Shown in pieces: positions 1 through 64,000 of a DNA stretch of 64,000 nucleotides (positions are counted from its first letter, which is position 1; each line of letters opens with the position of its first letter). The DNA lies in NCBI RefSeq assembly GCF_000013445.1, contig NC_007796.1:1772936-1836935 (forward strand), read 5' to 3'. The notes under the pieces are model-generated. The model did not search any database. It saw nothing but the letters and a program-made list of their open reading frames with translations, and was not told the DNA's origin. This DNA is from Methanospirillum hungatei JF-1. Lineage in GTDB: Archaea; Halobacteriota; Methanomicrobia; Methanomicrobiales; Methanospirillaceae. Both the position numbers and the translations under genes were made by a program.

Positions 1-159
1 TGTCAGCATCCGGGGTGATACCATCGGCAACCGCTCGGTCAGCTGGGTAAACCGAAGAGTCCCTCCTTTGAGCTGCCAGATGATGAGGGCCTTCCATTTT
101 CCGCCAATAACGGCCAGGGCGGCCTCAACCGGACAATGATACGGACCTTTTTCATTCAT
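1..159 (-). CDS. HxlR-family transcriptional regulator (N-terminal part, cut by window edge)
   Basis: The first 53 residues of a winged-helix regulator lie in the window; the rest is off the left edge. The start ATG is at 157-159. The motif CPVEAALAVIGGKWK followed by LRFTQLTERLPMVSPRMLT is the classic HxlR/MarR-like opening: a conserved Cys, the GGKW turn, then the recognition helix. HxlR proteins are dimeric DNA-binding repressors or activators that often sense redox or aldehyde stress and control the divergent neighbour. Here the divergent neighbour is a tautomerase followed by a ferredoxin-nitroreductase, and an inverted repeat lies between them. Family assignment is firm; the ligand is unknown. 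Confidence 0.9.
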   Translation of the reverse strand, partial: MNEKGPYHCPVEAALAVIGGKWKALIIWQLKGGTLRFTQLTERLPMVSPRMLT

Positions 160-200
160 GTATGGTGTTTTACTATTAATTAGAATGCAATTATTTATAA

Positions 201-231
201 TATAATTACTACCAATAGTATAGTAATGATA
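201..231. promoter_or_regulatory. Inverted repeat in HxlR/tautomerase intergenic region, candidate operator
   Basis: TATAATTACTA at 201-211 and TAGTAATGATA at 221-231 are inverted copies matching at 10 of 11 positions with a 9-bp spacer. The repeat lies between the divergent HxlR gene and the tautomerase gene. This spacing of half-sites is typical for a dimeric winged-helix repressor. The AT-rich left arm may also overlap a TATA element. That HxlR binds it is inference. Confidence 0.4.
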
Positions 232-310
232 CGTTAGGAACAATCGTGGGAACGAATAGAAAAGGTTCTTTCTTACCCCTGATGTATCCTTGTATCCAAT
301 GGAGAAAAGA

Positions 311-499
311 ATGCCAGTAATATCAATTGAAATGGGGCCGACCGCTCTGGAAAAGAAGCAGGAACTCATACAGGCACTCACCACTGCTGCTGCAAAGATC
401 CTAACCCTCCCTGAGCAGTCATTCGTTGTTCTGATTAAGGAATATCCCCTTGATGCCATCGGTGTCGGTGGACAGTCATTGTCACACAGAATCTTATAA
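311..499 (+). CDS. 4-oxalocrotonate tautomerase family protein
   Basis: A 62-residue protein of the 4-oxalocrotonate tautomerase (tautomerase_1) superfamily. I chose the ATG at 311 rather than the upstream in-frame ATG at 290, because the mature family needs Pro directly after the initiator Met (MPVISIEMG) as catalytic base, and GGAG at 301-304 is a well-placed ribosome site. The body (EKKQELIQALTTAAAKIL, then SFVVLIKEYP) matches the beta-alpha-beta unit of about 60 residues that assembles into hexamers. The natural substrate in archaea is unknown. It lies 64 bp upstream of a ferredoxin-nitroreductase and is likely co-transcribed with it. Confidence 0.85.
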   Translation: MPVISIEMGPTALEKKQELIQALTTAAAKILTLPEQSFVVLIKEYPLDAIGVGGQSLSHRIL

Positions 500-563
500 T
501 CGGAAGATCAGTACCAGGAAAAATCAAAACTAGATATTCACACGTCGAAAGAGTACGATTACC

Positions 564-1388
564 ATGACTACAATCACCATCGATCCGTCAAAATGTAACG
601 GATGTAAAATCTGTATGTCCCTCTGCCCCTATTGTATCCTTGAGATGAAAGAAGGAGAAAATGTCGCTTCTCCCAACCCGGATATGATACCGTTCTGCAG
701 CAAATGCGGCCATTGCAGTGCAGTCTGCCCACAGGGAGCAATTGATGTGGATTATGAAGGGGCCGGACCAATTCCCGACTGTGCTTCTGATTCGATTCCA
801 TCATTTGGGGATCTGAGCAGACTGATGATGGTCAGGCGTTCGGTTAGGAGTTATAAAGAAAAACCAGTGCCCCGGGAGATCCTGCAAAAAATCCTCGATG
901 TGGTCAGATATGCACCAACCGGCATGAATGGACAGTTGGTTCGCTGGCTCGTCGTTGAAAACCCTGATGAAGTTAAAAAGATTGTTGCCGGCACGGTTGA
1001 ATGGGCCTGCAAACTGATGCAGACAGATATCGAACACCCGCTCAAACCGATCCTTCCGATGATCATCGATGCATGGGAACGGGGAGAGGATCATGTTTGT
1101 CATGGTGCTCCTCACCTGGTGGTTGCCTATACCCACAAACAGAATCCGATCGGGTTTATTGATGCAATTATCGCCCTTACCCACGTTGACCTTGCAGCAC
1201 CGGCTCTTGGCCTTGGAACCTGCTGGGCAGGAATTGTACAGATTGCATGGAATGAATCACCAGACCTTGTTGCACGGCTCGGACTGCCGGCAGATCATAT
1301 TCCGATGTATGCCATGATGATCGGATATCCACGGTACAAATTTTCCCAGATACCAAAACGGAATGCTCTGCAGGTCATCTGGAAATAA
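564..1388 (+). CDS. Ferredoxin-nitroreductase fusion protein
   Basis: A 274-residue two-module redox protein. Residues about 1-55 carry two [4Fe-4S] clusters (CNGCKICMSLCP and CSKCGHCSAVCP). Residues about 85-270 are a nitroreductase-like FMN domain with the typical RRSVRSYKEKPV opening and YAPTGMNGQ. Fusing a diferredoxin to an FMN reductase is a known architecture in anaerobes, where reduced ferredoxin replaces NAD(P)H as electron donor. It is cytosolic with no signal peptide. With the adjacent tautomerase and HxlR regulator it may form a small detoxification unit; the substrate is unknown. Confidence 0.9.
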   Translation: MTTITIDPSKCNGCKICMSLCPYCILEMKEGENVASPNPDMIPFCSKCGHCSAVCPQGAIDVDYEGAGPIPDCASDSIPSFGDLSRLMMVRRSVRSYKEKPVPREILQKILDVVRYAPTGMNGQLVRWLVVENPDEVKKIVAGTVEWACKLMQTDIEHPLKPILPMIIDAWERGEDHVCHGAPHLVVAYTHKQNPIGFIDAIIALTHVDLAAPALGLGTCWAGIVQIAWNESPDLVARLGLPADHIPMYAMMIGYPRYKFSQIPKRNALQVIWK

Positions 1389-1390
1389 AA

Positions 1391-2737
1391 TCAGGGATGT
1401 AACTGGTCATCAAGCCAGTCTAATTTTTCCTGATATGAAATGCCGGATGCCCCCAGCTGACAATGTTCACCGGCGCAAAACTCGTCGGTAAAGACTAGGT
1501 ATGTCTTTGGGCATTTCAGAGCCTCATAAAATGACTGTGCCTGACCGCCAATCTTTGAGTCACTTATCCCGTCACAAACAAGGGTTGCTGCTGTGATGTT
1601 CTCAATGACACCTTCAAGTGTGTAGGGCTCATAGGTGAGCATCACATCAGCCGGAGTAGGGACATCAAACACATACATTCCCTGAGTCATGGCCCAGTCC
1701 AGACTGGTCGAATTCTTCATCCTGGCATACATATCCTCGTTGACATAGTCCTTGTTTTCCCTGATGAAGTCAAACACATCTTCACGTGTTACATTCTGGG
1801 GGTCCGGGAATCCCATTCTGAACTGACTGATCTGTTCATTCGCCATGTCATAGATAGCACTGTCGGCTATGATTGCATGAATCCGGTTATCAAACGCAGC
1901 AGCCCGGGGGACGAAATATCCCCCCATACTGATCCCCCACATACCTATCCGTTCAGAATCAACATCTGGTCTGCTCGTTGCATAATCAAGAACCGGGCCT
2001 ACTACCTTCTCCCAGTCATATCTGAAGGGGATCTTCTGAACACGGATCACCTCACCCTGTCCAGGGCCTTCAAAGGTGAGCACATTATACCCTCTCTTCA
2101 CTCCTTCAAGAGCATTTGAGTAGAGTTCCTCCTGGGTTCCATCATACCCGGTCTGGATTATCAGGAGAGGTTTCTTCTCACCCGACTCATCTGCAGAGTA
2201 GAAATATCCTGGGAGGGTGGTATTTTCATAGGGAATCGACACAATCTCCATGTGAACCGGATCAAGTTCCATAGCTGCCCTGAAGGTATCCACACTGTTC
2301 TTCCATGAGGTCAGAATCCGGGGGTCGTCTGGATTTCGATGAAGGAAGAATTCAGCAGTCCGGTAATAGGTCTGGGCACGGAGCCAGGCATCATGCGCTG
2401 AAACCAGGTGGCCCTGTTCATACGCCGTATCACCGACTTTTTTAAAATGATCTGCGGTCTTTGTCCATTCTGTATACCAGTTCTCATAATTGAGAGGTTT
2501 TATCCGGGATGCTGTGGCAATGACCTCTCCCAGATCAGATCCACCGGAGTACATACTGGAAAGGGTTCGTTTCAGTTCAAAATCAAACTCAGGGTCATTA
2601 ACCATAAAAGGGGAACAGGTTGTATTCACATTGATGACCGGCTGTGGGGAGATCTCATCTGTTGCAGAACAAGACAGAATCAAAAATCCAAAAAGAATTA
2701 CTCCACCTAACAGCAGATACCGTACAGGAAGAGACAT
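1391..2737 (-). CDS. Predicted lipoprotein alpha/beta hydrolase (acyl-peptidase-like)
   Basis: A 448-residue protein starting with a hydrophobic signal (YLLLGGVILFGFLILSC) whose Cys at about residue 23 fits a lipobox, so it is probably anchored outside the membrane. The C-terminal half is an alpha/beta hydrolase: nucleophile elbow GISMGGY, an acid in the segment ending VCDGISDSKIGGQ, and a late His (GEHCQLG). An N-terminal helical region of about 150 residues precedes it, as in DUF1100/FrsA-like and dipeptidyl-peptidase-like hydrolases. Its substrate is unknown. It is convergent with the nitroreductase, whose stop lies 2 bp away. Confidence 0.85.
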   Translation of the reverse strand: MSLPVRYLLLGGVILFGFLILSCSATDEISPQPVINVNTTCSPFMVNDPEFDFELKRTLSSMYSGGSDLGEVIATASRIKPLNYENWYTEWTKTADHFKKVGDTAYEQGHLVSAHDAWLRAQTYYRTAEFFLHRNPDDPRILTSWKNSVDTFRAAMELDPVHMEIVSIPYENTTLPGYFYSADESGEKKPLLIIQTGYDGTQEELYSNALEGVKRGYNVLTFEGPGQGEVIRVQKIPFRYDWEKVVGPVLDYATSRPDVDSERIGMWGISMGGYFVPRAAAFDNRIHAIIADSAIYDMANEQISQFRMGFPDPQNVTREDVFDFIRENKDYVNEDMYARMKNSTSLDWAMTQGMYVFDVPTPADVMLTYEPYTLEGVIENITAATLVCDGISDSKIGGQAQSFYEALKCPKTYLVFTDEFCAGEHCQLGASGISYQEKLDWLDDQLHP

Positions 2738-2932
2738 GCCAATATCTTCACAGGGAAAGGAAAAAAATATTGCTGATAAATCCGGATACCAGAGAGGCTG
2801 TTTAATAAAATGTCATTTCCGCAAGAGTACAATTTCTATTCGATTAACGTAAATCGCCGATAAAAGAACGGGTTTTTACCTCATTATACGATCGGTTTGA
2901 AGTTATGAAACAGCCTCAAAAGGGATTTATAA

Positions 2933-3655
2933 TTATTTACTCATCATATACCGGCGAAGATCAATCCCCCGAATACGACAGACGGGACCATCACGGAGTG
3001 CTGGCAGAAATCCGTCTGCAATATACTCTAACAGTACCGACTCACTCTCACCGGCAATGGCAGCAGCTTCTGACACAGTATACAGAATCTCATCCATGAC
3101 TCCACCGATTGAGTCACGGAGCATCCGGTCACCAGCCCGTTCAGGCCCTGCAAACCCTGACGGAATAAGTTCTTCAGATTCTATTCCGGATTCTGAAAGC
3201 GAATACTGGACATCATCCACCGAGATCGGGGCGGGAGGGATGGCACTTCCTTCAGACTCCTTCTCTTCAGCGACGGAGGATTTTGTCTCCTGCAGCACCG
3301 GTCTTTGCATGGCCGCACGGGGGTCCTGAATGAGAGCAGGGTACTCATGCCTGATCACATGAGTCGTGGGAGAGAGAGTTGAAAGCCGGGCTATTTGTCC
3401 CCGAAGCCATGATATCTCCTCGTCCTGACGGTGTATTATCTCACGCAGAATCTCATGGTCGGTCGGGACGGAGGCAGTTTTCCGATCGCAGGATACAATC
3501 CTCGTTATATCATGTTTTTTAATATTGAGTGCCTGGCTGAGCAGATCACCTGCAATATCCTCTATGGACATGTTCTGCTCTGTAGCGAAGTGATTGAGCC
3601 GGTTTATAATTTCCGGAGAGAGGGAAAGGGTGATGATCTGTTTCTGGTGAGACAT
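2933..3655 (-). CDS. Two-headed DNA-binding protein: ribbon-helix-helix N-terminus, excisionase-like C-terminus
   Basis: A 240-residue protein of unknown role. Residues 5-45 (IITLSLSPEIINRLNHFA, then MSIEDIAGDLLSQAL) resemble a CopG/Arc ribbon-helix-helix: a beta strand, then two helices. The last 50 residues (YTVSEAAAIAGESESVLLEY, FLPAL, RIRGIDLRRYM) read as a MerR/excisionase-type helix-turn-helix with its wing. The middle contains a short helix (EEISWLRGQIARLS) and then low-complexity Ser/Glu/Pro. A protein with two different DNA-binding heads could bridge sites or act as a nucleoid factor. No phage gene lies nearby, so I do not call it a true excisionase. Confidence 0.65.
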   Translation of the reverse strand: MSHQKQIITLSLSPEIINRLNHFATEQNMSIEDIAGDLLSQALNIKKHDITRIVSCDRKTASVPTDHEILREIIHRQDEEISWLRGQIARLSTLSPTTHVIRHEYPALIQDPRAAMQRPVLQETKSSVAEEKESEGSAIPPAPISVDDVQYSLSESGIESEELIPSGFAGPERAGDRMLRDSIGGVMDEILYTVSEAAAIAGESESVLLEYIADGFLPALRDGPVCRIRGIDLRRYMMSK

Positions 3656-3748
3656 CTTCTCCCAGTCTAATTAATTTCTGAACACAAAAAGTGATCTCAT
3701 GAGTATGAATCCAGCCCCGATTGTGTGAATTTTAAAAAATAAGCGGAT

Positions 3749-4582
3749 TTATGCAACCTTTTTCTTCGCTCCCAAATATCGTGAAGACTGAAGGGAATTG
3801 AGCCGTAATAAGCCGACCAGAAGAAGAGCGATAAGGAAGATACATTGACCAATTACAAGTACCGGGAAGATATTGATCATTTCTGGTAAAGTCATTATGT
3901 CAGATATGCGGAGCTCGGTAGATATGGGGCCGGCCATATACATGAATAGGATGATTGTCGAACAGAGGAGGATAAAGAATCTTATAAATTTATTTTTTAC
4001 TGGTATTGAGAGGCAATAGAGCGGCAGTATGACTGAAAAATAGATAATCAGTCCGGCAGCAATAAGAATGAGGGTTGGAAAGAGGAATATCACCGGATGA
4101 ACAGAGAGCGATGAGAGGAAAAACCCGACATCGCCTGTTACCTCAAAGACCCGCATCGGAATATAAGAGAACAGGGCACCAAGGTTGAAGATGAGCACCC
4201 AGAGGGAAAGTGTCATAAGGCTTTTGTATTTAATTCCACGGCTTTTCAGGAATATCCAGAAACATAAGACTGCTGCCAGAGCATTGAACAGAAGACCTCC
4301 GATCGCAGTCATGGACGCTGAACTTACATCTAATCCAGACATATAGGGGATATACTGAAAGGATTCAGAAAATCCATATATGCCAGTCTGATACCGGGTG
4401 ATGTGTATCGGGGTTGTGATGATTGCCTGCATTGGATCAGGTGTCATGGTGATCCCCATCATCCATGCGGTGGCAAAATGACCCGATTCATGGATAAAAT
4501 ATTCAATAATACGACCAATGATGATAGAAACCAATGTTATGAGGATAAAAGGGACCGGGTTACTCCAGGGTCGGAACTTCAT
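3749..4582 (-). CDS. Membrane metalloprotease-like protein (HExxH, M50-like)
   Basis: A 277-residue polytopic membrane protein with about six hydrophobic segments. The first segment ends in YFIHESGHFATAWMMG, an HExxH zinc-binding motif within a membrane helix, as in site-2 proteases (peptidase M50). I see no clear C-terminal NPDG-type motif to supply the third ligand, so the call is M50-like rather than definite S2P. The gene stands alone between a DNA-binding protein and a sensor lipoprotein. If active it would cleave membrane proteins within the bilayer; otherwise it is an uncharacterised membrane protein. Confidence 0.6.
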   Translation of the reverse strand: MKFRPWSNPVPFILITLVSIIIGRIIEYFIHESGHFATAWMMGITMTPDPMQAIITTPIHITRYQTGIYGFSESFQYIPYMSGLDVSSASMTAIGGLLFNALAAVLCFWIFLKSRGIKYKSLMTLSLWVLIFNLGALFSYIPMRVFEVTGDVGFFLSSLSVHPVIFLFPTLILIAAGLIIYFSVILPLYCLSIPVKNKFIRFFILLCSTIILFMYMAGPISTELRISDIMTLPEMINIFPVLVIGQCIFLIALLLVGLLRLNSLQSSRYLGAKKKVA

Positions 4583-4694
4583 TCTTATTCTTCATATTCG
4601 CTGGAAGAAGGTTAATAATTCGTGCTCTGATATGATGAAGCAGAGATTAAAAAGGAACTTTGAAAGATAGAAAGGAATCAAAAAGAGGCAGGAT

Positions 4695-5774
4695 TTAGAA
4701 AACCATGACTCTCCAAGAGGTATTATGGAGGGAGACGGTGTTCCAGTATACCAAAGTTTTGTCCTCGCCGGATGGTACTACATCACCCAGAGAGAGCATA
4801 TCATACCCGGCAAGATAGGTTCCAACCGGTGATGAGGCAAGGTCAGCGATCTTCTGAATCGCAGAAGGATCGGATACCGTGGCAGGCAGAGACCCTTCAT
4901 GCCCGATTATGGTGCCATCAGGCTGGATCACCAGGATGTTCAGGTCCGTCCCGTTTGTCAATGAATCCAGGGAGCTCTCCACCAGAAGAGCGGGATGGAG
5001 GAGCACCGAGAGGTATCCGGTAACTGAGAGCGATGAAGAGTAGACCGGATAAATGATACTTACTGCAAATTCTCCTTCGACAGTCTCGAAATACTCACTC
5101 ATGCCAGGGGCAGGATTGCGGATAACCGAGGCGACCATCGTCTGGTTTTTGACATTTGAACCAATACTGCTGCTGTATTTTTCAGGATATACTGCAATTA
5201 TCGTGCCGGAGCGGTCAAGAAGACTTACTTCAAATATGGCAGGGTTGCTCTTCGCTACTTTTTCAAGATAGCCTTGTGCATCAGGACCCTGCAGATTCTT
5301 TCCCTTGAGCTCTGCGGCATATGCGGCGATGGCGGCATCACAATCCTGTAATGTCTTTGAAAGAGCGGTAGAAGACCTGAGTTGCAGGGTTGTTATTGCC
5401 AGTTCTTCTTCGGGTGACAGAAAAGAGGTTTCTCCCTCATACCAGCTGTCTGATTGTGTAAACCCCTCATGCTTTGTAATCGAGAGGATCCGAAGTGGCT
5501 GCCCCCACATCTGGATAGTCATCACATCTGTATCAATGACTCCGGTAATGTCTACCAACAGGCCATCCTGTTTGTATTCATCAGGCAGATCCAATGGAAG
5601 ATACTGTGCTCCATCCTGAGCAATAAAGCCATAAAAACCCCCTTCAAGATCGATGTAGGTAATAGTCCCGTAGCTCGTGATCTCTAAACCGGTCTCCTGT
5701 GCAATACACCCCGCAGCACAGAGAAATGAGAGTGCAATGAAAAAAACACCCACCGATGCCATTGATCGAATCAT
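4695..5774 (-). CDS. Cache-domain lipoprotein (extracellular sensor)
   Basis: I start this at the ATG at 5774. A longer reading from 5897 would add 41 residues that overlap the next gene and hide the signal peptide. From 5774 the protein begins MIRSMASVGVFFIALSF and reaches a good lipobox, LCAAGC. The body contains a double-Cache/PDC-like sensor: a long helix (RSSTALSKTLQDCDAAIAAY), then PAIFEVSLLDRSGTIIAVYP, YFETVEGEFAVSIIYPVYS and a second PDC-like half. No kinase or methyl-accepting part follows, so it is a stand-alone ligand-binding protein on the cell surface. The ligand is unknown. Confidence 0.75.
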   Translation of the reverse strand: MIRSMASVGVFFIALSFLCAAGCIAQETGLEITSYGTITYIDLEGGFYGFIAQDGAQYLPLDLPDEYKQDGLLVDITGVIDTDVMTIQMWGQPLRILSITKHEGFTQSDSWYEGETSFLSPEEELAITTLQLRSSTALSKTLQDCDAAIAAYAAELKGKNLQGPDAQGYLEKVAKSNPAIFEVSLLDRSGTIIAVYPEKYSSSIGSNVKNQTMVASVIRNPAPGMSEYFETVEGEFAVSIIYPVYSSSLSVTGYLSVLLHPALLVESSLDSLTNGTDLNILVIQPDGTIIGHEGSLPATVSDPSAIQKIADLASSPVGTYLAGYDMLSLGDVVPSGEDKTLVYWNTVSLHNTSWRVMVF

Positions 5775-5850
5775 ACATTTTTTTCGGCGGAACACAAGAA
5801 AAGAGTTCTGGTATAGAGGTTTATAAGAGAGCACCGGAACCACACCGGCA

Positions 5851-6126
5851 TCAACCGGAGAGAAACGCGGAGAGAAGCAGGGCATAGATACCGGCATGAA
5901 TAAGGATAAACACGGGGACCATTATGGAAAAGAGTGGTTTTCGAATCTTGTGCCTGAAGATCCTCATCCCTGCATAGGCACCAAAGGGTCCGAAAAATGC
6001 CACGGTTATCAGATTCCGTTCAGATAACCGGTACTCTTCACGCATAGCCCGGTGTTTGTCATACCCGAATAATGCAAAGGATATGATGTTGAGAATGAAA
6101 TAGGGAATAAAAAATATACTATTCAT
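5851..6126 (-). CDS. DUF1294 family small membrane protein
   Basis: A 91-residue protein with three hydrophobic segments. The motif FALFGYDKHRAM near the N-terminus and FFGPFGAYAGMRIFRHKIRK in the middle are the signature of DUF1294, a small inner-membrane family of unknown function often fused to cold-shock domains in bacteria. Length fits the family. It sits immediately upstream of, and on the same strand as, the Cache lipoprotein (76 bp gap). Confidence 0.85.
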   Translation of the reverse strand: MNSIFFIPYFILNIISFALFGYDKHRAMREEYRLSERNLITVAFFGPFGAYAGMRIFRHKIRKPLFSIMVPVFILIHAGIYALLLSAFLSG

Positions 6127-6192
6127 GAAAACGTCCTTTCTTATCTTTCGTATTTTTCATATTTTTTTCCCATATGCTCCATAAGTATCTTT

Positions 6193-6750
6193 TTAGAGAA
6201 TTCCGCCCTTTATTATCTCATCTGTTGAGAGAACTCTGGCATAGAGCCCTGACAGGGCCCCCATATAGGCAGCATGGACCAGGGGAGCAGGGACAGTTAC
6301 TTCCTGAAACGTCAGATCACGGGTTGTACATGCATCATGAGCAAGAATACAGGCAAATCCAAGATCTGCTGCTGCCCTTGTCGTCGCATCGATACACATG
6401 TGACTCATCATTCCGGCTATGATGAGATTGTGTACCCCCCTTTTCTGAAGATATGATCCAAACTCAGTCTGCCTGAAACTGTTCGGATACTGTTTTTCGA
6501 TGATCTTCTCCCCGGCTTTTGGGGATACCAGATCTGATATCTCTGCTCCTTTGGTTCCAGGGAGGAAAAATGTCGCATTCGGGCGTGTTGAGATGTGTCT
6601 GATATAAATAGGTTCTATGCCACGGGTCCGGGCAAAATCCAATAAAAGACTAGCTTTTTTCCCGGCGTCAAGACTCTGGTGGCATTCCATGGCACCGCCA
6701 GGAAAGTAGTCATTCTGGATATCAATAAGGATGAGAGCAGTGTTTGTCAT
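6193..6750 (-). CDS. Isochorismatase-like cysteine hydrolase
   Basis: A 185-residue cysteine hydrolase of the isochorismatase/nicotinamidase superfamily. The catalytic triad is readable: Asp in ALILIDIQNDYFPGGAM (about residue 9), Lys in the EKQYPNSF region, and Cys in IAGMMSHMCIDAT, next to the usual cis-peptide. The substrate could be an amide such as nicotinamide, but the nicotinamidase metal-binding residues are not clear. Its start ATG overlaps the stop of the upstream cupin-GNAT gene (ATGA), so the two are translationally coupled. Confidence 0.88.
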   Translation of the reverse strand: MTNTALILIDIQNDYFPGGAMECHQSLDAGKKASLLLDFARTRGIEPIYIRHISTRPNATFFLPGTKGAEISDLVSPKAGEKIIEKQYPNSFRQTEFGSYLQKRGVHNLIIAGMMSHMCIDATTRAAADLGFACILAHDACTTRDLTFQEVTVPAPLVHAAYMGALSGLYARVLSTDEIIKGGIL

Positions 6751-7607
6751 AATTCCCCCGGATTTGCTAAGATATATTGTCGTGGATGCAGCCCGAATTT
6801 CTGGTAGAAGGGGAGCACATCTTCATTTCCGACGGTTACATGGACCCTGATATCGGTGCACCCTTCTTCTTTCATCCAGGTCAGGGCATGAACCATGAGT
6901 GTTGTCCCGATTCCCCGGTTCCTGGCCTCATCACACACAAAGATGGACTCTATCTCTCCATAGGAACCGGGGGCAACCGAACAGTAACAATACCCGATAT
7001 CATCCCCGGACAGGGTGTCGACGGCAAAAAAGATGCGAATCAACCGGTCAGTGTTCTTCTCCAGCAGGTCATTTTTCCGGTCATGAAACCTGACTTTTCT
7101 CATCTGCCCGGAGAACATTTTATTGCGGGATATGATGCACACCCTGAGCTGTTCCCAGAGTTTTTCTATCCTGTGGGTCTCTTCTGGTCCGGCTGCATGG
7201 ATCTCATACTGCACATCAACAGAGTTCTTTAATTTCGACTCCTGCTTCTCCTCTTCTGCCCGGTGCGCAAGTTCCTGAGCAAAGGCCGGGTGGCATACAG
7301 CGATATATTCTGCACCCTCAGGCGTGCTGTATCTGACTCTGGATCCTGCGGGGACCAGAACCGCCTGTCCGGATGGCACTAAAAACACCTGACCATCAGT
7401 CTCTACCTGCAATGTCCCGGAGAGCACAACCGAATATTCATCAAACTCCGGAGTCTGATATGGCTCTGACCAGCCGGGGGGGCTTACCATCCGTGCAATA
7501 CTGACCTCCGGTGTTCCGGATACGATTCTTCCCACATATTCTTCAATTCTTTTTGGGGGCGTTCCAGTTGCACTGATGATGCGGGGAGAGGATATGATCC
7601 GGACCAT
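6747..7607 (-). CDS. Cupin-GNAT acetyltransferase fusion
   Basis: A 286-residue fusion. Residues about 35-115 form a cupin barrel (EFDEYSVVLSGTLQVETDGQ, then VPAGSRVRYSTPEGAEYIAV). After a charged linker, residues about 135-280 are a GNAT N-acetyltransferase with the acetyl-CoA loop CDEARNRGIGTTLMVHAL. The cupin half may bind the acyl acceptor or a small ligand. The pairing with a coupled isochorismatase-like hydrolase suggests one small-molecule pathway; this is inference. No frameshift separates the halves. Confidence 0.85.
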   Translation of the reverse strand: MVRIISSPRIISATGTPPKRIEEYVGRIVSGTPEVSIARMVSPPGWSEPYQTPEFDEYSVVLSGTLQVETDGQVFLVPSGQAVLVPAGSRVRYSTPEGAEYIAVCHPAFAQELAHRAEEEKQESKLKNSVDVQYEIHAAGPEETHRIEKLWEQLRVCIISRNKMFSGQMRKVRFHDRKNDLLEKNTDRLIRIFFAVDTLSGDDIGYCYCSVAPGSYGEIESIFVCDEARNRGIGTTLMVHALTWMKEEGCTDIRVHVTVGNEDVLPFYQKFGLHPRQYILANPGEL

Positions 7608-7691
7608 AGTATCAGGTCTTTTGTTGTTTCTATATGATTATTGGGAGTGTGAACCGAAATTAAAAATGATGATTCTGATGAACCTGTATCT

Positions 7692-8210
7692 GTGATAGTC
7701 CCTCCCCATAATTTCTCCAAATCTCCGGTGAAGGAGGTCATCTGCCGGTACTATACATCTGGCAACTCTCCTGTTGAGATACTTATTCCAAAACCATACC
7801 CGGGATGGGAGGTAATCCGGAATGAAATGGCTGATTCACTTAATAGGTATCAGAATGAGACCTTTCATGATTTAATGCTCACATATACCGATGAGTTCCA
7901 TCTTTTTCCAGATGATGAACCGGTCCATCTGATATCTATTGCCCCAGATATACCAAAATCACTGGCAAAACTGATGCTGTATGGATTAAAAATGGAGATT
8001 ATCCTACCGGGAGCGGAGAAAGGGACTCTAATACAGATCAGATACACATGGAAAACCGATATGATTATTCTTGATTTCCAGGCGATGAGTCAAAATGAAA
8101 AGGTATATGCAAGAGATGCGACGCTGAATTGGTTTGAGAAGGCTCGTGAGGATATTCATTTGGTATTTGATGTGATTGTATCAGAGACGTTGCGGAAAAG
8201 ATGTTTATAA
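7692..8210 (+). CDS. TIGR04255-like protein of unknown function
   Basis: A 172-residue protein starting at a GTG. No ATG lies in frame between this and the upstream stop at 7650. The opening NFSKSPVKEVICRYYTS resembles the PLVEVIFxxRF start of the TIGR04255 family, and the end (NWFEKAREDIHLVFDVIVSE) resembles that family's final helix before a C-terminal tail. At 172 residues it is shorter than the roughly 250 usual, so it may be a compact or degenerate member. The last codons overlap the tail of a convergent nuclease-like gene by 6 bp. TIGR04255 proteins often sit in accessory or defence contexts. Confidence 0.55.
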   Translation: MIVPPHNFSKSPVKEVICRYYTSGNSPVEILIPKPYPGWEVIRNEMADSLNRYQNETFHDLMLTYTDEFHLFPDDEPVHLISIAPDIPKSLAKLMLYGLKMEIILPGAEKGTLIQIRYTWKTDMIILDFQAMSQNEKVYARDATLNWFEKAREDIHLVFDVIVSETLRKRCL

Positions 8211-8771
8211 TAATTCCACCATCTCATCTACTCTTTTCTTAACATCTTCAAATGCTATTGGCTGAGAATATTGTTGTAACCGGGATAATGTAATCGATTT
8301 TTGATCTCTGAAATGCTTATTGATATCAGAAGTCCTAAATACGTAAAATTCCCATTGAGCCAGATCAAAAACGCAGACATTATCAGGATTCTTCTCTGTC
8401 AATACGCAAAAAATATACAAATCTGCTGATCTCACCTCATGGTCCCCGTATTTGTTTGTACTGGCATCCCAGGGTATTTTTTTGGCAATATCAAATTTTA
8501 TAAGAGAGGGTTTTTCCATATTCCAGCTTTGCAGATAGCCAGAACTCTTTACTTCAATTTTTAACCCTTTATAACAAAAATCGATGTAATTCCATTCAAC
8601 CCTTGGTGATTCTGTCACATCAAGAGCATAGCCGACAAGAAATTCAGCAAACAGGGGCCGTACAGTATTACTTAAAAGATCTGAATATGCCCATGACCAG
8701 AAATCGCCAATCTTTACCCCAGGAAGACCAGTTATTTCCTGATCTACTGAAATTTTTTTATTCATTCTCAT
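8205..8771 (-). CDS. PD-(D/E)XK nuclease-like protein
   Basis: A 188-residue protein. WNYIDFCYKGLKIEVKSSGY is a good PD-(D/E)XK active site: Asp, about 9 residues, then E-V-K. The flanks GDFWSWAYSDLLSNTVRP, LFAEFLVGYALDV and LQSWNMEKPSLIKFDI match a small uncharacterised family I recognise from accessory regions of bacteria and archaea. These folds cut or bind DNA in restriction and repair. No methyltransferase lies beside it. It is convergent with, and overlaps, the TIGR04255-like gene. The region is more AT-rich than the neighbouring genes, which fits transfer. Confidence 0.7.
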   Translation of the reverse strand: MRMNKKISVDQEITGLPGVKIGDFWSWAYSDLLSNTVRPLFAEFLVGYALDVTESPRVEWNYIDFCYKGLKIEVKSSGYLQSWNMEKPSLIKFDIAKKIPWDASTNKYGDHEVRSADLYIFCVLTEKNPDNVCVFDLAQWEFYVFRTSDINKHFRDQKSITLSRLQQYSQPIAFEDVKKRVDEMVELL

Positions 8772-8803
8772 CTATAAGTTACTTTTTGGGGTGGATTTTT
8801 AAA

Positions 8804-9592
8804 TTATCGATTAACCCTTGCTTTTTGCTCAATAATAAATTTACAATGGTCATGCCCAGCAGAATAACATTCAATCTCCGTTATTCTCACCGGCTCATTC
8901 AGATACCCGGAGAATATCGCAGATAATACCCCGATATCAAACGAGCAGGCACCATGACCGGTAACCGGGAGGTCCTCACACTCAAAACATCCCTGAACAG
9001 TGAGAGAGATTGGATCAGATCCACTCAGGGTAACCGATCCAAGACCATGCACTGACCAGAATTCATGCATTTTCTCAACCATCCGAGAGAGGTCGGAATC
9101 ATACACCAGGGGGGCAAGGACCCTGCCAATCTCCCATCCCGTTCGTTCAAGCACCGGATCAACATTGATCCCAAGAGCCATCGCCTCTGTTCTGAACACC
9201 CGGACTCCCCATCTGAAAAAGGATGCAATATCTCCCGGTTCAAATGGGAGTCGGGCAGATACCTCACTTTTATCCTCTCTGACCGGTGCATGCCGATCAA
9301 GATTGGTCAGCCGCCCGATGGGATGTGAGGTAAGGGAAAGTATCTTTTTTCTGCTGTCATCTGGATCAGTATGTGATGAGATAAGACCTGCTTTCAGGAG
9401 ATCATGAACATGGACCGATATGGTGGATTTTGCCTTTCCACAGAGTGTGACAATCTCATAAAATGAATGATCCCGTGACTGCAAAAGCTCAAGTATCCTC
9501 TTCTTCACCTGGCTGTCAATCGCCATAACCCGATTTCTGGATGAGAAGAGCTGGATATCATCATCCAGATTCTTTGTATATTCTTCGGTCAC
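8804..9592 (-). CDS. HTH regulator with V4R ligand-binding domain
   Basis: A transcription regulator with an ArsR-like N-terminal winged helix (VKKRILELLQSRDHSFYEIV, CGKAKSTISVHVHDLLKAG) and a C-terminal V4R (4-vinyl reductase) domain ending EPVRITEIECYSAGHDHCKF, where the Cys/His cluster is typical. I start at the GTG at 9592. The only longer start is a TTG at 9640, which would leave 34 bp to the divergent fprA gene and would put the inverted repeat at 9625-9658 inside the coding region. It probably controls fprA, since methanogen V4R regulators often respond to redox or small ligands. The start is not certain. Confidence 0.8.
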   Translation of the reverse strand: MTEEYTKNLDDDIQLFSSRNRVMAIDSQVKKRILELLQSRDHSFYEIVTLCGKAKSTISVHVHDLLKAGLISSHTDPDDSRKKILSLTSHPIGRLTNLDRHAPVREDKSEVSARLPFEPGDIASFFRWGVRVFRTEAMALGINVDPVLERTGWEIGRVLAPLVYDSDLSRMVEKMHEFWSVHGLGSVTLSGSDPISLTVQGCFECEDLPVTGHGACSFDIGVLSAIFSGYLNEPVRITEIECYSAGHDHCKFIIEQKARVNR

Positions 9593-9624
9593 TGCTGCAT
9601 GTACATATAATCCGGAAGGTTCAT

Positions 9625-9658
9625 ATTTGTTCGCATACAATAGAATGTTCGTACAAAT
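9625..9658. promoter_or_regulatory. Inverted repeat between V4R regulator and fprA, candidate operator
   Basis: ATTTGTTCG at 9625-9633 and CGTACAAAT at 9650-9658 are inverted copies matching at 8 of 9 positions, 17 to 92 bp from the two start codons depending on the start chosen. TTCG also recurs directly at 9630-9633 and 9648-9651. This is the only symmetric element in the divergent gap. Binding by the V4R regulator is inference. Confidence 0.35.
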
Positions 9659-9674
9659 ACTAACGAGTTGAATT

Positions 9675-10907
9675 ATGAAAGCAAGTGCATATAAAATTGC
9701 AGAAGGAGTATACTGGGTCGGAACACTGGACTGGGACCTTCGATCCTACCATGGATATACTCTTGATGGAACGACATACAACGCATACCTCCTCTTTGGT
9801 GAAAAGACTGTCCTGATAGATAATGTCTATCCAGGGCAGGCTGCACAGATGTGGGGAAGGATTGCTGATGCATGTAGCCGGGAAGGCCGGGATCTCCATA
9901 TCGACATCATCGTTCAGAACCATGTCGAGAAGGATCATTCCGGAGCTCTTGCAGAGATTCATAAAAAATTCCCTGATGCACCCATCTACTGCACTGAAAT
10001 TGCAGAAAAAGGACTTGTAAGACATTACCCAACCGTACAGGGAGCAGAGTTCAGGCATATCAAAACCGGAGATACCCTTGACTATGGGAAGAAGACCCTG
10101 GCATTTGTTCAGGCACCGCTCCTCCACTGGCCTGATTCCATGTTCACCCTCCTTGTGGAGGATGGAATTCTCTTCCCAAATGACGCATTTGGTCAGCATC
10201 TCTGTTTCACCAAGCGTCTTGACAGCGAGATTCCTGAAGCGGTTCTGATGGATGCTGCACAGAAGTTCTATGCAAATCTTATCGTTCCGCTATCAGGGCT
10301 GTTCATCAAAAAAGCAACCGAATTGACAAACCTTGATCTCATCAGCAAAGTGAAGATGATTGCCCCGTCCCATGGACAGATCTGGACCGATCCATCAAAG
10401 ATCATCAATGCATATATCGGCTGGGCCACCGGGACTCTCATCAAACCAAAGGTTACCATCGTCTATGACACCATGCATGGATCCACCCGGATGCTTGCCC
10501 ATGCTCTCGCAGAAGGGGTCATAACCGGCGGATGTGATGTGAAGATCTTTAACCTGCATGAGGATGAGCGGTCAGAGATTGTGAAGCACATTCTGGAGTC
10601 AAAGGGCCTGATGATTGGTATTCCAACCATTAATGACATGCCGTATCCAAGCATCGGGGATCTCATCTATTACCTGAAAGGTCTGCATTTTGACCGGACC
10701 GGTGAACGCTATGCCATGACCTTCGGCTCAATGGGCGGAAAAGGCGGTGCTCCGGCCATGATTGCAGATGAACTGAAAACCGCGGGATTTACTGTCACAA
10801 AGACCATGGAAGTCGTATTTGTTCCAAATGCCGATGAACTGGAACAGGCGTTCGATGCGGGTTTTGAGATAGCAGAGGCCATAAAAAATAAAGGGATTCC
10901 AGCCTGA
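9675..10907 (+). CDS. fprA: A-type flavoprotein / F420H2 oxidase (flavodiiron protein)
   Basis: A 410-residue flavodiiron protein. Residues 1-250 form the beta-lactamase-like diiron domain with the ligand motif [11 protein letters not shown] (His-x-Glu-x-Asp-His). Residues about 255-405 form a flavodoxin domain with the FMN loop [12 protein letters not shown] and the later SMGGKGGAP. In methanogens this enzyme reduces O2 to water with coenzyme F420H2, protecting the cell during oxygen exposure. Length is normal. It is divergent from a V4R regulator. A general flavodiiron role (NO reductase) is the alternative, but the methanogen context favours F420H2 oxidase. Confidence 0.92.
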
Positions 10908-10914
10908 TCCCCTT

Positions 10915-12417
10915 TTATTCTGGAGTGAGATCCTCAAAGGTATATGTCGAATAGATCATTCCAAGCATCTCAACATCTGAATCAGACGAGGTGCATACCA
11001 CAGAAGGGTTCTGGTGGACAGCGGTAAAGAGAATATCCGGATTTGGCTCTCCGCTGAAGGGTTCGTCCACATCGGTCTGGATGGTAAACCGGTATGGATC
11101 CAGGTTACCAAAGAAGAAATCCTTGTACTCGGTAACCTGTTCAGGGGTGGCATTGTAGGCCCAGTCCGCTGCATCTGCAACAGTAACATCAACAGGAATC
11201 CACCCATATTCGGGGAGGTAGAACTCCGCCCAGAAATGCGTTCCCTGATGCCCTGGTACTATCTGATACCCGCCTGGAGCCCGTGCTGGAATGCCGACCG
11301 CCCGACATAATGCAGCGAAATAGGTACTCTGGGTTCCGCAATCGCCAAAGCCGGTATAATGTACAAATTCAGATTCCGGAATGGACATTGCAGTGAGATA
11401 TGCATGAGGCACATTGCTGTAAGGAAGCGTCTGTAAGATATAATCATAGATGAGCCGTGCCTTTTTATACGGATTTGTTTCATCTCCGACGATCTGGTTT
11501 GCTAATGCCATAATTTCCGGAGTGACATTGATATTTGGCTGACTTTTCGTATACCGCTGATACAGAGGATCTGATGTATCGTACACCGGAATCGCATCAG
11601 GATCGAGATCAAGAATCCGCGGGCTTGTGGTAAACGTGAGCCTGACTGAGACATTCACATAATCGTCCATCATCTTCTCAAGAGGTATCTCCAGGTATAC
11701 CTCTCCGATGTCACCCGTTGTCACCGGTTCTGATACCACATATTCTTCAGGCTGAACAGATGTCACCAAGATATCTGACTGACTCTCAATACTGACCGGA
11801 AGCGGATACCAGACCTGCAAAGTCCCGTTGTCAGGAAGAAGATTTCGGGGAATACTCAACTCTCCCGTTCCCTGGAAGGTATGATTCAGATAGAGCGGGT
11901 TCTTCTTATCGCGTGGAGCACTGATAAACGGAGATATCTGATCGAAAAACGGTGATTCACCGAGCGATCGGGTATAGTTCTGACTCAGGGAGGCGTTGTG
12001 AAATCTGATATTTCGGGCAATACCTTCATAATAATAGATCTGGCCGTCAGATTCGAACTGGATTGAGGCTCCCGGTTCCAGGAATGCCTCCCGTTCTTCC
12101 TGAGTGAATTGAGGAAAAGCCTCCTGAATAGTCTCATCTGCGCTCGTCCTGTTCAGGTTCATCTCGGCAAACAGCCAACTCATTCTTTTAGCCTGGCGGA
12201 GAGCATCTTTCTTTTCCGCCTCATTACCGAGTGCAGCAAATTTTTCTGAGGCGTTCATGAAAAGATTATAGGCGTGTTCATAGTTCCCGTCTTTGACTGC
12301 ATTCTCAGCCAGTTGAAGCATCTCATCGGCAGATTGTTCAGAAGCGCCGATAGCAATTCCCGGTATGACAATCAAAACCGTCAAAAAAAAAGTAATCTCC
12401 AACACGCGACTACCCAT
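10915..12417 (-). CDS. Secreted transglutaminase-like protein
   Basis: A 500-residue exported protein. I chose the ATG at 12417, which follows GGGAG by 5 bases; a reading from 12483 would put 22 extra residues before the signal. The signal peptide is VLEITFFLTVLIVIPGIAIGA. TPR-like helices follow (QLAENAVKDGNYEHAYNLFM), then beta-rich modules, then a transglutaminase-core domain with Cys near 359 (GFGDCGTQSTYF), His near 392 (GTHFWAEFYL) and Asp near 410 (PVDVT). Such proteins act as cysteine proteases or crosslinkers. Here a role on the outer envelope is inferred from the signal peptide alone. Confidence 0.85.
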   Translation of the reverse strand: MGSRVLEITFFLTVLIVIPGIAIGASEQSADEMLQLAENAVKDGNYEHAYNLFMNASEKFAALGNEAEKKDALRQAKRMSWLFAEMNLNRTSADETIQEAFPQFTQEEREAFLEPGASIQFESDGQIYYYEGIARNIRFHNASLSQNYTRSLGESPFFDQISPFISAPRDKKNPLYLNHTFQGTGELSIPRNLLPDNGTLQVWYPLPVSIESQSDILVTSVQPEEYVVSEPVTTGDIGEVYLEIPLEKMMDDYVNVSVRLTFTTSPRILDLDPDAIPVYDTSDPLYQRYTKSQPNINVTPEIMALANQIVGDETNPYKKARLIYDYILQTLPYSNVPHAYLTAMSIPESEFVHYTGFGDCGTQSTYFAALCRAVGIPARAPGGYQIVPGHQGTHFWAEFYLPEYGWIPVDVTVADAADWAYNATPEQVTEYKDFFFGNLDPYRFTIQTDVDEPFSGEPNPDILFTAVHQNPSVVCTSSDSDVEMLGMIYSTYTFEDLTPE

Positions 12418-12550
12418 CTTAACTCCCATATAATTTTCTTTATGGGTCAATGGGAGATTAATTCTTCGAACTGACGACCACACATGAAAACGTCCGAAAT
12501 TCAGGGGATTTTCAGAGAGAGACCACCAATGTCCTTGGACGGCATCAACA

Positions 12551-12564
12551 CGAAATTTAAATAC
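12551..12564 (+). promoter_or_regulatory. BRE/TATA promoter, likely leaderless transcript
   Basis: CGAAATTTAAATAC has a purine BRE followed by the TATA-like TTTAAATA, centred about 27 bases before the ATG at 12585. No Shine-Dalgarno lies between. Transcription would therefore begin at or within a few bases of the start codon, giving a leaderless mRNA. Confidence 0.55.
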
Positions 12565-12584
12565 CCAGTCACCAACTACTCTCC

Positions 12585-12878
12585 ATGCTCACCTTCATCC
12601 TGCTTGGCAGACTGACAAATCTTGCCGTTGAACAAACCCGTGAATTACAGGAGAGAGATAAAAGGGCTGCCGAAATAATCAAAAATGCCGGAGGTAATCT
12701 GGTTTCGCTCTATTACACCTTTGGTCAGTATGATTTTGTGGCGATTATTGAAGCCCCGTCTCAGGAGATCATGGGACTGATTCTTCTCGAAATCGGCAGG
12801 TTCAGCACCGTCAGTTCTGAAACGCTGATGGCAATGCCACCTGAACAGATGTATAGCCTTATTCATAAGTTACCCTGA
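12585..12878 (+). CDS. GYD domain protein
   Basis: A 97-residue protein of the GYD family. The signature is in NAGGNLVSLYYTFGQYDFVAII: the second beta strand of a ferredoxin-like fold with the G-x-Y-D turn. Family members are cytosolic dimers resembling Lrp ligand-binding domains, and their biochemical role is unknown. It is a single gene with its own strong TATA box and no ribosome site. Confidence 0.88.
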   Translation: MLTFILLGRLTNLAVEQTRELQERDKRAAEIIKNAGGNLVSLYYTFGQYDFVAIIEAPSQEIMGLILLEIGRFSTVSSETLMAMPPEQMYSLIHKLP

Positions 12879-12991
12879 GCTATGTCAGAGTCCTCAAAGC
12901 TCCTTTTTTCATGAACTCCAAAACAAGAGCAGGAGGTAACAGATAACAGGCACACATCAATATATTGAAAGACTAATATTTCAGGTATAAG

Positions 12992-13666
12992 ATGGTTTCA
13001 GATGTCGGGTATCTGGTCGGCGCAATCGGGACCTTTTTTGCAATCCTGGATCCGTTCGGAAACCTTCCGTTTTTTATTGCATACACGAATACCCTCAGTG
13101 CCCCGGTACGAAGAAAGACCGCTCTGGTCCTCTCGGCTTTCATCTTCGTCGCGATGGCAGTTTTTCTCTTCTCAGGCCAGATGGTCCTGAGTTTTTTCCA
13201 CATATCCCTCCCTGCGTTCCAGATAGCCGGGGGAATTATTCTGTTTGGCGTTGCTCTTTCCATGATGAGCGGTACTCACACGATAACGATGAACCGGGTC
13301 ATATCAGACACCGGAAAAGAGATGCTTCTGGAGAAGAACGAATCTATTCTCCCCACAATAATTGTCCCGCTGGGTATACCACTCTATGTCGGACCTGGAT
13401 CGATTGCTGCAGCCATCCTCTTTGGCAGTAATGCACCGACCGAGACGGCGTTTCTTGGAGGTTTGCTCGTCATCCTTCTTATTGTCATCTTCATAACCAT
13501 CCTCAACCTCAGCTCAGATTATATCGGGAAGGTGCTCGGGAACCAGGGAATTGAGATCCTAGTCCGGCTGATGGGACTGGTCCTTGCAGCGATTGCAGTC
13601 CAGCTGACACTGGATGGGATTACCGGAGCGATCACCACCATGATCCTCCCCTCCCTGTCCGGATAA
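12992..13666 (+). CDS. MarC family integral membrane protein
   Basis: A 224-residue protein with six hydrophobic segments. The opening GTFFAILDPFGNLPFFIAYT and later PLGIPLYVGPGSIAAAILFG are the two halves of the MarC/UPF0056 signature, each near an NPxGN-like re-entrant element. The function is unknown; the old link to multiple antibiotic resistance was withdrawn. A TATA-like AATATATTG lies about 30 bases upstream. It is convergent with the next gene, 1 bp between stops. Confidence 0.92.
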   Translation: MVSDVGYLVGAIGTFFAILDPFGNLPFFIAYTNTLSAPVRRKTALVLSAFIFVAMAVFLFSGQMVLSFFHISLPAFQIAGGIILFGVALSMMSGTHTITMNRVISDTGKEMLLEKNESILPTIIVPLGIPLYVGPGSIAAAILFGSNAPTETAFLGGLLVILLIVIFITILNLSSDYIGKVLGNQGIEILVRLMGLVLAAIAVQLTLDGITGAITTMILPSLSG

Positions 13667-13667
13667 A

Positions 13668-14414
13668 TTACAGCCTGATTACCATATCATCAGTACCGAT
13701 GATTACATCCGAGAACTGAGGTCCAATATTCCTGATTGAGAGCCGCTGATCAAGGGTGGTGTACAGATCGGCAGCAAAATGAACCAGTGCCAGCTGGTCC
13801 GCCCCTGCCTCTGTTGCAAGACGAACGGCTACTTCTGGGTTTAAATGAGGCCATCCGGGGTTTTCCTGTCCGGGGAGATAAGCACATTCAGTGATCAATA
13901 GATCTGCTCCTGCCCCAAGTGTGAGTATTCCCTCGCAGGGTCCGGTATCGGTGCAGAATGCAATCGTTTTTGAAAACTCAAACCGATACCCGAAGACCGG
14001 CTGGGTATGGACAAGAAATGCAGTCTGTACCGGGATGCAGAGATCAGACCTGCCCTCCGGAAGCTCAGTGATAGTTACCGGATAGGTCAGTTCATCAATC
14101 GGGACGGTGTAGGGATACCCGATAAATCCGGATAGTATCTGAACCCCGGGCGGACCATAGATGGACAGGCCTCCTTCAAACCGGCACCGTGCCAGGGTAT
14201 GCAGCCCGGATATATGATCCAGGTGAAAGTGGGAGAAGAACAGGAGGGCGGGTTTTTTGATACAGAGGTACACATCCGGGATCTTCGTAAATCCCTCTCC
14301 GGCGTCGAGAATGATAAAACAGTCAGGGGTATCAATGGTGATGCAGGTGGTGTACCCGGTTTTTGAGGTGTACCACCCGTTTGTTCCATGAAAAATTACG
14401 GTGATCTCTTCCAT
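13668..14414 (-). CDS. Metallo-beta-lactamase fold hydrolase (RNase Z-like)
   Basis: A 248-residue MBL-fold hydrolase. The zinc-binding motif is FFSHFHLDHISGL, giving the standard HxHxDH. Later ligands are the Asp in FCTDTGPCEG and the His in LALVHFA. The layout resembles the RNase Z/ElaC-like and PhnP-like groups, but the exosite insertion of true tRNase Z is not visible. Substrate unknown. The start ATG at 14414 is the first in frame. Confidence 0.8.
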   Translation of the reverse strand: MEEITVIFHGTNGWYTSKTGYTTCITIDTPDCFIILDAGEGFTKIPDVYLCIKKPALLFFSHFHLDHISGLHTLARCRFEGGLSIYGPPGVQILSGFIGYPYTVPIDELTYPVTITELPEGRSDLCIPVQTAFLVHTQPVFGYRFEFSKTIAFCTDTGPCEGILTLGAGADLLITECAYLPGQENPGWPHLNPEVAVRLATEAGADQLALVHFAADLYTTLDQRLSIRNIGPQFSDVIIGTDDMVIRL

Positions 14415-14504
14415 TATCTCATGAGTATTTCGATTTAAGAACAGATATAAGGAGTGTTCCGGCCTCTACCTGAAATTATTATTTTTGAAAATAGTGAGCT
14501 GACC

Positions 14505-15077
14505 TCAGTAGATATATCTCTGCGATGATCTGCCCCTGATAACCCCGATCACTCCATATGCAATCAGGTAACACCCGATAAATACGATAAGGAGTTTCAT
14601 CCCGTCCTGGGGATAGAGTATAAGATAAAACCCGATAACAATGCTGAGCACCCCTCCGATGATCAGAAAAAACCAGGATAACCGGTCCTGAACGAACCCT
14701 GATGAAAACCCGAGTTGCATGATACCCATCATGAGGATCACGACCCCCAGTAATATTCCCATCAGTGAGACCGTCATGTCAGGGTTGAAGAGAGCAAAAA
14801 GACTGACACATACACCGATGAGGCCCAATAGAATGAACGGTACAGAAAACCCTGATCCCCTCACCGAATAACCAATACCCACAATAATCAGCGATATCAG
14901 AAAGATTATCGCGGCAAGAAATACCCCGATAATACCTGGGATAAAAGGAGAAAAGACGAGCATCAGAAGACCGATGAGTATTGCGACCACTCCGGCCTTT
15001 TGGGATATACCCCTGCTCACCCAGATCATATGCATACAGGAAGGTTGTTCCATCATCAATAAATCCGAATTGATCAC
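14505..15077 (-). CDS. HdeD/DUF308 family membrane protein
   Basis: A 190-residue membrane protein with six hydrophobic segments in three hairpins, the pattern of HdeD/DUF308 (GVVAILIGLLMLVFSPF, then GVSLFALFNPD-like turns, then GGVLSIVIGFYLILYP). HdeD proteins in enterobacteria help acid resistance; archaeal members are uncharacterised. The true start may be one of the Mets at residues 8-9. It lies 15 bp downstream of the radical SAM gene and may be co-transcribed with it. Confidence 0.85.
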   Translation of the reverse strand: MINSDLLMMEQPSCMHMIWVSRGISQKAGVVAILIGLLMLVFSPFIPGIIGVFLAAIIFLISLIIVGIGYSVRGSGFSVPFILLGLIGVCVSLFALFNPDMTVSLMGILLGVVILMMGIMQLGFSSGFVQDRLSWFFLIIGGVLSIVIGFYLILYPQDGMKLLIVFIGCYLIAYGVIGVIRGRSSQRYIY

Positions 15078-15092
15078 AGATCGGTGGAATGA

Positions 15093-16259
15093 TTATTGCA
15101 GAGCAATCTTCTGCATGAGAGCCATGATTCCAGGTTTTGTTTTTCCCATACCGGTGCCGGTCTGCCCAGGTCCAAAACCCCCGAACATCGGAGGAGCTTC
15201 AAACATCTCGGTATTCATCCGGTCGGTGATCTCATCAAATATCCGCTTATATGCGATACAATGAGGATCAACACCGGTTATCTCCCCTCCGGACGGGGCA
15301 ATCGCATTATAGGGGCATCCCCCCCGGCAATATTTGTTGTGGGAGCAGGATGAGCAATGGGTATCCACGTAGGCCTTGAAATCATTCATGAGTCTGCCAG
15401 GCTTTGACTCATCAAGATCCTTCTGCGTCGGCCGGTCACGGACATTGCCCATGACATACTCATCCATCCCCACGAACCGATAACAGGGATAGATACTCCC
15501 GTCAGGACCAATGGCATAGGTGTTCCCCATACAATCGGCAAAGGTGCAGACATTCCCTCTTCTCGTAAAGACACACCTGACCAGGTCATTGATATTCATA
15601 ATATCAATCTCATGATAGTGGTCAAGTGACTGATCCAGAAGGTAAACCAGGAGATCGCCAAATTTCTCCGGGGCCAGGGCCCACTCGTTCGGGCTCTCAC
15701 TTCGTAATGAAGGAAGTGCCGGGTGCAGTTTCATGGTAAAGCCCTGATCGATGAAGAACTGCACGATAGATTCCCGCTGTTTTTCAGAGTAACCGGTAAA
15801 CGTGCAGATAAACCGGATATTCAGGCCATGCTCCCGTGCAACCCGGTACCCTGCCATAGTTTTTTGAAAATACCCGTCTCCCCGCTGATAATCAGTAATA
15901 TCCTCAGGACCATCAATACTAGACCCGATGGGAATATGGTATTCTGCAAAGATGTCCGCAAGTTCCGGAGTCATCCGCCAGAGGTTTGTCTGAATCGCGA
16001 ATGAGGGTTTATTTTTCGCAAGACCCTGAGCAAGAAGAGGCAGAGCCTGCCGGTAAAAGTCAGGTCCGGCAAGAAGAGGCTCGCCGCCATGAAATGTTAT
16101 CGTGACCGGATCATCCCGAAAATCTGAAAGCCAGGATACGACGTCCTTCACAACCTGAATATTCATCACCGGAGATCCTTCTTCAGAACTCCAGCAGTAT
16201 TTACAATTGGACGGGCAGCCAAGGGTCGGGATAAGCATGATATGGAAAGGGGTTTTCAT
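15093..16259 (-). CDS. Peptide-modifying radical SAM/SPASM enzyme
   Basis: A 388-residue radical SAM protein. The [4Fe-4S]-SAM motif CPSNCKYC sits near residue 15. GGEPLL follows as the SAM-binding strand. A SPASM/twitch region near the C-terminus binds auxiliary clusters (YPCYRFVGMDE, then CSSCSHNKYCRGGCPYN and DPHC). This is the anaerobic sulfatase-maturase-like fold of enzymes that modify peptides. I recall a methanogen family named after an M. hungatei protein (TIGR04083) with this look; this is memory, not a search. The final 35 residues are Gly/Pro/Met-rich (PPMFGGFGPGQTGTGMG) and unlike the catalytic body. No separate precursor gene is visible nearby. Confidence 0.88.
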   Translation of the reverse strand: MKTPFHIMLIPTLGCPSNCKYCWSSEEGSPVMNIQVVKDVVSWLSDFRDDPVTITFHGGEPLLAGPDFYRQALPLLAQGLAKNKPSFAIQTNLWRMTPELADIFAEYHIPIGSSIDGPEDITDYQRGDGYFQKTMAGYRVAREHGLNIRFICTFTGYSEKQRESIVQFFIDQGFTMKLHPALPSLRSESPNEWALAPEKFGDLLVYLLDQSLDHYHEIDIMNINDLVRCVFTRRGNVCTFADCMGNTYAIGPDGSIYPCYRFVGMDEYVMGNVRDRPTQKDLDESKPGRLMNDFKAYVDTHCSSCSHNKYCRGGCPYNAIAPSGGEITGVDPHCIAYKRIFDEITDRMNTEMFEAPPMFGGFGPGQTGTGMGKTKPGIMALMQKIALQ

Positions 16260-16308
16260 CAGTCCACCACTATTCTCCTGAATAGGTACTAACCCAACGA
16301 CCTAAAAA

Positions 16309-17622
16309 TTAGATAAGTCCCATTCGGTCGGCTTCCATCATAAGAGAGTCGCGGAACTGTGGATGGGCAAGATCAATTATCGCAAGCGCACGCTGCCGGG
16401 TATCCTTTCCTTTCAGATTGGCCATCCCATATTCGGTTGCAAGATAATGAACATCGGCACGTGGAGTGGTTATTGCTGCACCTGCCTCAAGCCGAGGCAC
16501 AATTTTTGATATCTTCCCACCCTTAGCCGTTGAATAAAACGCAAGTATAGACTTTCCACCCCTTGAGTCAAATGCTCCCCTGACAAAATCAAGCTGACCG
16601 CCGGTACCACTAAAGAGAGAACCTGACAGGTACTCGGCATTAACCTGACCGAGAAGATCAACCTCAAGTATCGAATTTATCGATATCATATTATCATTTT
16701 GTGCAATGATTCGTGGATCACAGACATGGGATGCCGGATAACTCTCTATGGAGGGGTTATCATCCATGAATTCATACATCCGTCTGGTTCCTGCGGCTGT
16801 GGTAAATACGTGCTTCTCTTTATGCATTGTCTTTTTCTTTCCGGTGGCAACACCCATGTCAATAAGATCCACCATTCCTTCGGTGAAGAGTTCGGTATGG
16901 ATACCAAGATCCGTATGATCCTGAAGGAAACCTGCAACCGCGTTTGGAAGTCCGCCGATACCAAGCTGAATGGTCGCTCCGTTTGGAATCAGATCTGCAA
17001 TCATTCGTCCGATAATCTCATCTTCCGGCTTTTTTTCAGGGATCTGTAGCTCAAGAAGAGGAGTGTCATATTCCACAATCCCATCAACATCAGAGAGATG
17101 AATCTGTGAGTCACCAAAGACACGGGGCATGTATTTGTTTACCTCAACGATAATTCGTTTCCCGCATCGTGCGGCTGTTGATATATAGTCATTTCCGGTC
17201 CCAAAACTAAAAAATCCGGCTTTGTCCATCGGTGAAACCGTGGTGATCACAGTGTCTATATCCATAAAGTCCTGGCAAAGGCGAGGTATCTGGTGAAGAT
17301 AAGAAGGAACAAAATAGCTCAGACCATATCTGGTCATGGTCCGGTCAGCAACTCCGCTAAACCATGAGTGATGGGTGATCTGATCACAGAGTTCAGGAGA
17401 AAGTACGGTCGATTGGGTGTGTTCACGAGGAAGAAATGTGTAGATGTTAATATTCTGAAGGTTTTCAGAGAGAATCCTGTCAGCAAGGGCTTTGAGAAGT
17501 GCCGGCGGCTGACATATGGACATACCATATACGATAGTCTCGTCGCTCTGAATTGGGAGGACTGCCTGGTCCGGGGTTTTCAGCAGTTCAAGGTACCGGG
17601 AATCTGATCGAGTAAATGCCAT
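16309..17622 (-). CDS. Acetyl-CoA hydrolase/CoA-transferase family protein
   Basis: A 437-residue CoA-transferase of the 4-hydroxybutyrate/acetyl-CoA hydrolase group. I chose the ATG at 17622. A reading from 17754 adds 44 residues that look like non-coding sequence. Motifs include ATIQLGIGGLPNAVAGFL (CoA-binding), TELFTEGMVDLID with the Glu that forms the acyl-CoA intermediate, and the C-terminal GGQLDFVRGAFDSRGGKS. It would exchange CoA between short-chain acids, plausibly linking acetate or another acid to acetyl-CoA. Exact acids cannot be told from sequence. It is transcribed alone. Confidence 0.88.
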   Translation of the reverse strand: MAFTRSDSRYLELLKTPDQAVLPIQSDETIVYGMSICQPPALLKALADRILSENLQNINIYTFLPREHTQSTVLSPELCDQITHHSWFSGVADRTMTRYGLSYFVPSYLHQIPRLCQDFMDIDTVITTVSPMDKAGFFSFGTGNDYISTAARCGKRIIVEVNKYMPRVFGDSQIHLSDVDGIVEYDTPLLELQIPEKKPEDEIIGRMIADLIPNGATIQLGIGGLPNAVAGFLQDHTDLGIHTELFTEGMVDLIDMGVATGKKKTMHKEKHVFTTAAGTRRMYEFMDDNPSIESYPASHVCDPRIIAQNDNMISINSILEVDLLGQVNAEYLSGSLFSGTGGQLDFVRGAFDSRGGKSILAFYSTAKGGKISKIVPRLEAGAAITTPRADVHYLATEYGMANLKGKDTRQRALAIIDLAHPQFRDSLMMEADRMGLI

Positions 17623-17655
17623 GAGTGTATCATATCCAATATACCGGGAAGAGTA

Positions 17656-17832
17656 ATGAAGATGTACCAGGGAGGTGGAATAAATATACCTGGTGAGCAG
17701 GCACGGGTTTCTGAAGCGATTGCATCCGGCAAACCCACCGCCATTGATTGGCATATTAACCCGGTGGATAAACCTCCGGTCCAGTCATTTGCACAAGGAG
17801 CCTGTGATTATGCTGTACGGACACTGAATTAA
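17656..17832 (+). pseudogene. Small ORF, possibly remnant of a flavoprotein C-terminus
   Basis: An ATG at 17656 opens 58 codons with coding-like composition, divergent from the CoA-transferase. The protein contains IPGEQARVSEAIASGKPTAI, which resembles the closing helix of FAD/NAD(P) disulfide-type oxidoreductases (GPxxVxEAIASGKxAA), followed by about 30 residues ending ACDYAVRTLN. Nothing upstream encodes the rest of such an enzyme, since the frame is closed by a stop at 17605-17607. So it is either a relic of a deleted flavoprotein or a genuine small protein. No ribosome site is evident. Confidence 0.35.
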
Positions 17833-17941
17833 AATCGGTGAGCATTCCTTTTTTGATTTTCGCAATCAATGTACCAACTCGTACCGATACGGCAAACTCT
17901 CTTTCAGAATTCATTTATGGGGGACCTGCATACGTGTGTTC

Positions 17942-18658
17942 ATGGATCCGATAATCAGCACAATTCAGAAAGAACTGATCGGGGTGATAGACGAAAAGAC
18001 CAAAAATAGTTACCAACGGTTTTTCAAGGAAAAGGTGAACGCATACGGATGTAAGACCGCTGCAGTATCAAAGATAGCTAAAAAATACTGGAAAATAGTC
18101 AGTACAAGAAGTAAACACGAAATATTCTCTCTCTGTGAAGAACTCTATCAGTCAGGATACATGGAGGAAGCCTTTATTGTATCCTCCTGGGTTCCAAACC
18201 TCAAAGACCAGTTTGAACCGGAGGATATCAAAACCTTCAGATACTGGATTCTGAACTATATCACCAACTGGGCAACCTGTGACAGTTTTTGTAACCATTC
18301 GATGGGTGACTTTATCGAAAAATACCCAGAATCCATAAATGAACTGAAAAACTGGACACAGTCTGAAAACCGGTGGATGAGACGGGCAGCTGCCGTATCT
18401 CTTATCATACCGGCAAAGCGTGGAAAATACCTTGATGATGTCCTTGAGATTGCAGATGCTCTCCTGACCGATGAGGATGATATGGTCAGGAAAGGATACG
18501 GCTGGCTCTTAAAAGAAGCAAGCAGACAGCATGAGGACACCATTTTTGAGTATGTTCAGGCTCACAAGCGGGAAATGCCACGAACATCACTCCGTTATGC
18601 AATTGAGCTCATGCCAAAGGAGAGACGGGCGGAGGCAATGAAAAAGGACTGGAAATAG
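17942..18658 (+). CDS. AlkD-like DNA alkylation repair protein (HEAT-like repeats)
   Basis: A 238-residue all-helical protein. Motifs WATCDSFCNHSMGDFI and RWMRRAAAVSLIIPAKRGKY match the DNA alkylation repair (AlkD/AlkC) family, which wraps damaged DNA with HEAT-like repeats and excises N3- or N7-alkylpurines without base flipping. The Asp in TCDSF and the Arg in MRRA correspond to the active-site region of AlkD. I start at the ATG at 17942; a GTG two codons upstream is possible. Archaeal family members are common in Methanomicrobiales. Confidence 0.88.
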   Translation: MDPIISTIQKELIGVIDEKTKNSYQRFFKEKVNAYGCKTAAVSKIAKKYWKIVSTRSKHEIFSLCEELYQSGYMEEAFIVSSWVPNLKDQFEPEDIKTFRYWILNYITNWATCDSFCNHSMGDFIEKYPESINELKNWTQSENRWMRRAAAVSLIIPAKRGKYLDDVLEIADALLTDEDDMVRKGYGWLLKEASRQHEDTIFEYVQAHKREMPRTSLRYAIELMPKERRAEAMKKDWK

Positions 18659-18746
18659 ACAGGACAAAAACAGGTACATCATATAGATTACAGGAGACAT
18701 CAATAAGAATGAATGAGGCGGGCATGGTGAAAAGGAGGGAGTATTG

Positions 18747-20471
18747 GTGACATATTCACTCCCGGCCATCTCCTTGTTATGCCTGATATCAGCGGCTATC
18801 ACTTTTAGTCTTGGGATTTTTGTTTTTGCTCGAAATCCGAAGAGCCATGTCCACCAGTTATTCCTTCTCCTCTGCTGTTCCGGAGCATTCTGGGCATTTT
18901 TTGAATTTATGCTGAGGCAGGCAACCGATCCTTCATTTGCATATTACTGGAATATGATCGGGTCAGAGTGGATCATCACCATCCCTGTCGCAATCCATTT
19001 TATCCTGCTGTTTACCAGTCATCCATTGAGCAAAAAATCACATCTTCCCATCATTCTGTTATTATTTTACGCCCCTGCCCTCGTGTTTTTTATCTATGAT
19101 GCGACCCATGCATGGACATACCACTTTACCTTCATTGAAGGATATGGCTTTGATTCATCCCCCAAGCCTTCTCACCTTCTGTATATTCCTGAAATTATTT
19201 TCGCATTTATTGTTGCCTTTTTTGCAATAATCACCTGTATCAGGTCATATCTCAAAACACCCCAAATATACAAAAAATTAAGAAGACAGATCCTTCTGGT
19301 TCTGATGGGTATCAGTTTCCCATCCGGTGCAGGGCTTATCGGCATAGTGTTCTTCTCAAATATCTCCAATGGACTCTCCGTAGCCGTCGCAATAAGTTAT
19401 CTTGGATTTGTCATCTGTATCAGTATCGCAATATTACGATACGGCCTGTTCATTGTCTCTGCAACAACAGCAGCGGAGACGATCATCACAACGATCCCAG
19501 ATGCCCTCATCCTAACCACTCATGATGGAGAGATCATCACTACAAACCCTGCCGGTCTGCATCTGACGGGACTTGGGAGGGGCAATAACCAGGAGAGGCA
19601 AATCAGGAATTTTATTCCGGAAACTGAATTTCTTCAGATATTACAAAAGATTGAACGAAACGGATCTGTATCAGACGAGGAGATGTTGTTCAGGGGAGGG
19701 TTTGGGCCGGTGCCGGTCAGTATTGCTGCATCAGAGGTAAAGGACCTGGATGGAAAACCCGCAGGTCTTGTATTTATTATCAGGGATATAACCGACCGGA
19801 AAGCATCAGAAAGGGCCCTTGTTCAGGCACGAGAGAAACTGGCCCTGATGTTTAAGATCACCAGGCATGATATCTTAAACCTCCTGACCGCGATGACAGG
19901 ATATTTGTGTATTGCTGAGGACAAGGCTGAATCCCTTGATGCATCGCTTACCAGCGATATTCGGACCTGCCAGGACCTAGCTGAGAGGATTGCAGATCAT
20001 ATCCGGATCACCGGAACATATCATGAACACGAGTCAGGAGAACCGATATGGCAATCCCTGGATTCACTTATCAGACGACTGATACAGGAGATGAGCAATA
20101 CGGTTCAGATAACAGCCGATATCGAGCCGGTTGAGATACGTGCCGACCCTCTCATGTACAAAGTACTCTATAATATTGCTGAAAACAGCGTCAGGCACGG
20201 AGAGAATACAACTCTGATTACCTGTGAATCAGCCATCTTAAACGATTCATTTATCCTGGTTATGGAAGATAATGGGAAGGGGATTCTTGAGGAGGAAAAG
20301 TCAAGAATTTTTGAACCGGGATTTGGGAAGAATACGGGTCTCGGACTTTCTTTCTGCCAGGATATTCTCAATTATTCTGGGATTTCCATAAGAGAAACTG
20401 GAAAAGCAGGATCCGGAGCACGGTTTGAGATCCTGTTTCCCCCCGGAACCTGGAGAGAGAAAAATACATGA
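18747..20471 (+). CDS. 7TM sensor histidine kinase with PAS domain
   Basis: A 574-residue membrane kinase. Seven hydrophobic segments fill residues 1-225 (a 7TM-type histidine-kinase N-terminus). A PAS domain follows (about 240-355, ending AGLVFIIRDITDRKASE). A dimerisation helix has the His in FKITRHDILNLLTAMTGYL, and an HATPase domain follows (N box AENSVRHGE, G1 VMEDNGKGI, G2 GLGLSF). The GTG at 18747 or the TTG just before it both follow the ribosome site AGGAGG at 18733-18738. No response regulator is adjacent. It would sense a membrane-soluble or envelope signal. Confidence 0.88.
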   Translation: MTYSLPAISLLCLISAAITFSLGIFVFARNPKSHVHQLFLLLCCSGAFWAFFEFMLRQATDPSFAYYWNMIGSEWIITIPVAIHFILLFTSHPLSKKSHLPIILLLFYAPALVFFIYDATHAWTYHFTFIEGYGFDSSPKPSHLLYIPEIIFAFIVAFFAIITCIRSYLKTPQIYKKLRRQILLVLMGISFPSGAGLIGIVFFSNISNGLSVAVAISYLGFVICISIAILRYGLFIVSATTAAETIITTIPDALILTTHDGEIITTNPAGLHLTGLGRGNNQERQIRNFIPETEFLQILQKIERNGSVSDEEMLFRGGFGPVPVSIAASEVKDLDGKPAGLVFIIRDITDRKASERALVQAREKLALMFKITRHDILNLLTAMTGYLCIAEDKAESLDASLTSDIRTCQDLAERIADHIRITGTYHEHESGEPIWQSLDSLIRRLIQEMSNTVQITADIEPVEIRADPLMYKVLYNIAENSVRHGENTTLITCESAILNDSFILVMEDNGKGILEEEKSRIFEPGFGKNTGLGLSFCQDILNYSGISIRETGKAGSGARFEILFPPGTWREKNT

Positions 20472-20476
20472 CCTGA

Positions 20477-21517
20477 TTAAAATATCGTATTATCCTCAAT
20501 AAACCGCTCAATCACTTCTATTTCCCGTTCAAGACTGTCACTTAATTCAAGCGCTTTTGCCCGGCTGAGATACCTTCTGGCTTCAAAGAAATCTCCATCC
20601 TGTTTACATTCATCTGCATACGTGACCATCAGATCGATGATCTTCAGATTCGGACCAAACGGAATATTCCGTTCATCCAGGATCTCCCGGCCATGAGAGA
20701 GGATATACGACACATCCAACTCTATCTGGGACTTTTCTTTGATATATGCCAGTTCACGGGCAGTCTCTGTCGAATCCTCCCACGTGGTGCCCATCAGGTA
20801 ACAGGTGACGGCACCGGTATAATCACCGGTTTCTATCAGGTAATATCCCATGTTCCGATAGGCATGGGCAAGGTCTTCAGGTTTCCAGGCATACTCAAAA
20901 CAGTGGATCGTGAGATTGCGAAATTCATCCAGGTTTCCCTCTTCCCGGCAGAAATCAGCACGTGCAAACAATATGGAATCATTGACCGGACTTAATACTG
21001 AAAGTGATGTAAAAATGGCACGGGCTCTATTCTTCTCTCCCTTCAAAGCAGCGAGCCGTCCGGACTGTAGCAGGATATCACAGTTCAGATAGGGATGAAC
21101 CGTAAAATCCTGTTCAGGCGTGACATAGGTGATGTAATATGCATATTCTATAAAGTCCCGAAATGAACGATATTTTCCCCCCTCCTCATCCGGATGTTCA
21201 GCATAGGGAAGGATATATGACAATGCTGACTCTGCAGCCGTTCCATCTCGTTCGTCCAGGAGTGAACGGACAGATGCAAGAACTGCCTCTACAATCAGAT
21301 CAGGGTTTTGAACCCGGGATACGAAGGTCTGAAATTCAGTTTGAGAGAATGATAAGACAGCCAGAGATGCTATAACGTCAGATATCGCCTTCTGACATGG
21401 ATGGGCTGTATAATGATGCTCCATATCGATGAGGTATTCCATTACCTGACCTTTTTCACCGGGAACATGCTCCCTGATGTGCGTAACAATCCCTGCACAA
21501 CTCTCTGGTGATGTCAT
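20477..21517 (-). CDS. TPR-like helical repeat protein
   Basis: A 346-residue soluble protein of unrecognised specific family. It is all-helical by composition, and at least two repeats look like TPRs (KPEDLAHAYRNMGYYLIETG, then GDYTGAVTCYLMGTTWED). Charged, Tyr-rich helices surround them and an acidic helix ends it (LEREIEVIERFIEDN). It has no signal peptide. TPR folds mediate protein contacts; the partner is unknown. It is convergent with the histidine kinase, 5 bp between stops. Confidence 0.65.
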   Translation of the reverse strand: MTSPESCAGIVTHIREHVPGEKGQVMEYLIDMEHHYTAHPCQKAISDVIASLAVLSFSQTEFQTFVSRVQNPDLIVEAVLASVRSLLDERDGTAAESALSYILPYAEHPDEEGGKYRSFRDFIEYAYYITYVTPEQDFTVHPYLNCDILLQSGRLAALKGEKNRARAIFTSLSVLSPVNDSILFARADFCREEGNLDEFRNLTIHCFEYAWKPEDLAHAYRNMGYYLIETGDYTGAVTCYLMGTTWEDSTETARELAYIKEKSQIELDVSYILSHGREILDERNIPFGPNLKIIDLMVTYADECKQDGDFFEARRYLSRAKALELSDSLEREIEVIERFIEDNTIF

Positions 21518-21627
21518 TCTCTTTTCTCCCGAATCTGGTACCTCTCATAGGATTGAACTTCAGTCATGATGATAAATACCTTTCAGGCTCACAAGAATTC
21601 TAGTACCTGAACAGACGATCTATTGGT

Positions 21628-22212
21628 ATGCAGCTCCAAAAGCAGGGTATCAGGGTTTTTGGGATCTCCGAGTCCTTTGCTTCTCGGGACTGGTCGGTCC
21701 TCTGCGGCGTTGTTATGCGTCGGGACCTGCATATTGACGGGTTCTGCTTTGGAAAGGTCAGAGTAGGGGGGATGGATGCAACGGCAGAGATAATCAGGAT
21801 GACAGCCGTTCTTGACCGGCAGGACGTAAATGCCATCATGCTGAACGGATGTGTCATTGCCTGGTATAATGTGATTAATCCGGTGGAAATTATGGAAATA
21901 ACCGGATTACCGGTCATTTGTGTCTCATATAAGGATTCAGAGGGTCTGACTGGTCATATCAGGCATCATTTTCCCGGAGATGAAGAGCGGGTCAGACGTT
22001 ACGAAAACCTTGGAGAACGTTTATCCATACCGGTAAAAACCGGTTTATCTCTATTCGCCCGGGGATATGGATGCACCGAGCAGGAGGTCAGGCACCTCTG
22101 CAGGATCTTCACCCTGCATGGGAAGATACCTGAACCTCTCAGAGTTGCACGCCTCTGTGCCAGGACTGTCATGCAGCAGACCAGGACAGAAAATTCTCCC
22201 ATATTTTCCTGA
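21628..22212 (+). CDS. Endonuclease dU homologue (DUF99)
   Basis: A 194-residue archaeal DUF99 protein. GIRVFGISESF opens the first strand, FGKVRVGGMDATAEIIRM carries the conserved Gly-Gly-x-Asp, and NGCVIAWYNVINPVEI and LPVICVSYKDSEG follow. DUF99 is called endonuclease dU after characterised archaeal members that cut DNA at deoxyuridine and deoxyinosine. Length is normal. It is a single gene about 56 bases downstream of a TATA-like GATAAATACC. Confidence 0.85.
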   Translation: MQLQKQGIRVFGISESFASRDWSVLCGVVMRRDLHIDGFCFGKVRVGGMDATAEIIRMTAVLDRQDVNAIMLNGCVIAWYNVINPVEIMEITGLPVICVSYKDSEGLTGHIRHHFPGDEERVRRYENLGERLSIPVKTGLSLFARGYGCTEQEVRHLCRIFTLHGKIPEPLRVARLCARTVMQQTRTENSPIFS

Positions 22213-22451
22213 TAATTCTACACAGTTATTCGATATATTCTGCCCAACCGATATCAAAGGACGTACCTATGCGCAATTATCAGATTCTCAGGAGATAGGA
22301 AAGAAAAAATTTTGAATTTAGGGGGCATAGGTAAAAACAGAAGAGAGATACTTAAAGTTATACCGGTAATTGATCAGCTGGAATACAGATCTCTGATTCA
22401 TGTTACCTGGCTGGTAGAAATACACACAGAACAGAGACTGGCGGTAAGAAT

Positions 22452-23006
22452 ATGAATCCAAGACGATTGTTTGTTGGAAACCTGACATATTCCGTTGATG
22501 AGAAGCAACTATGGGGACTCTTCTCACGGTATGGTGAGGTTGTCGGTGTCCGTGTCATTGAAGGGAAAGGATACGGATTTGTAGAGATGGAAAGCTATGA
22601 AGATGCACGGGCTGCACGAAATGCCCTGAATGAGACCGAATTTCAGGGGAGAAATCTTCTTATTGATGATGTAAGACCGCCGAAACCAAAGACAGGATTC
22701 CAGCAGAGACCAGGGGGGAAATTTCAGGGGAGAAGATCCCCATCCACCGGACCGGCCGGAAAACAGGGGAAGAAAGGGCCGGTACAGCAGAGAGGAGGGG
22801 CACCACCAGGCAGGGGAGGAGCAGGGAGCGGACGACTACGACAGAGAGAGACTGAGTATACAGAACGGGTATTAACCAGTGTAACCCGGCCACCCCGTGA
22901 TGATAAGAAAACTGCCATTAGGAAAAAGCCAAAGACATCATCATCAGCAGATGAAAAATCATCGCCAAAGAAAAAGACCCGGTTCTGGCCAGGTGGCAGA
23001 AGGTAA
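22452..23006 (+). CDS. RRM RNA-binding protein with basic low-complexity tail
   Basis: A 184-residue protein. Residues 1-80 are one RNA recognition motif with RNP2 (RLFVGNL) and RNP1 (KGYGFVEM). The remaining 100 residues are basic, Gly/Pro/Lys-rich and without predicted order (KQGKKGPVQQRGGAPPGRGG and KKKTRFWPGGRR). This is the layout of cyanobacterial/plant glycine-rich RNA-binding proteins, rare in archaea. The leader is about 75 bases if the TATA-like element near 22350 is used. A T-rich terminator follows. It probably acts as an RNA chaperone, perhaps in cold. Confidence 0.9.
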   Translation: MNPRRLFVGNLTYSVDEKQLWGLFSRYGEVVGVRVIEGKGYGFVEMESYEDARAARNALNETEFQGRNLLIDDVRPPKPKTGFQQRPGGKFQGRRSPSTGPAGKQGKKGPVQQRGGAPPGRGGAGSGRLRQRETEYTERVLTSVTRPPRDDKKTAIRKKPKTSSSADEKSSPKKKTRFWPGGRR

Positions 23007-23011
23007 TCACC

Positions 23012-23024
23012 TTTTTTTATACGA
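23012..23024 (+). terminator. T-tract terminator after RRM gene
   Basis: Seven consecutive T residues begin 5 bases after the stop codon of the RRM gene. Archaeal RNA polymerase terminates at T-runs without needing a hairpin. Confidence 0.4.
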
Positions 23025-23064
23025 ATATCCTATTCAAAAATTTTGAAGAGAGCCGAACTTCTTC

Positions 23065-23892
23065 TTAGCGGTGATCAGGAAACCTTTCTGATGAGGGGGC
23101 TGCCGGGTTGGTAATATAGCGGATGATAAGCCTGATGACTTCGGGATTCTTTGGCAGGAAAATATGGCAGTACTGATAGGGATCAGCCTGCAGACTAACC
23201 GGGTCAGTCGGGACAAGATCAAACTCCGTTCCTGGAAGGTATGAGTCATAATGAGGAATCACCCCATCTCCAAGCCAGGTGGTTCGCCAGGTTTCATCAT
23301 GCCCGAGCACCCAGGTCCGTCCGTTAAAACTTGGGAAGAATGCCGGATCTCCGGTCCGGTTTGCAGCAAGAATGTTCCTGTACCTGATGTCAGGCCTGAT
23401 TCCCGCATTGCATAATTCTCTGGTCTCCCGGCTTCTGATCCGAAGACCCTGAACATTGACATCCTTCTCCGGTTCATATTTCTGCGGGACAAATTCACCA
23501 GAGAGGACATCTATGACCTCTGGTCCATGTACCGGATCATTAAAAATCTCGGCCATTGAAGAGCCCCGGTTTGGGACCCCTATCTCGATCAACTGGCGAA
23601 CCTTCTCCTCCCTTTTTTTCCCGTCAAGCACTTCGACATAATACCGGGTGACATAACCACCCATAGAGTGACAGACAATGTCAACCGGTCCATGATATCC
23701 GGCTACCCTTCGTTTCTCATGAAGGAAGGACCTGAGCTGGTGAGCGATTTGTGAGATCGTCGATTCATATAGACCAGAATAATCAAAAAGCCAGATCTGT
23801 TCAGATGGGATTCGAACCTGCTCAATAAGTCTTCTCCAGATACCTGGATGACTCTTCCACCCATGCACCAGCACCAAGGGAATGGATTCCAT
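23065..23892 (-). CDS. Alpha/beta hydrolase, lipase-like
   Basis: A 275-residue lipase-like hydrolase. The opening PLVLVHGWKSHPGIW is the oxyanion-hole strand and IVCHSMGGYVTRYYVEV the nucleophile elbow with the catalytic Ser. The late His is in YQYCHIFLPKNPE. No signal peptide is seen, so it acts inside the cell. The fold resembles triacylglycerol lipase/PGAP1-like esterases that act on acyl esters. In an archaeon with ether lipids the substrate is unclear. Confidence 0.85.
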   Translation of the reverse strand: MESIPLVLVHGWKSHPGIWRRLIEQVRIPSEQIWLFDYSGLYESTISQIAHQLRSFLHEKRRVAGYHGPVDIVCHSMGGYVTRYYVEVLDGKKREEKVRQLIEIGVPNRGSSMAEIFNDPVHGPEVIDVLSGEFVPQKYEPEKDVNVQGLRIRSRETRELCNAGIRPDIRYRNILAANRTGDPAFFPSFNGRTWVLGHDETWRTTWLGDGVIPHYDSYLPGTEFDLVPTDPVSLQADPYQYCHIFLPKNPEVIRLIIRYITNPAAPSSERFPDHR

Positions 23893-23894
23893 GA

Positions 23895-24476
23895 TTAATC
23901 AGTCTGCCTGGCAGGACAGAAGTTACAGATTGAGAAGAATACATCCTTTTCCTTGTCACGAATGGGGCAATAGTACTCATTACCCCGTTTTTCTACAACC
24001 TGACCGCCAGGAAACGGCATCCCAACCGGGTGACCGGGGAGGTCTTCAACGAACATCGTATATGCTGCAATCAGATAGTAAAAAAGCCGGTGCCTCGGGC
24101 TCCAGATCTCCGGGTTCTTCCACATACCCTCATCCCATGCCATACACCCGTCAGGTATCATCCGGCAGTACGAGAGAAAGAGCTCAGGATCACGAATCTG
24201 ATCAGTACATTTCCTGAAATAACCACTTCTATACCTGGACAGGAGTATGTGGTGGGCACCGAATATCTGGTCTTTGAAATAGGATCTGATTTTATGCCGG
24301 TAATGTGCAGGTAGCCGTTCAATCTCAAGATGTAATCTCCCGCCGATCACCTGCAGCTCAAATACCGAGTACTTCTGAATTTCTTCTGCAACGATAGTGC
24401 CAAGTTCACCTTTGTTCGCCGCTCCAGCAAGCCGTGCGACGATTGATTCTATCTTTGATCGCTCTGGATCTGTCAT
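23895..24476 (-). CDS. DUF2115 (UPF0305) methanogen protein
   Basis: A 193-residue protein. The conserved C-terminal region (PHRLFYYLIAAYTMFVEDLP, then YYCPIRDKEKDVFFSICNFC) with a Cys pair fits DUF2115/UPF0305, found almost only in methanogens and of unknown function. I start at the ATG at 24476 rather than the GTG at 24503. It lies 2 bp from the lipase-like gene on the same strand, so the two are likely one transcript. The Cys residues could bind a metal. Confidence 0.72.
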   Translation of the reverse strand: MTDPERSKIESIVARLAGAANKGELGTIVAEEIQKYSVFELQVIGGRLHLEIERLPAHYRHKIRSYFKDQIFGAHHILLSRYRSGYFRKCTDQIRDPELFLSYCRMIPDGCMAWDEGMWKNPEIWSPRHRLFYYLIAAYTMFVEDLPGHPVGMPFPGGQVVEKRGNEYYCPIRDKEKDVFFSICNFCPARQTD

Positions 24477-24616
24477 CCCACAGCAGACCCGTTCTGTAAT
24501 CACTGATTATACATGAAACCGGAGATACAATATAGTTTCATGCAACGACCCTATTGAAAGCAAAGACTGAAGACCGGTGTCCATTACTATAACCTTTCCA
24601 AGAAGACATATAGGAG

Positions 24617-25645
24617 ATGGAACCTTCGAATATTCTTGCTCTCATCATACTCATCAGTGGAATTATCGGCATCATCATTATAAAAGCTGTCGGAAATCTC
24701 CTGAAATCGCGGGCAAAAAGAACAGAAAGTGTAATTGATGACATCATTTTATCCTCTATCGGAAAACCCCTTATCCTGTTCCTTATTATCATCACCGTCT
24801 ATTCTACTCTGGCAACGAGCACCCTCATACCTCCTGAATACACCTGGATTTTGGACAACAGATACCTTCTGGTCTGTATTACCATCCTTGCAACCTGGAT
24901 CTTCTGGTCATTTGTAAAGAATGTTGCAAACCAGTACGAAGAGTACATACTCCAATCAGCGACAAATGAAGCAGGAATCAGGTTCTATCATTTCTTTCGA
25001 TCGACATTCAGTTACATTGTCTGGATAATCGCCGGAATCATTATCCTTAAGATACTCAATGTTGATATCACCCCTCTTCTTGCTGCCGGAGGTATTGTGG
25101 GAATTGCCGCAGGTTTTGCAGGAAAGGATATCCTGGGTAACTTCTTTTCAGGGGCACTCCTTGCTGCGGATCAACCGTTTCGTATCGGTGACCGAATCCA
25201 GGTGCAGGACTATATCGGAGATGTTATTGCCATAGGGCCCAGGAGTACAAGAATTCAGACTCTTGACAGTCAGCTGATAACCATTCCGAACTCCATCCTC
25301 ACGAATGATGTGGTGATCAATTATGCCGAACCGGATCTGAAGATCAAGGTGCGAGTAAATATCGGAGTTGCCTATGGCAGTGATATTCAAAAAGTAAAGA
25401 CAATACTTTTCAGAATCGCAGATGAGATCATTAAAACCGGTCTTTGCCTGGGTGATCCAAAACCTTCCGTATTTTTCCTTGAATTTGCAGAGTCGAGCCT
25501 GAATCTGCAGATGATTGTATGGACAGAAAAATACACGATGACGTATGAGATTCGGGATTTTATAAACTGTCGTATTCAGACGGAATTTGAGAGAGAGGGG
25601 ATCGAGATTCCATTCCCCCAGATGGATGTACATATGAATAAATGA
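24617..25645 (+). CDS. MscS family mechanosensitive channel
   Basis: A 342-residue channel. Four hydrophobic segments are followed by the pore helix and vestibule motif AAGGIVGIAAGFAGKDILGN, then FFSGALLAADQPFRIGD and the beta domain with GPRSTRIQTLDSQLITIPN, which is the MscS core. It releases osmolytes during hypo-osmotic shock. The start codon comes almost directly after AGGAG, closer than usual; no better start exists. Length is that of small-type MscS. Confidence 0.93.
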   Translation: MEPSNILALIILISGIIGIIIIKAVGNLLKSRAKRTESVIDDIILSSIGKPLILFLIIITVYSTLATSTLIPPEYTWILDNRYLLVCITILATWIFWSFVKNVANQYEEYILQSATNEAGIRFYHFFRSTFSYIVWIIAGIIILKILNVDITPLLAAGGIVGIAAGFAGKDILGNFFSGALLAADQPFRIGDRIQVQDYIGDVIAIGPRSTRIQTLDSQLITIPNSILTNDVVINYAEPDLKIKVRVNIGVAYGSDIQKVKTILFRIADEIIKTGLCLGDPKPSVFFLEFAESSLNLQMIVWTEKYTMTYEIRDFINCRIQTEFEREGIEIPFPQMDVHMNK

Positions 25646-25700
25646 GAGGTAAATTCATATACCCTGTATCATTCTTAAGCACGGGAGATGAATACTGTTT

Positions 25701-26009
25701 ATGGAACTCAGCCCCATGGAACTTTTTCAGAAAGAGGCCCCGGAATGTGCAGCAGCATTCAATAGTCTGATTCAGGCACTTATTGCAAGAGAGGGATTAG
25801 ACCAGAAGACAAAGCAGCTCATCTATATCGCCATGAAAACGGCTATGGGCGATGACCGGGCAGTCCGGGCTCACCTTCCAATGGCAAAAGCACTTGGAGC
25901 GACAAGAGAGGAGATGGTTGATGCAGTCCTTCTGACTCTAACCGTCAGTGGTATATCAGGTGTTTTAAAAGTCCTTCCTCATATTGTTGAGATGTATGAT
26001 ACAAAATGA
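25701..26009 (+). CDS. Carboxymuconolactone decarboxylase-like protein lacking the Cys pair
   Basis: A 102-residue CMD/AhpD-fold protein (LIQALIAREGLDQKTKQLIY, then REEMVDAVLLTLTVSGISG). The CxxC that gives AhpD its peroxidase activity is absent, and no Cys occurs in the core helix (MKTAMGDDRAVRAHLP). So it is closer to the gamma-CMD type or a non-catalytic member. Its stop codon overlaps the start of nreA (ATGA), so it is translationally coupled to a DNA repair factor. Confidence 0.85.
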   Translation: MELSPMELFQKEAPECAAAFNSLIQALIAREGLDQKTKQLIYIAMKTAMGDDRAVRAHLPMAKALGATREEMVDAVLLTLTVSGISGVLKVLPHIVEMYDTK

Positions 26010-27214
26010 GCATCGGAAAGGCTGAATATCTCCGTACTCTTACGGTCTCAACGCTTCAGAACAGATCGGTACCAGTCGGTACAGAACTCGATGGAAGCTC
26101 CCCTCCGTCCATCTTCATCGGAAGTGCCGGTTACCCGAGGGTCTATGCCGGCCCTCTTATCACCCCCGAACATGGAGATACGGGTATATATGACACACCG
26201 GAGTCATGGATCCCGGCACAGAAGTCACAGGAGGAGATTATCGGATACCGACTTAGTCTGGTGCGGGGAAAAAGACTGGTTGAGACCACCGATATCCATA
26301 GCAGATTTGTCAGCCAGTTGCAGGAGATCGTACTGTCAGACACTTCTGTTGAGAGTGAAGCTGCATTTCTCGAAGTCCCGACAGGTTTTTCATTAAGTGA
26401 GGAGCATGCACCTTTCGGACCAAGTGCATCAATAGATACACTCTCATGTGAACCGGTGAGATGGAACCACCACCTTGAACGGGTCTTTTATGACACCGAC
26501 CTGCTGGCACGGGATGCTGTGATAAACCTCCATCAGGAGAAGGTTCCATTCTCTGCAATTCAAAAGGCATTCTCTGCTGGAACCATGGGAAACGGCAAGA
26601 AACGTCATCTTGTCCCGACCAGATGGTCTATTACGGCGGTGGACAGCACCCTTGCCGATTCTCTCTATAACCGGGTGAAACAATTCAGTCCCATTGATAC
26701 CTGGCGGGTTCATGAATTTTCAAGCCTTCATAACCGGTATGCAATCATCCTTACCCCGACCGGGTGGCAGTATGAATGGACCGAGGCTTTTATCAGGGTT
26801 CTTGGAGACGAGAAACTGGTATTTTCAGACTCTGAAGTAAAGCGGCCAAAGACAGAATACTCATCTGTCGGTGGTTGTTATTACTCATGTAAAATGGCGG
26901 TGCTTGAAGCACTCCTAAAAGAACAAAAACAGGCCGGAGCAATCGTTCTCAGGGAGGCAACCGAAGGGTATGTGCCACTCGGAGTATTTAACGTCCGCGA
27001 AAATGTCAGAAATGCGATGCTTACCAGGGGAAAGGAGTTTGAATCATTTAAGGATGCATTCTCCTATGTGTCAGGGACCATGACATTGGAGCCTGAGTAC
27101 TTCATAAAATCCGGACGTCTGCTCAGGAGTCTTATGAAAGAACAGCAGACTCGTCTCTCTGACTTTACCTCCTGCAAAACTGAGCACTCTGATGGGGACA
27201 ACTATGATAAATGA
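26006..27214 (+). CDS. nreA: NreA family DNA repair protein with PIP-like tail
   Basis: A 402-residue archaeal Nre protein. The N-terminal part (PPSIFIGSAGYPRVYAGPL) and C-terminal part (SVGGCYYSCKMAVLEALL) match the two conserved blocks of the family, formerly DUF650/DUF651. Haloferax NreA acts in DNA-damage repair with PCNA. The tail holds QTRLSDF, which fits a short PCNA-interaction motif (Q-x-x-L-x-x-F). It is translationally coupled to the upstream CMD-like gene. Confidence 0.88.
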   Translation: MSIGKAEYLRTLTVSTLQNRSVPVGTELDGSSPPSIFIGSAGYPRVYAGPLITPEHGDTGIYDTPESWIPAQKSQEEIIGYRLSLVRGKRLVETTDIHSRFVSQLQEIVLSDTSVESEAAFLEVPTGFSLSEEHAPFGPSASIDTLSCEPVRWNHHLERVFYDTDLLARDAVINLHQEKVPFSAIQKAFSAGTMGNGKKRHLVPTRWSITAVDSTLADSLYNRVKQFSPIDTWRVHEFSSLHNRYAIILTPTGWQYEWTEAFIRVLGDEKLVFSDSEVKRPKTEYSSVGGCYYSCKMAVLEALLKEQKQAGAIVLREATEGYVPLGVFNVRENVRNAMLTRGKEFESFKDAFSYVSGTMTLEPEYFIKSGRLLRSLMKEQQTRLSDFTSCKTEHSDGDNYDK

Positions 27215-27289
27215 TAAGCCTCAAGAATGTATAAAGACGTCCTGACCCAAGGTTTAAAATCACAAGATTCGGAGAGAGGTCACTTCCTG

Positions 27290-27934
27290 ATGACGGAAAA
27301 GAAGAAGATCCTGATCATAGACGATGAAGCAGTCTTTCGGAAAATATTAAAGGAAAACCTTTCTTATTGTGGATATGTGTGCAAGACTGCAGAATCTCCG
27401 TCAGAAGGAATGCGATATTTAAAGACTGATACCTTTGATCTTATCCTCCTTGACATCATGATGGAACCGCTTGATGGCTGGGACACCCTTGACCTGATTA
27501 AAAGTCTCACTTATGGCTATGAAACCCCGGTTATCATGGTGTCATCAAAGAAGATGGATCTTGTCGAGGTTATCAGGTATGGGGAACGGTTGTATGGATA
27601 TATGGCAAAACCCCTTACACGGGAAGAGATATGTGCCGGTGTATACTCATTTTTCCGCTGGTATGAATCGCTGCATGAAGCTGCTGAAAAAATCAGTACC
27701 GATTCTGTACCACCGGAGGACATTGCCCTCTGGCTTGATCTCTCACGGCAGGTAAGAGTGATTACCGACCTTCGGGCAGAGGCAGCTATTATCTGTCTGC
27801 CGGATTTGAACCGGACCGAAGAAGAGTGCAGGGATCAGTTAAATGCACAGGTTGATCAGATGATCCGGGAAAAACGCTCGAAACTGGAAGAACTTGAGCA
27901 AAAATATCCGGTTTTGCACACAATACCCCAGTGA
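27290..27934 (+). CDS. Response regulator, REC plus helical C-terminus
   Basis: A 214-residue response regulator. I chose the ATG at 27290 (MTEKKKILIIDDEAV); the longer frame from 27227 adds unlikely residues. The REC domain spans about 5-120 with acidic DDE, phospho-acceptor in LILLDIMMEPLDGW and Lys in MAKPLT. The last 95 residues are helical and charged with no known DNA-binding or enzymatic motif. A second protein in this window, at 62554-63189, has the same build, including D-x-MM-x-P-x-DGW. No partner kinase is adjacent. It may bind a protein partner. Confidence 0.88.
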   Translation: MTEKKKILIIDDEAVFRKILKENLSYCGYVCKTAESPSEGMRYLKTDTFDLILLDIMMEPLDGWDTLDLIKSLTYGYETPVIMVSSKKMDLVEVIRYGERLYGYMAKPLTREEICAGVYSFFRWYESLHEAAEKISTDSVPPEDIALWLDLSRQVRVITDLRAEAAIICLPDLNRTEEECRDQLNAQVDQMIREKRSKLEELEQKYPVLHTIPQ

Positions 27935-27953
27935 ACGGGAGAGAAAAAAAGAT

Positions 27954-28292
27954 TTAGTATCTTCTGCGGTCGCCACCATAGCCACCGCTGCTTCTTCCAC
28001 CGCCACCATAGCCACGGTTGCCACCAAATGAACCACTTCCGCCAAATTCACGGCGTGGCTGCATTGGACGTGCTTCATCAATCCGGAGGGTCCGTCCACC
28101 AAATTCGGTCTGGTTCAGAGAATCCATTGCGTTTTGTGCCTCTTCAGAGGAACTCATCTCTACAAAGCCAAAGCCCTTCTGCTCGATAAGTTTCACATTT
28201 TCAATAGTACCGAATGGAGCGAACAGTTCTCTGATCTGGGTCTCGTTTGCAGAGTAGGGGAGGTTCCCAACGTATAATCTCTTTCCTTCCAT
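27954..28292 (-). CDS. Glycine-rich RRM RNA-binding protein
   Basis: A 112-residue protein with one RRM (RNP2 LYVGNL, RNP1 KGFGFVEM) and a Gly/Arg/Tyr-rich tail (FGGSGSFGGNRGYGGGGRSS). This closely follows cyanobacterial Rbp and plant GRP proteins, which are cold-induced RNA chaperones. The start is the ATG at 28292; a TTG two codons earlier is less likely. GTGAT serves as a weak ribosome site. The leader is long, about 160 bases, and holds a hairpin. Sideways transfer from bacteria is a reasonable reading of the family's distribution. Confidence 0.92.
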   Translation of the reverse strand: MEGKRLYVGNLPYSANETQIRELFAPFGTIENVKLIEQKGFGFVEMSSSEEAQNAMDSLNQTEFGGRTLRIDEARPMQPRREFGGSGSFGGNRGYGGGGRSSGGYGGDRRRY

Positions 28293-28323
28293 TATCAATC
28301 ACTTTTCTTTTGCATCCGTGTAA

Positions 28324-28356
28324 TTGGCAGAAACGGATCCTGGGATCCTCGCTGCC
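28324..28356 (-). promoter_or_regulatory. Leader hairpin of the glycine-rich RRM gene
   Basis: TGGCAG at 28324-28329 pairs with CTGCCA at 28351-28356. Inside lie two copies of the self-complementary GGATCC (28334-28339 and 28342-28347), giving a stacked hairpin about 32 bases before the start codon. The promoter is probably the TATA-like GATATACTT near 28480, so the leader is long and structured for an archaeon. Cold-dependent control is inference. Confidence 0.4.
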
Positions 28357-28492
28357 AGAGACATAACCGAGAATAGCGTGACACAAAACACTTCAGACCG
28401 AAGGATGCTCAGGGACTATTTCAGAATTGCTCGAACGTCTGCTATACAATAATTGACGCAGAAGTATATCAAGTATCACCAAAGGTACGGAT

Positions 28493-29041
28493 TTACCGGT
28501 ATCCTTCCCAGCAGGCTTCACAACCGATAAATGAATCATCATCCGGAGAGGTAATACTGATCATCCCCCCTGCCTTCTTCATATTATTCGTGGTATTGGT
28601 ATCATGGGTGAGATTGTCAGGATCGATCATGACGGAAAAGACATATCCTCCGTACTCAATCGTGTCCGGAAGTTTATATTCAAGGGTTATTGTCTGCTCC
28701 TGTCCGCACATGAGTGCCGGGAATGTGCTGATTACCGGAAGCAGCAGATAACTCCCAAGATACCCACTTACATTTACCATATCGCCGGAAGTGTCATTCA
28801 TACCGGTATTTTTTACTCCCAGTGATGGATGTATCACTCCTCCCCGGTATGTTGTGCTCTCATAAACCGGTACATCAACAAACCTCACCAGATAATCAGG
28901 ACCATCGCTGGCAGAAACAGACACAGCAGGATCATCATGCGTCATAGTATCATCCGTTATTATAGCATCTGCCGCTCCATAACCTGAAAAAAACAGGATA
29001 AGAAGTATAAAAATGAGAAAGCCGGATTTTTGGATCATCAT
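28493..29041 (-). CDS. Secreted CARDB-like protein
   Basis: A 182-residue exported protein. The signal peptide is KSGFLIFILLILFFSGYGAA. Residues about 50-160 read as one CARDB/Ig-like beta sandwich (VIHPSLGVKNTGMN and DPDNLTHDTNTTNN, the latter with the typical Asn/Thr-rich turn). CARDB modules are adhesion or spacer domains in archaeal surface proteins. Several N-x-T sites could be glycosylated. It is the first of a run of surface genes to 33.1 kb. Confidence 0.8.
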   Translation of the reverse strand: MMIQKSGFLIFILLILFFSGYGAADAIITDDTMTHDDPAVSVSASDGPDYLVRFVDVPVYESTTYRGGVIHPSLGVKNTGMNDTSGDMVNVSGYLGSYLLLPVISTFPALMCGQEQTITLEYKLPDTIEYGGYVFSVMIDPDNLTHDTNTTNNMKKAGGMISITSPDDDSFIGCEACWEGYR

Positions 29042-29084
29042 ATCATACAGGTATATCGTTACGGGTCAACAAATTGCCGGTACA

Positions 29085-30011
29085 TTAATACAGGTAATCA
29101 CAGGCATAGGGCATTGACCAGTCAAACATCTCCATATAATAGGGATTGGTTAGAACCAGAAGATTCATATCATCCGATGCCGTCAGGTTCATTACAGCAC
29201 CAGGTGCCACATAGATGATGTCATTCCTGCTCACGGCATACTCATGGCATCCCACTGATATATTCCCTGAGCCAGTAAGGACGGTTATCAGCTGGTACCT
29301 TCCATCTATATAGTGATCCGGAATACCTGAGCCGGCATCAATTCTGGCGGTCCCGAGATCATAGGTAATATCGTACGGACCTTCACGGGGATGGACAAAT
29401 CGTGAGAACCGGAAAGTCCTGTTTGTACCAGAATCACCCAGTTCCAAGGCTGGAATCATATCCTCATAGACAACTTTTGTCTGATTCAAGGGTTCCTGAT
29501 GATTGAAGATCTCTTGTATGGTTTTATTCTCATTAGATGAATGTATTTCGCCAGCTGGTGATGCCCAGTCAATCACTGAAATGAACTGAAGAGTATCATT
29601 TGCGGCATTTTCAAACCTCCGAATGGTCTGGGGCGGGATGTATACTGCCTGGCCACGTTCGGCCAGAACCTCTTCATCATCGACGTTCAGCCTGAGTGAA
29701 CCCTCTGTAATATAAATGACCTCAGGAACCGGAAGGATAGCATCAGGTGAGAGAATACCTCCGTCCTCTGATGTGAATACCTGCACAGACAGGTTTGATC
29801 CAAGGGATAACCCTCCCATCCGGTCAAGAAGTGAGACCACATCGAATATCGTGGTATACTCATCATACCTGACCTCATCCCATGCATCACTCGTGATCAG
29901 AATCCCTTCAGAGCCCTCCCATGATCCATCAGCAAAGCTGATACCGGAAAATGAGGCGATAAACAGAATATTTATGAGGGTTATTCTGAAAAGAACTGAC
30001 ATTGCAGACAT
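29085..30011 (-). CDS. Secreted bicupin-like protein
   Basis: A 308-residue exported protein with an N-terminal hydrophobic segment (ITLINILFIASFSGISFA). Two cupin-like units can be seen: VIYITEGSLRLNVDDEEVL followed by VYIPPQTIRRFENAAND, and later QLITVLTGSGNISVGCHEY followed by DIIYVAPGAVMNL. Metal-binding His residues are sparse in both, so a ligand-binding rather than catalytic role is likely. The start may be the second Met, at 30002. Same strand as the CARDB protein, 43 bp upstream of it. Confidence 0.82.
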   Translation of the reverse strand: MSAMSVLFRITLINILFIASFSGISFADGSWEGSEGILITSDAWDEVRYDEYTTIFDVVSLLDRMGGLSLGSNLSVQVFTSEDGGILSPDAILPVPEVIYITEGSLRLNVDDEEVLAERGQAVYIPPQTIRRFENAANDTLQFISVIDWASPAGEIHSSNENKTIQEIFNHQEPLNQTKVVYEDMIPALELGDSGTNRTFRFSRFVHPREGPYDITYDLGTARIDAGSGIPDHYIDGRYQLITVLTGSGNISVGCHEYAVSRNDIIYVAPGAVMNLTASDDMNLLVLTNPYYMEMFDWSMPYACDYLY

Positions 30012-30063
30012 ACTATCAACGTTGCCCGTAAAATGTTATCATGATTTTTATCTCATGCTCCTG

Positions 30064-30333
30064 TCAGATGAAGGGGCAGGTCGCCATCATCACATCCAAT
30101 ACAGAGGATTTATCAGAACCGACTACGGTGAAGGACTCTGTCAGCCCCAGCAACAGAATCAGGAGAATTACCAGAAGAGGTATGAGCACCATGACAATCA
30201 ATATCGAGTGGAGATATGACAATCCAGAACATACCTTCAGTCTTTGAATAAGAATGAATAATGACCAGATAAACCCGATGATGCCGGCAACTGGAATCCA
30301 GCCGGGGAGTAATGCCGGATTTGCTGCATACAT
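30064..30333 (-). CDS. Small two-segment membrane protein
   Basis: An 89-residue protein with two strong hydrophobic segments (WIPVAGIIGFIWSLFILI and ILIVMVLIPLLVILLILLL). I do not recognise a family. It lies 52 bp upstream of the bicupin gene on the same strand. A competing plus-strand reading here has no signal or domain. The hydrophobic pattern is non-random, but coding support is modest. Confidence 0.5.
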   Translation of the reverse strand: MYAANPALLPGWIPVAGIIGFIWSLFILIQRLKVCSGLSYLHSILIVMVLIPLLVILLILLLGLTESFTVVGSDKSSVLDVMMATCPFI

Positions 30334-30419
30334 CAGTACAGAATTCCCCAGGGGTCATCTTCTCATGGTATCAGAACCAATCTCTGGTGCTGACTCATGT
30401 CAGATTTCGGAGCCATATT

Positions 30420-31544
30420 ATGCAGAAAAATCATGCATTATGTTCAATCTTCTCTCTGCTCCTTCTACTCATGGTGTGCATCCCAGGTGGGGTGCTGGCA
30501 GAAGGACCTGATGAAATAATCTCTGAACCCGAAGAAACTCAGACGCCGGTACCATCCGATCCGATTCTTGGTTTGATCTACAATGGCACTGTTGATGTAA
30601 AAAGCTCAATATCAGTAGTTGCTGATTCCGGTATATCATATACGATACCAGGGAACACCCCGATTGGAGTGCTTGAGGTCCTGATGAACTCCGGAGCAAT
30701 AGAGGAACTCTCCATTGGCGATGAACTTATGGAAAAGAAGGGTACTCTTCTTCTATATGGAATCGGCAACCTCTCATCAGGAAACGGGAATGGCTGGTTT
30801 GTAAAAGTGAACGGTGAGCGACTTGAAGATGTCGTTCTTGCTGAAACCATGGGTCTTTCACGATATACCCTGAAAGAAGGAGATGTTGTTCTGTATACTC
30901 TTGGCGATCCAAAAGGGATGGTTTCCGAATCGAAAGCATACCTGACCGTGACAATCGGGATGGTGGATGAGGCTGAACCTGAACCGGTGAAAGAACCATC
31001 AGCTGTGAATACGTCTGAAGAAAATGATGAGAGTGCGGAGATTACTGATATTAACACCGATACTAAACCTCAGCAATCTGATGACGAAGCTGAACACGTT
31101 TCAGATGAGACCCCTGAAGATCAAAAACCTGAAAAGACCACGAGTGGAGGTCAGGAAGTAATATACACCGGTTCTATGTCATTACCATCCGGAACCATCA
31201 CAATTGAAACAACCGGCGGAGATTATGACATCAATGCTGCAACTCCGCTGGGAATATTACACGAACTTCTGGAAGATGACAAGATATCCGATCTGACGGT
31301 AAGCGATAAGGCAATGAAAAAGGGGGGTATTCTGATCCTGGAAGGAATAAATGATTATCAGTTTACAGGCGACAAAACCTGGTTTGTCCTGGTGAACAAT
31401 GTCCTCTTAAAAGACTATCTCTATGATGAAGAAGGTCTGAATATCTATAAAATCAAGGCCGGAGATGAAGTCGGATACTACTTTGGTGAACCTTCAGAGC
31501 CTGCTTCTGCAGCGCAGGTTAAACTGGTTATTACCATCGAATAA
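30420..31544 (+). CDS. Secreted protein with two DUF4430 domains
   Basis: A 374-residue exported protein. I chose the ATG at 30420, which directly precedes the signal peptide (ALCSIFSLLLLLMVCIPGGVLA) and follows GGAG; the longer frame from 30312 hides it. Two homologous units of about 110 residues, each with TPxGxLxELL, a Trp-Phe-Val core (NGWFVKVNGE and KTWFVLVNNV) and a Gly-Asp-x-Val strand, are DUF4430 (transcobalamin-like C-terminal) domains. A Glu/Thr/Asp-rich linker of about 70 residues joins them. DUF4430 units are beta-grasp-like and occur in cobalamin-binding and gram-positive surface proteins. The ligand here is unknown. Confidence 0.82.
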   Translation: MQKNHALCSIFSLLLLLMVCIPGGVLAEGPDEIISEPEETQTPVPSDPILGLIYNGTVDVKSSISVVADSGISYTIPGNTPIGVLEVLMNSGAIEELSIGDELMEKKGTLLLYGIGNLSSGNGNGWFVKVNGERLEDVVLAETMGLSRYTLKEGDVVLYTLGDPKGMVSESKAYLTVTIGMVDEAEPEPVKEPSAVNTSEENDESAEITDINTDTKPQQSDDEAEHVSDETPEDQKPEKTTSGGQEVIYTGSMSLPSGTITIETTGGDYDINAATPLGILHELLEDDKISDLTVSDKAMKKGGILILEGINDYQFTGDKTWFVLVNNVLLKDYLYDEEGLNIYKIKAGDEVGYYFGEPSEPASAAQVKLVITIE

Positions 31545-31548
31545 ATTT

Positions 31549-31872
31549 TTATAAAAAAGTAAATATGAAATATCCCATACAATAGGAACAGGCGTTCAGC
31601 AGTATGCTATACAGGATTGCATCTTTTATGGCAAGATAAAATGCCAGTTTCAGAGGATATATCTCACAAACCACCACTCCGGATTCAAGGAGAAATAGGG
31701 GGATGTCATGAATGAGATACAGATAGTTTATCGCCGGATTGGTCACACAATTGATAAGCAGGATAACTACACAGATTTTCAGATATGATTTCCTGATGAG
31801 AAGTGAGAGAACAAGACATTCACAGATAATTGTCAGAAACAGAGCATGAATAAAAAGGGGAATAAGATCCAT
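31549..31872 (-). CDS. Small integral membrane protein in the DUF4430 cluster
   Basis: A 107-residue protein with three hydrophobic segments (IHALFLTIICECLVLSLLI, ICVVILLINCVTNPAINYLY and AILYSILLNACSYCMGYFIF). The motif INCVTNPAINY and the ECL pair look conserved-type, but I cannot name a family. Its stop is 4 bp from the convergent DUF4430 gene's stop, and it lies 12 bp downstream of a secreted-protein gene on the same strand. It could be the membrane partner of the surface proteins. Confidence 0.68.
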   Translation of the reverse strand: MDLIPLFIHALFLTIICECLVLSLLIRKSYLKICVVILLINCVTNPAINYLYLIHDIPLFLLESGVVVCEIYPLKLAFYLAIKDAILYSILLNACSYCMGYFIFTFL

Positions 31873-31884
31873 ACCTGAAGAGAA

Positions 31885-32448
31885 TCAGGAAGCTGCCGGG
31901 GGAACCGGTTCATCATCACCTGACATAGGGACCTGTATCACGGTCCCATCCCTGTACCCGAATAAAGCAGCATCTTTTTTCACATCAAAGCTGGTTTCAT
32001 TCAGGGCTGTTATGTTCAGGACAACAGTGACATTTTCAATCTCCAGATCATCTTCAAAAAAGGCCCCTTTTGGCAGACTGATGTTTGCCGTAAGAAATGG
32101 GAGGCTTGCAAGGTACGAAGAAACCCCACTATCACGTGTTTCATCGGTGAGCGCATCACCGGCATTTATATCGGCAATGGTATCAGGATCGATATCTGCT
32201 GATGGAATGGCATGCAATACAAATCCATCCAGTTTATATCCTCCCCCAAATGTTCCATCCTGTATGATAAAAGGATACTCCCATCCCCAGATTGCACTGC
32301 TGGTAAGGAAGATATAGTCTTTGAACTCCTCGAAATTCGAGATAGCATACTGATAGAAATAGGTGGACACCCCTTCGACCGCCACATCCGCTGATGCGGT
32401 AGAGAACAGAAGACCGATAACCAGGATAAAGATAATCATCCGGTACAT
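31885..32448 (-). CDS. Secreted acidic protein of unknown function
   Basis: A 187-residue exported protein. The signal peptide is MIIFILVIGLLFSTASA. The body is beta-rich and acidic, with AIWGWEYPFIIQDGTFGGGY early and IENVTVVLNITALNETSF late, the latter carrying three N-x-T/S sites. I recognise no catalytic motif. Located with a 12-bp gap before the small membrane gene and near the DUF4430 protein, it is probably part of the same surface unit. Confidence 0.72.
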   Translation of the reverse strand: MYRMIIFILVIGLLFSTASADVAVEGVSTYFYQYAISNFEEFKDYIFLTSSAIWGWEYPFIIQDGTFGGGYKLDGFVLHAIPSADIDPDTIADINAGDALTDETRDSGVSSYLASLPFLTANISLPKGAFFEDDLEIENVTVVLNITALNETSFDVKKDAALFGYRDGTVIQVPMSGDDEPVPPAAS

Positions 32449-32505
32449 GATTATACACCAGATGTATACTCAGTCGTTCAGGACATCATCCTTCCGGTGA
32501 AAAAT

Positions 32506-33147
32506 TTATAAAAGGGCCGGGTGATCAATGAGGAAGACACGAATCCGTTTATCAGAAATATCAGCCCGATCTCCTGCCATTATGCCTGCCGATACATATG
32601 AATTGGCACTACTCTTCTCTCCCCGCTCCATGAGTGATGCAGCCTGTTTGAAATTATCGGCAAACTGGGTCATCCGGTCAATAAAATCATAGTAGTTCAG
32701 CCGGACATAGTCCATCTTCTTTGGAAATGTACTGCCATCATTATTATTCCGAATCAGGTGACGAAGGTCATCAACCCGTGAACTGGTAAGAGCAGGATCT
32801 TCCGCTTCCCATGCACTCAGTACCTTCTTCTTACCTTCCTGAATCAGATCCAGTTTCGTAAGGACAAGATCGCGAAATGCCAGGTTCGGATCTGCAGTCG
32901 GGGTAGGCAGAGGCTTTTCGGTTATGACTGGCTGAACTTGTGTCTCCGGTAAATCAGGCTCTTTTACCTGGACAGGCTCCGGAGTCTGATTCACCATTTC
33001 TTCTTCCACTGCTAAAGTGGGTTCTGTCGTTGGTATCTCTATGACAGGTACTTCAGGTCCAACCGGAGTGACGGGAGCCTGCTGAACACACCCGGCCAGG
33101 AGTACCCCTGCAAACAGAACAAGAATCATGATGGAATATCGTACCAT
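32506..33147 (-). CDS. Lipoprotein with Pro/Thr/Glu stalk and helical domain
   Basis: A 213-residue lipoprotein. Signal and lipobox are clear (ILVLFAGVLLAGCVQQAP). Residues about 30-90 are a Pro/Glu/Thr/Val-rich stalk. The remaining 120 residues are helical (LAFRDLVLTKLDLIQEGKKK, then NYYDFIDRMTQFADNFKQAA), like four-helix domains. No catalytic motif is seen. The ATG at 33147 is preceded by a promoter region with a palindrome. Function unknown. Confidence 0.78.
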   Translation of the reverse strand: MVRYSIMILVLFAGVLLAGCVQQAPVTPVGPEVPVIEIPTTEPTLAVEEEMVNQTPEPVQVKEPDLPETQVQPVITEKPLPTPTADPNLAFRDLVLTKLDLIQEGKKKVLSAWEAEDPALTSSRVDDLRHLIRNNNDGSTFPKKMDYVRLNYYDFIDRMTQFADNFKQAASLMERGEKSSANSYVSAGIMAGDRADISDKRIRVFLIDHPALL

Positions 33148-33660
33148 ACACTGATCTTGACGTCATATACCAATATGGTATCTTAATATTCGTTTTCACC
33201 AAAACCCGTGCGGAGGAGAGAACTATAGGATCATGTGGGTGACAACCATCCATCCCCTGACAAGAGGAGATCCTGGGACATTTCAAGGATATTTTCAATG
33301 GAAGAGTGAGACCGAAAATCGAACTAATGCCCATGAAAACAAAATATGACTGTATAATGGTCTTCATGTGGCACGCACTTCTGCCCATGACGGTTAAAAC
33401 AGCCATTGTCATGATCCACCTGCGAAAATATGAGATTCGGAATAGACCGGTAATACTCATTCAATTTTTATTAATGAGCCATGTCACTCTGAAATTCGAT
33501 TTAACCTGACGATATCATCTGTTTAATCATGACTCACCGATGCAGGGAGTTCAGGGTGATCTGATTTTCTTATGAGGTCAGAACAGGGAACAATTTCTCC
33601 CTGAAATTTATTGAATGATTTTTATTTCACGATTACAAGAAGTAAACTTTAATTGTACAA
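33148..33660. other. Gene-free stretch upstream of the structured segment
   Basis: About 510 bases with no convincing gene. ORFs of 67 and 135 codons occur on opposite strands but carry no signal peptide, motif or coding-like composition. The left end holds the promoter of the lipoprotein gene with the palindrome ATACC-AATAT-GGTAT at 33167-33181 and a TATA-like AATATTAAG on the minus strand just upstream. The right end is AT-rich and borders the structured segment. Confidence 0.5.
33167..33181. promoter_or_regulatory. Perfect palindrome in lipoprotein promoter
   Basis: ATACC and GGTAT are perfect inverted repeats separated by AATAT, 20 bases before the start codon of the lipoprotein gene and just downstream of its TATA-like element on the minus strand. 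Placement at the transcription start fits a repressor site. The binding protein is unknown. Confidence 0.35.
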
Positions 33661-33715
33661 CCGATGACCCTTTGGATCAGAGGTACTCGTGACGGATCCC
33701 CCGGAGCGGTGCCTC

Positions 33716-34019
33716 GCGGGTTCGGGGCCGGTTACATCCGCTATAGCCCATCCGCAAGGTATACAGAGCTGGATTCCGGAAAATATGATCCACCGGTGAT
33801 TTCACCGGTATGCCATTACAACTGTTGCAACGGATCGGTACTACTGGTGCCATCCGGTCTGCACACATGGATCACCTACCAGACACATCAACCCCACCAG
33901 ACAGCACTAGGTAGAGTCGGAAAACCCCCCGGCATTCTGTATACCATTTCATCGGGCATAATCATCATTCACATCCCCCCTGACAGCATCCCATCAGGGC
34001 ACCCACCGGCCCCGCCCCG
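33716..34019 (+). ncRNA. Unidentified structured RNA candidate
   Basis: A GC-rich block of about 300 bases set between AT-rich flanks, with nested long-range complementarity. CGGGGCCGGT (33723-33732) pairs with ACCGGCCCCG (34005-34014), extended by CGGG/CCCG (33717-33720 with 34016-34019). GGTATACAGA (33758-33767) pairs perfectly with TCTGTATACC (33936-33945). Local hairpins are ACCGGTGA/TCACCGGT (33792-33809), CTGGT..ATCC/GGAT..ACCAG (33844-33882) and CCCTGA/TCAGGG (33978-33999). Plus strand is preferred because T-rich sequence (34036-34050) follows. The SRP helix 8 GGAA-loop motif and RNase P GAGGAAAGUC are both absent. Confidence 0.5.
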
Positions 34020-34059
34020 ATATTATCTAACCATGTTTCTTTTGACTTTTTACCAACAC

Positions 34060-34067
34060 TATAAAAG
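34060..34067 (+). promoter_or_regulatory. TATA box for zinc-ribbon gene
   Basis: TATAAAAG lies about 90 bases before the ATG at 34151, placing a start site near 34088. It supports the downstream ATG over the upstream frame opening at 34076. On the minus strand the same bases read TTTTATAG and could instead serve a minus-strand transcript of the structured segment. Confidence 0.45.
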
Positions 34068-34150
34068 ACTCACGTTTGGGCATCCTAAAAGATAAGTTAT
34101 TACCTTCTCTCGTACCAGTATCAACAAGAGATATCAGGGCGGTGGGGATT

Positions 34151-34852
34151 ATGGGATTTTGGAACAGAAAAAAATCAGATGCTGATGCACAAACTACCTG
34201 TTCAGAAAAAAAGCAGATTGCAAAGAAGCCTGAAAAACCGATCGTAAAACCAGACCCGGCCTGCCTACCCGTGAAAAAAGTAAAGATCCCTCTGAATAAA
34301 ACGACTAGTGAGGTTAAATTTGTTCAGAATTCCATCGTTTTTCCCTGCCCCATCTGTAGTGAATTAAATACCGTAGACCTCTATGAACTGGATCCCATCC
34401 TGGGAGGAGAGACGATGTGTATGCATTGCCAGGACGTCCTGCACATACCAGGCGGGTATCAGACCCGTTCAGAGGTTCCAAAGTTAAAGGTATATGCCGG
34501 GCTTCCCGTGGCAATACGAAAGTTCCCGCTTTTTTACTGGAACCATCCGGTCATTCATGAACTTGATGAGCAGGGTATTACCAGGATCATAATTCAGTAC
34601 GGCCTCTGGGGATTCTGCCAGCGGTGTCATCATCAGTTCAGTCCGGCAGTCCTGATAAATCTTCCTCATACATCAGGAGAGATCGTCGATTACCGGTCAC
34701 TCAGTTCGGAAGAGATGATGGAGATGAAATCGCTCAGGGCCGGAAGTTGTCCCTTCTGTTCACACCGGATTTTACTGGTCATCATCTCTGAAGTCCCTCA
34801 TTATGTCATTTCGGCAAGTGAGAACCTCTCCCACCGGTGGGAAGAGGATTAA
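34151..34852 (+). CDS. Multi-zinc-ribbon protein of unknown function
   Basis: A 233-residue protein. I chose the ATG at 34151, after GGTGGGG. Three CxxC units are visible: FPCPICSELN with MCMHCQDV about 35 residues on (one ribbon), GFCQRCHHQF, and GSCPFCSHR (a second ribbon). The N-terminus is Lys-rich and disordered. It has no enzymatic motif. Such proteins usually bind nucleic acid or scaffold complexes. Its stop overlaps the convergent NudC-like gene by 4 bases. Confidence 0.7.
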   Translation: MGFWNRKKSDADAQTTCSEKKQIAKKPEKPIVKPDPACLPVKKVKIPLNKTTSEVKFVQNSIVFPCPICSELNTVDLYELDPILGGETMCMHCQDVLHIPGGYQTRSEVPKLKVYAGLPVAIRKFPLFYWNHPVIHELDEQGITRIIIQYGLWGFCQRCHHQFSPAVLINLPHTSGEIVDYRSLSSEEMMEMKSLRAGSCPFCSHRILLVIISEVPHYVISASENLSHRWEED

Positions 34853-35664
34853 TTTTCTGATGACAACCAGTCGTGAATTAATCCATATGCGATACTGTCA
34901 TGTCCCGGAAGGTGCGGCATCGTTGATCTTGTAAACCATCCGGCATCTTCTATCTCCTTTTTATCAGATATAATCTCGCCTCCGGCATACCGAGCGGTAA
35001 ACCCGATCATCAGGGAGTCTGGAAATGGCCAGGGTTGTGAGCCAAAATACCTGATATCAGTAACCTCTATCCCGACCTCTTCCCTGACCTCCCGGTGCAC
35101 TGCTGCTTCAAGCGATTCTCCAGGTTCAACAAACCCTGCCTGAACACTATACATCCCGGGAGGAAAATGAGGAGACCGGGAGAGGAGTATATTCTCTCCA
35201 TCGGTAATCCGGACGATGACGGCAGGTGAAAGCCGGGGAAACACAACCCTCCCACATGAGGAGCAGACTTTTGCTATCTCATCATGTTTCATGGAGGCCC
35301 TGCTGCCGCAAAACCCGCAAAACCGGGTGAGGAGATCAAAGCGGATCAGCTGTACCCCGCGACAAAAAAGACCGGGCAGATTACCAGATACATGCCCTGC
35401 GATTTCCCGGAGGGTATGTGAGGTGTAGCCAGGGGGAACATTGTCTGCCCGTATCCCAAGAGCTACCCAGGCTTGGTCATTATAATTCCCCATAGGTATC
35501 CTGCTGTGAATCTTTTCCTTTATTTCATCAGGGATTTCTGAAAAGATGAATCCTTCCGACCCCTGCAGAACCTGACCATCAGTCCTGATAAGAAGACAAG
35601 AGAGTGATGATAAAGAATCCCCGTGCAGGTTCATCAGGGGGATTACATACGATGGGTGAAACAT
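34849..35664 (-). CDS. nudC: NADH pyrophosphatase / NAD-decapping Nudix hydrolase
   Basis: A 271-residue NudC. A zinc ribbon (CGFCGSRA.., CSSCGRVVFP) precedes the Nudix box (GFVEPGESLEAAVHREVREE, Nudix Glu residues in REVREEVG). After the box comes SQPWPFPDSLMIGF, the NudC-specific signature for NADH. It splits NAD(H) to NMN(H) plus AMP and can remove NAD caps from RNA. Length is close to E. coli NudC. It lies 60 bp downstream of an amidotransferase on the same strand. Confidence 0.92.
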   Translation of the reverse strand: MFHPSYVIPLMNLHGDSLSSLSCLLIRTDGQVLQGSEGFIFSEIPDEIKEKIHSRIPMGNYNDQAWVALGIRADNVPPGYTSHTLREIAGHVSGNLPGLFCRGVQLIRFDLLTRFCGFCGSRASMKHDEIAKVCSSCGRVVFPRLSPAVIVRITDGENILLSRSPHFPPGMYSVQAGFVEPGESLEAAVHREVREEVGIEVTDIRYFGSQPWPFPDSLMIGFTARYAGGEIISDKKEIEDAGWFTRSTMPHLPGHDSIAYGLIHDWLSSEN

Positions 35665-35723
35665 GAAACCAGTATCTGATTGAACCTGATTTCATATCAT
35701 ATCCCCCTGCCTTATGAGTCTTT

Positions 35724-36293
35724 TCATGTATGAGAAGATACTGACACGGCGACAAACCGCTCAATAATCCATTCATTCCGGACTTCCGGATGGAATAGCA
35801 CTCCATACCAGGGATGTGTGGTATGTTTCACGACCTGGGCCGTGGAACCAGAAAGAGCAAGAGGAATCCATTGTGAGGTAAGGGTGGCAGTATACTGGTG
35901 GAGAGCATATCCTGAAAACTCCTCTCTTTCATTCATCAGGATATCTTGTCTCCCCATTTCTGTGAGATAAATGGGAGTCATTCCGATCTCGGTACAAGAC
36001 ACTATCTCTCCCCCGGTCTCTGAGAGAAGCATCTGCATTCCGGCGCAGATACCCAATATGGGGCCGGTCCACCCGTTCAGAAGTGACATCAGGTGGTGTG
36101 ATCTGTACCAGCTATCAGCAAGAGCAGTCCCGCATATGATGATCCCAGTACAGGAAGAATGGATCGTTGCCGATTCAATCCTGACAATACGAGTCTCATG
36201 ACCGAACCGGTGCACAATACGGGATATCGGAGAGACAAATTCATCAATAAGAACCGGAAGGTCCGGGTTTGTAATATCAAGAATCAGCATCAT
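35724..36293 (-). CDS. Class I glutamine amidotransferase
   Basis: A 189-residue GATase. The nucleophile is in GPILGICAGMQMLLSETGG (Cys near residue 82) and the His-Glu pair is in YGVLFHPEVRNEW. The closest recognisable relatives are PuuD/HisH/GuaA-type glutaminases, but this is not GuaA, whose gene lies at 39502-40068. It starts 2 bp after the Dph6-like ATP pyrophosphatase gene, so it may supply ammonia to that enzyme. The target product is unknown. Confidence 0.82.
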   Translation of the reverse strand: MMLILDITNPDLPVLIDEFVSPISRIVHRFGHETRIVRIESATIHSSCTGIIICGTALADSWYRSHHLMSLLNGWTGPILGICAGMQMLLSETGGEIVSCTEIGMTPIYLTEMGRQDILMNEREEFSGYALHQYTATLTSQWIPLALSGSTAQVVKHTTHPWYGVLFHPEVRNEWIIERFVAVSVSSHT

Positions 36294-36295
36294 GA

Positions 36296-36973
36296 TCAGA
36301 CCAGTTCTGCTTGGGTTATCACGTATCCTCCGGCCCCATGAAGAAACCAGGTTTCTGCATCCATGATGGTAATCCTCTTTTTGAAAAACGGAGCATTACA
36401 GACAAAACTCTCATACTCCCCCCCCTCCCCGGCAAGTGAGACATGGTACTTCTTGTTTATCTTCTTCATTCGCTCAAGAAAAGAGAGATCAAGGGGTATT
36501 CCAAGCCAGGTTTCATCTAGGGGTTCAGCAAACACCCCGGCAATAATCACTTCAAATCCGTCTGTAATGAGAGAGGAGAGGTACTGCTCCTGATCACACA
36601 GCCAGAGAGGGGAGAAGCACCAGAGGTTCTCCAGGTGGCAGATCCGTTCGATCCGGGATGCCTGGTATACTGACTGGATTGCTCCGGTCACTATACCCTC
36701 AAGACCATACTCACGGGCTCCCCGCTGTATAGCCACCGTGAGATCATAAAGTTCCTTCTCTTCGAGGCCGTCCGTCTCCTGAACAACGAGCGGAATGCCA
36801 GCAGCCTCTGCCTGAAGCCGGGTAAGCCCGATATTGGGAGTATGGAACATGTAACTTTCGGGATTGCGTGATTGTATTGTGATAAAACATGAGATCTCAT
36901 GTCCGGTCTGAATCATCCGCCAGGCAGCGTACAGGGAATCCTTCCCTCCGGATATCAGGGCACCGATTCTCAT
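36296..36973 (-). CDS. Diphthine-ammonia ligase-like ATP pyrophosphatase
   Basis: A 225-residue PP-loop enzyme. The ATP loop is ALISGGKDSLYAAW at the N-terminus. LAGEGGEYESFVCNAPFF near residue 185 is the signature of the MJ0570/Dph6 family. Dph6 amidates diphthine on EF-2 to make diphthamide, with free ammonium as nitrogen source in eukaryotes. Here it overlaps the upstream methyltransferase by 4 bases and is followed at 2 bp by a glutaminase, which suggests glutamine-derived ammonia. Dph6 is the likely role. Confidence 0.88.
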   Translation of the reverse strand: MRIGALISGGKDSLYAAWRMIQTGHEISCFITIQSRNPESYMFHTPNIGLTRLQAEAAGIPLVVQETDGLEEKELYDLTVAIQRGAREYGLEGIVTGAIQSVYQASRIERICHLENLWCFSPLWLCDQEQYLSSLITDGFEVIIAGVFAEPLDETWLGIPLDLSFLERMKKINKKYHVSLAGEGGEYESFVCNAPFFKKRITIMDAETWFLHGAGGYVITQAELV

Positions 36974-37740
36974 GCCACACGCTGCATAAGGTAAAAGACA
37001 TACCCGTACGTACCCCGGTACTCTTCAAATATCCGTATTTCATCTTCTATTATTGCCAAAACCTCTTCCTGTACTGGTGAGAGTGACCCATCCATGCGAA
37101 TGCGGGCAATATTTTCTTTTTGCGGAGCGTAAAAGGCATCCCATGCAGATTCAGGAAGAAGAAAAGAGCCTATCCAGCGGTACCCCACCTTTTCGATGCA
37201 TTTCTGGTTATCCAAAACTGTCTGCATGGAAGGGTACTCCCGGTCCCAGAACTCCTTGACAGGAGCCGGGGGATTTTGAATCAACCAGGTCATCTCGGAG
37301 ACAACCAAAAATCCACCATTTTTCAGATGATTTTTCCAAAGAGAGAGGCCGTTTTCAAATCCTATGTTATATACCGCTCCTTCACTCCAGATCAAATCAA
37401 CGGGAGTAGGAGGCGAGTATGATTCCATTCCGGTACAAACAGGAGTGATGAGGGGTTCAGGATTGATCTTCTTCATCCTCTGAATAAGATGGTCCAGAAA
37501 TATCTGGTGCAGATCAACTGCAGTTATCTGACATCCGGCCCTGGCAAGTTCAAGTGTCTGGGCCCCGCTCCCACATCCCATATCAATGGTTACCGGACGG
37601 GGAGGAAGACTGGTAAGAAGACCGAAGGTATGCCGGGTGATCCGGTCATCGCCCGGGCCCTGACGGGGAAGATCTGCATATAACTCTAAGAAAAACCTGA
37701 AGGCCTCTTCGTTCTCCATCAGATCTGAGAAGTTTTCCAT
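36970..37740 (-). CDS. Class I SAM-dependent methyltransferase
   Basis: A 256-residue methyltransferase. VTIDMGCGSGAQTLELARAG is motif I and ITAVDLHQIF the acidic strand end, giving a standard Rossmann SAM fold. Downstream DLIWSEGAVYNIGFENGL and WLIQNPPAPVKEFWD look like the small-molecule methyltransferase group. It is not Dph5, which has a different fold. Its stop overlaps the start of the Dph6-like gene. The substrate is unknown. Confidence 0.85.
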   Translation of the reverse strand: MENFSDLMENEEAFRFFLELYADLPRQGPGDDRITRHTFGLLTSLPPRPVTIDMGCGSGAQTLELARAGCQITAVDLHQIFLDHLIQRMKKINPEPLITPVCTGMESYSPPTPVDLIWSEGAVYNIGFENGLSLWKNHLKNGGFLVVSEMTWLIQNPPAPVKEFWDREYPSMQTVLDNQKCIEKVGYRWIGSFLLPESAWDAFYAPQKENIARIRMDGSLSPVQEEVLAIIEDEIRIFEEYRGTYGYVFYLMQRVA

Positions 37741-37764
37741 TATTTCCGCCGAAATCCGATTTTA

Positions 37765-38973
37765 CTATTGTCCGAACAGGCCGGTGATTGCCGACCACAT
37801 ATTCGCAAAACCGTCCCCAAGGATCACATTTGGATCAATACCCAGGATGGGGAAGATGAATATGAAATATGCGAAGGTTCCGATGCTCGACCCGACATTT
37901 GCAAGTGCTGCAACAAGGACTACTTTAAAGAGCGGAATGGTACGCATCTCCATGATTGATTCCGCTTCCATGATCTTTTTGATATCAGAACCCCGTGGTT
38001 TTCGAATCTTTGCTTCTGCAATCGCTGAAAACCATCCGGCTGCGATAAGGGGATGAAGTGATGACAGAGGACTGACAACAAACCCCACCAGACCGGATAT
38101 CGGGTGACCTCCTGCAAGCAGAGTGAATACGAACGTCAGAACACCATGAATCAGGACCCAGTATACCAGAGCCTGGAGAAGTACCTCGGTTCCGACTCCT
38201 GAAAAGACAATGGCCAGAAGCAGAAGGCCGAATATGGCAGTTACCACAATACCAAAGATCAGTCCCCACGGGCGGGATTTCATCTGTGAGGTAAGACTGT
38301 CGAAAGGAGGAAGAGTTGCCGGATTTTGCAGGTACTGCTCAATCCCCTTCCGGTGTCCGGCACCAACAACGGCTAAAACCCGCTCATTTGCTGATCCCAG
38401 CCTGATAAGATGGTGAGACATGTATGCATCCCGCTCACCAATCAGGGCCATGGCACCACGGGGAGAATATTTGTAAAACTCCTCCATGGCAGCCTCTACT
38501 ACATTCTCCTTCTTCAGTTCCTCGATGTCGATAAGATCCCCGGTCTTATCAGCAACGGCTATTGATCCGATAAGGGCATAAAACATCTTGAACTTTTCAA
38601 ATAAGGACATTGATGCCCAGAACCGGTGGAGTGTCACCCGGATGTCCCGGTCGATGAGAGCAAGTTTTACCTGTCTCTCTTCTGCAGCGTTTATCGCAGC
38701 CTTCATCTCAGCCCCTGGCTCAACCCCGACATCCATACCGATTCTGCGCTGTATGTAGGCTAATATCCACTGAACCAGGAGCTGGGTGAAGTTTTTGGCC
38801 TGAAGAATGTCTTCTATCTCCGGGTTTTTCTGCTGCTGTTTCAGGGCCAGATATCGTCCCTGGTCAAGCTCAATTGCTACCACATCCGGCTGCCATTCAT
38901 CAATCGCCTGCTGTACTTCATCGACACTGTGTTGCGAGACATGTGCCGTACCGATTATACGGATTTCACCCAT
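37765..38973 (-). CDS. TraB family membrane protein
   Basis: A 402-residue TraB/PrgY-type protein. The opening IRIIGTAHVSQHSVDEVQQ, the EADQGRY-like VAIELDQGRYLAL and the RDIRVTLHRFWASMSL motif fit the N-terminal GX2H/TIKI-like domain. Three or four membrane segments fill the C-terminus. TraB shuts down pheromone in Enterococcus; archaeal and eukaryotic members are conserved but of unknown function. It overlaps the upstream YkgJ gene by 8 bases. Confidence 0.9.
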   Translation of the reverse strand: MGEIRIIGTAHVSQHSVDEVQQAIDEWQPDVVAIELDQGRYLALKQQQKNPEIEDILQAKNFTQLLVQWILAYIQRRIGMDVGVEPGAEMKAAINAAEERQVKLALIDRDIRVTLHRFWASMSLFEKFKMFYALIGSIAVADKTGDLIDIEELKKENVVEAAMEEFYKYSPRGAMALIGERDAYMSHHLIRLGSANERVLAVVGAGHRKGIEQYLQNPATLPPFDSLTSQMKSRPWGLIFGIVVTAIFGLLLLAIVFSGVGTEVLLQALVYWVLIHGVLTFVFTLLAGGHPISGLVGFVVSPLSSLHPLIAAGWFSAIAEAKIRKPRGSDIKKIMEAESIMEMRTIPLFKVVLVAALANVGSSIGTFAYFIFIFPILGIDPNVILGDGFANMWSAITGLFGQ

Positions 38974-39505
38974 AATAGTCCTTTATTCCTTCTGCATCAA
39001 TCACAACCGGCCTTCCTGCCGGAATGGTTTCTGACTGTATTATCATTCGGATTTTCTCATCCTGTTCCCGTTCGTATGCATATCGTCTACAGAGATCAAA
39101 GGCGATAATCACTGCATCGGGTGTTTGGAAATCCTGATCTATCCCTTCACACGGGTAGACAGAAAGCCCGTTCTCATCAAGCATAAACGGATAGGTGCGG
39201 CATATCCAGGGTCGGGTTTCATATATCTGGCAGGTTGATCCGTCAAGAAACCTACATCTGTCCCCAATCCGGCGAAGTACCCATCCAAAGGTATAGTCGC
39301 GATCTCCTTCACAAATCCGGTCAGGATATGGCTCTGCAATCTCTTCAAATGAAAGACCGGTTGCTTTCATTATCCGGGTGATCTCCTCCTGCCCGACCAT
39401 GACCAGATTAGAACCTGGTTCAGTCTCCCGGCAACAGGAACCGCACCGACGGCAGGAAAACCCCGTGCCACGGATCTGTTCAGCGAGTGAAACTGAAGAG
39501 GTCAT
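38966..39505 (-). CDS. YkgJ family cysteine-cluster protein
   Basis: A 179-residue CxxCxxxCC protein (FSCRRCGSCC near the N-terminus, then CRFLDGSTCQIYETRPWICRTYP). This is the YkgJ/UPF0153 cysteine cluster, thought to bind zinc or an Fe-S centre; its function is unknown. I start at the ATG at 39505 because ATGA joins the stop of guaA there. It is a paralogue of the gene at 60220-60942. It is coupled to guaA upstream and traB downstream. Confidence 0.88.
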   Translation of the reverse strand: MTSSVSLAEQIRGTGFSCRRCGSCCRETEPGSNLVMVGQEEITRIMKATGLSFEEIAEPYPDRICEGDRDYTFGWVLRRIGDRCRFLDGSTCQIYETRPWICRTYPFMLDENGLSVYPCEGIDQDFQTPDAVIIAFDLCRRYAYEREQDEKIRMIIQSETIPAGRPVVIDAEGIKDYYG

Positions 39506-40068
39506 CCTTTGTTCTGACCCGTGCATATGGAAAAGAAGTTCTCAAAGACCCGGTGGCCTTCAAAGGTATGACTTACCTCCGGATGCCACTGGATACCAAA
39601 TATCGGCAGATGTTTATGGGCGATGGCTTCGTTGCCGCATATTGAAGAGGTTGCAAGCCGGTCAAAATCACCAGGAAGGGTGACGACCTCATCGGCATGG
39701 GATGCCCATACCTGCATCGTTTGTGGATATCCCTGCAGAATTCCGTCATGGTCGGTGATGGTAACTTCAACAGCTCCGTATCCGCCTTTCTGTCCGGACT
39801 GAACCGTCCCGCCAAACTCCTGCGCAATCACATGCAAGCCCAGGCATATGCCAAGAACAGGTTTTCCAAGACGAACATATTCATGGGACAATCCGGCGCG
39901 GGAGATATCAGGGCCTCCGCCAAGGATAATTCCCTGACAACCTTCACGAACCTCGCTGACAGGGGTGGTATTTGGTATCAGTTTTGCATCGATATCAAGA
40001 TCCCGAAGAGCTCTCAGGATAAGATGATTAAACTGACCATAATTATTGACCACATATAAAGGGAGCAT
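39502..40068 (-). CDS. guaA: GMP synthase glutamine amidotransferase subunit
   Basis: A 188-residue archaeal GuaA subunit A. It starts MLPLYVVNNYGQFNHLILR, a family hallmark, and has the GATase nucleophile in KPVLGICLGLHVIAQEFGG and His-Glu in FGIQWHPEVSHT. In archaea the amidotransferase and ATP-pyrophosphatase subunits of GMP synthase are separate; the partner (GuaA subunit B) is not in the window. It converts glutamine to ammonia for XMP amination. Its stop overlaps the YkgJ start. Confidence 0.93.
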   Translation of the reverse strand: MLPLYVVNNYGQFNHLILRALRDLDIDAKLIPNTTPVSEVREGCQGIILGGGPDISRAGLSHEYVRLGKPVLGICLGLHVIAQEFGGTVQSGQKGGYGAVEVTITDHDGILQGYPQTMQVWASHADEVVTLPGDFDRLATSSICGNEAIAHKHLPIFGIQWHPEVSHTFEGHRVFENFFSICTGQNKG

Positions 40069-40104
40069 CTGCCCTATCTATTAGACCCTTCAGTAGATAT
40101 GCAT

Positions 40105-41118
40105 TCAGGGACTGTACCCTGAAACAAAAGAGATGATCGAGCGGGTAATCTCCTCCGGACTATAGCCAAGCAAGGCTGCAAGCATCATTGCTCCGCCACA
40201 TCCCATACCTTCCTTTACTTCACCGATACAATAACGGACAAGACCGGAGTGTCCAATCTCACCAAAACCGGGATCAACATAGGTTATCGGAACTCCGATA
40301 TCCTGTGCTGTTTTATCGCAACTTGCTGCATGATCATCCCTGACATATACGGTCGTGACAACCTCGGGGAGAGGGTTTCCGAGGGCCTTAATAATAGCCG
40401 CTACGGCCAGCATCTGTGTCCCGCCTGCAAGAATCAAAGTTCCGGGAAAACCATCAGCAAGTCCTGCTGCAACGGCCATCATCGGATCACCCGTCTCCCG
40501 GATGATATCCATGGGATCTGGAATTGATCTGCCAATACGCCGGGTCACTGCAGCATATATCTCTTCCTTCATCGAGTCAGGGCTGGTAACTGACGCGCTA
40601 CTCACCTTTGCATCATATCCAAGGCTTCTGAGAACACACAGAGCGGTCGTGGTCCCACCAGGAACACATTCACCGACAACAAGTAGATCATGGGCTGACA
40701 GAAGTTTCCCGATACGGACCCCCTCTTTATACAGGCGTTCTGCATCAGGGACTGCAGGACCATCACGTGGATCCCCGCCTGCCTGCCCAAGAAGATCCAG
40801 AACCGGCACAGTAGGGCGGTGAACAAGGCCGGCATTTATAAACAGGGGGGAAACCCCAATACGGTCAAGAACAGCCCTTGTTATTGAAGCCGGTGTCGGA
40901 CATCCGGTAGGTGTGTTCGGGGTCGCATCTGTACTTGTTATGATCCCCTGCCAGATGAGTTCGGCATCAAGGACCGGTACGAGAAGAGAGCCCATCGGAT
41001 TCGGACCGGCCCCTGATAATCCGGGAACGGTTGAAAGCATCGTATTAGCCAGTATACCGATAAATAATGGCCTTTTTGGTGTTATCGAATATGGACGGGA
41101 GAGAAAAACCATCAACAT
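40105..41118 (-). CDS. cobT: Nicotinate-nucleotide-dimethylbenzimidazole phosphoribosyltransferase-like (archaeal CobT)
   Basis: A 337-residue archaeal CobT-like (UPF0284) protein. FIGILANTMLSTVPGLSGAG opens the nucleotide-binding strand, and later GGVPAGTTTAL-like VGECVPGGTTTALCVL and AGGTQMLAVAAII fit the family. It activates the lower-ligand base of cobamides. The alternative start is the Met at 41112. It is divergent from cobS with an 81-bp gap, so the pair shares a promoter region and works in one pathway. Confidence 0.88.
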   Translation of the reverse strand: MLMVFLSRPYSITPKRPLFIGILANTMLSTVPGLSGAGPNPMGSLLVPVLDAELIWQGIITSTDATPNTPTGCPTPASITRAVLDRIGVSPLFINAGLVHRPTVPVLDLLGQAGGDPRDGPAVPDAERLYKEGVRIGKLLSAHDLLVVGECVPGGTTTALCVLRSLGYDAKVSSASVTSPDSMKEEIYAAVTRRIGRSIPDPMDIIRETGDPMMAVAAGLADGFPGTLILAGGTQMLAVAAIIKALGNPLPEVVTTVYVRDDHAASCDKTAQDIGVPITYVDPGFGEIGHSGLVRYCIGEVKEGMGCGGAMMLAALLGYSPEEITRSIISFVSGYSP

Positions 41119-41199
41119 CCGTTACTCTGAATCCACCATCAATCTCTCGCTCCCTCCCATACGCCCATATCAGAAGGTATCCAAACGATCTGAGTAGTC

Positions 41200-41931
41200 A
41201 TGTTTGAGGCTATCCGTGCCCTGCTCCAGTTCACCACCGTCCTTCCCCTTGGAAAAACAGCCCCCTTCGAAGCATTCGCACATAATACCTGGCTCTACCC
41301 CCTGGCAGGATATATCACAGGCGGAATGGGAGCGATCATAATCCTCCTGCTCCCGGCTCCTTCACTCGTTCTGGCAGTAATGGCAATCGGAATGGTGCTG
41401 CTGATATCCGGTGCCAATCACCTGGACGGCCTTTTGGATTTCGGAGATGGGCTTATGGCACATGGATCCCAGGAGAAGAGGATTCAGGCACTGACAGATC
41501 GGCAGATCGGTACCGGAGCTCTGACTCTCGGGATGATGGTAACTCTCCTGGCCATCGCCTCGCTCAGTTCATTCCCTGATATTCTGACTGCTGCATCAGC
41601 ACTCATCTTCGCAGAAACAGGGGGCAAATGGAGTATGGCGATACTGACAATATTCGGAAGACCATTCCATGAGGGACTTCATGCAACCCTTCATGAGAGA
41701 GCAAAAATCTGGTTTGTCATCCCGGCAACGCTGCTTCTGATTCCTGCTTTTCTGCTCCCCCTCTCCTGGGAGGCGAAGGGAGCTGCTGGAATTGGACTGA
41801 TCCTGCTCCCCTTTGGTATGAGATATCTTGCCGACCGGTTATTTGGGGGAGTCAACGGAGATGTGACCGGTGCCACCGGAGAGATAAGCCGCTGCGCTCT
41901 TCTGACACTACTTGTCATCACCCTTTTCTGA
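41200..41931 (+). CDS. cobS: Adenosylcobinamide-GDP ribazoletransferase
   Basis: A 243-residue membrane enzyme (CobS). The family opening LLQFTTVLPLGK is followed by NTWLYPLAGYITGG, the acidic loop ANHLDGLLDFGDGLMAHG and LTDRQIGTGAL. It joins adenosylcobinamide-GDP to alpha-ribazole to make cobalamin, a cofactor for methyl transfer in methanogenesis. Length is normal and it has about six membrane segments. Divergent cobT lies upstream. Confidence 0.93.
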   Translation: MFEAIRALLQFTTVLPLGKTAPFEAFAHNTWLYPLAGYITGGMGAIIILLLPAPSLVLAVMAIGMVLLISGANHLDGLLDFGDGLMAHGSQEKRIQALTDRQIGTGALTLGMMVTLLAIASLSSFPDILTAASALIFAETGGKWSMAILTIFGRPFHEGLHATLHERAKIWFVIPATLLLIPAFLLPLSWEAKGAAGIGLILLPFGMRYLADRLFGGVNGDVTGATGEISRCALLTLLVITLF

Positions 41932-41969
41932 CACCCCTGCGATACCCCGGAAAATTACGTCTATGACTA

Positions 41970-42293
41970 TCAGAGTCGTGATTTGAATCGGGGAGTATAT
42001 CCGTGACCTTTTTCATCATCGCATGCCACGGCAGACCCGTCCCGGACCAGACTATTGAACTGCATCGCAGCTTCCATCAGGATCTCAGGCGGAACTGAAC
42101 CACCTTTTATCTGAGAATACGCAATCTCGTAAGGAGAAGGCATAACCCGCGCCCCTACCTGAATCCCTTTACAATTCATGCAATATGAGCACCTTGTGTG
42201 CACTGGCAGTTTTCCAGAGGCGCATTCGACATAAGCCCGGTCAGAACCTTCTTCCCTGATAATCGGAATAGACTTCATTCGTAATCTGATCAT
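41970..42293 (-). CDS. Small protein with Cys motif, unknown
   Basis: A 107-residue protein. RCSYCMNCKG near residue 33 is a CxxCxxC group that could bind zinc or Fe-S. The rest (EIAYSQIKGGSVPPEILMEA) is helical. No family is recognised. The ATG at 42278 is an equally good start, and the SD for 42293 is too close. It is convergent with cobS, 38 bp between stops. Confidence 0.6.
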   Translation of the reverse strand: MIRLRMKSIPIIREEGSDRAYVECASGKLPVHTRCSYCMNCKGIQVGARVMPSPYEIAYSQIKGGSVPPEILMEAAMQFNSLVRDGSAVACDDEKGHGYTPRFKSRL

Positions 42294-42377
42294 TCCCCTG
42301 AAAACCTATTAACCACTTCGTTTCCCACCTGATAACAGAATTTCAGGCGTTCATTCTCTATGAGATTCATAGTGAAA

Positions 42378-42389
42378 AATATTAAAAGG
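42378..42389 (+). promoter_or_regulatory. TATA promoter of the tuf-rpsJ operon
   Basis: AATATTAAAAGG is a TATA-like element about 92 bases before the tuf start, which would begin the transcript near 42410 with a 66-base leader. A strong GGAGG at 42461-42465 lies 10 bases before the ATG. Confidence 0.5.
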
Positions 42390-42475
42390 ACTTCTATCAA
42401 ATATGTAATACTCGCATAACCGGGCTGTGCTTTGCAGTTCTGATATCGTGCGGAGGTATTGGAGGATTTGTATAT

Positions 42476-43753
42476 ATGGCAACTGAAAAGCCCCACATTA
42501 ACCTCGCTGTTATTGGTCACATCGACCATGGTAAGTCAACTACCGTCGGCAGACTGATGTACGAAGCCGGAGCCGTTCCGGCACACATCATTGAACAGTA
42601 CAAGAAGGAAGCAGAATCAAAGGGTAAGGGTTCATTCGCTTTTGCCTGGGTCATGGACAACCTGAAGGAAGAGCGTGAGCGTGGTATCACTATTGATATT
42701 GCACACAAGCGTTTCGACACCGACAAGTACTACTTTACTGTCGTGGACTGTCCAGGACACAGAGACTTTGTCAAGAACATGATCACCGGTGCCTCACAGG
42801 CAGACGCAGCAGTCATCGTCGTTGCAGCACCTGATGGTGTCATGGAACAGACCAAGGAGCACGTCTTCCTGTCCAAGACCCTCGGTATCAAGCAGCTTAT
42901 CGTTGCAGTCAACAAGATGGATGCAGCCAACTATGATGAAGCACGCTTCAACCAGGTCAAGTCTGATGTCGGTGCTCTCCTGAAAATGGTCGGAACCAAC
43001 CCTGACACCGTCAAGTTCATCCCGATCAGTGCATTCGAAGGTGACAACATCACCAAGAACTCTGACAAGATGCCCTGGTACAAGGGGAAGACGCTCTTCG
43101 GACTCCTCGATGAGCTCGAAGTTCCGGACAAGCCAACCGAAAAGCCGCTTCGTGTCCCGATTCAGGATGCATACTCCATCTCAGGTATCGGAACTGTTCC
43201 GGTCGGCCGTGTTGAAACCGGTATCCTCAAGAAAGGTATGAACGTTACCTTCATGCCGGCAAACAAGTCTGGAGAAGTAAAGTCCATTGAGATGCATCAC
43301 GAAGAAATCCCACAGGCAGTTCCAGGTGACAACATCGGGTTCAACGTCCGTGGTATCGGTAAGGACGATGTCCGCCGTGGTGACGTCTGTGGTGCATCTG
43401 ACAACCCGCCGGCAGTCGCAGAGGAATTCACCGCACAGATCGTCGTGCTCCAGCACCCAAGTGCAATCACCGTCGGATATACTCCGGTCTTCCACTGTCA
43501 CACTGCACAGACCGCCTGTACATTCACTGAACTCGTCAAGAAGCTTGACCCACGTACTGGTCAGACCCTTGAAGAGAACCCGACCTTCCTGAAGGCCGGA
43601 GATGCAGCAATCATCAAATGCCACCCGACCAAGCCGCTCTGTCTTGAAAACGCCAAGGAATTCCCGCAGCTTGGACGGTTTGCAATCCGTGATATGGGTC
43701 AGACCATTGCTGCCGGCATGTGTATCAACGTTGTCAAGAAGCAGATGCGCTGA
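42476..43753 (+). CDS. tuf: Translation elongation factor 1A
   Basis: A 425-residue archaeal EF-1A. G1 is [14 protein letters not shown] (near residue 15), G2 is in [12 protein letters not shown]3 is DCPGHRDF and G4 is NKMD, each in order. The C-terminal beta domains end [16 protein letters not shown]. It delivers aminoacyl-tRNA to the ribosome. Codon use is strongly biased to the preferred set, as for highly expressed genes. rpsJ follows after 17 bases. Confidence 0.97.
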
Positions 43754-43770
43754 TAGAATTCGGTGTTATC

Positions 43771-44079
43771 ATGCAGAAGGCCAGAATCCGACTCACCGGA
43801 ACCGACTATCAGAAAGTAGAAGAAGTGTGCGAAAAGATTAAAGAGATCGCTGAGCGGACCGGTGTCAATCTGGCCGGTCCTATTCCCCTTCCTACCAGAA
43901 AGCTGGTAGTACCCATCAGAAAAAGTCCGGATGGGGAAGGGACAGCAACCTGGGACCGCTGGCAGATGCGGGTTCATAAGCGTCTCATTGATCTTGATGC
44001 TGATGAGCGTGCTCTCCGTCAGCTCATGCGTACCCAGGTACCAAAGGACATCGGTATTGAGATTGTCCTTGAAAGCTGA
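43771..44079 (+). CDS. rpsJ: Ribosomal protein S10
   Basis: A 102-residue S10. [20 protein letters not shown] and [19 protein letters not shown] then [14 protein letters not shown] are the family core. I start at the ATG at 43771; a longer frame from 43720 overlaps tuf in another reading frame. tuf-rpsJ is a conserved archaeal pair. S10 is part of the small-subunit head. Confidence 0.96.
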
Positions 44080-44137
44080 GACAAATATGGGTGGCTTTTC
44101 ATAATAAGCCGCAATAATCCCAATATCGTCCACAGTA

Positions 44138-44170
44138 CCTCCTCAGGAGGATACCTTTCTTTTCCTATTT
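44138..44170 (+). terminator. Terminator of the tuf-rpsJ operon
   Basis: CCTCC-TCA-GGAGG forms a hairpin at 44138-44150, followed by a T-rich tract (CCTTTCTTTTCCTATTT). It is 58 bases after the rpsJ stop. Confidence 0.5.
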
Positions 44171-44277
44171 ATTGGGCGAACAGGGAACAGATGTAAATAT
44201 CTACTGGACGCATTTTTTTCATACAAATATACCTGTTCTATGGAACTGTACGGTATACCTTCCGAGGCAGAATAACA

Positions 44278-45825
44278 ATGAATATTCAGGTATTACGGGA
44301 ACGATATGCACAATGTTCTGGTGCACAGATCTTCGGGATCATTTTTCTTGCAGGTCTTCTTCTCCGGGTGATCCTGCCAAATCTTAAATTACTCCATCAT
44401 GATGAGGCCATCCATGCATGGTTCAGTTATGAACTCCTGACCAAAGGAGTATATCAGTATGATCCCATGTATCATGGGCCATTTCTCTATTACATCACTG
44501 CAGCGTTGTTCAGGATCTTCGGAGATTCTGATCTGCTTGTAAGACTACTCCCGGCAGTGTTTGGGTCGGCCATAATATTCCTCATATACGGGATATACAA
44601 AACCGGCTGGCTCTCGAAAAATCATGCGATCTGGGCAGCACTGTTTTTTGCTTTTTCGCCGGATATGGTATATTTTTCTCGATTTCTGCGTCATGATATC
44701 TTCCAGTTATTCTTCACCGTTCTGCTGCTCCTTGCAATCCTCGCATATATCGAATTTAAAAAACCGGGATGGGCATTTCTGGCAGGATTTGCTGCAGCAT
44801 GTGGTATGTGTCTGAAAGAGGACATGCCGGTAGCCATACTAATATTTGGAGTCTTTTTCATCGCTCTCCTCTATTTCCGTCGTATACACCTTCCGGATAC
44901 CTGGAAACGGGATCTCATTGGTACGGTTCTCATAGCGGCGGGTATAGGATTTGTCTTCTATACCTCATTCTTCAACCATCCGGAGATGTTCTTTGAGGCA
45001 CCATTCAAGGCTATTGAACACTGGACATCCATGCATGACCAGTGCAGGCTGTGTGGTCCGCCATACTGGTACCTCATCATGCTCATTCTCTATGAAATCC
45101 CTCTGCTTATCCTGGCTATATACGGCATCTGGCACTGGGGATGGAAAGACAAGGGACTGAGTCTGTTAAGAAATGTGGATCCTAAAAATCAAGGACTTTC
45201 TGACGAAAAAACTTCACTCCTGATGATCCTTCTCATCATATGGACCGGATGTACGCTGGTTTTTTATGGGTGGGTAGGAGAGAAAGTTCCCTGGCTTTTG
45301 ATTCATCAGTTATTTCCGCTCATATTTCTCGCATCCTACAAGATAGAAGGGAAAAAAGTAATCGCCGGAATTATCACCCTTCTCTTCCTGGTGGGAATGA
45401 CGATGCATGTCTGCTTCACACCTGTTGATATCAACGAACCCATCGTTCAGGTTCAGAACTCTGAGGACATGCGTGACGTCATGGCATTGATCGACACTGC
45501 AAAGACTGTAGTTGTGGCATCCGACTCCTACTGGCCGCTTCCCTGGTACTACCGGGGTGGAAGATGGGACAAGATCCTGTTTTATGGCAAAAAGGTTGAT
45601 CCGATGATGTGGAGTGGGAAGGAACCGGATCTTATCATCACCCATGATACCGACAGTTATGCATCCCTGCCCGGATATGAAAAGAGAGCGTATCACCTAA
45701 GCTACTGGTTTTCCTTGTATGACAACCAGCACCGGGCTCTGGAGTGGTACTTCCTCCGGGATGGAAAGATGGGAACGGTGAATCTTGACGTATTTGTCAA
45801 GGTAAATAATACTGACCTAAATTAA
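44278..45825 (+). CDS. Agl23-like TIGR03663 membrane glycosyltransferase-like protein
   Basis: A 515-residue multi-span membrane protein. LLHHDEAIHAWFSYELL then YDPMYHGPFLYYITAALFRI is the acidic first loop of the GT39/GT83-like TIGR03663 family, called flippase-activity-associated Agl23. The C-terminal third is extracellular and ends DVFVKVNN. TIGR03663 often co-occurs with TIGR03662 (DUF2298), and both are in this window (see 51489-53576). A role in building surface glycan from dolichol-linked sugars is the usual guess; the acceptor is unknown. Confidence 0.85.
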   Translation: MNIQVLRERYAQCSGAQIFGIIFLAGLLLRVILPNLKLLHHDEAIHAWFSYELLTKGVYQYDPMYHGPFLYYITAALFRIFGDSDLLVRLLPAVFGSAIIFLIYGIYKTGWLSKNHAIWAALFFAFSPDMVYFSRFLRHDIFQLFFTVLLLLAILAYIEFKKPGWAFLAGFAAACGMCLKEDMPVAILIFGVFFIALLYFRRIHLPDTWKRDLIGTVLIAAGIGFVFYTSFFNHPEMFFEAPFKAIEHWTSMHDQCRLCGPPYWYLIMLILYEIPLLILAIYGIWHWGWKDKGLSLLRNVDPKNQGLSDEKTSLLMILLIIWTGCTLVFYGWVGEKVPWLLIHQLFPLIFLASYKIEGKKVIAGIITLLFLVGMTMHVCFTPVDINEPIVQVQNSEDMRDVMALIDTAKTVVVASDSYWPLPWYYRGGRWDKILFYGKKVDPMMWSGKEPDLIITHDTDSYASLPGYEKRAYHLSYWFSLYDNQHRALEWYFLRDGKMGTVNLDVFVKVNNTDLN

Positions 45826-46080
45826 TCTACTTCAGCCTTTTTTGTCGTTCATCGTCTGCTTACCAGCACATATTCACGCTGGTCATTCAGTAGGGATATC
45901 CCCCTGGCATATGCCATTTCATTGGACTTGCGGGAAATGAGCGATACTACAGCACACATTCTGATGTTGGAGAGAAATTTTATCCCTCCAAAAAAATTTA
46001 GGAGGGTTACAGTTATTGTTAAGTCCAATAAAAGATACGATCCGGGTCAATCAATTCAAATTATAAGACAAAAAAGATAA
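45826..46080. other. Intergenic stretch with inverted repeats
   Basis: A 255-base gap between Agl23-like and the CetZ-partner gene. It holds ATTGGACTT at 45921-45929 with AAGTCCAAT at 46021-46029, a perfect 9-bp inverted pair 91 bases apart. A 12-bp palindrome, TGGCATATGCCA, is at 45905-45916 and CCTCC..GGAGG lies inside. No ORF of note. It may hold a small RNA or terminators of the flanking convergent genes. Confidence 0.4.
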
Positions 46081-47274
46081 TTAAAAGAGCTCATCGTACT
46101 GATGAGCAGTTGACTTCTTCTTTGGTTTATCACGGGAGCCGAAACTGCCACCGCCGCCCTTTCCGCCACCTTTGCCGCCACGGTTCTTCATGATTCGGAA
46201 AAGAGCAAACCCAACAATTGCAACAACAATGATTCCGATAATATAGGGGATTATCCCAGACAGGTCAGGGAATTGGAATCCCTTGGGAGCGGCCTCAAGT
46301 TCTGCATTCAAATCCTGAGTTGCCGTGAATACTTCATCTGCCTTCTGATATGCTTCTTCAGCTTTTTTCCTGGCTTCAGTGTATTTACCGGCATCATAGA
46401 GCTCTTTTGCATCACTCGCGTCTTCTGCAGCAAACTCACGCTTGGTTATAATAGGAGCAAGCCGTGGATCACTTCCGAGTTCTTTTTCGGTCTTGAAGTA
46501 ATTGATCCACTCGTCAGTCTTGTCTATGGCTTCTTTTGCATCTTTAATTGCTTTCTGGGACAGACCCATGTCAAGCATCGCATAGGCATCCTTGATGTAG
46601 GTATTTGCATTCTTGATATAGATCTGGGCATTTGAATAACTTGCACCGGCTGCTGAATTCAGTGAGGTTAATGCCTCCTTTGCCTTTGCTTCAGCCTTGG
46701 AAACATCTATCCCATCAGCTTTGTTCTGGGCAATATCCTTCTCAAGTTTTGAGTAGGCATCTTTTACAGTTGAAATGTCGCCCTTCAGCTCCCCAGGATT
46801 CGTAACAAATGCTGTGACATTCTTTACGGTCTCTTTCACCCGGCCTCCGGGGGTTGCCACGTTCACCGAAACAATCTCTATTTCTTTGGAACTGTCAACC
46901 TTTGGTGCCATTCCTTTCAGATTGACTTTGACACTTTCATCGACGTTCTCATAGGAGAGTTCCCATCCGGAAAGATCAAGTTGTTTCTTACTGACCGCAG
47001 GTCTGGGATTTTCCACACCATCAAGAATGATGGAGTATGTCCAGACCGGATTTTCAAGTTCGGTTTTTAAGGATATACTCTCATCACTGGGAAAGGTCGT
47101 GCCCCCTATCGAGACAAAACTCAGCTGGAGATCTGCAGAAACATTCGATTTACCGGATTCAAGATCTCCGGAAGGCTTTACATTCACATGACCGACTTCA
47201 ACACTGGCCATTGCCGGAATAGCAATGAAACAAAAAATGATACTTAAAAAGATGATTAATGATCCAGTCTTCAT
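46081..47274 (-). CDS. CetZ-linked single-pass membrane protein with cytoplasmic tail
   Basis: A 397-residue exported membrane protein. I chose the ATG at 47274 (MKTGSLIIFLSIIFCFIAIP), 7 bases after the cetZ stop; the longer frame overlaps cetZ. The signal peptide ends at IPAMA. The outside part has a beta-rich N-half, then about 180 residues of Ala/Lys/Glu helices (KAEAKAKEALTSLNSAAGAS, GKYTEARKKAEEAYQKADEV). One membrane helix follows (IIPYIIGIIVVAIVGFALF), then a basic Gly-rich tail of about 33 residues ending HQYDELF. The operon with cetZ suggests a membrane partner; this is inference. Confidence 0.8.
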   Translation of the reverse strand: MKTGSLIIFLSIIFCFIAIPAMASVEVGHVNVKPSGDLESGKSNVSADLQLSFVSIGGTTFPSDESISLKTELENPVWTYSIILDGVENPRPAVSKKQLDLSGWELSYENVDESVKVNLKGMAPKVDSSKEIEIVSVNVATPGGRVKETVKNVTAFVTNPGELKGDISTVKDAYSKLEKDIAQNKADGIDVSKAEAKAKEALTSLNSAAGASYSNAQIYIKNANTYIKDAYAMLDMGLSQKAIKDAKEAIDKTDEWINYFKTEKELGSDPRLAPIITKREFAAEDASDAKELYDAGKYTEARKKAEEAYQKADEVFTATQDLNAELEAAPKGFQFPDLSGIIPYIIGIIVVAIVGFALFRIMKNRGGKGGGKGGGGSFGSRDKPKKKSTAHQYDELF

Positions 47275-47281
47275 AACTCCC

Positions 47282-48463
47282 TCACTCAAAGAGTGGTTCA
47301 ATACTCTCATCCAGTTTCAAAACATTCTCTTCATCAATTCTTTCTGACGTGGCTTTCGTCTCCTTTGCAATCTCGAGCAGATTCGTGACACGTGGAGCAT
47401 CTGCAATGGATGCTAAAAGAACGACAGCTGCAACATACCTGCTCTGGGCCGGATAATCTCCGCCTCGCACCTCCACACCGGCGATATTCTCCTCAACCCA
47501 GCTTTTGGCTTTTTCAATCCCTTTCCGGTCAAGATCATCAGGCGGTCCGGCAACCAGAACAAGAGCACGACTTGTGGTGGTATATTCACAGGGCAACGTA
47601 AGCCGCCCAAGCATCGCCCGTCTGACCAGAGACAAAATCCGTGAGGTCTTATCCTCACCAAGCAGTTTATCCTCAGGACGTCGTTCTTCTATCTGTTTTC
47701 TTCCGATGATCCGATCAAAGAAACTCCGGTCCTTTTCAACCGGAGCAGAATTGATAACTTCACTGATGGCATATCCGACAGAACTGATACCTCCACCCCG
47801 AAGGGTATTGATAATCTCGCTGGAATCGACGACCATCTCACCGATACCCAGCTGACCTATCTCACCTGCACGGAACAATAACCCAAACCTGCGGACTATC
47901 TCATCATTCAACCGGTCAAATGCGCCCTTGATACTCTCGCCTTCATTTTTCCAGGCGCTGTTGTCAAAAAGAATAACATTATCTGCTTCTTTTACCAGAG
48001 TTGCAAGACTTCGTGCAGCATTATAGGAATATAACCGTCCTTCTTCCGGAGCGGGGAGAATCCCCAGAACATAGACCGGCTCTTTATAAATCTTTTTCAG
48101 ATGCCGTGCAAGCACAGGCGAACCGCCTGAACCTGTTCCGCCACCAAGTCCTGATACGATGATGAATGCTTCAGTATCGCCAATACCTTTGCGGTCAATA
48201 GCATTCATGATGATATCAATCTCGTCAAAAGTAATCTGGGCACCGGTATCATTATCGGTCCCCACGCCATGACCTTTGACGCTCGTCTGACCGATCAGGA
48301 CACGATCCTCAAAATTGAGGTGTTGTAATCCCATCAGATCAGTTCTGGCTGTATTTACCGCAATAGCACGAAAACTGCTGCCATTGGTTCTATTGTCAAA
48401 CTCAATGAACCGGTCAACAATTTTGCCACCAGCCTGACCAAATCCTATAAAAAACACTTTCAT
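47282..48463 (-). CDS. cetZ: Tubulin/FtsZ-superfamily protein CetZ
   Basis: A 393-residue CetZ. MKVFFIGFGQAGGKIVDRF is the CetZ-specific opening; FtsZ has a different one. The tubulin signature is SGLGGGTGSGGSPVLARH. Other markers are VAVNTARTDLMGLQHL (T3-like loop region), GHGVGTDND and DSSEIINTLRGGGISSVGYA. CetZ1 of Haloferax controls rod shape and motility. The C-terminus ends KLDESIEPLFE, a short acidic tail of the kind FtsZ uses for partners. It is co-transcribed with the membrane protein at 46081-47274. Confidence 0.93.
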   Translation of the reverse strand: MKVFFIGFGQAGGKIVDRFIEFDNRTNGSSFRAIAVNTARTDLMGLQHLNFEDRVLIGQTSVKGHGVGTDNDTGAQITFDEIDIIMNAIDRKGIGDTEAFIIVSGLGGGTGSGGSPVLARHLKKIYKEPVYVLGILPAPEEGRLYSYNAARSLATLVKEADNVILFDNSAWKNEGESIKGAFDRLNDEIVRRFGLLFRAGEIGQLGIGEMVVDSSEIINTLRGGGISSVGYAISEVINSAPVEKDRSFFDRIIGRKQIEERRPEDKLLGEDKTSRILSLVRRAMLGRLTLPCEYTTTSRALVLVAGPPDDLDRKGIEKAKSWVEENIAGVEVRGGDYPAQSRYVAAVVLLASIADAPRVTNLLEIAKETKATSERIDEENVLKLDESIEPLFE

Positions 48464-48583
48464 GGAGGTACACCAGTTGTATGAAATATCGGAATTCTGA
48501 TTATTTGGTACATCTTTCCTTTATACATTCAAAAAGCTTCTTCAATGAGCAGGATGGGAATATCTAAGGGATTATAACAGAAT

Positions 48584-49822
48584 ATGCGGATAGCAATAAT
48601 AGGAGGAGGCATATCCGGACTTGTTTCGGCATACAGGCTTTCTAAAGACCATAAAATTACAATTTACGAAAAGTCAGCAGAGATAGGGGGGCTGCTCTCA
48701 TCATACCACCGGAAGGCATATTCCATTGAGCGGTACTATCACCATTTCTTCTCAGGAGATCGGGCATTTTTACACCTTTTAGATGAATTGAACCTATCTG
48801 ATACGATACTCTGGCTCAAAGGGTCAACCGGTACATACCAAAACGGGACCATCTATCCCCTCACCACCCCCCTCGAAATACTGCTCTATCCTCACCTTAG
48901 CATATTTGAAAAATTCAGGCTCGCATTATTCACCAAAAAAGTCAAACACTTTGATCTGTCACACCTTGACACCATAAGCGCAGAGAAATTCCTTACAGAG
49001 CAGCTTGGAGAGAAAATTTACCGCTCATTCTTCAGGCCACTCCTGAATTCAAAATTTGGTCAGAATGCAGAGAAAATCTCTGCCGCATGGCTTGTCAGCC
49101 GGGTGGCCATCCGTTCGGACAGAAGTCTTGGGGGAGAGCGGCTCGGATATCTTGAGCGGGGGTTTTCATCCTTCATCGAAAGTCTTTCAAATACGATAAC
49201 CGGATATGGAGGAGAGATAAGAATAAACACACCGGTTACCAGCATACAAAAAGCCGGGGGGGAATGGTATATAAATGATGAACCATTCGATGCCGTCATT
49301 GCAACCATCGCACCCGGTCTTCTGAAAAAAACCGGTCTTGATATTCCGGATATCCCCTACCAGGGAGCGGCCTGTCTGACCATGGGGCTTGTCCGTCCTG
49401 TCACTCAGGGTATTTACTGGATTAATCTGTATGATGATGCCCCCTATGGAGCTGTCATCGGACATACCTGTTTTGCCCCAAGAGCATGGTATGGTGAGGA
49501 TATCGTCTATCTTGCATCATATTACACCGGCACGCCGCCCACCGACCTGAAGGAACGGATGATAGAAGATTTCCAGAGAAAATTTTCAGTCAGGAGTGAT
49601 GAGATACTATGGGCAGAAATGACTAGAGACCCCTATGCCGGGCCGCTGTATCTTGCCGGGTATAAAGAGCAGATGAACATGATATCAGTTCCCGGACTTG
49701 TTCTTGCCGGTATGTTTTCTGAAGAGAACTATCCGGAGCGGAGTATTGAGGGATCGGTTCGTGCCGGACTCAGGGCTGCAGAAGAGATCGTCAGGATGGA
49801 AAAGAATCCGGAAGTGACCTGA
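48584..49822 (+). CDS. FAD-dependent amine-oxidase-like dehydrogenase
   Basis: A 412-residue flavoprotein. The opening RIAIIGGGISGLVSAYRLS is the dinucleotide fold, and GGLLSSYHRKAYSIERYYHH follows. The closing motif GLVLAGMFSEENYPERSIEG is the FAD end. It resembles protoporphyrinogen-oxidase/UDP-galactopyranose-mutase-like proteins found in archaeal glycan clusters. It is the first of four genes with 0-10 base contacts to 53576, so it likely acts on a lipid-linked sugar or isoprenoid. Confidence 0.85.
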   Translation: MRIAIIGGGISGLVSAYRLSKDHKITIYEKSAEIGGLLSSYHRKAYSIERYYHHFFSGDRAFLHLLDELNLSDTILWLKGSTGTYQNGTIYPLTTPLEILLYPHLSIFEKFRLALFTKKVKHFDLSHLDTISAEKFLTEQLGEKIYRSFFRPLLNSKFGQNAEKISAAWLVSRVAIRSDRSLGGERLGYLERGFSSFIESLSNTITGYGGEIRINTPVTSIQKAGGEWYINDEPFDAVIATIAPGLLKKTGLDIPDIPYQGAACLTMGLVRPVTQGIYWINLYDDAPYGAVIGHTCFAPRAWYGEDIVYLASYYTGTPPTDLKERMIEDFQRKFSVRSDEILWAEMTRDPYAGPLYLAGYKEQMNMISVPGLVLAGMFSEENYPERSIEGSVRAGLRAAEEIVRMEKNPEVT

Positions 49823-50536
49823 GTGACAATATCAAATCCGGTAACAGTTGTCATTCCGGTGTACAACGATGTTCATGCCCTAAAAGAGGCGGTACCACGA
49901 GTTCTGCAGACGCTATCCTGCATTGCTACAGAGTTTGAACTCATCATAGCCGAGGATGCCAGCACCGATGGATCTGCTGAATTAGCAGCAAAGTTTGCCC
50001 GGGAGAGCCCACAGGTCATCCACCTTCACCGGGATGAGCGGCTGGGGAGGGGATCGGCCCTGTCTCGTGCTGCCTCAATAGCCCGTGGAGATATCTTCTG
50101 TTATTTTGATGTTGATATGGCAACCGACATCTCCCATCTTGAAGAACTCCTTGGCCGAATTACTGAAGGGTATGATCTGGCAACCGGTTCACGGCTTCTT
50201 CCGGAGAGCAGAATCATCAGAAGTTGCAGCCGTGAGATTAAAAGCAGGGGATATAACTTCCTGGTCCGGCTTATTCTGAAAAGCACCCTCTCTGATCATC
50301 AGTGCGGATTTAAGGCATTCAGAACCGAAGTGCTCAGGGACCTTCTGCAGGAGACGTGTGATACCCACTGGTTCTGGGATACCGAGATCCTTGTACGTGC
50401 CCAGCATAAAGGGCTTCGTATCGCAGAGATCCCGGTAATCTGGACAGAGGGACAGGGGACGACAGTCAGATCAGGTGATATCTGGAAGATGGGACGAGCA
50501 ATTCTCCGACTCTGGTGGCAGCTCCATGTATCGTAA
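49823..50536 (+). CDS. Family 2 glycosyltransferase
   Basis: A 237-residue GT2 of dolichol-phosphate-mannose-synthase type. VTVVIPVYNDVHALKEAV opens the fold, IIAEDASTDGSAELAAKF has the DxSxDG sugar-nucleotide motif, and FCYFDVDMATD has the DxD. The C-terminal part has RFAFQ-like DHQCGFKAFRTEVL. It starts at a GTG immediately after the previous stop. It transfers a sugar to a lipid carrier, most likely dolichol phosphate. Confidence 0.9.
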   Translation: MTISNPVTVVIPVYNDVHALKEAVPRVLQTLSCIATEFELIIAEDASTDGSAELAAKFARESPQVIHLHRDERLGRGSALSRAASIARGDIFCYFDVDMATDISHLEELLGRITEGYDLATGSRLLPESRIIRSCSREIKSRGYNFLVRLILKSTLSDHQCGFKAFRTEVLRDLLQETCDTHWFWDTEILVRAQHKGLRIAEIPVIWTEGQGTTVRSGDIWKMGRAILRLWWQLHVS

Positions 50537-51485
50537 ACTCTGTGCTATCATCTTCTCTGTTCTTCTGGCAGTAGGAATCCTGGCCGTCATGGTCATCAGA
50601 GTCTGGAATGACCTGGCCGATGCACTTGCTTATGTAAGACCGCTCTATCTTATCCCGGCATGTCTTATCTGCCTGTGTGCCTGGTTTGTCAGGGGAGGGC
50701 GGTACCAGTCCATCCTCTCGCGGATGCATGTATCCATTTCACTCATCTTTTCAACGGCCTGTATCTACATATCACAAACGGTAAACCTTATCGTCCCAGC
50801 CCGGCTTGGAGACCTGATCCGGGTGGTCCTGCTCAAGCATGATTATGATGCAACCATCTCCCAGGGTCTCTCCTCCATCATCGTGGAGCGGGTTTTTGAT
50901 ATCATATCGGTAGCAGTCCTGGGCCTTTGCGCAGTGGTCTTTGTGCTGAACGCCCCGTCCTGGGTTCTCATGCTGCTCGTTCTTCCGCTCGTGCTTGGGG
51001 GAATCTTCTTTCTGGTTCTCATCCTCACGGGCAAAGTTCAGACTGACAATAAATACATCGGGTATGTTCTGACGATGATGAATGAGATGCGGAATGCATC
51101 CCTGACTCCCCGATCCGCATGTGTTCTCGCAGTTACATCACTTGGTATCTGGATACTTGATACTGCCATCTGTTCCCTTGTTGCCCTTATGTTCGGGCAG
51201 GATATCCCTTTTTCAATCGTCCTGCTTGCAGTAGTTGCAGGAAACCTTGTAAAAGCAGTCCCCCTCACACCCGGCGGAGTCGGGACCTATGAATTTGCCC
51301 TTGCCGTCATCTTTGAACTGGCAGGGACAAGTCCGGCAGTATCCACCCTTATCGCAGTCATCGACCACCTGATTAAGAATGGTATCACCCTTATCGGAGG
51401 GGCGATCTCTATCATGTACTTAGGAGACTGGGTAATCCCCGAACTCTCTGAAAGTATTAAGAAAAGACTGAAGGATGAATCATAA
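50526..51485 (+). CDS. LPG synthase TM / AglD-like flippase family membrane protein
   Basis: A 319-residue membrane protein, starting at the ATG at 50526 (11 bases inside the GT2 gene). It has eight hydrophobic segments. SQTVNLIVPARLGDLIRVVL and GNLVKAVPLTPGGVGTYEFA are the signature of the UPF0104/LPG_synthase_TM family, which includes the C-terminal part of archaeal AglD. It may flip or bind lipid-linked sugars made by the preceding GT2. Confidence 0.9.
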   Translation: MYRKLCAIIFSVLLAVGILAVMVIRVWNDLADALAYVRPLYLIPACLICLCAWFVRGGRYQSILSRMHVSISLIFSTACIYISQTVNLIVPARLGDLIRVVLLKHDYDATISQGLSSIIVERVFDIISVAVLGLCAVVFVLNAPSWVLMLLVLPLVLGGIFFLVLILTGKVQTDNKYIGYVLTMMNEMRNASLTPRSACVLAVTSLGIWILDTAICSLVALMFGQDIPFSIVLLAVVAGNLVKAVPLTPGGVGTYEFALAVIFELAGTSPAVSTLIAVIDHLIKNGITLIGGAISIMYLGDWVIPELSESIKKRLKDES

Positions 51486-51488
51486 GGC

Positions 51489-53576
51489 ATGATTGAATCA
51501 GGACAGATTATTGCGGTATTATCCTGGCTCTTCCTTCTTTTCCTATTCCATCTCTCTCTCTATCCCTTGATAAAAGAATACCTGCCCAAAATTGCGGTCC
51601 CCGTATCCTGGACTGCGGGATTTATCCTGACCGCTCTTGCAACCTGGTATGCAGTCTTTTGTGGTCTTCCTCCCTATACTGGTCTGATCCCGATCATTGT
51701 TGCATATCTCTGCACCGGAATATTTCATAAGACGGGACATTACAAAGCCATCCCCTCAGAATGGCGCTACTACCTGCTCTTTTTCGGCGTGTTTCTTGCC
51801 ATGCTCGTCGTCAGGGCATACAATCCTGATATCAACGGGGCGGAGAAATTCATGGACCATGGATTTCTTGCATCGATTCTCAGAACGCCCCTGGTTCCCC
51901 CTCTTGACCCCTGGTTTGCCGGAGGGTTTCTGAATGTATACTACTATTTTGGTCACTGGATCATAGCAACACCGGCGATGCTCACCGGGATCCCCTCAAA
52001 CATCCTCTTTAGCCTTGCTCTCCCCACAATCGCCGCACTTTCTGCCGTCAATCTCTACGGAGTGGGACACCTGACCCTACGGCGTACCAGATTACTCCCG
52101 GTACTGGCATTTTTTGTCGTAAATCCGTACTTCATCTACCTTGGCCTTACCGGAACCAGGGCCTTTACCCTTCTCTGGGATAGCAGCAGAGTCATTCAGG
52201 ACACTATCAACGAATATCCACTCTTCTCATTTCTGTTTGGTGATGTCCATGCCCATGTCCTTGGTATCATGGCCCAGTCATTTCTGGTTCTCATGGTAAC
52301 CGCTGCGTTGGTATGCTGGAGAGATGGAACCAGGGCACGTATCTTAATTCTTCTCCTGACTGCACTCGGGCTTTCGGTAATTCCGGTAGTCAACAGTTGG
52401 GATGTCCTGATTTGGGCACCGATGATTCTGGTAACAGGCTTTTGTCTGATTGGACGTGAATATAGAGGGGCACCAGCCCTTACAATTCAGGTTGTTATGC
52501 ACACTGTGCAGACAATGATCCGGGAGCGGGGGGGACAATGGTTCCAAAAACCCGTGATTGCTGCAGGATTTTATCTCCTCCTTGTTCCGGCCCTGAGTCT
52601 GGCCCTCATCAGTCCGCTCCTCCTTGGGATGCATACCCAGGGAATTGCAGGGATTGGGTTTGTCCATACCCCGACTGATATCTGGCAGTTTATCATGGTC
52701 CATGGCTGGTTCTTTGCTGCCTTTTTATTCTCTTTCAGGTCAGAACTCAGAAAAGTCCCTTGGATCCTTCTTGCTATCTTCCCGTTCTTTCTGACCGGGT
52801 ACCTCTCCGCTGCACTTGCAACCCTGATCCTGATTTTTGTCATCAGGCGAAGATCAGGATCTGCAGATCTTCTGGCTGCAGGAGGACTTACAATTCTGCT
52901 CTTTTGTGAACTTATCTACCTGGCAGATAACATGGGAGAGGTCTATTACCGGATGAACACGGTATTCAAACTCTATATCGGTGCCTGGCTCCTCTGCGGA
53001 ACTGCTGCGGCCCTGATGATTGGAAACGAGCTGGATGCATATATCACCAGAAAACCAGGGCGGACTTCACGGGTCATCAGTGTATCTATCATAATCCTGC
53101 TCTGTCTCTGCCTGATTGTCCCCCCGGTCATCGTCTCAACCATTCACGGACCACATACCCCTACCCTGGATGGCATGGCATGGCTTTCACAATCTCATAG
53201 GGAGGATGCTGAAGCTCTTGCATTTTTACGAACACTCCCCGGTGAGCATATTATCGTGGAAGCAGCCGGGGATGACTACCAGTATACCTCACGGGTCTCA
53301 TCATTCACCGGAATCCCGACGATCATCGGATGGCAGTTCCATGAATATATGTGGAGGGGGAATTATCCGGAAGGCTGGTATGGTGAGCGGGGCAATCATA
53401 TCAGGACCATATATGAAAACCCGGACCAGACCATCCCCCTCATGGAACGGTACCGGGCAGATCTGCTCTATGTCGGCCCTGAAGAGCAACAAAAATATAC
53501 TATTTCGATACCTGCCCATGACCTTCAGGAACTCTACCGGAATCGCGATGTCGTGATCTACCAGCATCAGGCTTGA
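51489..53576 (+). CDS. DUF2298 (TIGR03662) polytopic membrane protein
   Basis: A 695-residue protein with about a dozen membrane segments. It begins LSWLFLLFLFHLSLYPL and carries FMDHGFLASILRTPLVPPLD, WFAGGFLNVYYYFGHWI and FSFLFGDVHAHVLGI, hallmarks of DUF2298/TIGR03662 (chlor_Arch_YYY). Near the end comes an outside domain (WQFHEYMWRGNYPEGWYGER). Family members accompany TIGR03663 in archaea and Chloroflexi; the function is unknown, presumed surface glycan assembly. It is 3 bases after the flippase-like gene. Confidence 0.9.
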   Translation: MIESGQIIAVLSWLFLLFLFHLSLYPLIKEYLPKIAVPVSWTAGFILTALATWYAVFCGLPPYTGLIPIIVAYLCTGIFHKTGHYKAIPSEWRYYLLFFGVFLAMLVVRAYNPDINGAEKFMDHGFLASILRTPLVPPLDPWFAGGFLNVYYYFGHWIIATPAMLTGIPSNILFSLALPTIAALSAVNLYGVGHLTLRRTRLLPVLAFFVVNPYFIYLGLTGTRAFTLLWDSSRVIQDTINEYPLFSFLFGDVHAHVLGIMAQSFLVLMVTAALVCWRDGTRARILILLLTALGLSVIPVVNSWDVLIWAPMILVTGFCLIGREYRGAPALTIQVVMHTVQTMIRERGGQWFQKPVIAAGFYLLLVPALSLALISPLLLGMHTQGIAGIGFVHTPTDIWQFIMVHGWFFAAFLFSFRSELRKVPWILLAIFPFFLTGYLSAALATLILIFVIRRRSGSADLLAAGGLTILLFCELIYLADNMGEVYYRMNTVFKLYIGAWLLCGTAAALMIGNELDAYITRKPGRTSRVISVSIIILLCLCLIVPPVIVSTIHGPHTPTLDGMAWLSQSHREDAEALAFLRTLPGEHIIVEAAGDDYQYTSRVSSFTGIPTIIGWQFHEYMWRGNYPEGWYGERGNHIRTIYENPDQTIPLMERYRADLLYVGPEEQQKYTISIPAHDLQELYRNRDVVIYQHQA

Positions 53577-53633
53577 TGAAACCCGGCCAGTCGGGGAGAT
53601 ATTTCCCTTGGAAACAAAACCAGATCTACGAAC

Positions 53634-53641
53634 CTTTAAAC
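53634..53641 (+). promoter_or_regulatory. TATA box of the rpl7ae operon
   Basis: CTTTAAAC lies about 94 bases before the rpl7ae ATG, predicting a transcript start near 53662 and a leader of about 65 bases. Confidence 0.5.
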
Positions 53642-53686
53642 GCCCACAATCGTAACTAATATGGCACATTCGTCATCTGCTGATGA

Positions 53687-53715
53687 GTGATGACGGAGGG
53701 TCATGCCCCTCCTGA
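53687..53715 (+). promoter_or_regulatory. Box C/D-like (kink-turn) motif before the rpl7ae ribosome site
   Basis: GTGATGA (box C RUGAUGA) at 53687-53693 and CTGA (box D) at 53712-53715 flank a hairpin, GGAGGG/CCCTCC (53695-53700 with 53707-53712). The Shine-Dalgarno GAGGTG (53718-53723) starts 3 bases later and the ATG is at 53729. L7Ae binds kink-turns of this kind, and leader kink-turns that let L7Ae repress its own mRNA are known in other archaea. The pairing here is not perfect, because box D and the hairpin share a base. Confidence 0.5.
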
Positions 53716-53728
53716 ATGAGGTGAATTC

Positions 53729-54097
53729 ATGGCAAACTACGTTACCTTTGAAGTCTCTGAAGAGATCCAGAACAAGGCTCTTGAAGCCGTCGAAGCCGCA
53801 CGTGAAAGCGGAAAAATCAAAAAGGGCTCCAACGAAGCCACCAAGGCCATCGAGCGCGGGATCGCACAGCTGGTCCTTATTGGCGGAGATGTTGAACCAG
53901 CAGAGATCGTCATGCATCTTGGACCACTCTGCGAAGAAAAGAAGATTCCGTATCTCTTCATCAGCAAGCAGAATGATATCGGCGCTGCTTGCGGACTGGA
54001 AGTCGGCTCTGCTGCTGCAGCTATCGTAAAGTCCGGAAAAGCAAAAGAGACCATCGATGAAATTGCTGCCCAGATAGCAGCTCTCAAAGCTGAGTGA
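53729..54097 (+). CDS. rpl7ae: Ribosomal protein L7Ae
   Basis: A 122-residue L7Ae. [20 protein letters not shown] and [20 protein letters not shown] and the final [15 protein letters not shown] are the family core. It binds kink-turns in rRNA, box C/D and H/ACA guide RNAs and RNase P RNA. It heads an operon with rps28e, rpl24e and ndk, a common archaeal order. Confidence 0.97.
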
Positions 54098-54102
54098 ATA
54101 CC

Positions 54103-54306
54103 ATGGACGGAACGCCCGCTGAAGTAATCGAGGTTATCGGGTCAACCGGTATGCATGGAGAAGCCATGCAGGTGAAAGCCCGTATCCTTGATGGCCCGAA
54201 CAAGGGGCGGATTATCACCCGTAACACGGTAGGACCGATCCGTGAAGGTGATGTTCTGATGCTCCTTGAGACTGAACGTGAAGCAAAGAAACTTTCCCGG
54301 AGGTAA
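54103..54306 (+). CDS. rps28e: Ribosomal protein S28e
   Basis: A 67-residue S28e. I chose the ATG at 54103 ([20 protein letters not shown]), which lines up with the normal family start. A GTG at 54094 overlaps the L7Ae stop and adds three residues. The end ([20 protein letters not shown]) is typical. It is a small-subunit protein near the mRNA path. Confidence 0.93.
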
Positions 54307-54311
54307 GAACA

Positions 54312-54503
54312 ATGATTGATACGCATATCTGTTCTTTCTGCGGCCTGCAGATGGAGCCTGGAACCGGGAAGATGTACGTCAAAAAGGACGGACAGATTTT
54401 CTATTATTGCAGCACCAAGTGCCAGAAGAACCATAAGCTCGGACGTATTCCACGCCGTGTCAGATGGACCACCGCTGGCCGGAAAGCTCTTGGCAAGGTA
54501 TAA
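54312..54503 (+). CDS. rpl24e: Ribosomal protein L24e
   Basis: A 63-residue L24e with the four-Cys zinc ribbon: [17 protein letters not shown] and [15 protein letters not shown]. It starts after AGGTAAGAACA and lies 5 bases from rps28e. Length is that of archaeal L24e. Confidence 0.97.
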
Positions 54504-54505
54504 CA

Positions 54506-54955
54506 ATGGAACGGACATTTCTGATGGTAAAGCCAGACGGAGTTCAGCGCGGACTGATCGGTGAGGTTATCACCCGGTTTGAACGCCGCGGATTCAAGAT
54601 GGTTGCCTCACGATTTGAAAAACTTCCTGATGCACGGGTCATGGAGCATTATGCTGAACACGTGCAGAAACCCTTCTTCCCAGGTCTGAAGGCATACATC
54701 ACGTCCGGACCGTGTTTCCTTATGGTATGGGAAGGAAAAGATATCGTAAAGATAAGCAGGGATATGATCGGAGCAACCAATCCGGCCGGTGCTGCACCAG
54801 GTACGATTCGTGGAGACTATGCCCTTGAGATAGGGATGAATGTCATCCATGGCTCTGATTCTGTTGAAACTGCAAATCGCGAGATTGCTATTCATTTCAA
54901 ACCGGAAGAACTTGTTTCATATACCCGGATAGATGAACAGTACCTCTACGAATAA
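54506..54955 (+). CDS. ndk: Nucleoside diphosphate kinase
   Basis: A 149-residue [23 protein letters not shown] opens it, and the active-site His is in [18 protein letters not shown]. It transfers phosphate among nucleotides. The start is the ATG at 54506, 2 bases after the rpl24e stop. Co-transcription with ribosomal genes is usual in archaea. Confidence 0.97.
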
Positions 54956-54982
54956 TTTTTTTTTGGTTTTACCATCTTTTTT
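54954..54982 (+). terminator. T-rich terminator of the rpl7ae-ndk operon
   Basis: A run of nine T residues begins at the ndk stop, followed by TTTT and TTTTTT tracts to 54982. Confidence 0.5.
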
Positions 54983-55051
54983 CCATTCCGGTTCATTGAA
55001 CAGATGTTTCAATACAAAAGAAGTAAAATAGTATCTGACTGGTGACCTGGA

Positions 55052-55810
55052 ATGAACTCAGAAAACCGGACGATCAGAATCACTTCACTCTGTATCCTTG
55101 TATCTCTTCTGATTGCCGTCGTTCTGATATCCGGATGCACAGAGACTGACCGCCTTTCAGACGAAGCAAAGACCGCGTATAATTCTGGAAGGTATGCCGA
55201 GGCAGTATCACTCTATAACCAGGCCATCGAATTGTCAGGAAGCAATAGTCAGCTCTACTACCTGAAAGGGCAGGCCCTTTTTGAACTAGTCAGATATAAA
55301 GACGCAATAGATGCGTTTACGGCAGCAATACGAATACAACCGGATTATCCTGAGGCATGGTTCATGAAAGGCAGGGCCAGTTATATGATGGGTGATTATG
55401 ATGAGGCTGTCAGGTCATTCTATAAGGCAATCGAACTTGATGAGACCAACACCGAGTACTGGTATCATCGGGGCCTTGCTCTGTCAGGCCGGGGACAATA
55501 TGATCTTGCCATCTCTCATTTTGATAAGATACTTCAGATGAACCCATCGCTGGAGAAGGCCTGGAGCTCACGCGGGTATGCCTATGTTATGGAAAAGAAC
55601 TATAATGATGCGCTGGATTCATTTGAGGAAGCATTGAAGATAAATCCAGGCAATGCAGAGAACTGGATAAACAAGGCATCAGTCCTGCGGGTTTTGGGAA
55701 GAACTGATGAGGCTGATATCGCCATAAGTCAGGCAAATCTTCTCTATAAAAAGCAGGGAGAGGTTATTGCCCGTAAAATCCCAAAAACTCCTATAACAGT
55801 TATTCCCTGA
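55052..55810 (+). CDS. TPR lipoprotein
   Basis: A 252-residue lipoprotein. The signal is LCILVSLLIAVVLISGC (Cys near residue 28). Five to six TPR units follow (AKTAYNSGRYAEAVSLYNQA, WFMKGRASYMMGDYDEAVRS, WYHRGLALSGRGQYDLAISH, NYNDALDSFEEALKINPGN). It likely scaffolds proteins on the outer membrane face. It is followed by a similar lipoprotein gene at 55891-56601; the two look like a tandem duplication. Confidence 0.85.
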   Translation: MNSENRTIRITSLCILVSLLIAVVLISGCTETDRLSDEAKTAYNSGRYAEAVSLYNQAIELSGSNSQLYYLKGQALFELVRYKDAIDAFTAAIRIQPDYPEAWFMKGRASYMMGDYDEAVRSFYKAIELDETNTEYWYHRGLALSGRGQYDLAISHFDKILQMNPSLEKAWSSRGYAYVMEKNYNDALDSFEEALKINPGNAENWINKASVLRVLGRTDEADIAISQANLLYKKQGEVIARKIPKTPITVIP

Positions 55811-55890
55811 CCCGGCAGGAAGACATTTCATATTTCTCTGACAACCTTTAGAGAGAATTGTGCATTCAGGCACCTGGAATGTGTATCTTC

Positions 55891-56601
55891 ATGAAGTTCG
55901 TTTCAACTGTTGTATTGGCCCTGTCTGTGCTGATGCTTATTCTCCTGTGCGGATGTCTGGGAACTGAGGGATGGAGTGCACAGGACTGGATAGAGCAGGG
56001 AAACCGGTTTGCAAAAGACGGACTCTATACAGAGGCAGTGGATGCATATAGTCATTCAATCCGGCTTGACCCGATAAACCCAAAGGTATGGACCTACCGT
56101 GGCATTGCACTTCAGCATCTTGGTCGGCAGCAGGAGGCTATGAATGACTTCGATGAGGCAATCAGGCTTAATCCTGATGAGAGTGGCGCCTGGCAGGGGA
56201 AAGCATCCTCATATATAGAGAGTGGTCAGTATAAACTTGCCATAAAATCTGCAGAGCGGTCACTGGAACTGGCAGGACCCCAGGATAAAAAGGAGAACTC
56301 ATGGCTGCTGATTGGATTTGCATACAACCGGCTTGAACAGTATGAAGAGGCCTTGCAGAGGTTTGACAAGGCTATCGAGATAGATCCAAAACGGGTGGAT
56401 CTCTGGCAGCATAAGGCTTACACCCTGACAAAGTTAGGCAGGTACATGGAAGTCCTGAAATGCTATGAGGTTATGACTGGATTAGAACCAGACAGCCCGG
56501 AACTCTGGAATAAAAAAGGAGAAATTCACCTGGCCCTCGGTCAGATCAATGAAGCAAATGAAGCTTTCGCAATGGCAAAAAGCCTGATTGAAAGAAATTA
56601 A
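55891..56601 (+). CDS. TPR lipoprotein, second copy
   Basis: A 236-residue lipoprotein. I chose the ATG at 55891 (MKFVSTVVLALSVLMLILL), just before the signal that ends in a CGC lipobox. Five TPR units follow (GLYTEAVDAYSHSIRLDPIN, TYRGIALQHLGRQQEAMNDF, FDKAIEIDPKRVDLWQHK). It parallels the preceding gene in length and repeat pattern. Confidence 0.85.
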   Translation: MKFVSTVVLALSVLMLILLCGCLGTEGWSAQDWIEQGNRFAKDGLYTEAVDAYSHSIRLDPINPKVWTYRGIALQHLGRQQEAMNDFDEAIRLNPDESGAWQGKASSYIESGQYKLAIKSAERSLELAGPQDKKENSWLLIGFAYNRLEQYEEALQRFDKAIEIDPKRVDLWQHKAYTLTKLGRYMEVLKCYEVMTGLEPDSPELWNKKGEIHLALGQINEANEAFAMAKSLIERN

Positions 56602-56611
56602 AATTTATTTT

Positions 56612-57172
56612 CTATTTATACTCTCCAAAGAGCATGAGCAGATCTCTGATATGGGAGTCACATTCCCTGATGAGGGGCTCTTGTGACGGAGTAACCCCTG
56701 CTGTCTTTAGCATGGATACCTGAGTCTCAAGAGCATGAAGATGGCCGATAATCTTGGACCTGATAATATCATGTTCGGCCGGGGGCTGGACCTCCTTTTT
56801 CTTTCGTACTGATTCACGGATCTTATATGCAAGTTCAGTGAACTGAGCACGCGGATCCCCGCCTTTCTGAATGTAATAATCAGCTCCGGCATTGAGGGCC
56901 TCGATAACCACATCCTCCCTGCCTCTTCCGGTAAAGATGATAAAGGGGATATGATTTCCTTTTTCCCGAATTGCCTTGAGAAAACCCAGCCCGTTCATAA
57001 CCGGCATCTCATAATCAGAGACCACGGCATCAAAGCCCCGCTCATTCAGCAATGCAAGCCCTTCCTCGGCGGAAAGCACAGTGGTTACGGAAAACTCCCC
57101 ATGCCTTTCCAGAAAAGCACGGGCAATATCCAGAATGACGGGTTCATCATCAACAAGCAGGACGGATATCAT
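56612..57172 (-). CDS. Response regulator
   Basis: A 186-residue response regulator, starting at the ATG at 57172 (MISVLLVDDEPVILDIARAF). The REC domain spans residues about 1-118: DDE, GFDAVVSDYEMPVMNGLGFL with the phospho-Asp, and the Lys in ADYYIQKGGDP. A helical segment with VRKKKEVQPP and a coiled region (IGHLHALETQVSMLK) follow. It has no known output domain. Convergent with the TPR lipoprotein, 10 bases between stops. Confidence 0.88.
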   Translation of the reverse strand: MISVLLVDDEPVILDIARAFLERHGEFSVTTVLSAEEGLALLNERGFDAVVSDYEMPVMNGLGFLKAIREKGNHIPFIIFTGRGREDVVIEALNAGADYYIQKGGDPRAQFTELAYKIRESVRKKKEVQPPAEHDIIRSKIIGHLHALETQVSMLKTAGVTPSQEPLIRECDSHIRDLLMLFGEYK

Positions 57173-57254
57173 AAATAGAGACTTATTGCCATTCAAGGAC
57201 TTTAATCATGGCGATGCAGGATCAAAAAAGGGGCGGTACAGGTCTGCCCTTGCC

Positions 57255-58043
57255 CTATGCATTAAAAAAGTGAAGATATGCAAATGCTACAAGAATTACC
57301 ACAATCAGCACCGCACTGATAACATCACCAAAACCAAAGACCAGTTTATGAAGGGGGAGATTTTTTCGGGCCCGATACCCCCGCATATCAAGAGTAAGAC
57401 CAAGGACCTGAGTTTTTGCAAGTGAATTTGCAACGAGTGGTATCATAATCGGTTTCATGCTTCTGATCTTTCCGGATATACCAGTTCCCGGGTTATAACC
57501 CCGGCAGAGCTGTGCTTCATGGATCCGCCTGGCCTCCAGCTGAAGACTTGGAATAAACCGGAGCGCTATTAGGAGCATGAGAACATAATCGACCGGAAGG
57601 CGGAATGCCAAAAGTCCGGTCACCAGATCACTGGGTTTTGTAGTCACGACAAAGAGTTGAAATGCCGTTATCATCACGATAAACCGGAGGGAGAGGATAA
57701 TACCAAAGAGAAGTCCCCCAAGAGTGATCCCATATCCCTGACCTCCGGGTTCACCAGACTGAAGAATGGTGAGTAACAAGTCACCTTCCTGGACCGTCAG
57801 ACTGGTGAGTATCACGAGGAAGAATGACAACAGGATAAGGAACGGTACCTGATTGATTATCTCTTTGATAAGACCAGAAAAAAGGGCACCAAGCACCAGA
57901 ACACCAATGAGAAAACAGAGAAACGGCACCTGGGCCGACATTACACATAACCCGACGATAAGAATTACCAGGAGCAGCTTGGTGACCGGATTCAGATGAT
58001 GAAGCGGGCTGTTACCCGGTATATACTGCAGAATCTCACTCAT
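57255..58043 (-). CDS. ecfT: ECF transporter T component
   Basis: A 262-residue EcfT/CbiQ-type membrane protein with about five membrane segments. The two coupling-helix motifs are visible: ARRIHEAQLCRGYNPG and GLTLDMRGYRARKN. It links the ATPases to the substrate-binding subunit. It overlaps the ATPase gene by 4 bases. The substrate is not apparent from this subunit. Confidence 0.9.
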   Translation of the reverse strand: MSEILQYIPGNSPLHHLNPVTKLLLVILIVGLCVMSAQVPFLCFLIGVLVLGALFSGLIKEIINQVPFLILLSFFLVILTSLTVQEGDLLLTILQSGEPGGQGYGITLGGLLFGIILSLRFIVMITAFQLFVVTTKPSDLVTGLLAFRLPVDYVLMLLIALRFIPSLQLEARRIHEAQLCRGYNPGTGISGKIRSMKPIMIPLVANSLAKTQVLGLTLDMRGYRARKNLPLHKLVFGFGDVISAVLIVVILVAFAYLHFFNA

Positions 58044-59476
58044 GATGCACGCCCCTTCAGGTTATGATAATCCCCGATGACCCTGCCGTTCTCCATCGCA
58101 ATGATCCGGCTGGCATACTCTTCGGCAATCCGCATATTATGCGTAACCATGATGATGGTATGCCCGCTCTTCTGCAAAGTCAGCATGAGATCCATCATCC
58201 GGTCAGACTCTTTCTCGTCAAGTCCGGTGGTCGGTTCATCCAGAATGATAAGTCCGGGTTTCATGGCAAGAATACAGGCAACCGCAAGCCGCTGCCGTTC
58301 CCCCCGTGAAAGGTGCCGGGGATAGGTTGCTTCAGAGCCCGATAGCCCGACCATGGCAAGCACACCTCCAATGACCTGATCAGGGGAGTCTGCTCCGATA
58401 TTTTCAAGGCCAAACATGATCTCATCTCTGACACTGTCAGCAAAGAGCATGGTATCTGGGTTCTGAAACACAAGACCGGTCTGCTTGACAAGATCGATGA
58501 CCGGTGCCGTAGCTGCATCCAGGCTCCGCACATGCACTGATCCCTCGTCAGGTCGTAACAGACCGTTCAAATGCTTCACCAGAGTCGTCTTCCCTGAACC
58601 ATTCTCACCAAGGATTGCAATAAACTCACCTTCATAGAGGGTCAGTGAGACGCCACTGAGCGCTTCTATTGTGCCATATCGTTTGATCAGGGAATCAATG
58701 GTTGCGATAACCGGACGATTCACCGGAGAATATGGCTCAAGATCAGGATCGGTATAGAGGGCTTTCATCGAGCCCTGCTGCTCAGGGAAGATCTCATTAA
58801 ATGTCCCTTCCCTGCTGATATGACCCTCTTCCATGACGATAACCCGGTCTGCAACATTCCGGTATCCTTCAAGGGAATGATCCACGATGATGATGGTCTT
58901 CCCCCTGGCCTTCAGATCCTGCAGGATCTCAATAATTCGGGATGTTGCCACTACATCCAGCTCTGAGGTCGGCTCGTCCAGGATGATGATATCAGTATCC
59001 ATCGCAAGGGCTGCGGCAATGGCAACCCGTTGTTTCTGACCGCCGGAGAGGGCATAGGGTGGACGTTCACGAAGATGGGTGATACCACAGAGTTCCATGA
59101 CATCTCTGACCCGATCCTCTATCTCCTGTTTCGAATCGATCCTTGTCTCAAGGCCTGATGCCAGTTCTTCCTCAACACTGGTGAAGATGAGCTGGGAGTC
59201 TGCATCATCAAAGACCATGCTGACATACCGGTTCAGTTCACCGACACCTGCATACTCAGTCACCGGCCTGCCGTTCAGAGCAAGATACCCGGAACAGGTT
59301 CCGCCAAACTCATGCTGAAGGATGCCGGACAGGGCATAACAAAGCGTTGTCTTTCCGGCTGCAGTCGGACCGGTCACCAGGACAAGTTCTCCGGCTCCGA
59401 TAGAAAGAGTGATGTCCCGGAGGGCCGGGCGGACTCCCACCGGGTACGTGTAACTGAGCGCTGTTGCGAGTATCAT
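58040..59476 (-). CDS. ecfA: ECF transporter ATPase, two domains fused
   Basis: A 478-residue fusion of two ECF ATPases. Domain 1 has Walker A GPTAAGKTTL near 36-45, signature LSGGQKQR and Walker B IIILDEPTSELD. Domain 2, starting near 260, has GENGSGKTTL, LSRGERQR and LIILDEPTTGLD. In most organisms EcfA and EcfA' are separate genes; here one protein supplies both sites. It overlaps ecfT and the S-component gene by 4 bases each. Confidence 0.93.
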   Translation of the reverse strand: MILATALSYTYPVGVRPALRDITLSIGAGELVLVTGPTAAGKTTLCYALSGILQHEFGGTCSGYLALNGRPVTEYAGVGELNRYVSMVFDDADSQLIFTSVEEELASGLETRIDSKQEIEDRVRDVMELCGITHLRERPPYALSGGQKQRVAIAAALAMDTDIIILDEPTSELDVVATSRIIEILQDLKARGKTIIIVDHSLEGYRNVADRVIVMEEGHISREGTFNEIFPEQQGSMKALYTDPDLEPYSPVNRPVIATIDSLIKRYGTIEALSGVSLTLYEGEFIAILGENGSGKTTLVKHLNGLLRPDEGSVHVRSLDAATAPVIDLVKQTGLVFQNPDTMLFADSVRDEIMFGLENIGADSPDQVIGGVLAMVGLSGSEATYPRHLSRGERQRLAVACILAMKPGLIILDEPTTGLDEKESDRMMDLMLTLQKSGHTIIMVTHNMRIAEEYASRIIAMENGRVIGDYHNLKGRAS

Positions 59477-60018
59477 GATCTCCGGGATAATGCCCGTGAT
59501 GCAGGAACATACAGAATCTGTGCGATAATGGTGTTGATAATTGCAGTCGGTATGACTATCATAACCATCATGGCACTAAAGAAGGCATACAGGCTTTCAT
59601 AGTTGAATGCCTTGAACAGCAGACCAGGTGCGACCATCACCAGCAGCATAACCACACAGAGGAAGGAGATCCCGCTTGCAAAGGTTGCGACCAGAGTTGC
59701 AACGGATGGTGCTGCAGCAAACCGGTTTTTGAGTGCCTGGAAGACGAGCAGACAGGCAACGGCTCCGATTGGCTCACTGATAAGATTTCCTGGCGGGAAT
59801 ATCGAGTGACTGATAAGAGCACTGATGATGCCACCAATAAACCCAATCCCAAGAGCCTGGGAGAATTTCGGGACAACCAGCATGATAGCCAGACAGTAGA
59901 AAACGATGACAAAGTTCGGTACAAGGAATGGCGGTAATGGTGCGTATAAGGCGGCAAACCGTGCAATTGCACCGACCGCAAGTAAAATGCCGACAATGGC
60001 AATATCCTGTGATTTCAT
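59473..60018 (-). CDS. ECF transporter S component (substrate unknown)
   Basis: A 181-residue membrane protein with six hydrophobic segments. It opens IAIVGILLAVGAIARFAAL and has PLPPFLVPNFVIVFYCLAIM, then GIGFIGGIISALISHSIFPP. The S-component fold is clear from position and pattern, with a hint of TrpP-like members. No substrate can be read from sequence. It is the first gene of an S-AA-T operon and has a 200-base upstream region with a structured element. Confidence 0.8.
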   Translation of the reverse strand: MKSQDIAIVGILLAVGAIARFAALYAPLPPFLVPNFVIVFYCLAIMLVVPKFSQALGIGFIGGIISALISHSIFPPGNLISEPIGAVACLLVFQALKNRFAAAPSVATLVATFASGISFLCVVMLLVMVAPGLLFKAFNYESLYAFFSAMMVMIVIPTAIINTIIAQILYVPASRALSRRS

Positions 60019-60089
60019 AGTATCAATTATCGTGAATGTATATCAGAATTTATTCAGAAAAGCAATACCGTAAACATGAGAATTTGGTG

Positions 60090-60139
60090 TCATCGCCAAG
60101 AGCGGGGCGAACCCGGACATGCACCCCGACGACGATGAT
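60090..60139 (-). promoter_or_regulatory. Structured leader element before the ECF operon
   Basis: On the minus strand, outer arms CATCATCG (60140-60133) and CGATGA (60095-60090) pair, and inner CGGGG (60128-60124) pairs with CCCCG (60107-60103). A competing hairpin, GGG-TTCG-CCC, uses the same C-rich strand. The element ends about 72 bases before the S-component start. Two exclusive structures are what a riboswitch or attenuator would need. It does not match the consensus of the fluoride, TPP or cobalamin classes as I recall them. Confidence 0.4.
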
Positions 60140-60157
60140 GGACATATTGAGTCATCT

Positions 60158-60175
60158 ATGTATGAAATTATACAT
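60158..60175. promoter_or_regulatory. Inverted repeat in ECF promoter region
   Basis: ATGTAT at 60158-60163 and ATACAT at 60170-60175 are inverted copies with a 6-base spacer, within AT-rich DNA that likely holds the ECF promoter (minus-strand TATA candidates CTTATAGG and TGTATAAT). A repressor site is possible. Confidence 0.35.
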
Positions 60176-60219
60176 CGACCTATAAGAAGGTTATCCAGTA
60201 TCCCACACGTCTCATGCCC

Positions 60220-60942
60220 TTATGGCCATCCAAAACCCAGATAGTCCTCGCGGCGCACGGTTACCGGAACAAACGTTCCCTGGAACCAGACATTCACTAC
60301 CACAGGTGCACCCTTTCGAAACTCCTGTATCCGGCGGTCATACCCTGCCCTGATATGCCGGGTATTCTTCTGCTCGAAGAGAGCCCGGACTGCCCTGTAA
60401 AACCCGATCATCTGTGCCAGATAGGCCTTCTCATAGGCGATGGTCTCCCTGGCAAAAGTCAGAGCATCATCCTCTGATATCGGACAATGGTACTCACCAT
60501 GCTCATTCAGACCGCTGATTTGTCTGAACTCCAGGTTCTTCCTTCGGTCTGGTTCCCGGTGAAGCATATACGGATAAATCCTGCAGATAGTAAAGCGCTC
60601 ATCATATATCCTGCACCGGGTATCAGTGAGAAAGATACAGGACCCGTCTTCCCGTACCCTGAGGGCATAGCCGGATACGTAAAAATTCCCTTCTTCATCG
60701 GCCAGCTCAAATTCAGGTGCCGGTATCAGGAGGGAGGGATTCATGGCCATGACCCGCTCTGCATCGGCATCCAGTAAAAATACATGACAGTTAAATTCCG
60801 TCGTACAGCATCTGCCACACAAAAGACAGGAAAATCCAACATCGCTGATAATGTCTGCCAGATCCTGCTCATGCCATTTCAGAAGAAGATCCTGCTCGAC
60901 CATGAGACCGGAGAGTTCCCGATCGATATAGGAATCAGACAT
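60220..60942 (-). CDS. YkgJ family cysteine-cluster protein
   Basis: A 240-residue CxxCxxCC protein. The cluster is FSCLLCGRCC near residue 35, then FLTDTRCRIYDERFTICRIY. It is a longer paralogue of the protein at 38966-39505 and shares C-x(7)-Y-x-x-R-x-x-x-C. Its function is unknown; metal binding is likely. It is on the same strand as the ECF operon but 201 bases away from it. Confidence 0.87.
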   Translation of the reverse strand: MSDSYIDRELSGLMVEQDLLLKWHEQDLADIISDVGFSCLLCGRCCTTEFNCHVFLLDADAERVMAMNPSLLIPAPEFELADEEGNFYVSGYALRVREDGSCIFLTDTRCRIYDERFTICRIYPYMLHREPDRRKNLEFRQISGLNEHGEYHCPISEDDALTFARETIAYEKAYLAQMIGFYRAVRALFEQKNTRHIRAGYDRRIQEFRKGAPVVVNVWFQGTFVPVTVRREDYLGFGWP

Positions 60943-61010
60943 TTCTCAGTACTCAGCCATTCTGATGCATAGTAGTGACGATGACCAATCACCTTTGTAC
61001 CCTTGGCGAA

Positions 61011-61018
61011 TCTATAAG
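61011..61018 (+). promoter_or_regulatory. TATA box of the polyphosphate:AMP phosphotransferase gene
   Basis: TCTATAAG lies about 30 bases before the ATG at 61045 with no ribosome site between. The transcript is probably leaderless or nearly so. Confidence 0.45.
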
Positions 61019-61044
61019 AGCCAGATTCACTAATCAGAAATTAC

Positions 61045-62541
61045 ATGCTTGAAGCCTTTGACCTTGCCGGAAGGATACCAAAGGGACAATACTCATCGAT
61101 CGTCGAACCCCTGGAAGCACGGACTGCAGAACTGCAGCGGGAAGTAAGAAAACGGGGGAAATCGGTCATCATAGTGATGGAGGGGTGGCGGGGATCAGGA
61201 ATTACGCGGATAATCAACCTGTTACAGCCGGTCCTTGACCCCCGTGGAACCCGTATTCACCCAATCGCCGAACCGAATGACATCGAACGTGATCATGATA
61301 TGTTCTGGCGGTTCTGGTCACGGCTTCCGTCATATGGTCAGACCGCCATCTTTGACCGGTCCTGGTATACCTCAACCATCGTCGAGCGGTATGAATCTGA
61401 CCGGATGGATGAGATCCCCGGATCATGTATTGAAGATATCAATAATTTTGAAGCCCAGATTATCAGTGATGGAAATCTCATTCTGAAATTTTTCCTCCAT
61501 ATCAGTAAGGAAGAGCAGAAAAGGCGTCTTAATGTCATTAAAGACAGTCCCTTCACCATGCAGGCCAGATATCTTCGCAGAAAAGAAGGCATCTACGTTT
61601 TAAATCGTGACTTTTTCATGATTGACCGGATGCTGATGAAGACAGACATGCCGGCATCACCCTGGACCATAGTTGAAGCAGAGTCGATGAAGTATGGGTA
61701 TGTAAGAGTTTTGCAGACCTTTAATTCGGCAGTGGAATGCTGGCTAACTGAAAAAGAAGGAGGAAAGAAAGAGCTGGGTCAGACCTACCTTATTAAAACG
61801 ATGGCAGAGACCGAAGAATCGTCGATTCTGAAAAAAACTGATCTGACAAAGAGCTATACTCGTCCTGAGTATAAACCGATCCTTCAGAATCTTCAGGAAG
61901 AACTGCGTAATCTTCAGGTTGAGATATATAATCACAAAATTCCGGTTGCTATTGTGTTCGAGGGATGGGATGCTGCAGGAAAAGGAGGCTGCATTATCCG
62001 GCTTGCAGAGTCATTTAATCCCAGGGGATATATTGTAGAGCCCATCGGTCCCCCAAATGACTGGGAAAAGATGCATCATTACCTGTGGAGGTTTTATACA
62101 CGGTTCCCAAGGAAAGGTCATATCACCATCTTTGATCGGAGCTGGTACGGCCGGGTACTGGTGGAGCGGGTTGAGGGATTCTGTTCTGAGTCCGAATGGC
62201 AGCGGGCATACCATGAAATAAATGTCATGGAGGATGAACTTACCAGAGAAGGAACTATCCTCATAAAATTCTGGCTGCATATTGACAAAGATGAACAACT
62301 CAGGCGATTTGAGGAACGTCAGAATACCCCGGAGAAAAACTGGAAAATAACTGAAGAAGACTGGAGAAACCGGGAAAAATGGGACCAGTATGAACGTGCA
62401 GTAAATGCCATGATCCGTCGGACAACAACCATACAGGCCCCTTGGACGATAATTCCTGCAAACAATAAGTATTATGCACGAATAGCAGTTCTGGAAACCG
62501 TCCGATCGGCTATGCAGAAACGATTAAAAGAGATGAAATAA
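61045..62541 (+). CDS. pap: Polyphosphate:AMP phosphotransferase (two PPK2 domains)
   Basis: A 498-residue PPK2 class II enzyme made of two PPK2 domains. Domain 2 has the full Walker A VFEGWDAAGKGGCIIRLAE (near 305) and the lid RSWYGRVLVERVEGF. Domain 1 has VMEGWRGSGITRIINLL, where the normal A-x-x-K is lost, and RSWYTSTIVERYES. In characterised PAPs only the C-terminal domain is catalytic, as the sequence suggests here. It converts AMP to ADP with polyphosphate. Confidence 0.92.
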   Translation: MLEAFDLAGRIPKGQYSSIVEPLEARTAELQREVRKRGKSVIIVMEGWRGSGITRIINLLQPVLDPRGTRIHPIAEPNDIERDHDMFWRFWSRLPSYGQTAIFDRSWYTSTIVERYESDRMDEIPGSCIEDINNFEAQIISDGNLILKFFLHISKEEQKRRLNVIKDSPFTMQARYLRRKEGIYVLNRDFFMIDRMLMKTDMPASPWTIVEAESMKYGYVRVLQTFNSAVECWLTEKEGGKKELGQTYLIKTMAETEESSILKKTDLTKSYTRPEYKPILQNLQEELRNLQVEIYNHKIPVAIVFEGWDAAGKGGCIIRLAESFNPRGYIVEPIGPPNDWEKMHHYLWRFYTRFPRKGHITIFDRSWYGRVLVERVEGFCSESEWQRAYHEINVMEDELTREGTILIKFWLHIDKDEQLRRFEERQNTPEKNWKITEEDWRNREKWDQYERAVNAMIRRTTTIQAPWTIIPANNKYYARIAVLETVRSAMQKRLKEMK

Positions 62542-62553
62542 TATCCGGCCTCT

Positions 62554-63189
62554 TTAAGAACCGGAAAATAATTTATTTTTAAGTTCTTCACACCGGGCCT
62601 TATGGGTTTCAAACCGGTGGACGAATTCATGCAATTCCGGAATCTCAAGATCAGTCTCAATAGTCCCGTCCCGCTGAATCGGGTATATTCTTCCCAGAAT
62701 CTCAATAAGGCGCTGCTCTACCTGCACCCGTTTTAAGAGTTCCCCATACTCGTCAACATCTGCAGGACTACCGCCATTCTGCAGGGCACGCTCCTTTTCA
62801 CGATTTATCTCGGCATTCCTTGCTCCGACTCCGTCGATCGATCTGATAAGGTCTGGAAGGCGTACAGGTTTTATAAGGTAATCATCAATCTGGTCACCAT
62901 ACCGGAGGACATCCTTTATTGTCAGGCTTTTCCCGGTCTGCATAATAATCGGAACAGTCCGTGCCTGCTCATGTTCCTTGATATGCAGAAGGGTCTCCCA
63001 CCCGTCCATCGGCTTCATCATGACATCGAGGATGATGATATCAGGCACATCCTCATAGACCATAGTAATGGCTTCCTGCCCACTCAGTGCACCACGGGCA
63101 TCAAACCCCTGTTGCTTTAAGGTTTCGACAAAGGCCATCTTGAGGAGGGCTTCGTCATCAACATACAGGACTTTCAGTCTTTTCCCCAC
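62554..63189 (-). CDS. Response regulator, REC plus helical C-terminus
   Basis: A 211-residue response regulator. REC covers about 5-120: DDE near the start, IIILDVMMKPMDGWETLL with the phospho-Asp, and LIKPVRLPD with the conserved Lys. The last 90 residues are helical and charged. It matches the protein at 27290-27934 in layout and in D-x-MM-x-P-x-DGW. It lies 12 bases from the convergent PAP gene's stop. Confidence 0.9.
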   Translation of the reverse strand: MGKRLKVLYVDDEALLKMAFVETLKQQGFDARGALSGQEAITMVYEDVPDIIILDVMMKPMDGWETLLHIKEHEQARTVPIIMQTGKSLTIKDVLRYGDQIDDYLIKPVRLPDLIRSIDGVGARNAEINREKERALQNGGSPADVDEYGELLKRVQVEQRLIEILGRIYPIQRDGTIETDLEIPELHEFVHRFETHKARCEELKNKLFSGS

Positions 63190-63262
63190 AATCGTTCACC
63201 ACCCCTGGGACCTGATACGGTTCACCGCACCCCGGTATTATTGTAGACAGTATTGTCCGCGA

Positions 63263-64000
63263 TCATGATATCAGTTTTTTCTCATCAACATCGGTGAGTC
63301 CCACACCCTGATCAGGGTTGACATCCTCCTTCATGATGGCACGGGTCTCATCCTCAATGGACTTGACAACTTCCATGATCCGCTCTGCAGTGGGAATATC
63401 TCCCAGAAGACTCTCGTCTAGCGGAACATCATACACCTCCTTGTCATCCATGGATTCAGTCGCACCCAGATACTTCGCTCCCTGCTTAATGAGACTTGAT
63501 ATCTCGAAGGGGAAGATGATCTTGGTTGCCTGGCCGTTTGCCATCGTTTTTAATGCATCAAAGGAAAGGACCGTAATTGCACGCTTATCAAGAGACCTGG
63601 ACCCGAGTGCCAGTATCCGCAGACCCTGTGACTCTCCCTGTGCACGCAGGATCTGTGACAGCCGTTCTCCTTCAGCTTTCAGGATCTTACTCTGCCGTTC
63701 TCCTTCAGCCTCCAGGATCATACTCTTCTTCAGACCTTCAGCCTTCAGGATAGCAGAGCGTTTTTCTCCATCCGCACGAAGAATTGCAGCTCTCCGCTCC
63801 CGTTCTGCTGCGGTCTGTTCAGTCATGGCCTGTTTGACCGTCCCAACCGGATCAACTTCCTTGATCTCAACACGTTCAACTTTCACACCCCACTGATCAG
63901 TCTCACGGTCAAGAATGTCACGAAGTCTCGTATTGATGCTTTCACGGTTGTAGAGCACTTCATCAAGCTCCATGTCACCAATAATGCCACGAAGACTTGT
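63263..64000 (-). CDS. SPFH/band-7 (stomatin-like) protein, cut by window edge
   Basis: The C-terminal 245 residues of a stomatin/prohibitin-type protein, with the frame open to 64000. SLRGIIGDMELDEVLYNRES then DQWGVKVERVEIKEVDPV is the SPFH core. A long charged repeat follows (RADGEKRSAILKAEGLKKSM, ILEAEGERQSKILKAEGERL), the oligomerising coiled coil. The start, including the usual membrane anchor, is beyond the window. Family members form membrane-microdomain scaffolds and often sit next to an NfeD protein. Confidence 0.93.
   Translation of the reverse strand, partial: TSLRGIIGDMELDEVLYNRESINTRLRDILDRETDQWGVKVERVEIKEVDPVGTVKQAMTEQTAAERERRAAILRADGEKRSAILKAEGLKKSMILEAEGERQSKILKAEGERLSQILRAQGESQGLRILALGSRSLDKRAITVLSFDALKTMANGQATKIIFPFEISSLIKQGAKYLGATESMDDKEVYDVPLDESLLGDIPTAERIMEVVKSIEDETRAIMKEDVNPDQGVGLTDVDEKKLIS

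Follow-up and report, generated by a model that had tools for sequence, protein, structure and literature searches.

In Methanospirillum hungatei JF-1 the gene that comes after the one for the tubulin-like protein CetZ encodes a secreted single-pass membrane protein, here called the partner, and we conclude that cetZ and the partner gene form a genuine and ancient functional pair. The reading favoured here, to which we assign a probability of about 0.5, is that the short cytoplasmic tip of the partner binds CetZ, tethering the cytoskeleton to the membrane and, via the partner's ectodomain, to the surface layer; both the direct contact between tip and CetZ and the tethering purpose are what we infer. 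CetZ shapes archaeal cells, and in the literature searched, which leaves most subscription papers outside, neither a description of its attachment to the envelope nor any CetZ anchor was found, in agreement with the original prediction that no anchor of this type had been described. The partner is one candidate gene for such a role. The pairing also fills a gap in the accessible part of the published survey of CetZ neighbourhoods (PMC9856176). The window analysed is a stretch of 64,000 nucleotides from the M. hungatei JF-1 genome, which is a single contig of 3,544,738 bp.

The cetZ locus of M. hungatei and the architecture of the partner

In profile searches the CetZ encoded in the window scored 235.6 bits with Pfam CetZ_C (cut-off 21.6) and 111.9 bits with the Pfam Tubulin GTPase domain (cut-off 33, E = 6.2e-32). 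Its identity is about 51–53% to halobacterial CetZ1 and 30–33% to the other CetZ-like gene that M. hungatei carries, and by pairwise identity it would thus belong to the Halobacteria-like group and not to the other methanogen CetZ group. The intergenic spacer between cetZ and the partner gene is exactly 7 bases (47275–47281), and the partner frame runs from an ATG at 47272–47274(-) to a stop codon at 46081–46083. An alternative partner of 409 aa starting from an earlier ATG is disfavoured, because the start at 47274 agrees with both the N-terminal alignment and a Shine-Dalgarno-like site. As the genes on either side of the pair (44278–45825 and 48584–49822) sit on the opposite (+) strand, cetZ and the partner gene constitute a two-gene unit. 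The positions of all features are collected in Table 1.

Table 1. Features of the cetZ-partner locus, with positions counted from the first letter of the window.
Feature	Position	Strand	Basis or remark
cetZ, 393 aa	47282..48463	(-)	Pfam CetZ_C E = 3.3e-70; 51–53% identity to halobacterial CetZ1
CetZ C-terminal hexapeptide IEPLFE	47285..47302	(-)	[IV][ED]PLFE in nearly all Methanomicrobiales
Shine-Dalgarno-like GAGGGAG	47277..47283	(-)	overlaps cetZ stop codon, 5' of partner ATG; read directly
cetZ-partner gene, 397 aa, secreted single-pass membrane protein	46081..47274	(-)	translation; orthologues directly 3' of cetZ phylum-wide
Signal peptide, residues 1–23, predicted cleavage after A23	47206..47274	(-)	hydropathy; A23 nearly invariant
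Outer beta-sandwich domain, residues 24–158	46801..47205	(-)	AlphaFold2, pLDDT mostly >90
Outer helical domain, residues 160–328, long helices	46291..46797	(-)	AlphaFold2, pLDDT mostly >90
Membrane helix, residues 342–365	46180..46251	(-)	hydropathy and AlphaFold2 helix
Cytoplasmic basic Gly-rich tail, residues 366–397	46084..46179	(-)	sequence; disordered in AlphaFold2 model
Terminal motif YDELF, local form of order-wide [WY]DEL[GFA]-COOH	46084..46098	(-)	D, E and L identical in 48/48 aligned proteins

Hydropathy analysis of the partner reveals just two hydrophobic segments, the signal peptide and a helix near the C-terminus, and the signal peptide together with a positive cluster after the helix places the tip, ending in HQYDELF, in the cytoplasm according to the predicted topology. 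The original prediction had described an exported protein with a helical outer domain and one membrane helix 7 bases beyond a CetZ that ends in IEPLFE; Pfam, hydropathy, AlphaFold2 and the sequences of both C-termini bear this out, and the outer part additionally contains a beta-sandwich. Neither the partner nor its relatives gave a Pfam or NCBIfam match above cut-off, a PDB profile search with the partner yielded chance-level matches only, and a fold search of the ectodomain against the PDB brought up nothing beyond generic beta-sandwich matches (adhesins, pilins, arrestin-like proteins), whose TM-scores were at most 0.25 over the query.

Beside cetZ, a divergent cluster at 48584–53576(+) encodes an FAD-dependent amine-oxidase-like protein, a family 2 glycosyltransferase, a flippase-like membrane protein and a large membrane glycosyltransferase-like protein, and by eye it looks like a cluster for surface glycan synthesis.

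Distribution of the gene pair

A partner was found in 187 and a CetZ in 191 of the 199 genomes of Methanomicrobiales. At no fewer than 127 cetZ loci, counted where both genes were among the matches listed, the partner gene comes immediately after cetZ in the same orientation, and the match edges are almost always 10–51 nt apart. When 20 apparent exceptions were fetched, the partner or its start stood beside cetZ in 14, and the remaining ones were two contig ends and four second cetZ copies of genus g20 (family f6; L071, L072, L075, L082). These second copies, about 68–70% identical and with no partner downstream, keep the C-terminus [AV][IV]DPLFE; each is a recent duplicate that may rely on the partner of the other copy.

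Methanospirillum is a sheathed, spiral-shaped methanogen, and a link between the pair and this cell form had been suggested. The pair is equally conserved in genera with coccoid or irregular, sheathless cells, and this suggestion is not supported.

Profile A1, an alignment of 48 partners, picked up homologues across the phylum. From a comparison with CetZ coordinates, direct adjacency is evident in 13 genomes of family f9, which we take to be the Archaeoglobaceae (members presumably including Archaeoglobus fulgidus, A. veneficus, A. profundus and Geoglobus ahangari), in the halobacterial families f13, f17, f23 and f29, and in families f10, f11, f16, f18, f19, f26, f31 and f34. The reading frames of the pair often overlap outside Methanomicrobiales. 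An adjacency that might have been limited to one genome thus holds across Methanomicrobiales, Archaeoglobaceae, Halobacteria and other families, and because it is kept across the phylum, chance would be excluded as its cause.

The halobacterial CetZ beside the partner is CetZ1, as a neighbour-linked member matches H. volcanii CetZ1 (PDB 4B46) over its full length with E = 4e-200. In named genomes the partner was found at 43 of 80 cetZ1 loci, including 12 of 12 in Haloferax, where the partner has 264 aa, a signal peptide, one C-terminal helix and a tail ending in SYDKLG, and where the two frames overlap by 32 nt. Compared with the methanogen protein, its ectodomain is shorter by about 110 residues, its tip reads YDKLG instead of YDELF or WDELG, and the long linker is absent; nevertheless, the methanogen (A1) and halobacterial (A3) profiles match over the whole length, tail included, with an hhalign probability of 99.3%. 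In most halobacterial genera the partner frame begins within the last cetZ1 codons (e.g. L240:4157-4951), and the maintenance of this 32-nt overlap suggests strong translational coupling. The partner frame of Halogranum amylolyticum (L266:4151-4567(+)) stops after 139 residues, probably owing to a frameshift or an assembly error.

Haloferax denitrificans has the genes in the order nolA - cetZ1 - partner - cofC - cofG. H. volcanii itself is not among the loci; since its cetZ1 is HVO_2204 (PMC10927574), its cofC is HVO_2202 (PMC8305020) and the partner lies between both genes in Haloferax, the H. volcanii partner should be HVO_2203. No mention of HVO_2203 was found in the literature searched, which excludes most subscription papers. 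For branches outside Halobacteria, the accessible part of the survey by Brown and Duggin (2023; PMC9856176) covers neighbourhoods of methanogen and Archaeoglobales cetZ, three of them from Methanomicrobiales, and reports few similarities; the Halobacteria-like CetZ group is absent from that set as presented there. The same part, where it treats cetZ1, names nolA upstream and cof genes, and no downstream membrane protein.

Two housekeeping genes might also have become neighbours neutrally, by chance or through shared regulation. Several Archaeoglobaceae (A. fulgidus and four further genomes read) indeed carry the partner away from cetZ, and some Halobacteria lack it; but adjacency persists in at least 10 families despite much gene-order turnover around the pair, and this, together with the motif evidence given below, leaves neutral co-location very improbable. 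Where the partner is unlinked in Archaeoglobaceae, the gene after it codes for another related membrane protein, which ends in RRRDKW or RKKDKW (L175:3281-4339(+), L177:1003-2148(-), L183:1132-2190(-)).

The C-terminal motif

All Methanomicrobiales homologues read that have a complete C-terminus end in [WY]DEL[GFA]. Profile A1 was built from proteins ending in DEL[GFA], and the homologues ending otherwise were all cut by contig ends. In a family with a mean column identity of 35% (48 aligned proteins), the D, E and L of the tip account for 3 of 8 invariant columns. In most genera just a few basic residues separate the tip from the helix (RRRRWDELG); a Gly/Lys linker of 25–33 residues with the end YDELF occurs only in Methanospirillum and in G047, which represents one closely related genus. 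A basic tail, as initially described, is present in the window protein, but the conserved element is the terminal [WY]DxL plus one residue and not the long basic tail. Elsewhere the tips read [WF]DEL[KR] in Archaeoglobaceae, mostly YDKLG in Halobacteria, and WD[RK]LG in f16 and f34, with looser forms in f10 (RKRG[IV]Y), in f11 and f19 (RW[GE]RL), and in f26. The unlinked partners of A. fulgidus and the four other Archaeoglobaceae retain the tail WDEL[KR].

At the DNA level, a pattern for WDELG followed by a stop codon was present in 166 of the 199 genomes of Methanomicrobiales, with a single occurrence in each, and the reversed pattern was almost never found. For 127 of the matches CetZ coordinates were at hand: 125 of these sit on the cetZ strand, 1078–1183 nt beyond the end of that gene, and the remaining two are at contig breaks or fragments. 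The corresponding YDELF-stop pattern (TAY-GAY-GAR-YTN-TTY-stop) occurs once in the M. hungatei genome, as the terminal motif of the partner itself. Eight paralogues of the full outer region that are located away from cetZ possess neither membrane helix nor tip, and seven paralogues consisting of the beta-sandwich only have unrelated C-termini. It follows, also from the homologues of family f12 described below, that the tip goes with CetZ rather than with the outer domain.

The position of the motif at the extreme C-terminus, after a helix and a basic cluster, is frequent for sorting signals, and the motif might be a signal for membrane insertion, sorting or turnover, with the operon just balancing expression and the partner making no contact with CetZ. 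However, the motif is missing from outer-domain paralogues that carry C-terminal anchors of their own, and WDELG-stop, with no more than one occurrence in any genome, is not a general signal. In known archaeosortase signals, furthermore, the motif stands before the helix and not after it. Little credence can be given to this explanation.

Proposed tethering, loss of the partner and rival readings

In the favoured tether reading, the signal peptide would export the partner and the single helix would hold it in the membrane, with about 300 residues (beta-sandwich and helical domain) exposed outside and the short tip inside. The tip, [R/K]-rich and then [W/Y]-D-x-L-x-COOH, would bind CetZ, probably at the filament or at a surface of the globular domain. 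The bound tip would anchor the CetZ cytoskeleton to the membrane, and the ectodomain would link the membrane-bound CetZ to the cell surface layer. Such a role resembles that of the bacterial and archaeal FtsZ tethers FtsA, ZipA, EzrA and SepF, which connect a tubulin-superfamily filament to the membrane. In those proteins the filament-binding domain is cytoplasmic, whereas the bulk of the partner lies outside and its cytoplasmic peptide comprises about 10 residues in most species; in place of a folded domain that binds the FtsZ peptide it has a short tail that is disordered in the model. Pfam, NCBIfam and PDB profile searches gave no sequence relation of the partner to FtsA, ZipA, SepF or EzrA. 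If the tether reading is true, the partner would be a tubulin-superfamily tether with its folded part outside the cell.

A membrane partner anchoring CetZ, as the original prediction had it, is favoured by the adjacency and by the invariant tip; the anticipated contact of the tail did not appear in the structure prediction. AlphaFold2 modelling of a read-through CetZ-partner fusion (L090, 62 rows), a weak test since it uses a single chain and no multimer or filament, produced no docking, and in this model both the tip (pLDDT 31–37) and the CetZ tail (pLDDT below 50) were disordered. The undocked fusion model counts against the tether, as do the looser tips of some families, the persistence of CetZ1 where the partner is gone and the finding that no CetZ residue tracks the loss.

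The partner was not detectable in 18 of 18 genomes of family f21 nor in any genome of g70 (Halorubrum-like) of family f23, and CetZ1 was kept in both; the partner is thus not essential to CetZ1. In Halorubrum loci such as L276 and L280, cofC comes directly after cetZ1. The losses in Halobacteria (f21 and f23/g70) amount to at least two events, and a replacement tether may exist in the partner-less lineages. When CetZ residues changed in both partner-less clades were sought, three weakly informative positions were obtained, none of them shared with methanogens.

These lineages also bear on the proposal that the acidic IEPLFE of CetZ pairs with the basic tail of the partner. The CetZ C-terminus of Archaeoglobaceae and Halobacteria reads EPL[FIV] or E[PS]LF. 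A PLF(E) or SLF ending survives without a partner in Natrialbaceae, in Halorubrum-like genomes and in the second g20 copy of CetZ, and the peptide therefore probably serves something else. As the basic linker is not conserved either, tail-to-tail pairing as originally stated was rejected.

A different arrangement would keep the contact between tip and CetZ and reverse its purpose, so that CetZ filaments place or cluster a surface protein (of the S-layer, the sheath or motility structures) as cargo and CetZ reaches the membrane otherwise. The large conserved outer part of the partner suits a cargo, and loss of the partner where CetZ1 is kept is as expected for a client, so that this model accounts for the losses better than the tether does. 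It would also suit the surface-structure genes in CetZ neighbourhoods elsewhere: in the accessible part of PMC9856176, type IV pilus clusters lie beside cetZ2 and Thermococcales cetZ, where envelope genes likewise adjoin cetZ, although these are multi-gene loci with another CetZ subfamily. On the other hand, a client is not obviously in need of one-to-one operon pairing phylum-wide, and the tip is kept in some lineages even after the gene has moved. The cargo model is the main rival and is regarded as unlikely.

Alternatively, the ligand of the tip might be a cytoplasmic protein other than CetZ, such as a factor of the SepF or MinD type, through which CetZ would be linked indirectly. The lack of docking on CetZ in the fusion model and the lack of a CetZ residue tracking partner loss are both consistent with another ligand, and in H. 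volcanii the placement of CetZ1 is under the control of MinD proteins (PMC11621097). Yet the motif is found beside cetZ and not in genes beside other cytoskeletal factors, and no third gene was common to the operons among the loci read, which makes an intermediate ligand somewhat more unlikely still than the cargo model.

Returning to the tether, a bolder and more doubtful version would be that a transmembrane coupler, already in the ancestor of the phylum, joins the CetZ cytoskeleton to the surface layer in an integrin-like manner through a five-residue inner motif, and that CetZ filaments shape cells through this link. Integrin-type receptors also combine a large outer domain, one membrane helix, a short conserved tail and a cytoskeletal partner; this is an analogy only, with no homology to the partner. 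Vesicles of H. volcanii contain CetZ1 as their most abundant protein (PMC10927574), which shows the association of CetZ1 with the membrane and not the cause of it. As the candidate gene adjoins cetZ1 in every Haloferax found, it is open to genetics, and the five-residue motif can be mutated.

In family f12, no CetZ_C match was obtained in five genomes and partner homologues exist there. These homologues keep the membrane helix and end in R[SAK]KL, without D-E. They are located at L239:44-961(+), L335:1536-2342(+) and in L336, and the L335 copy lies near a GrpE-like gene.
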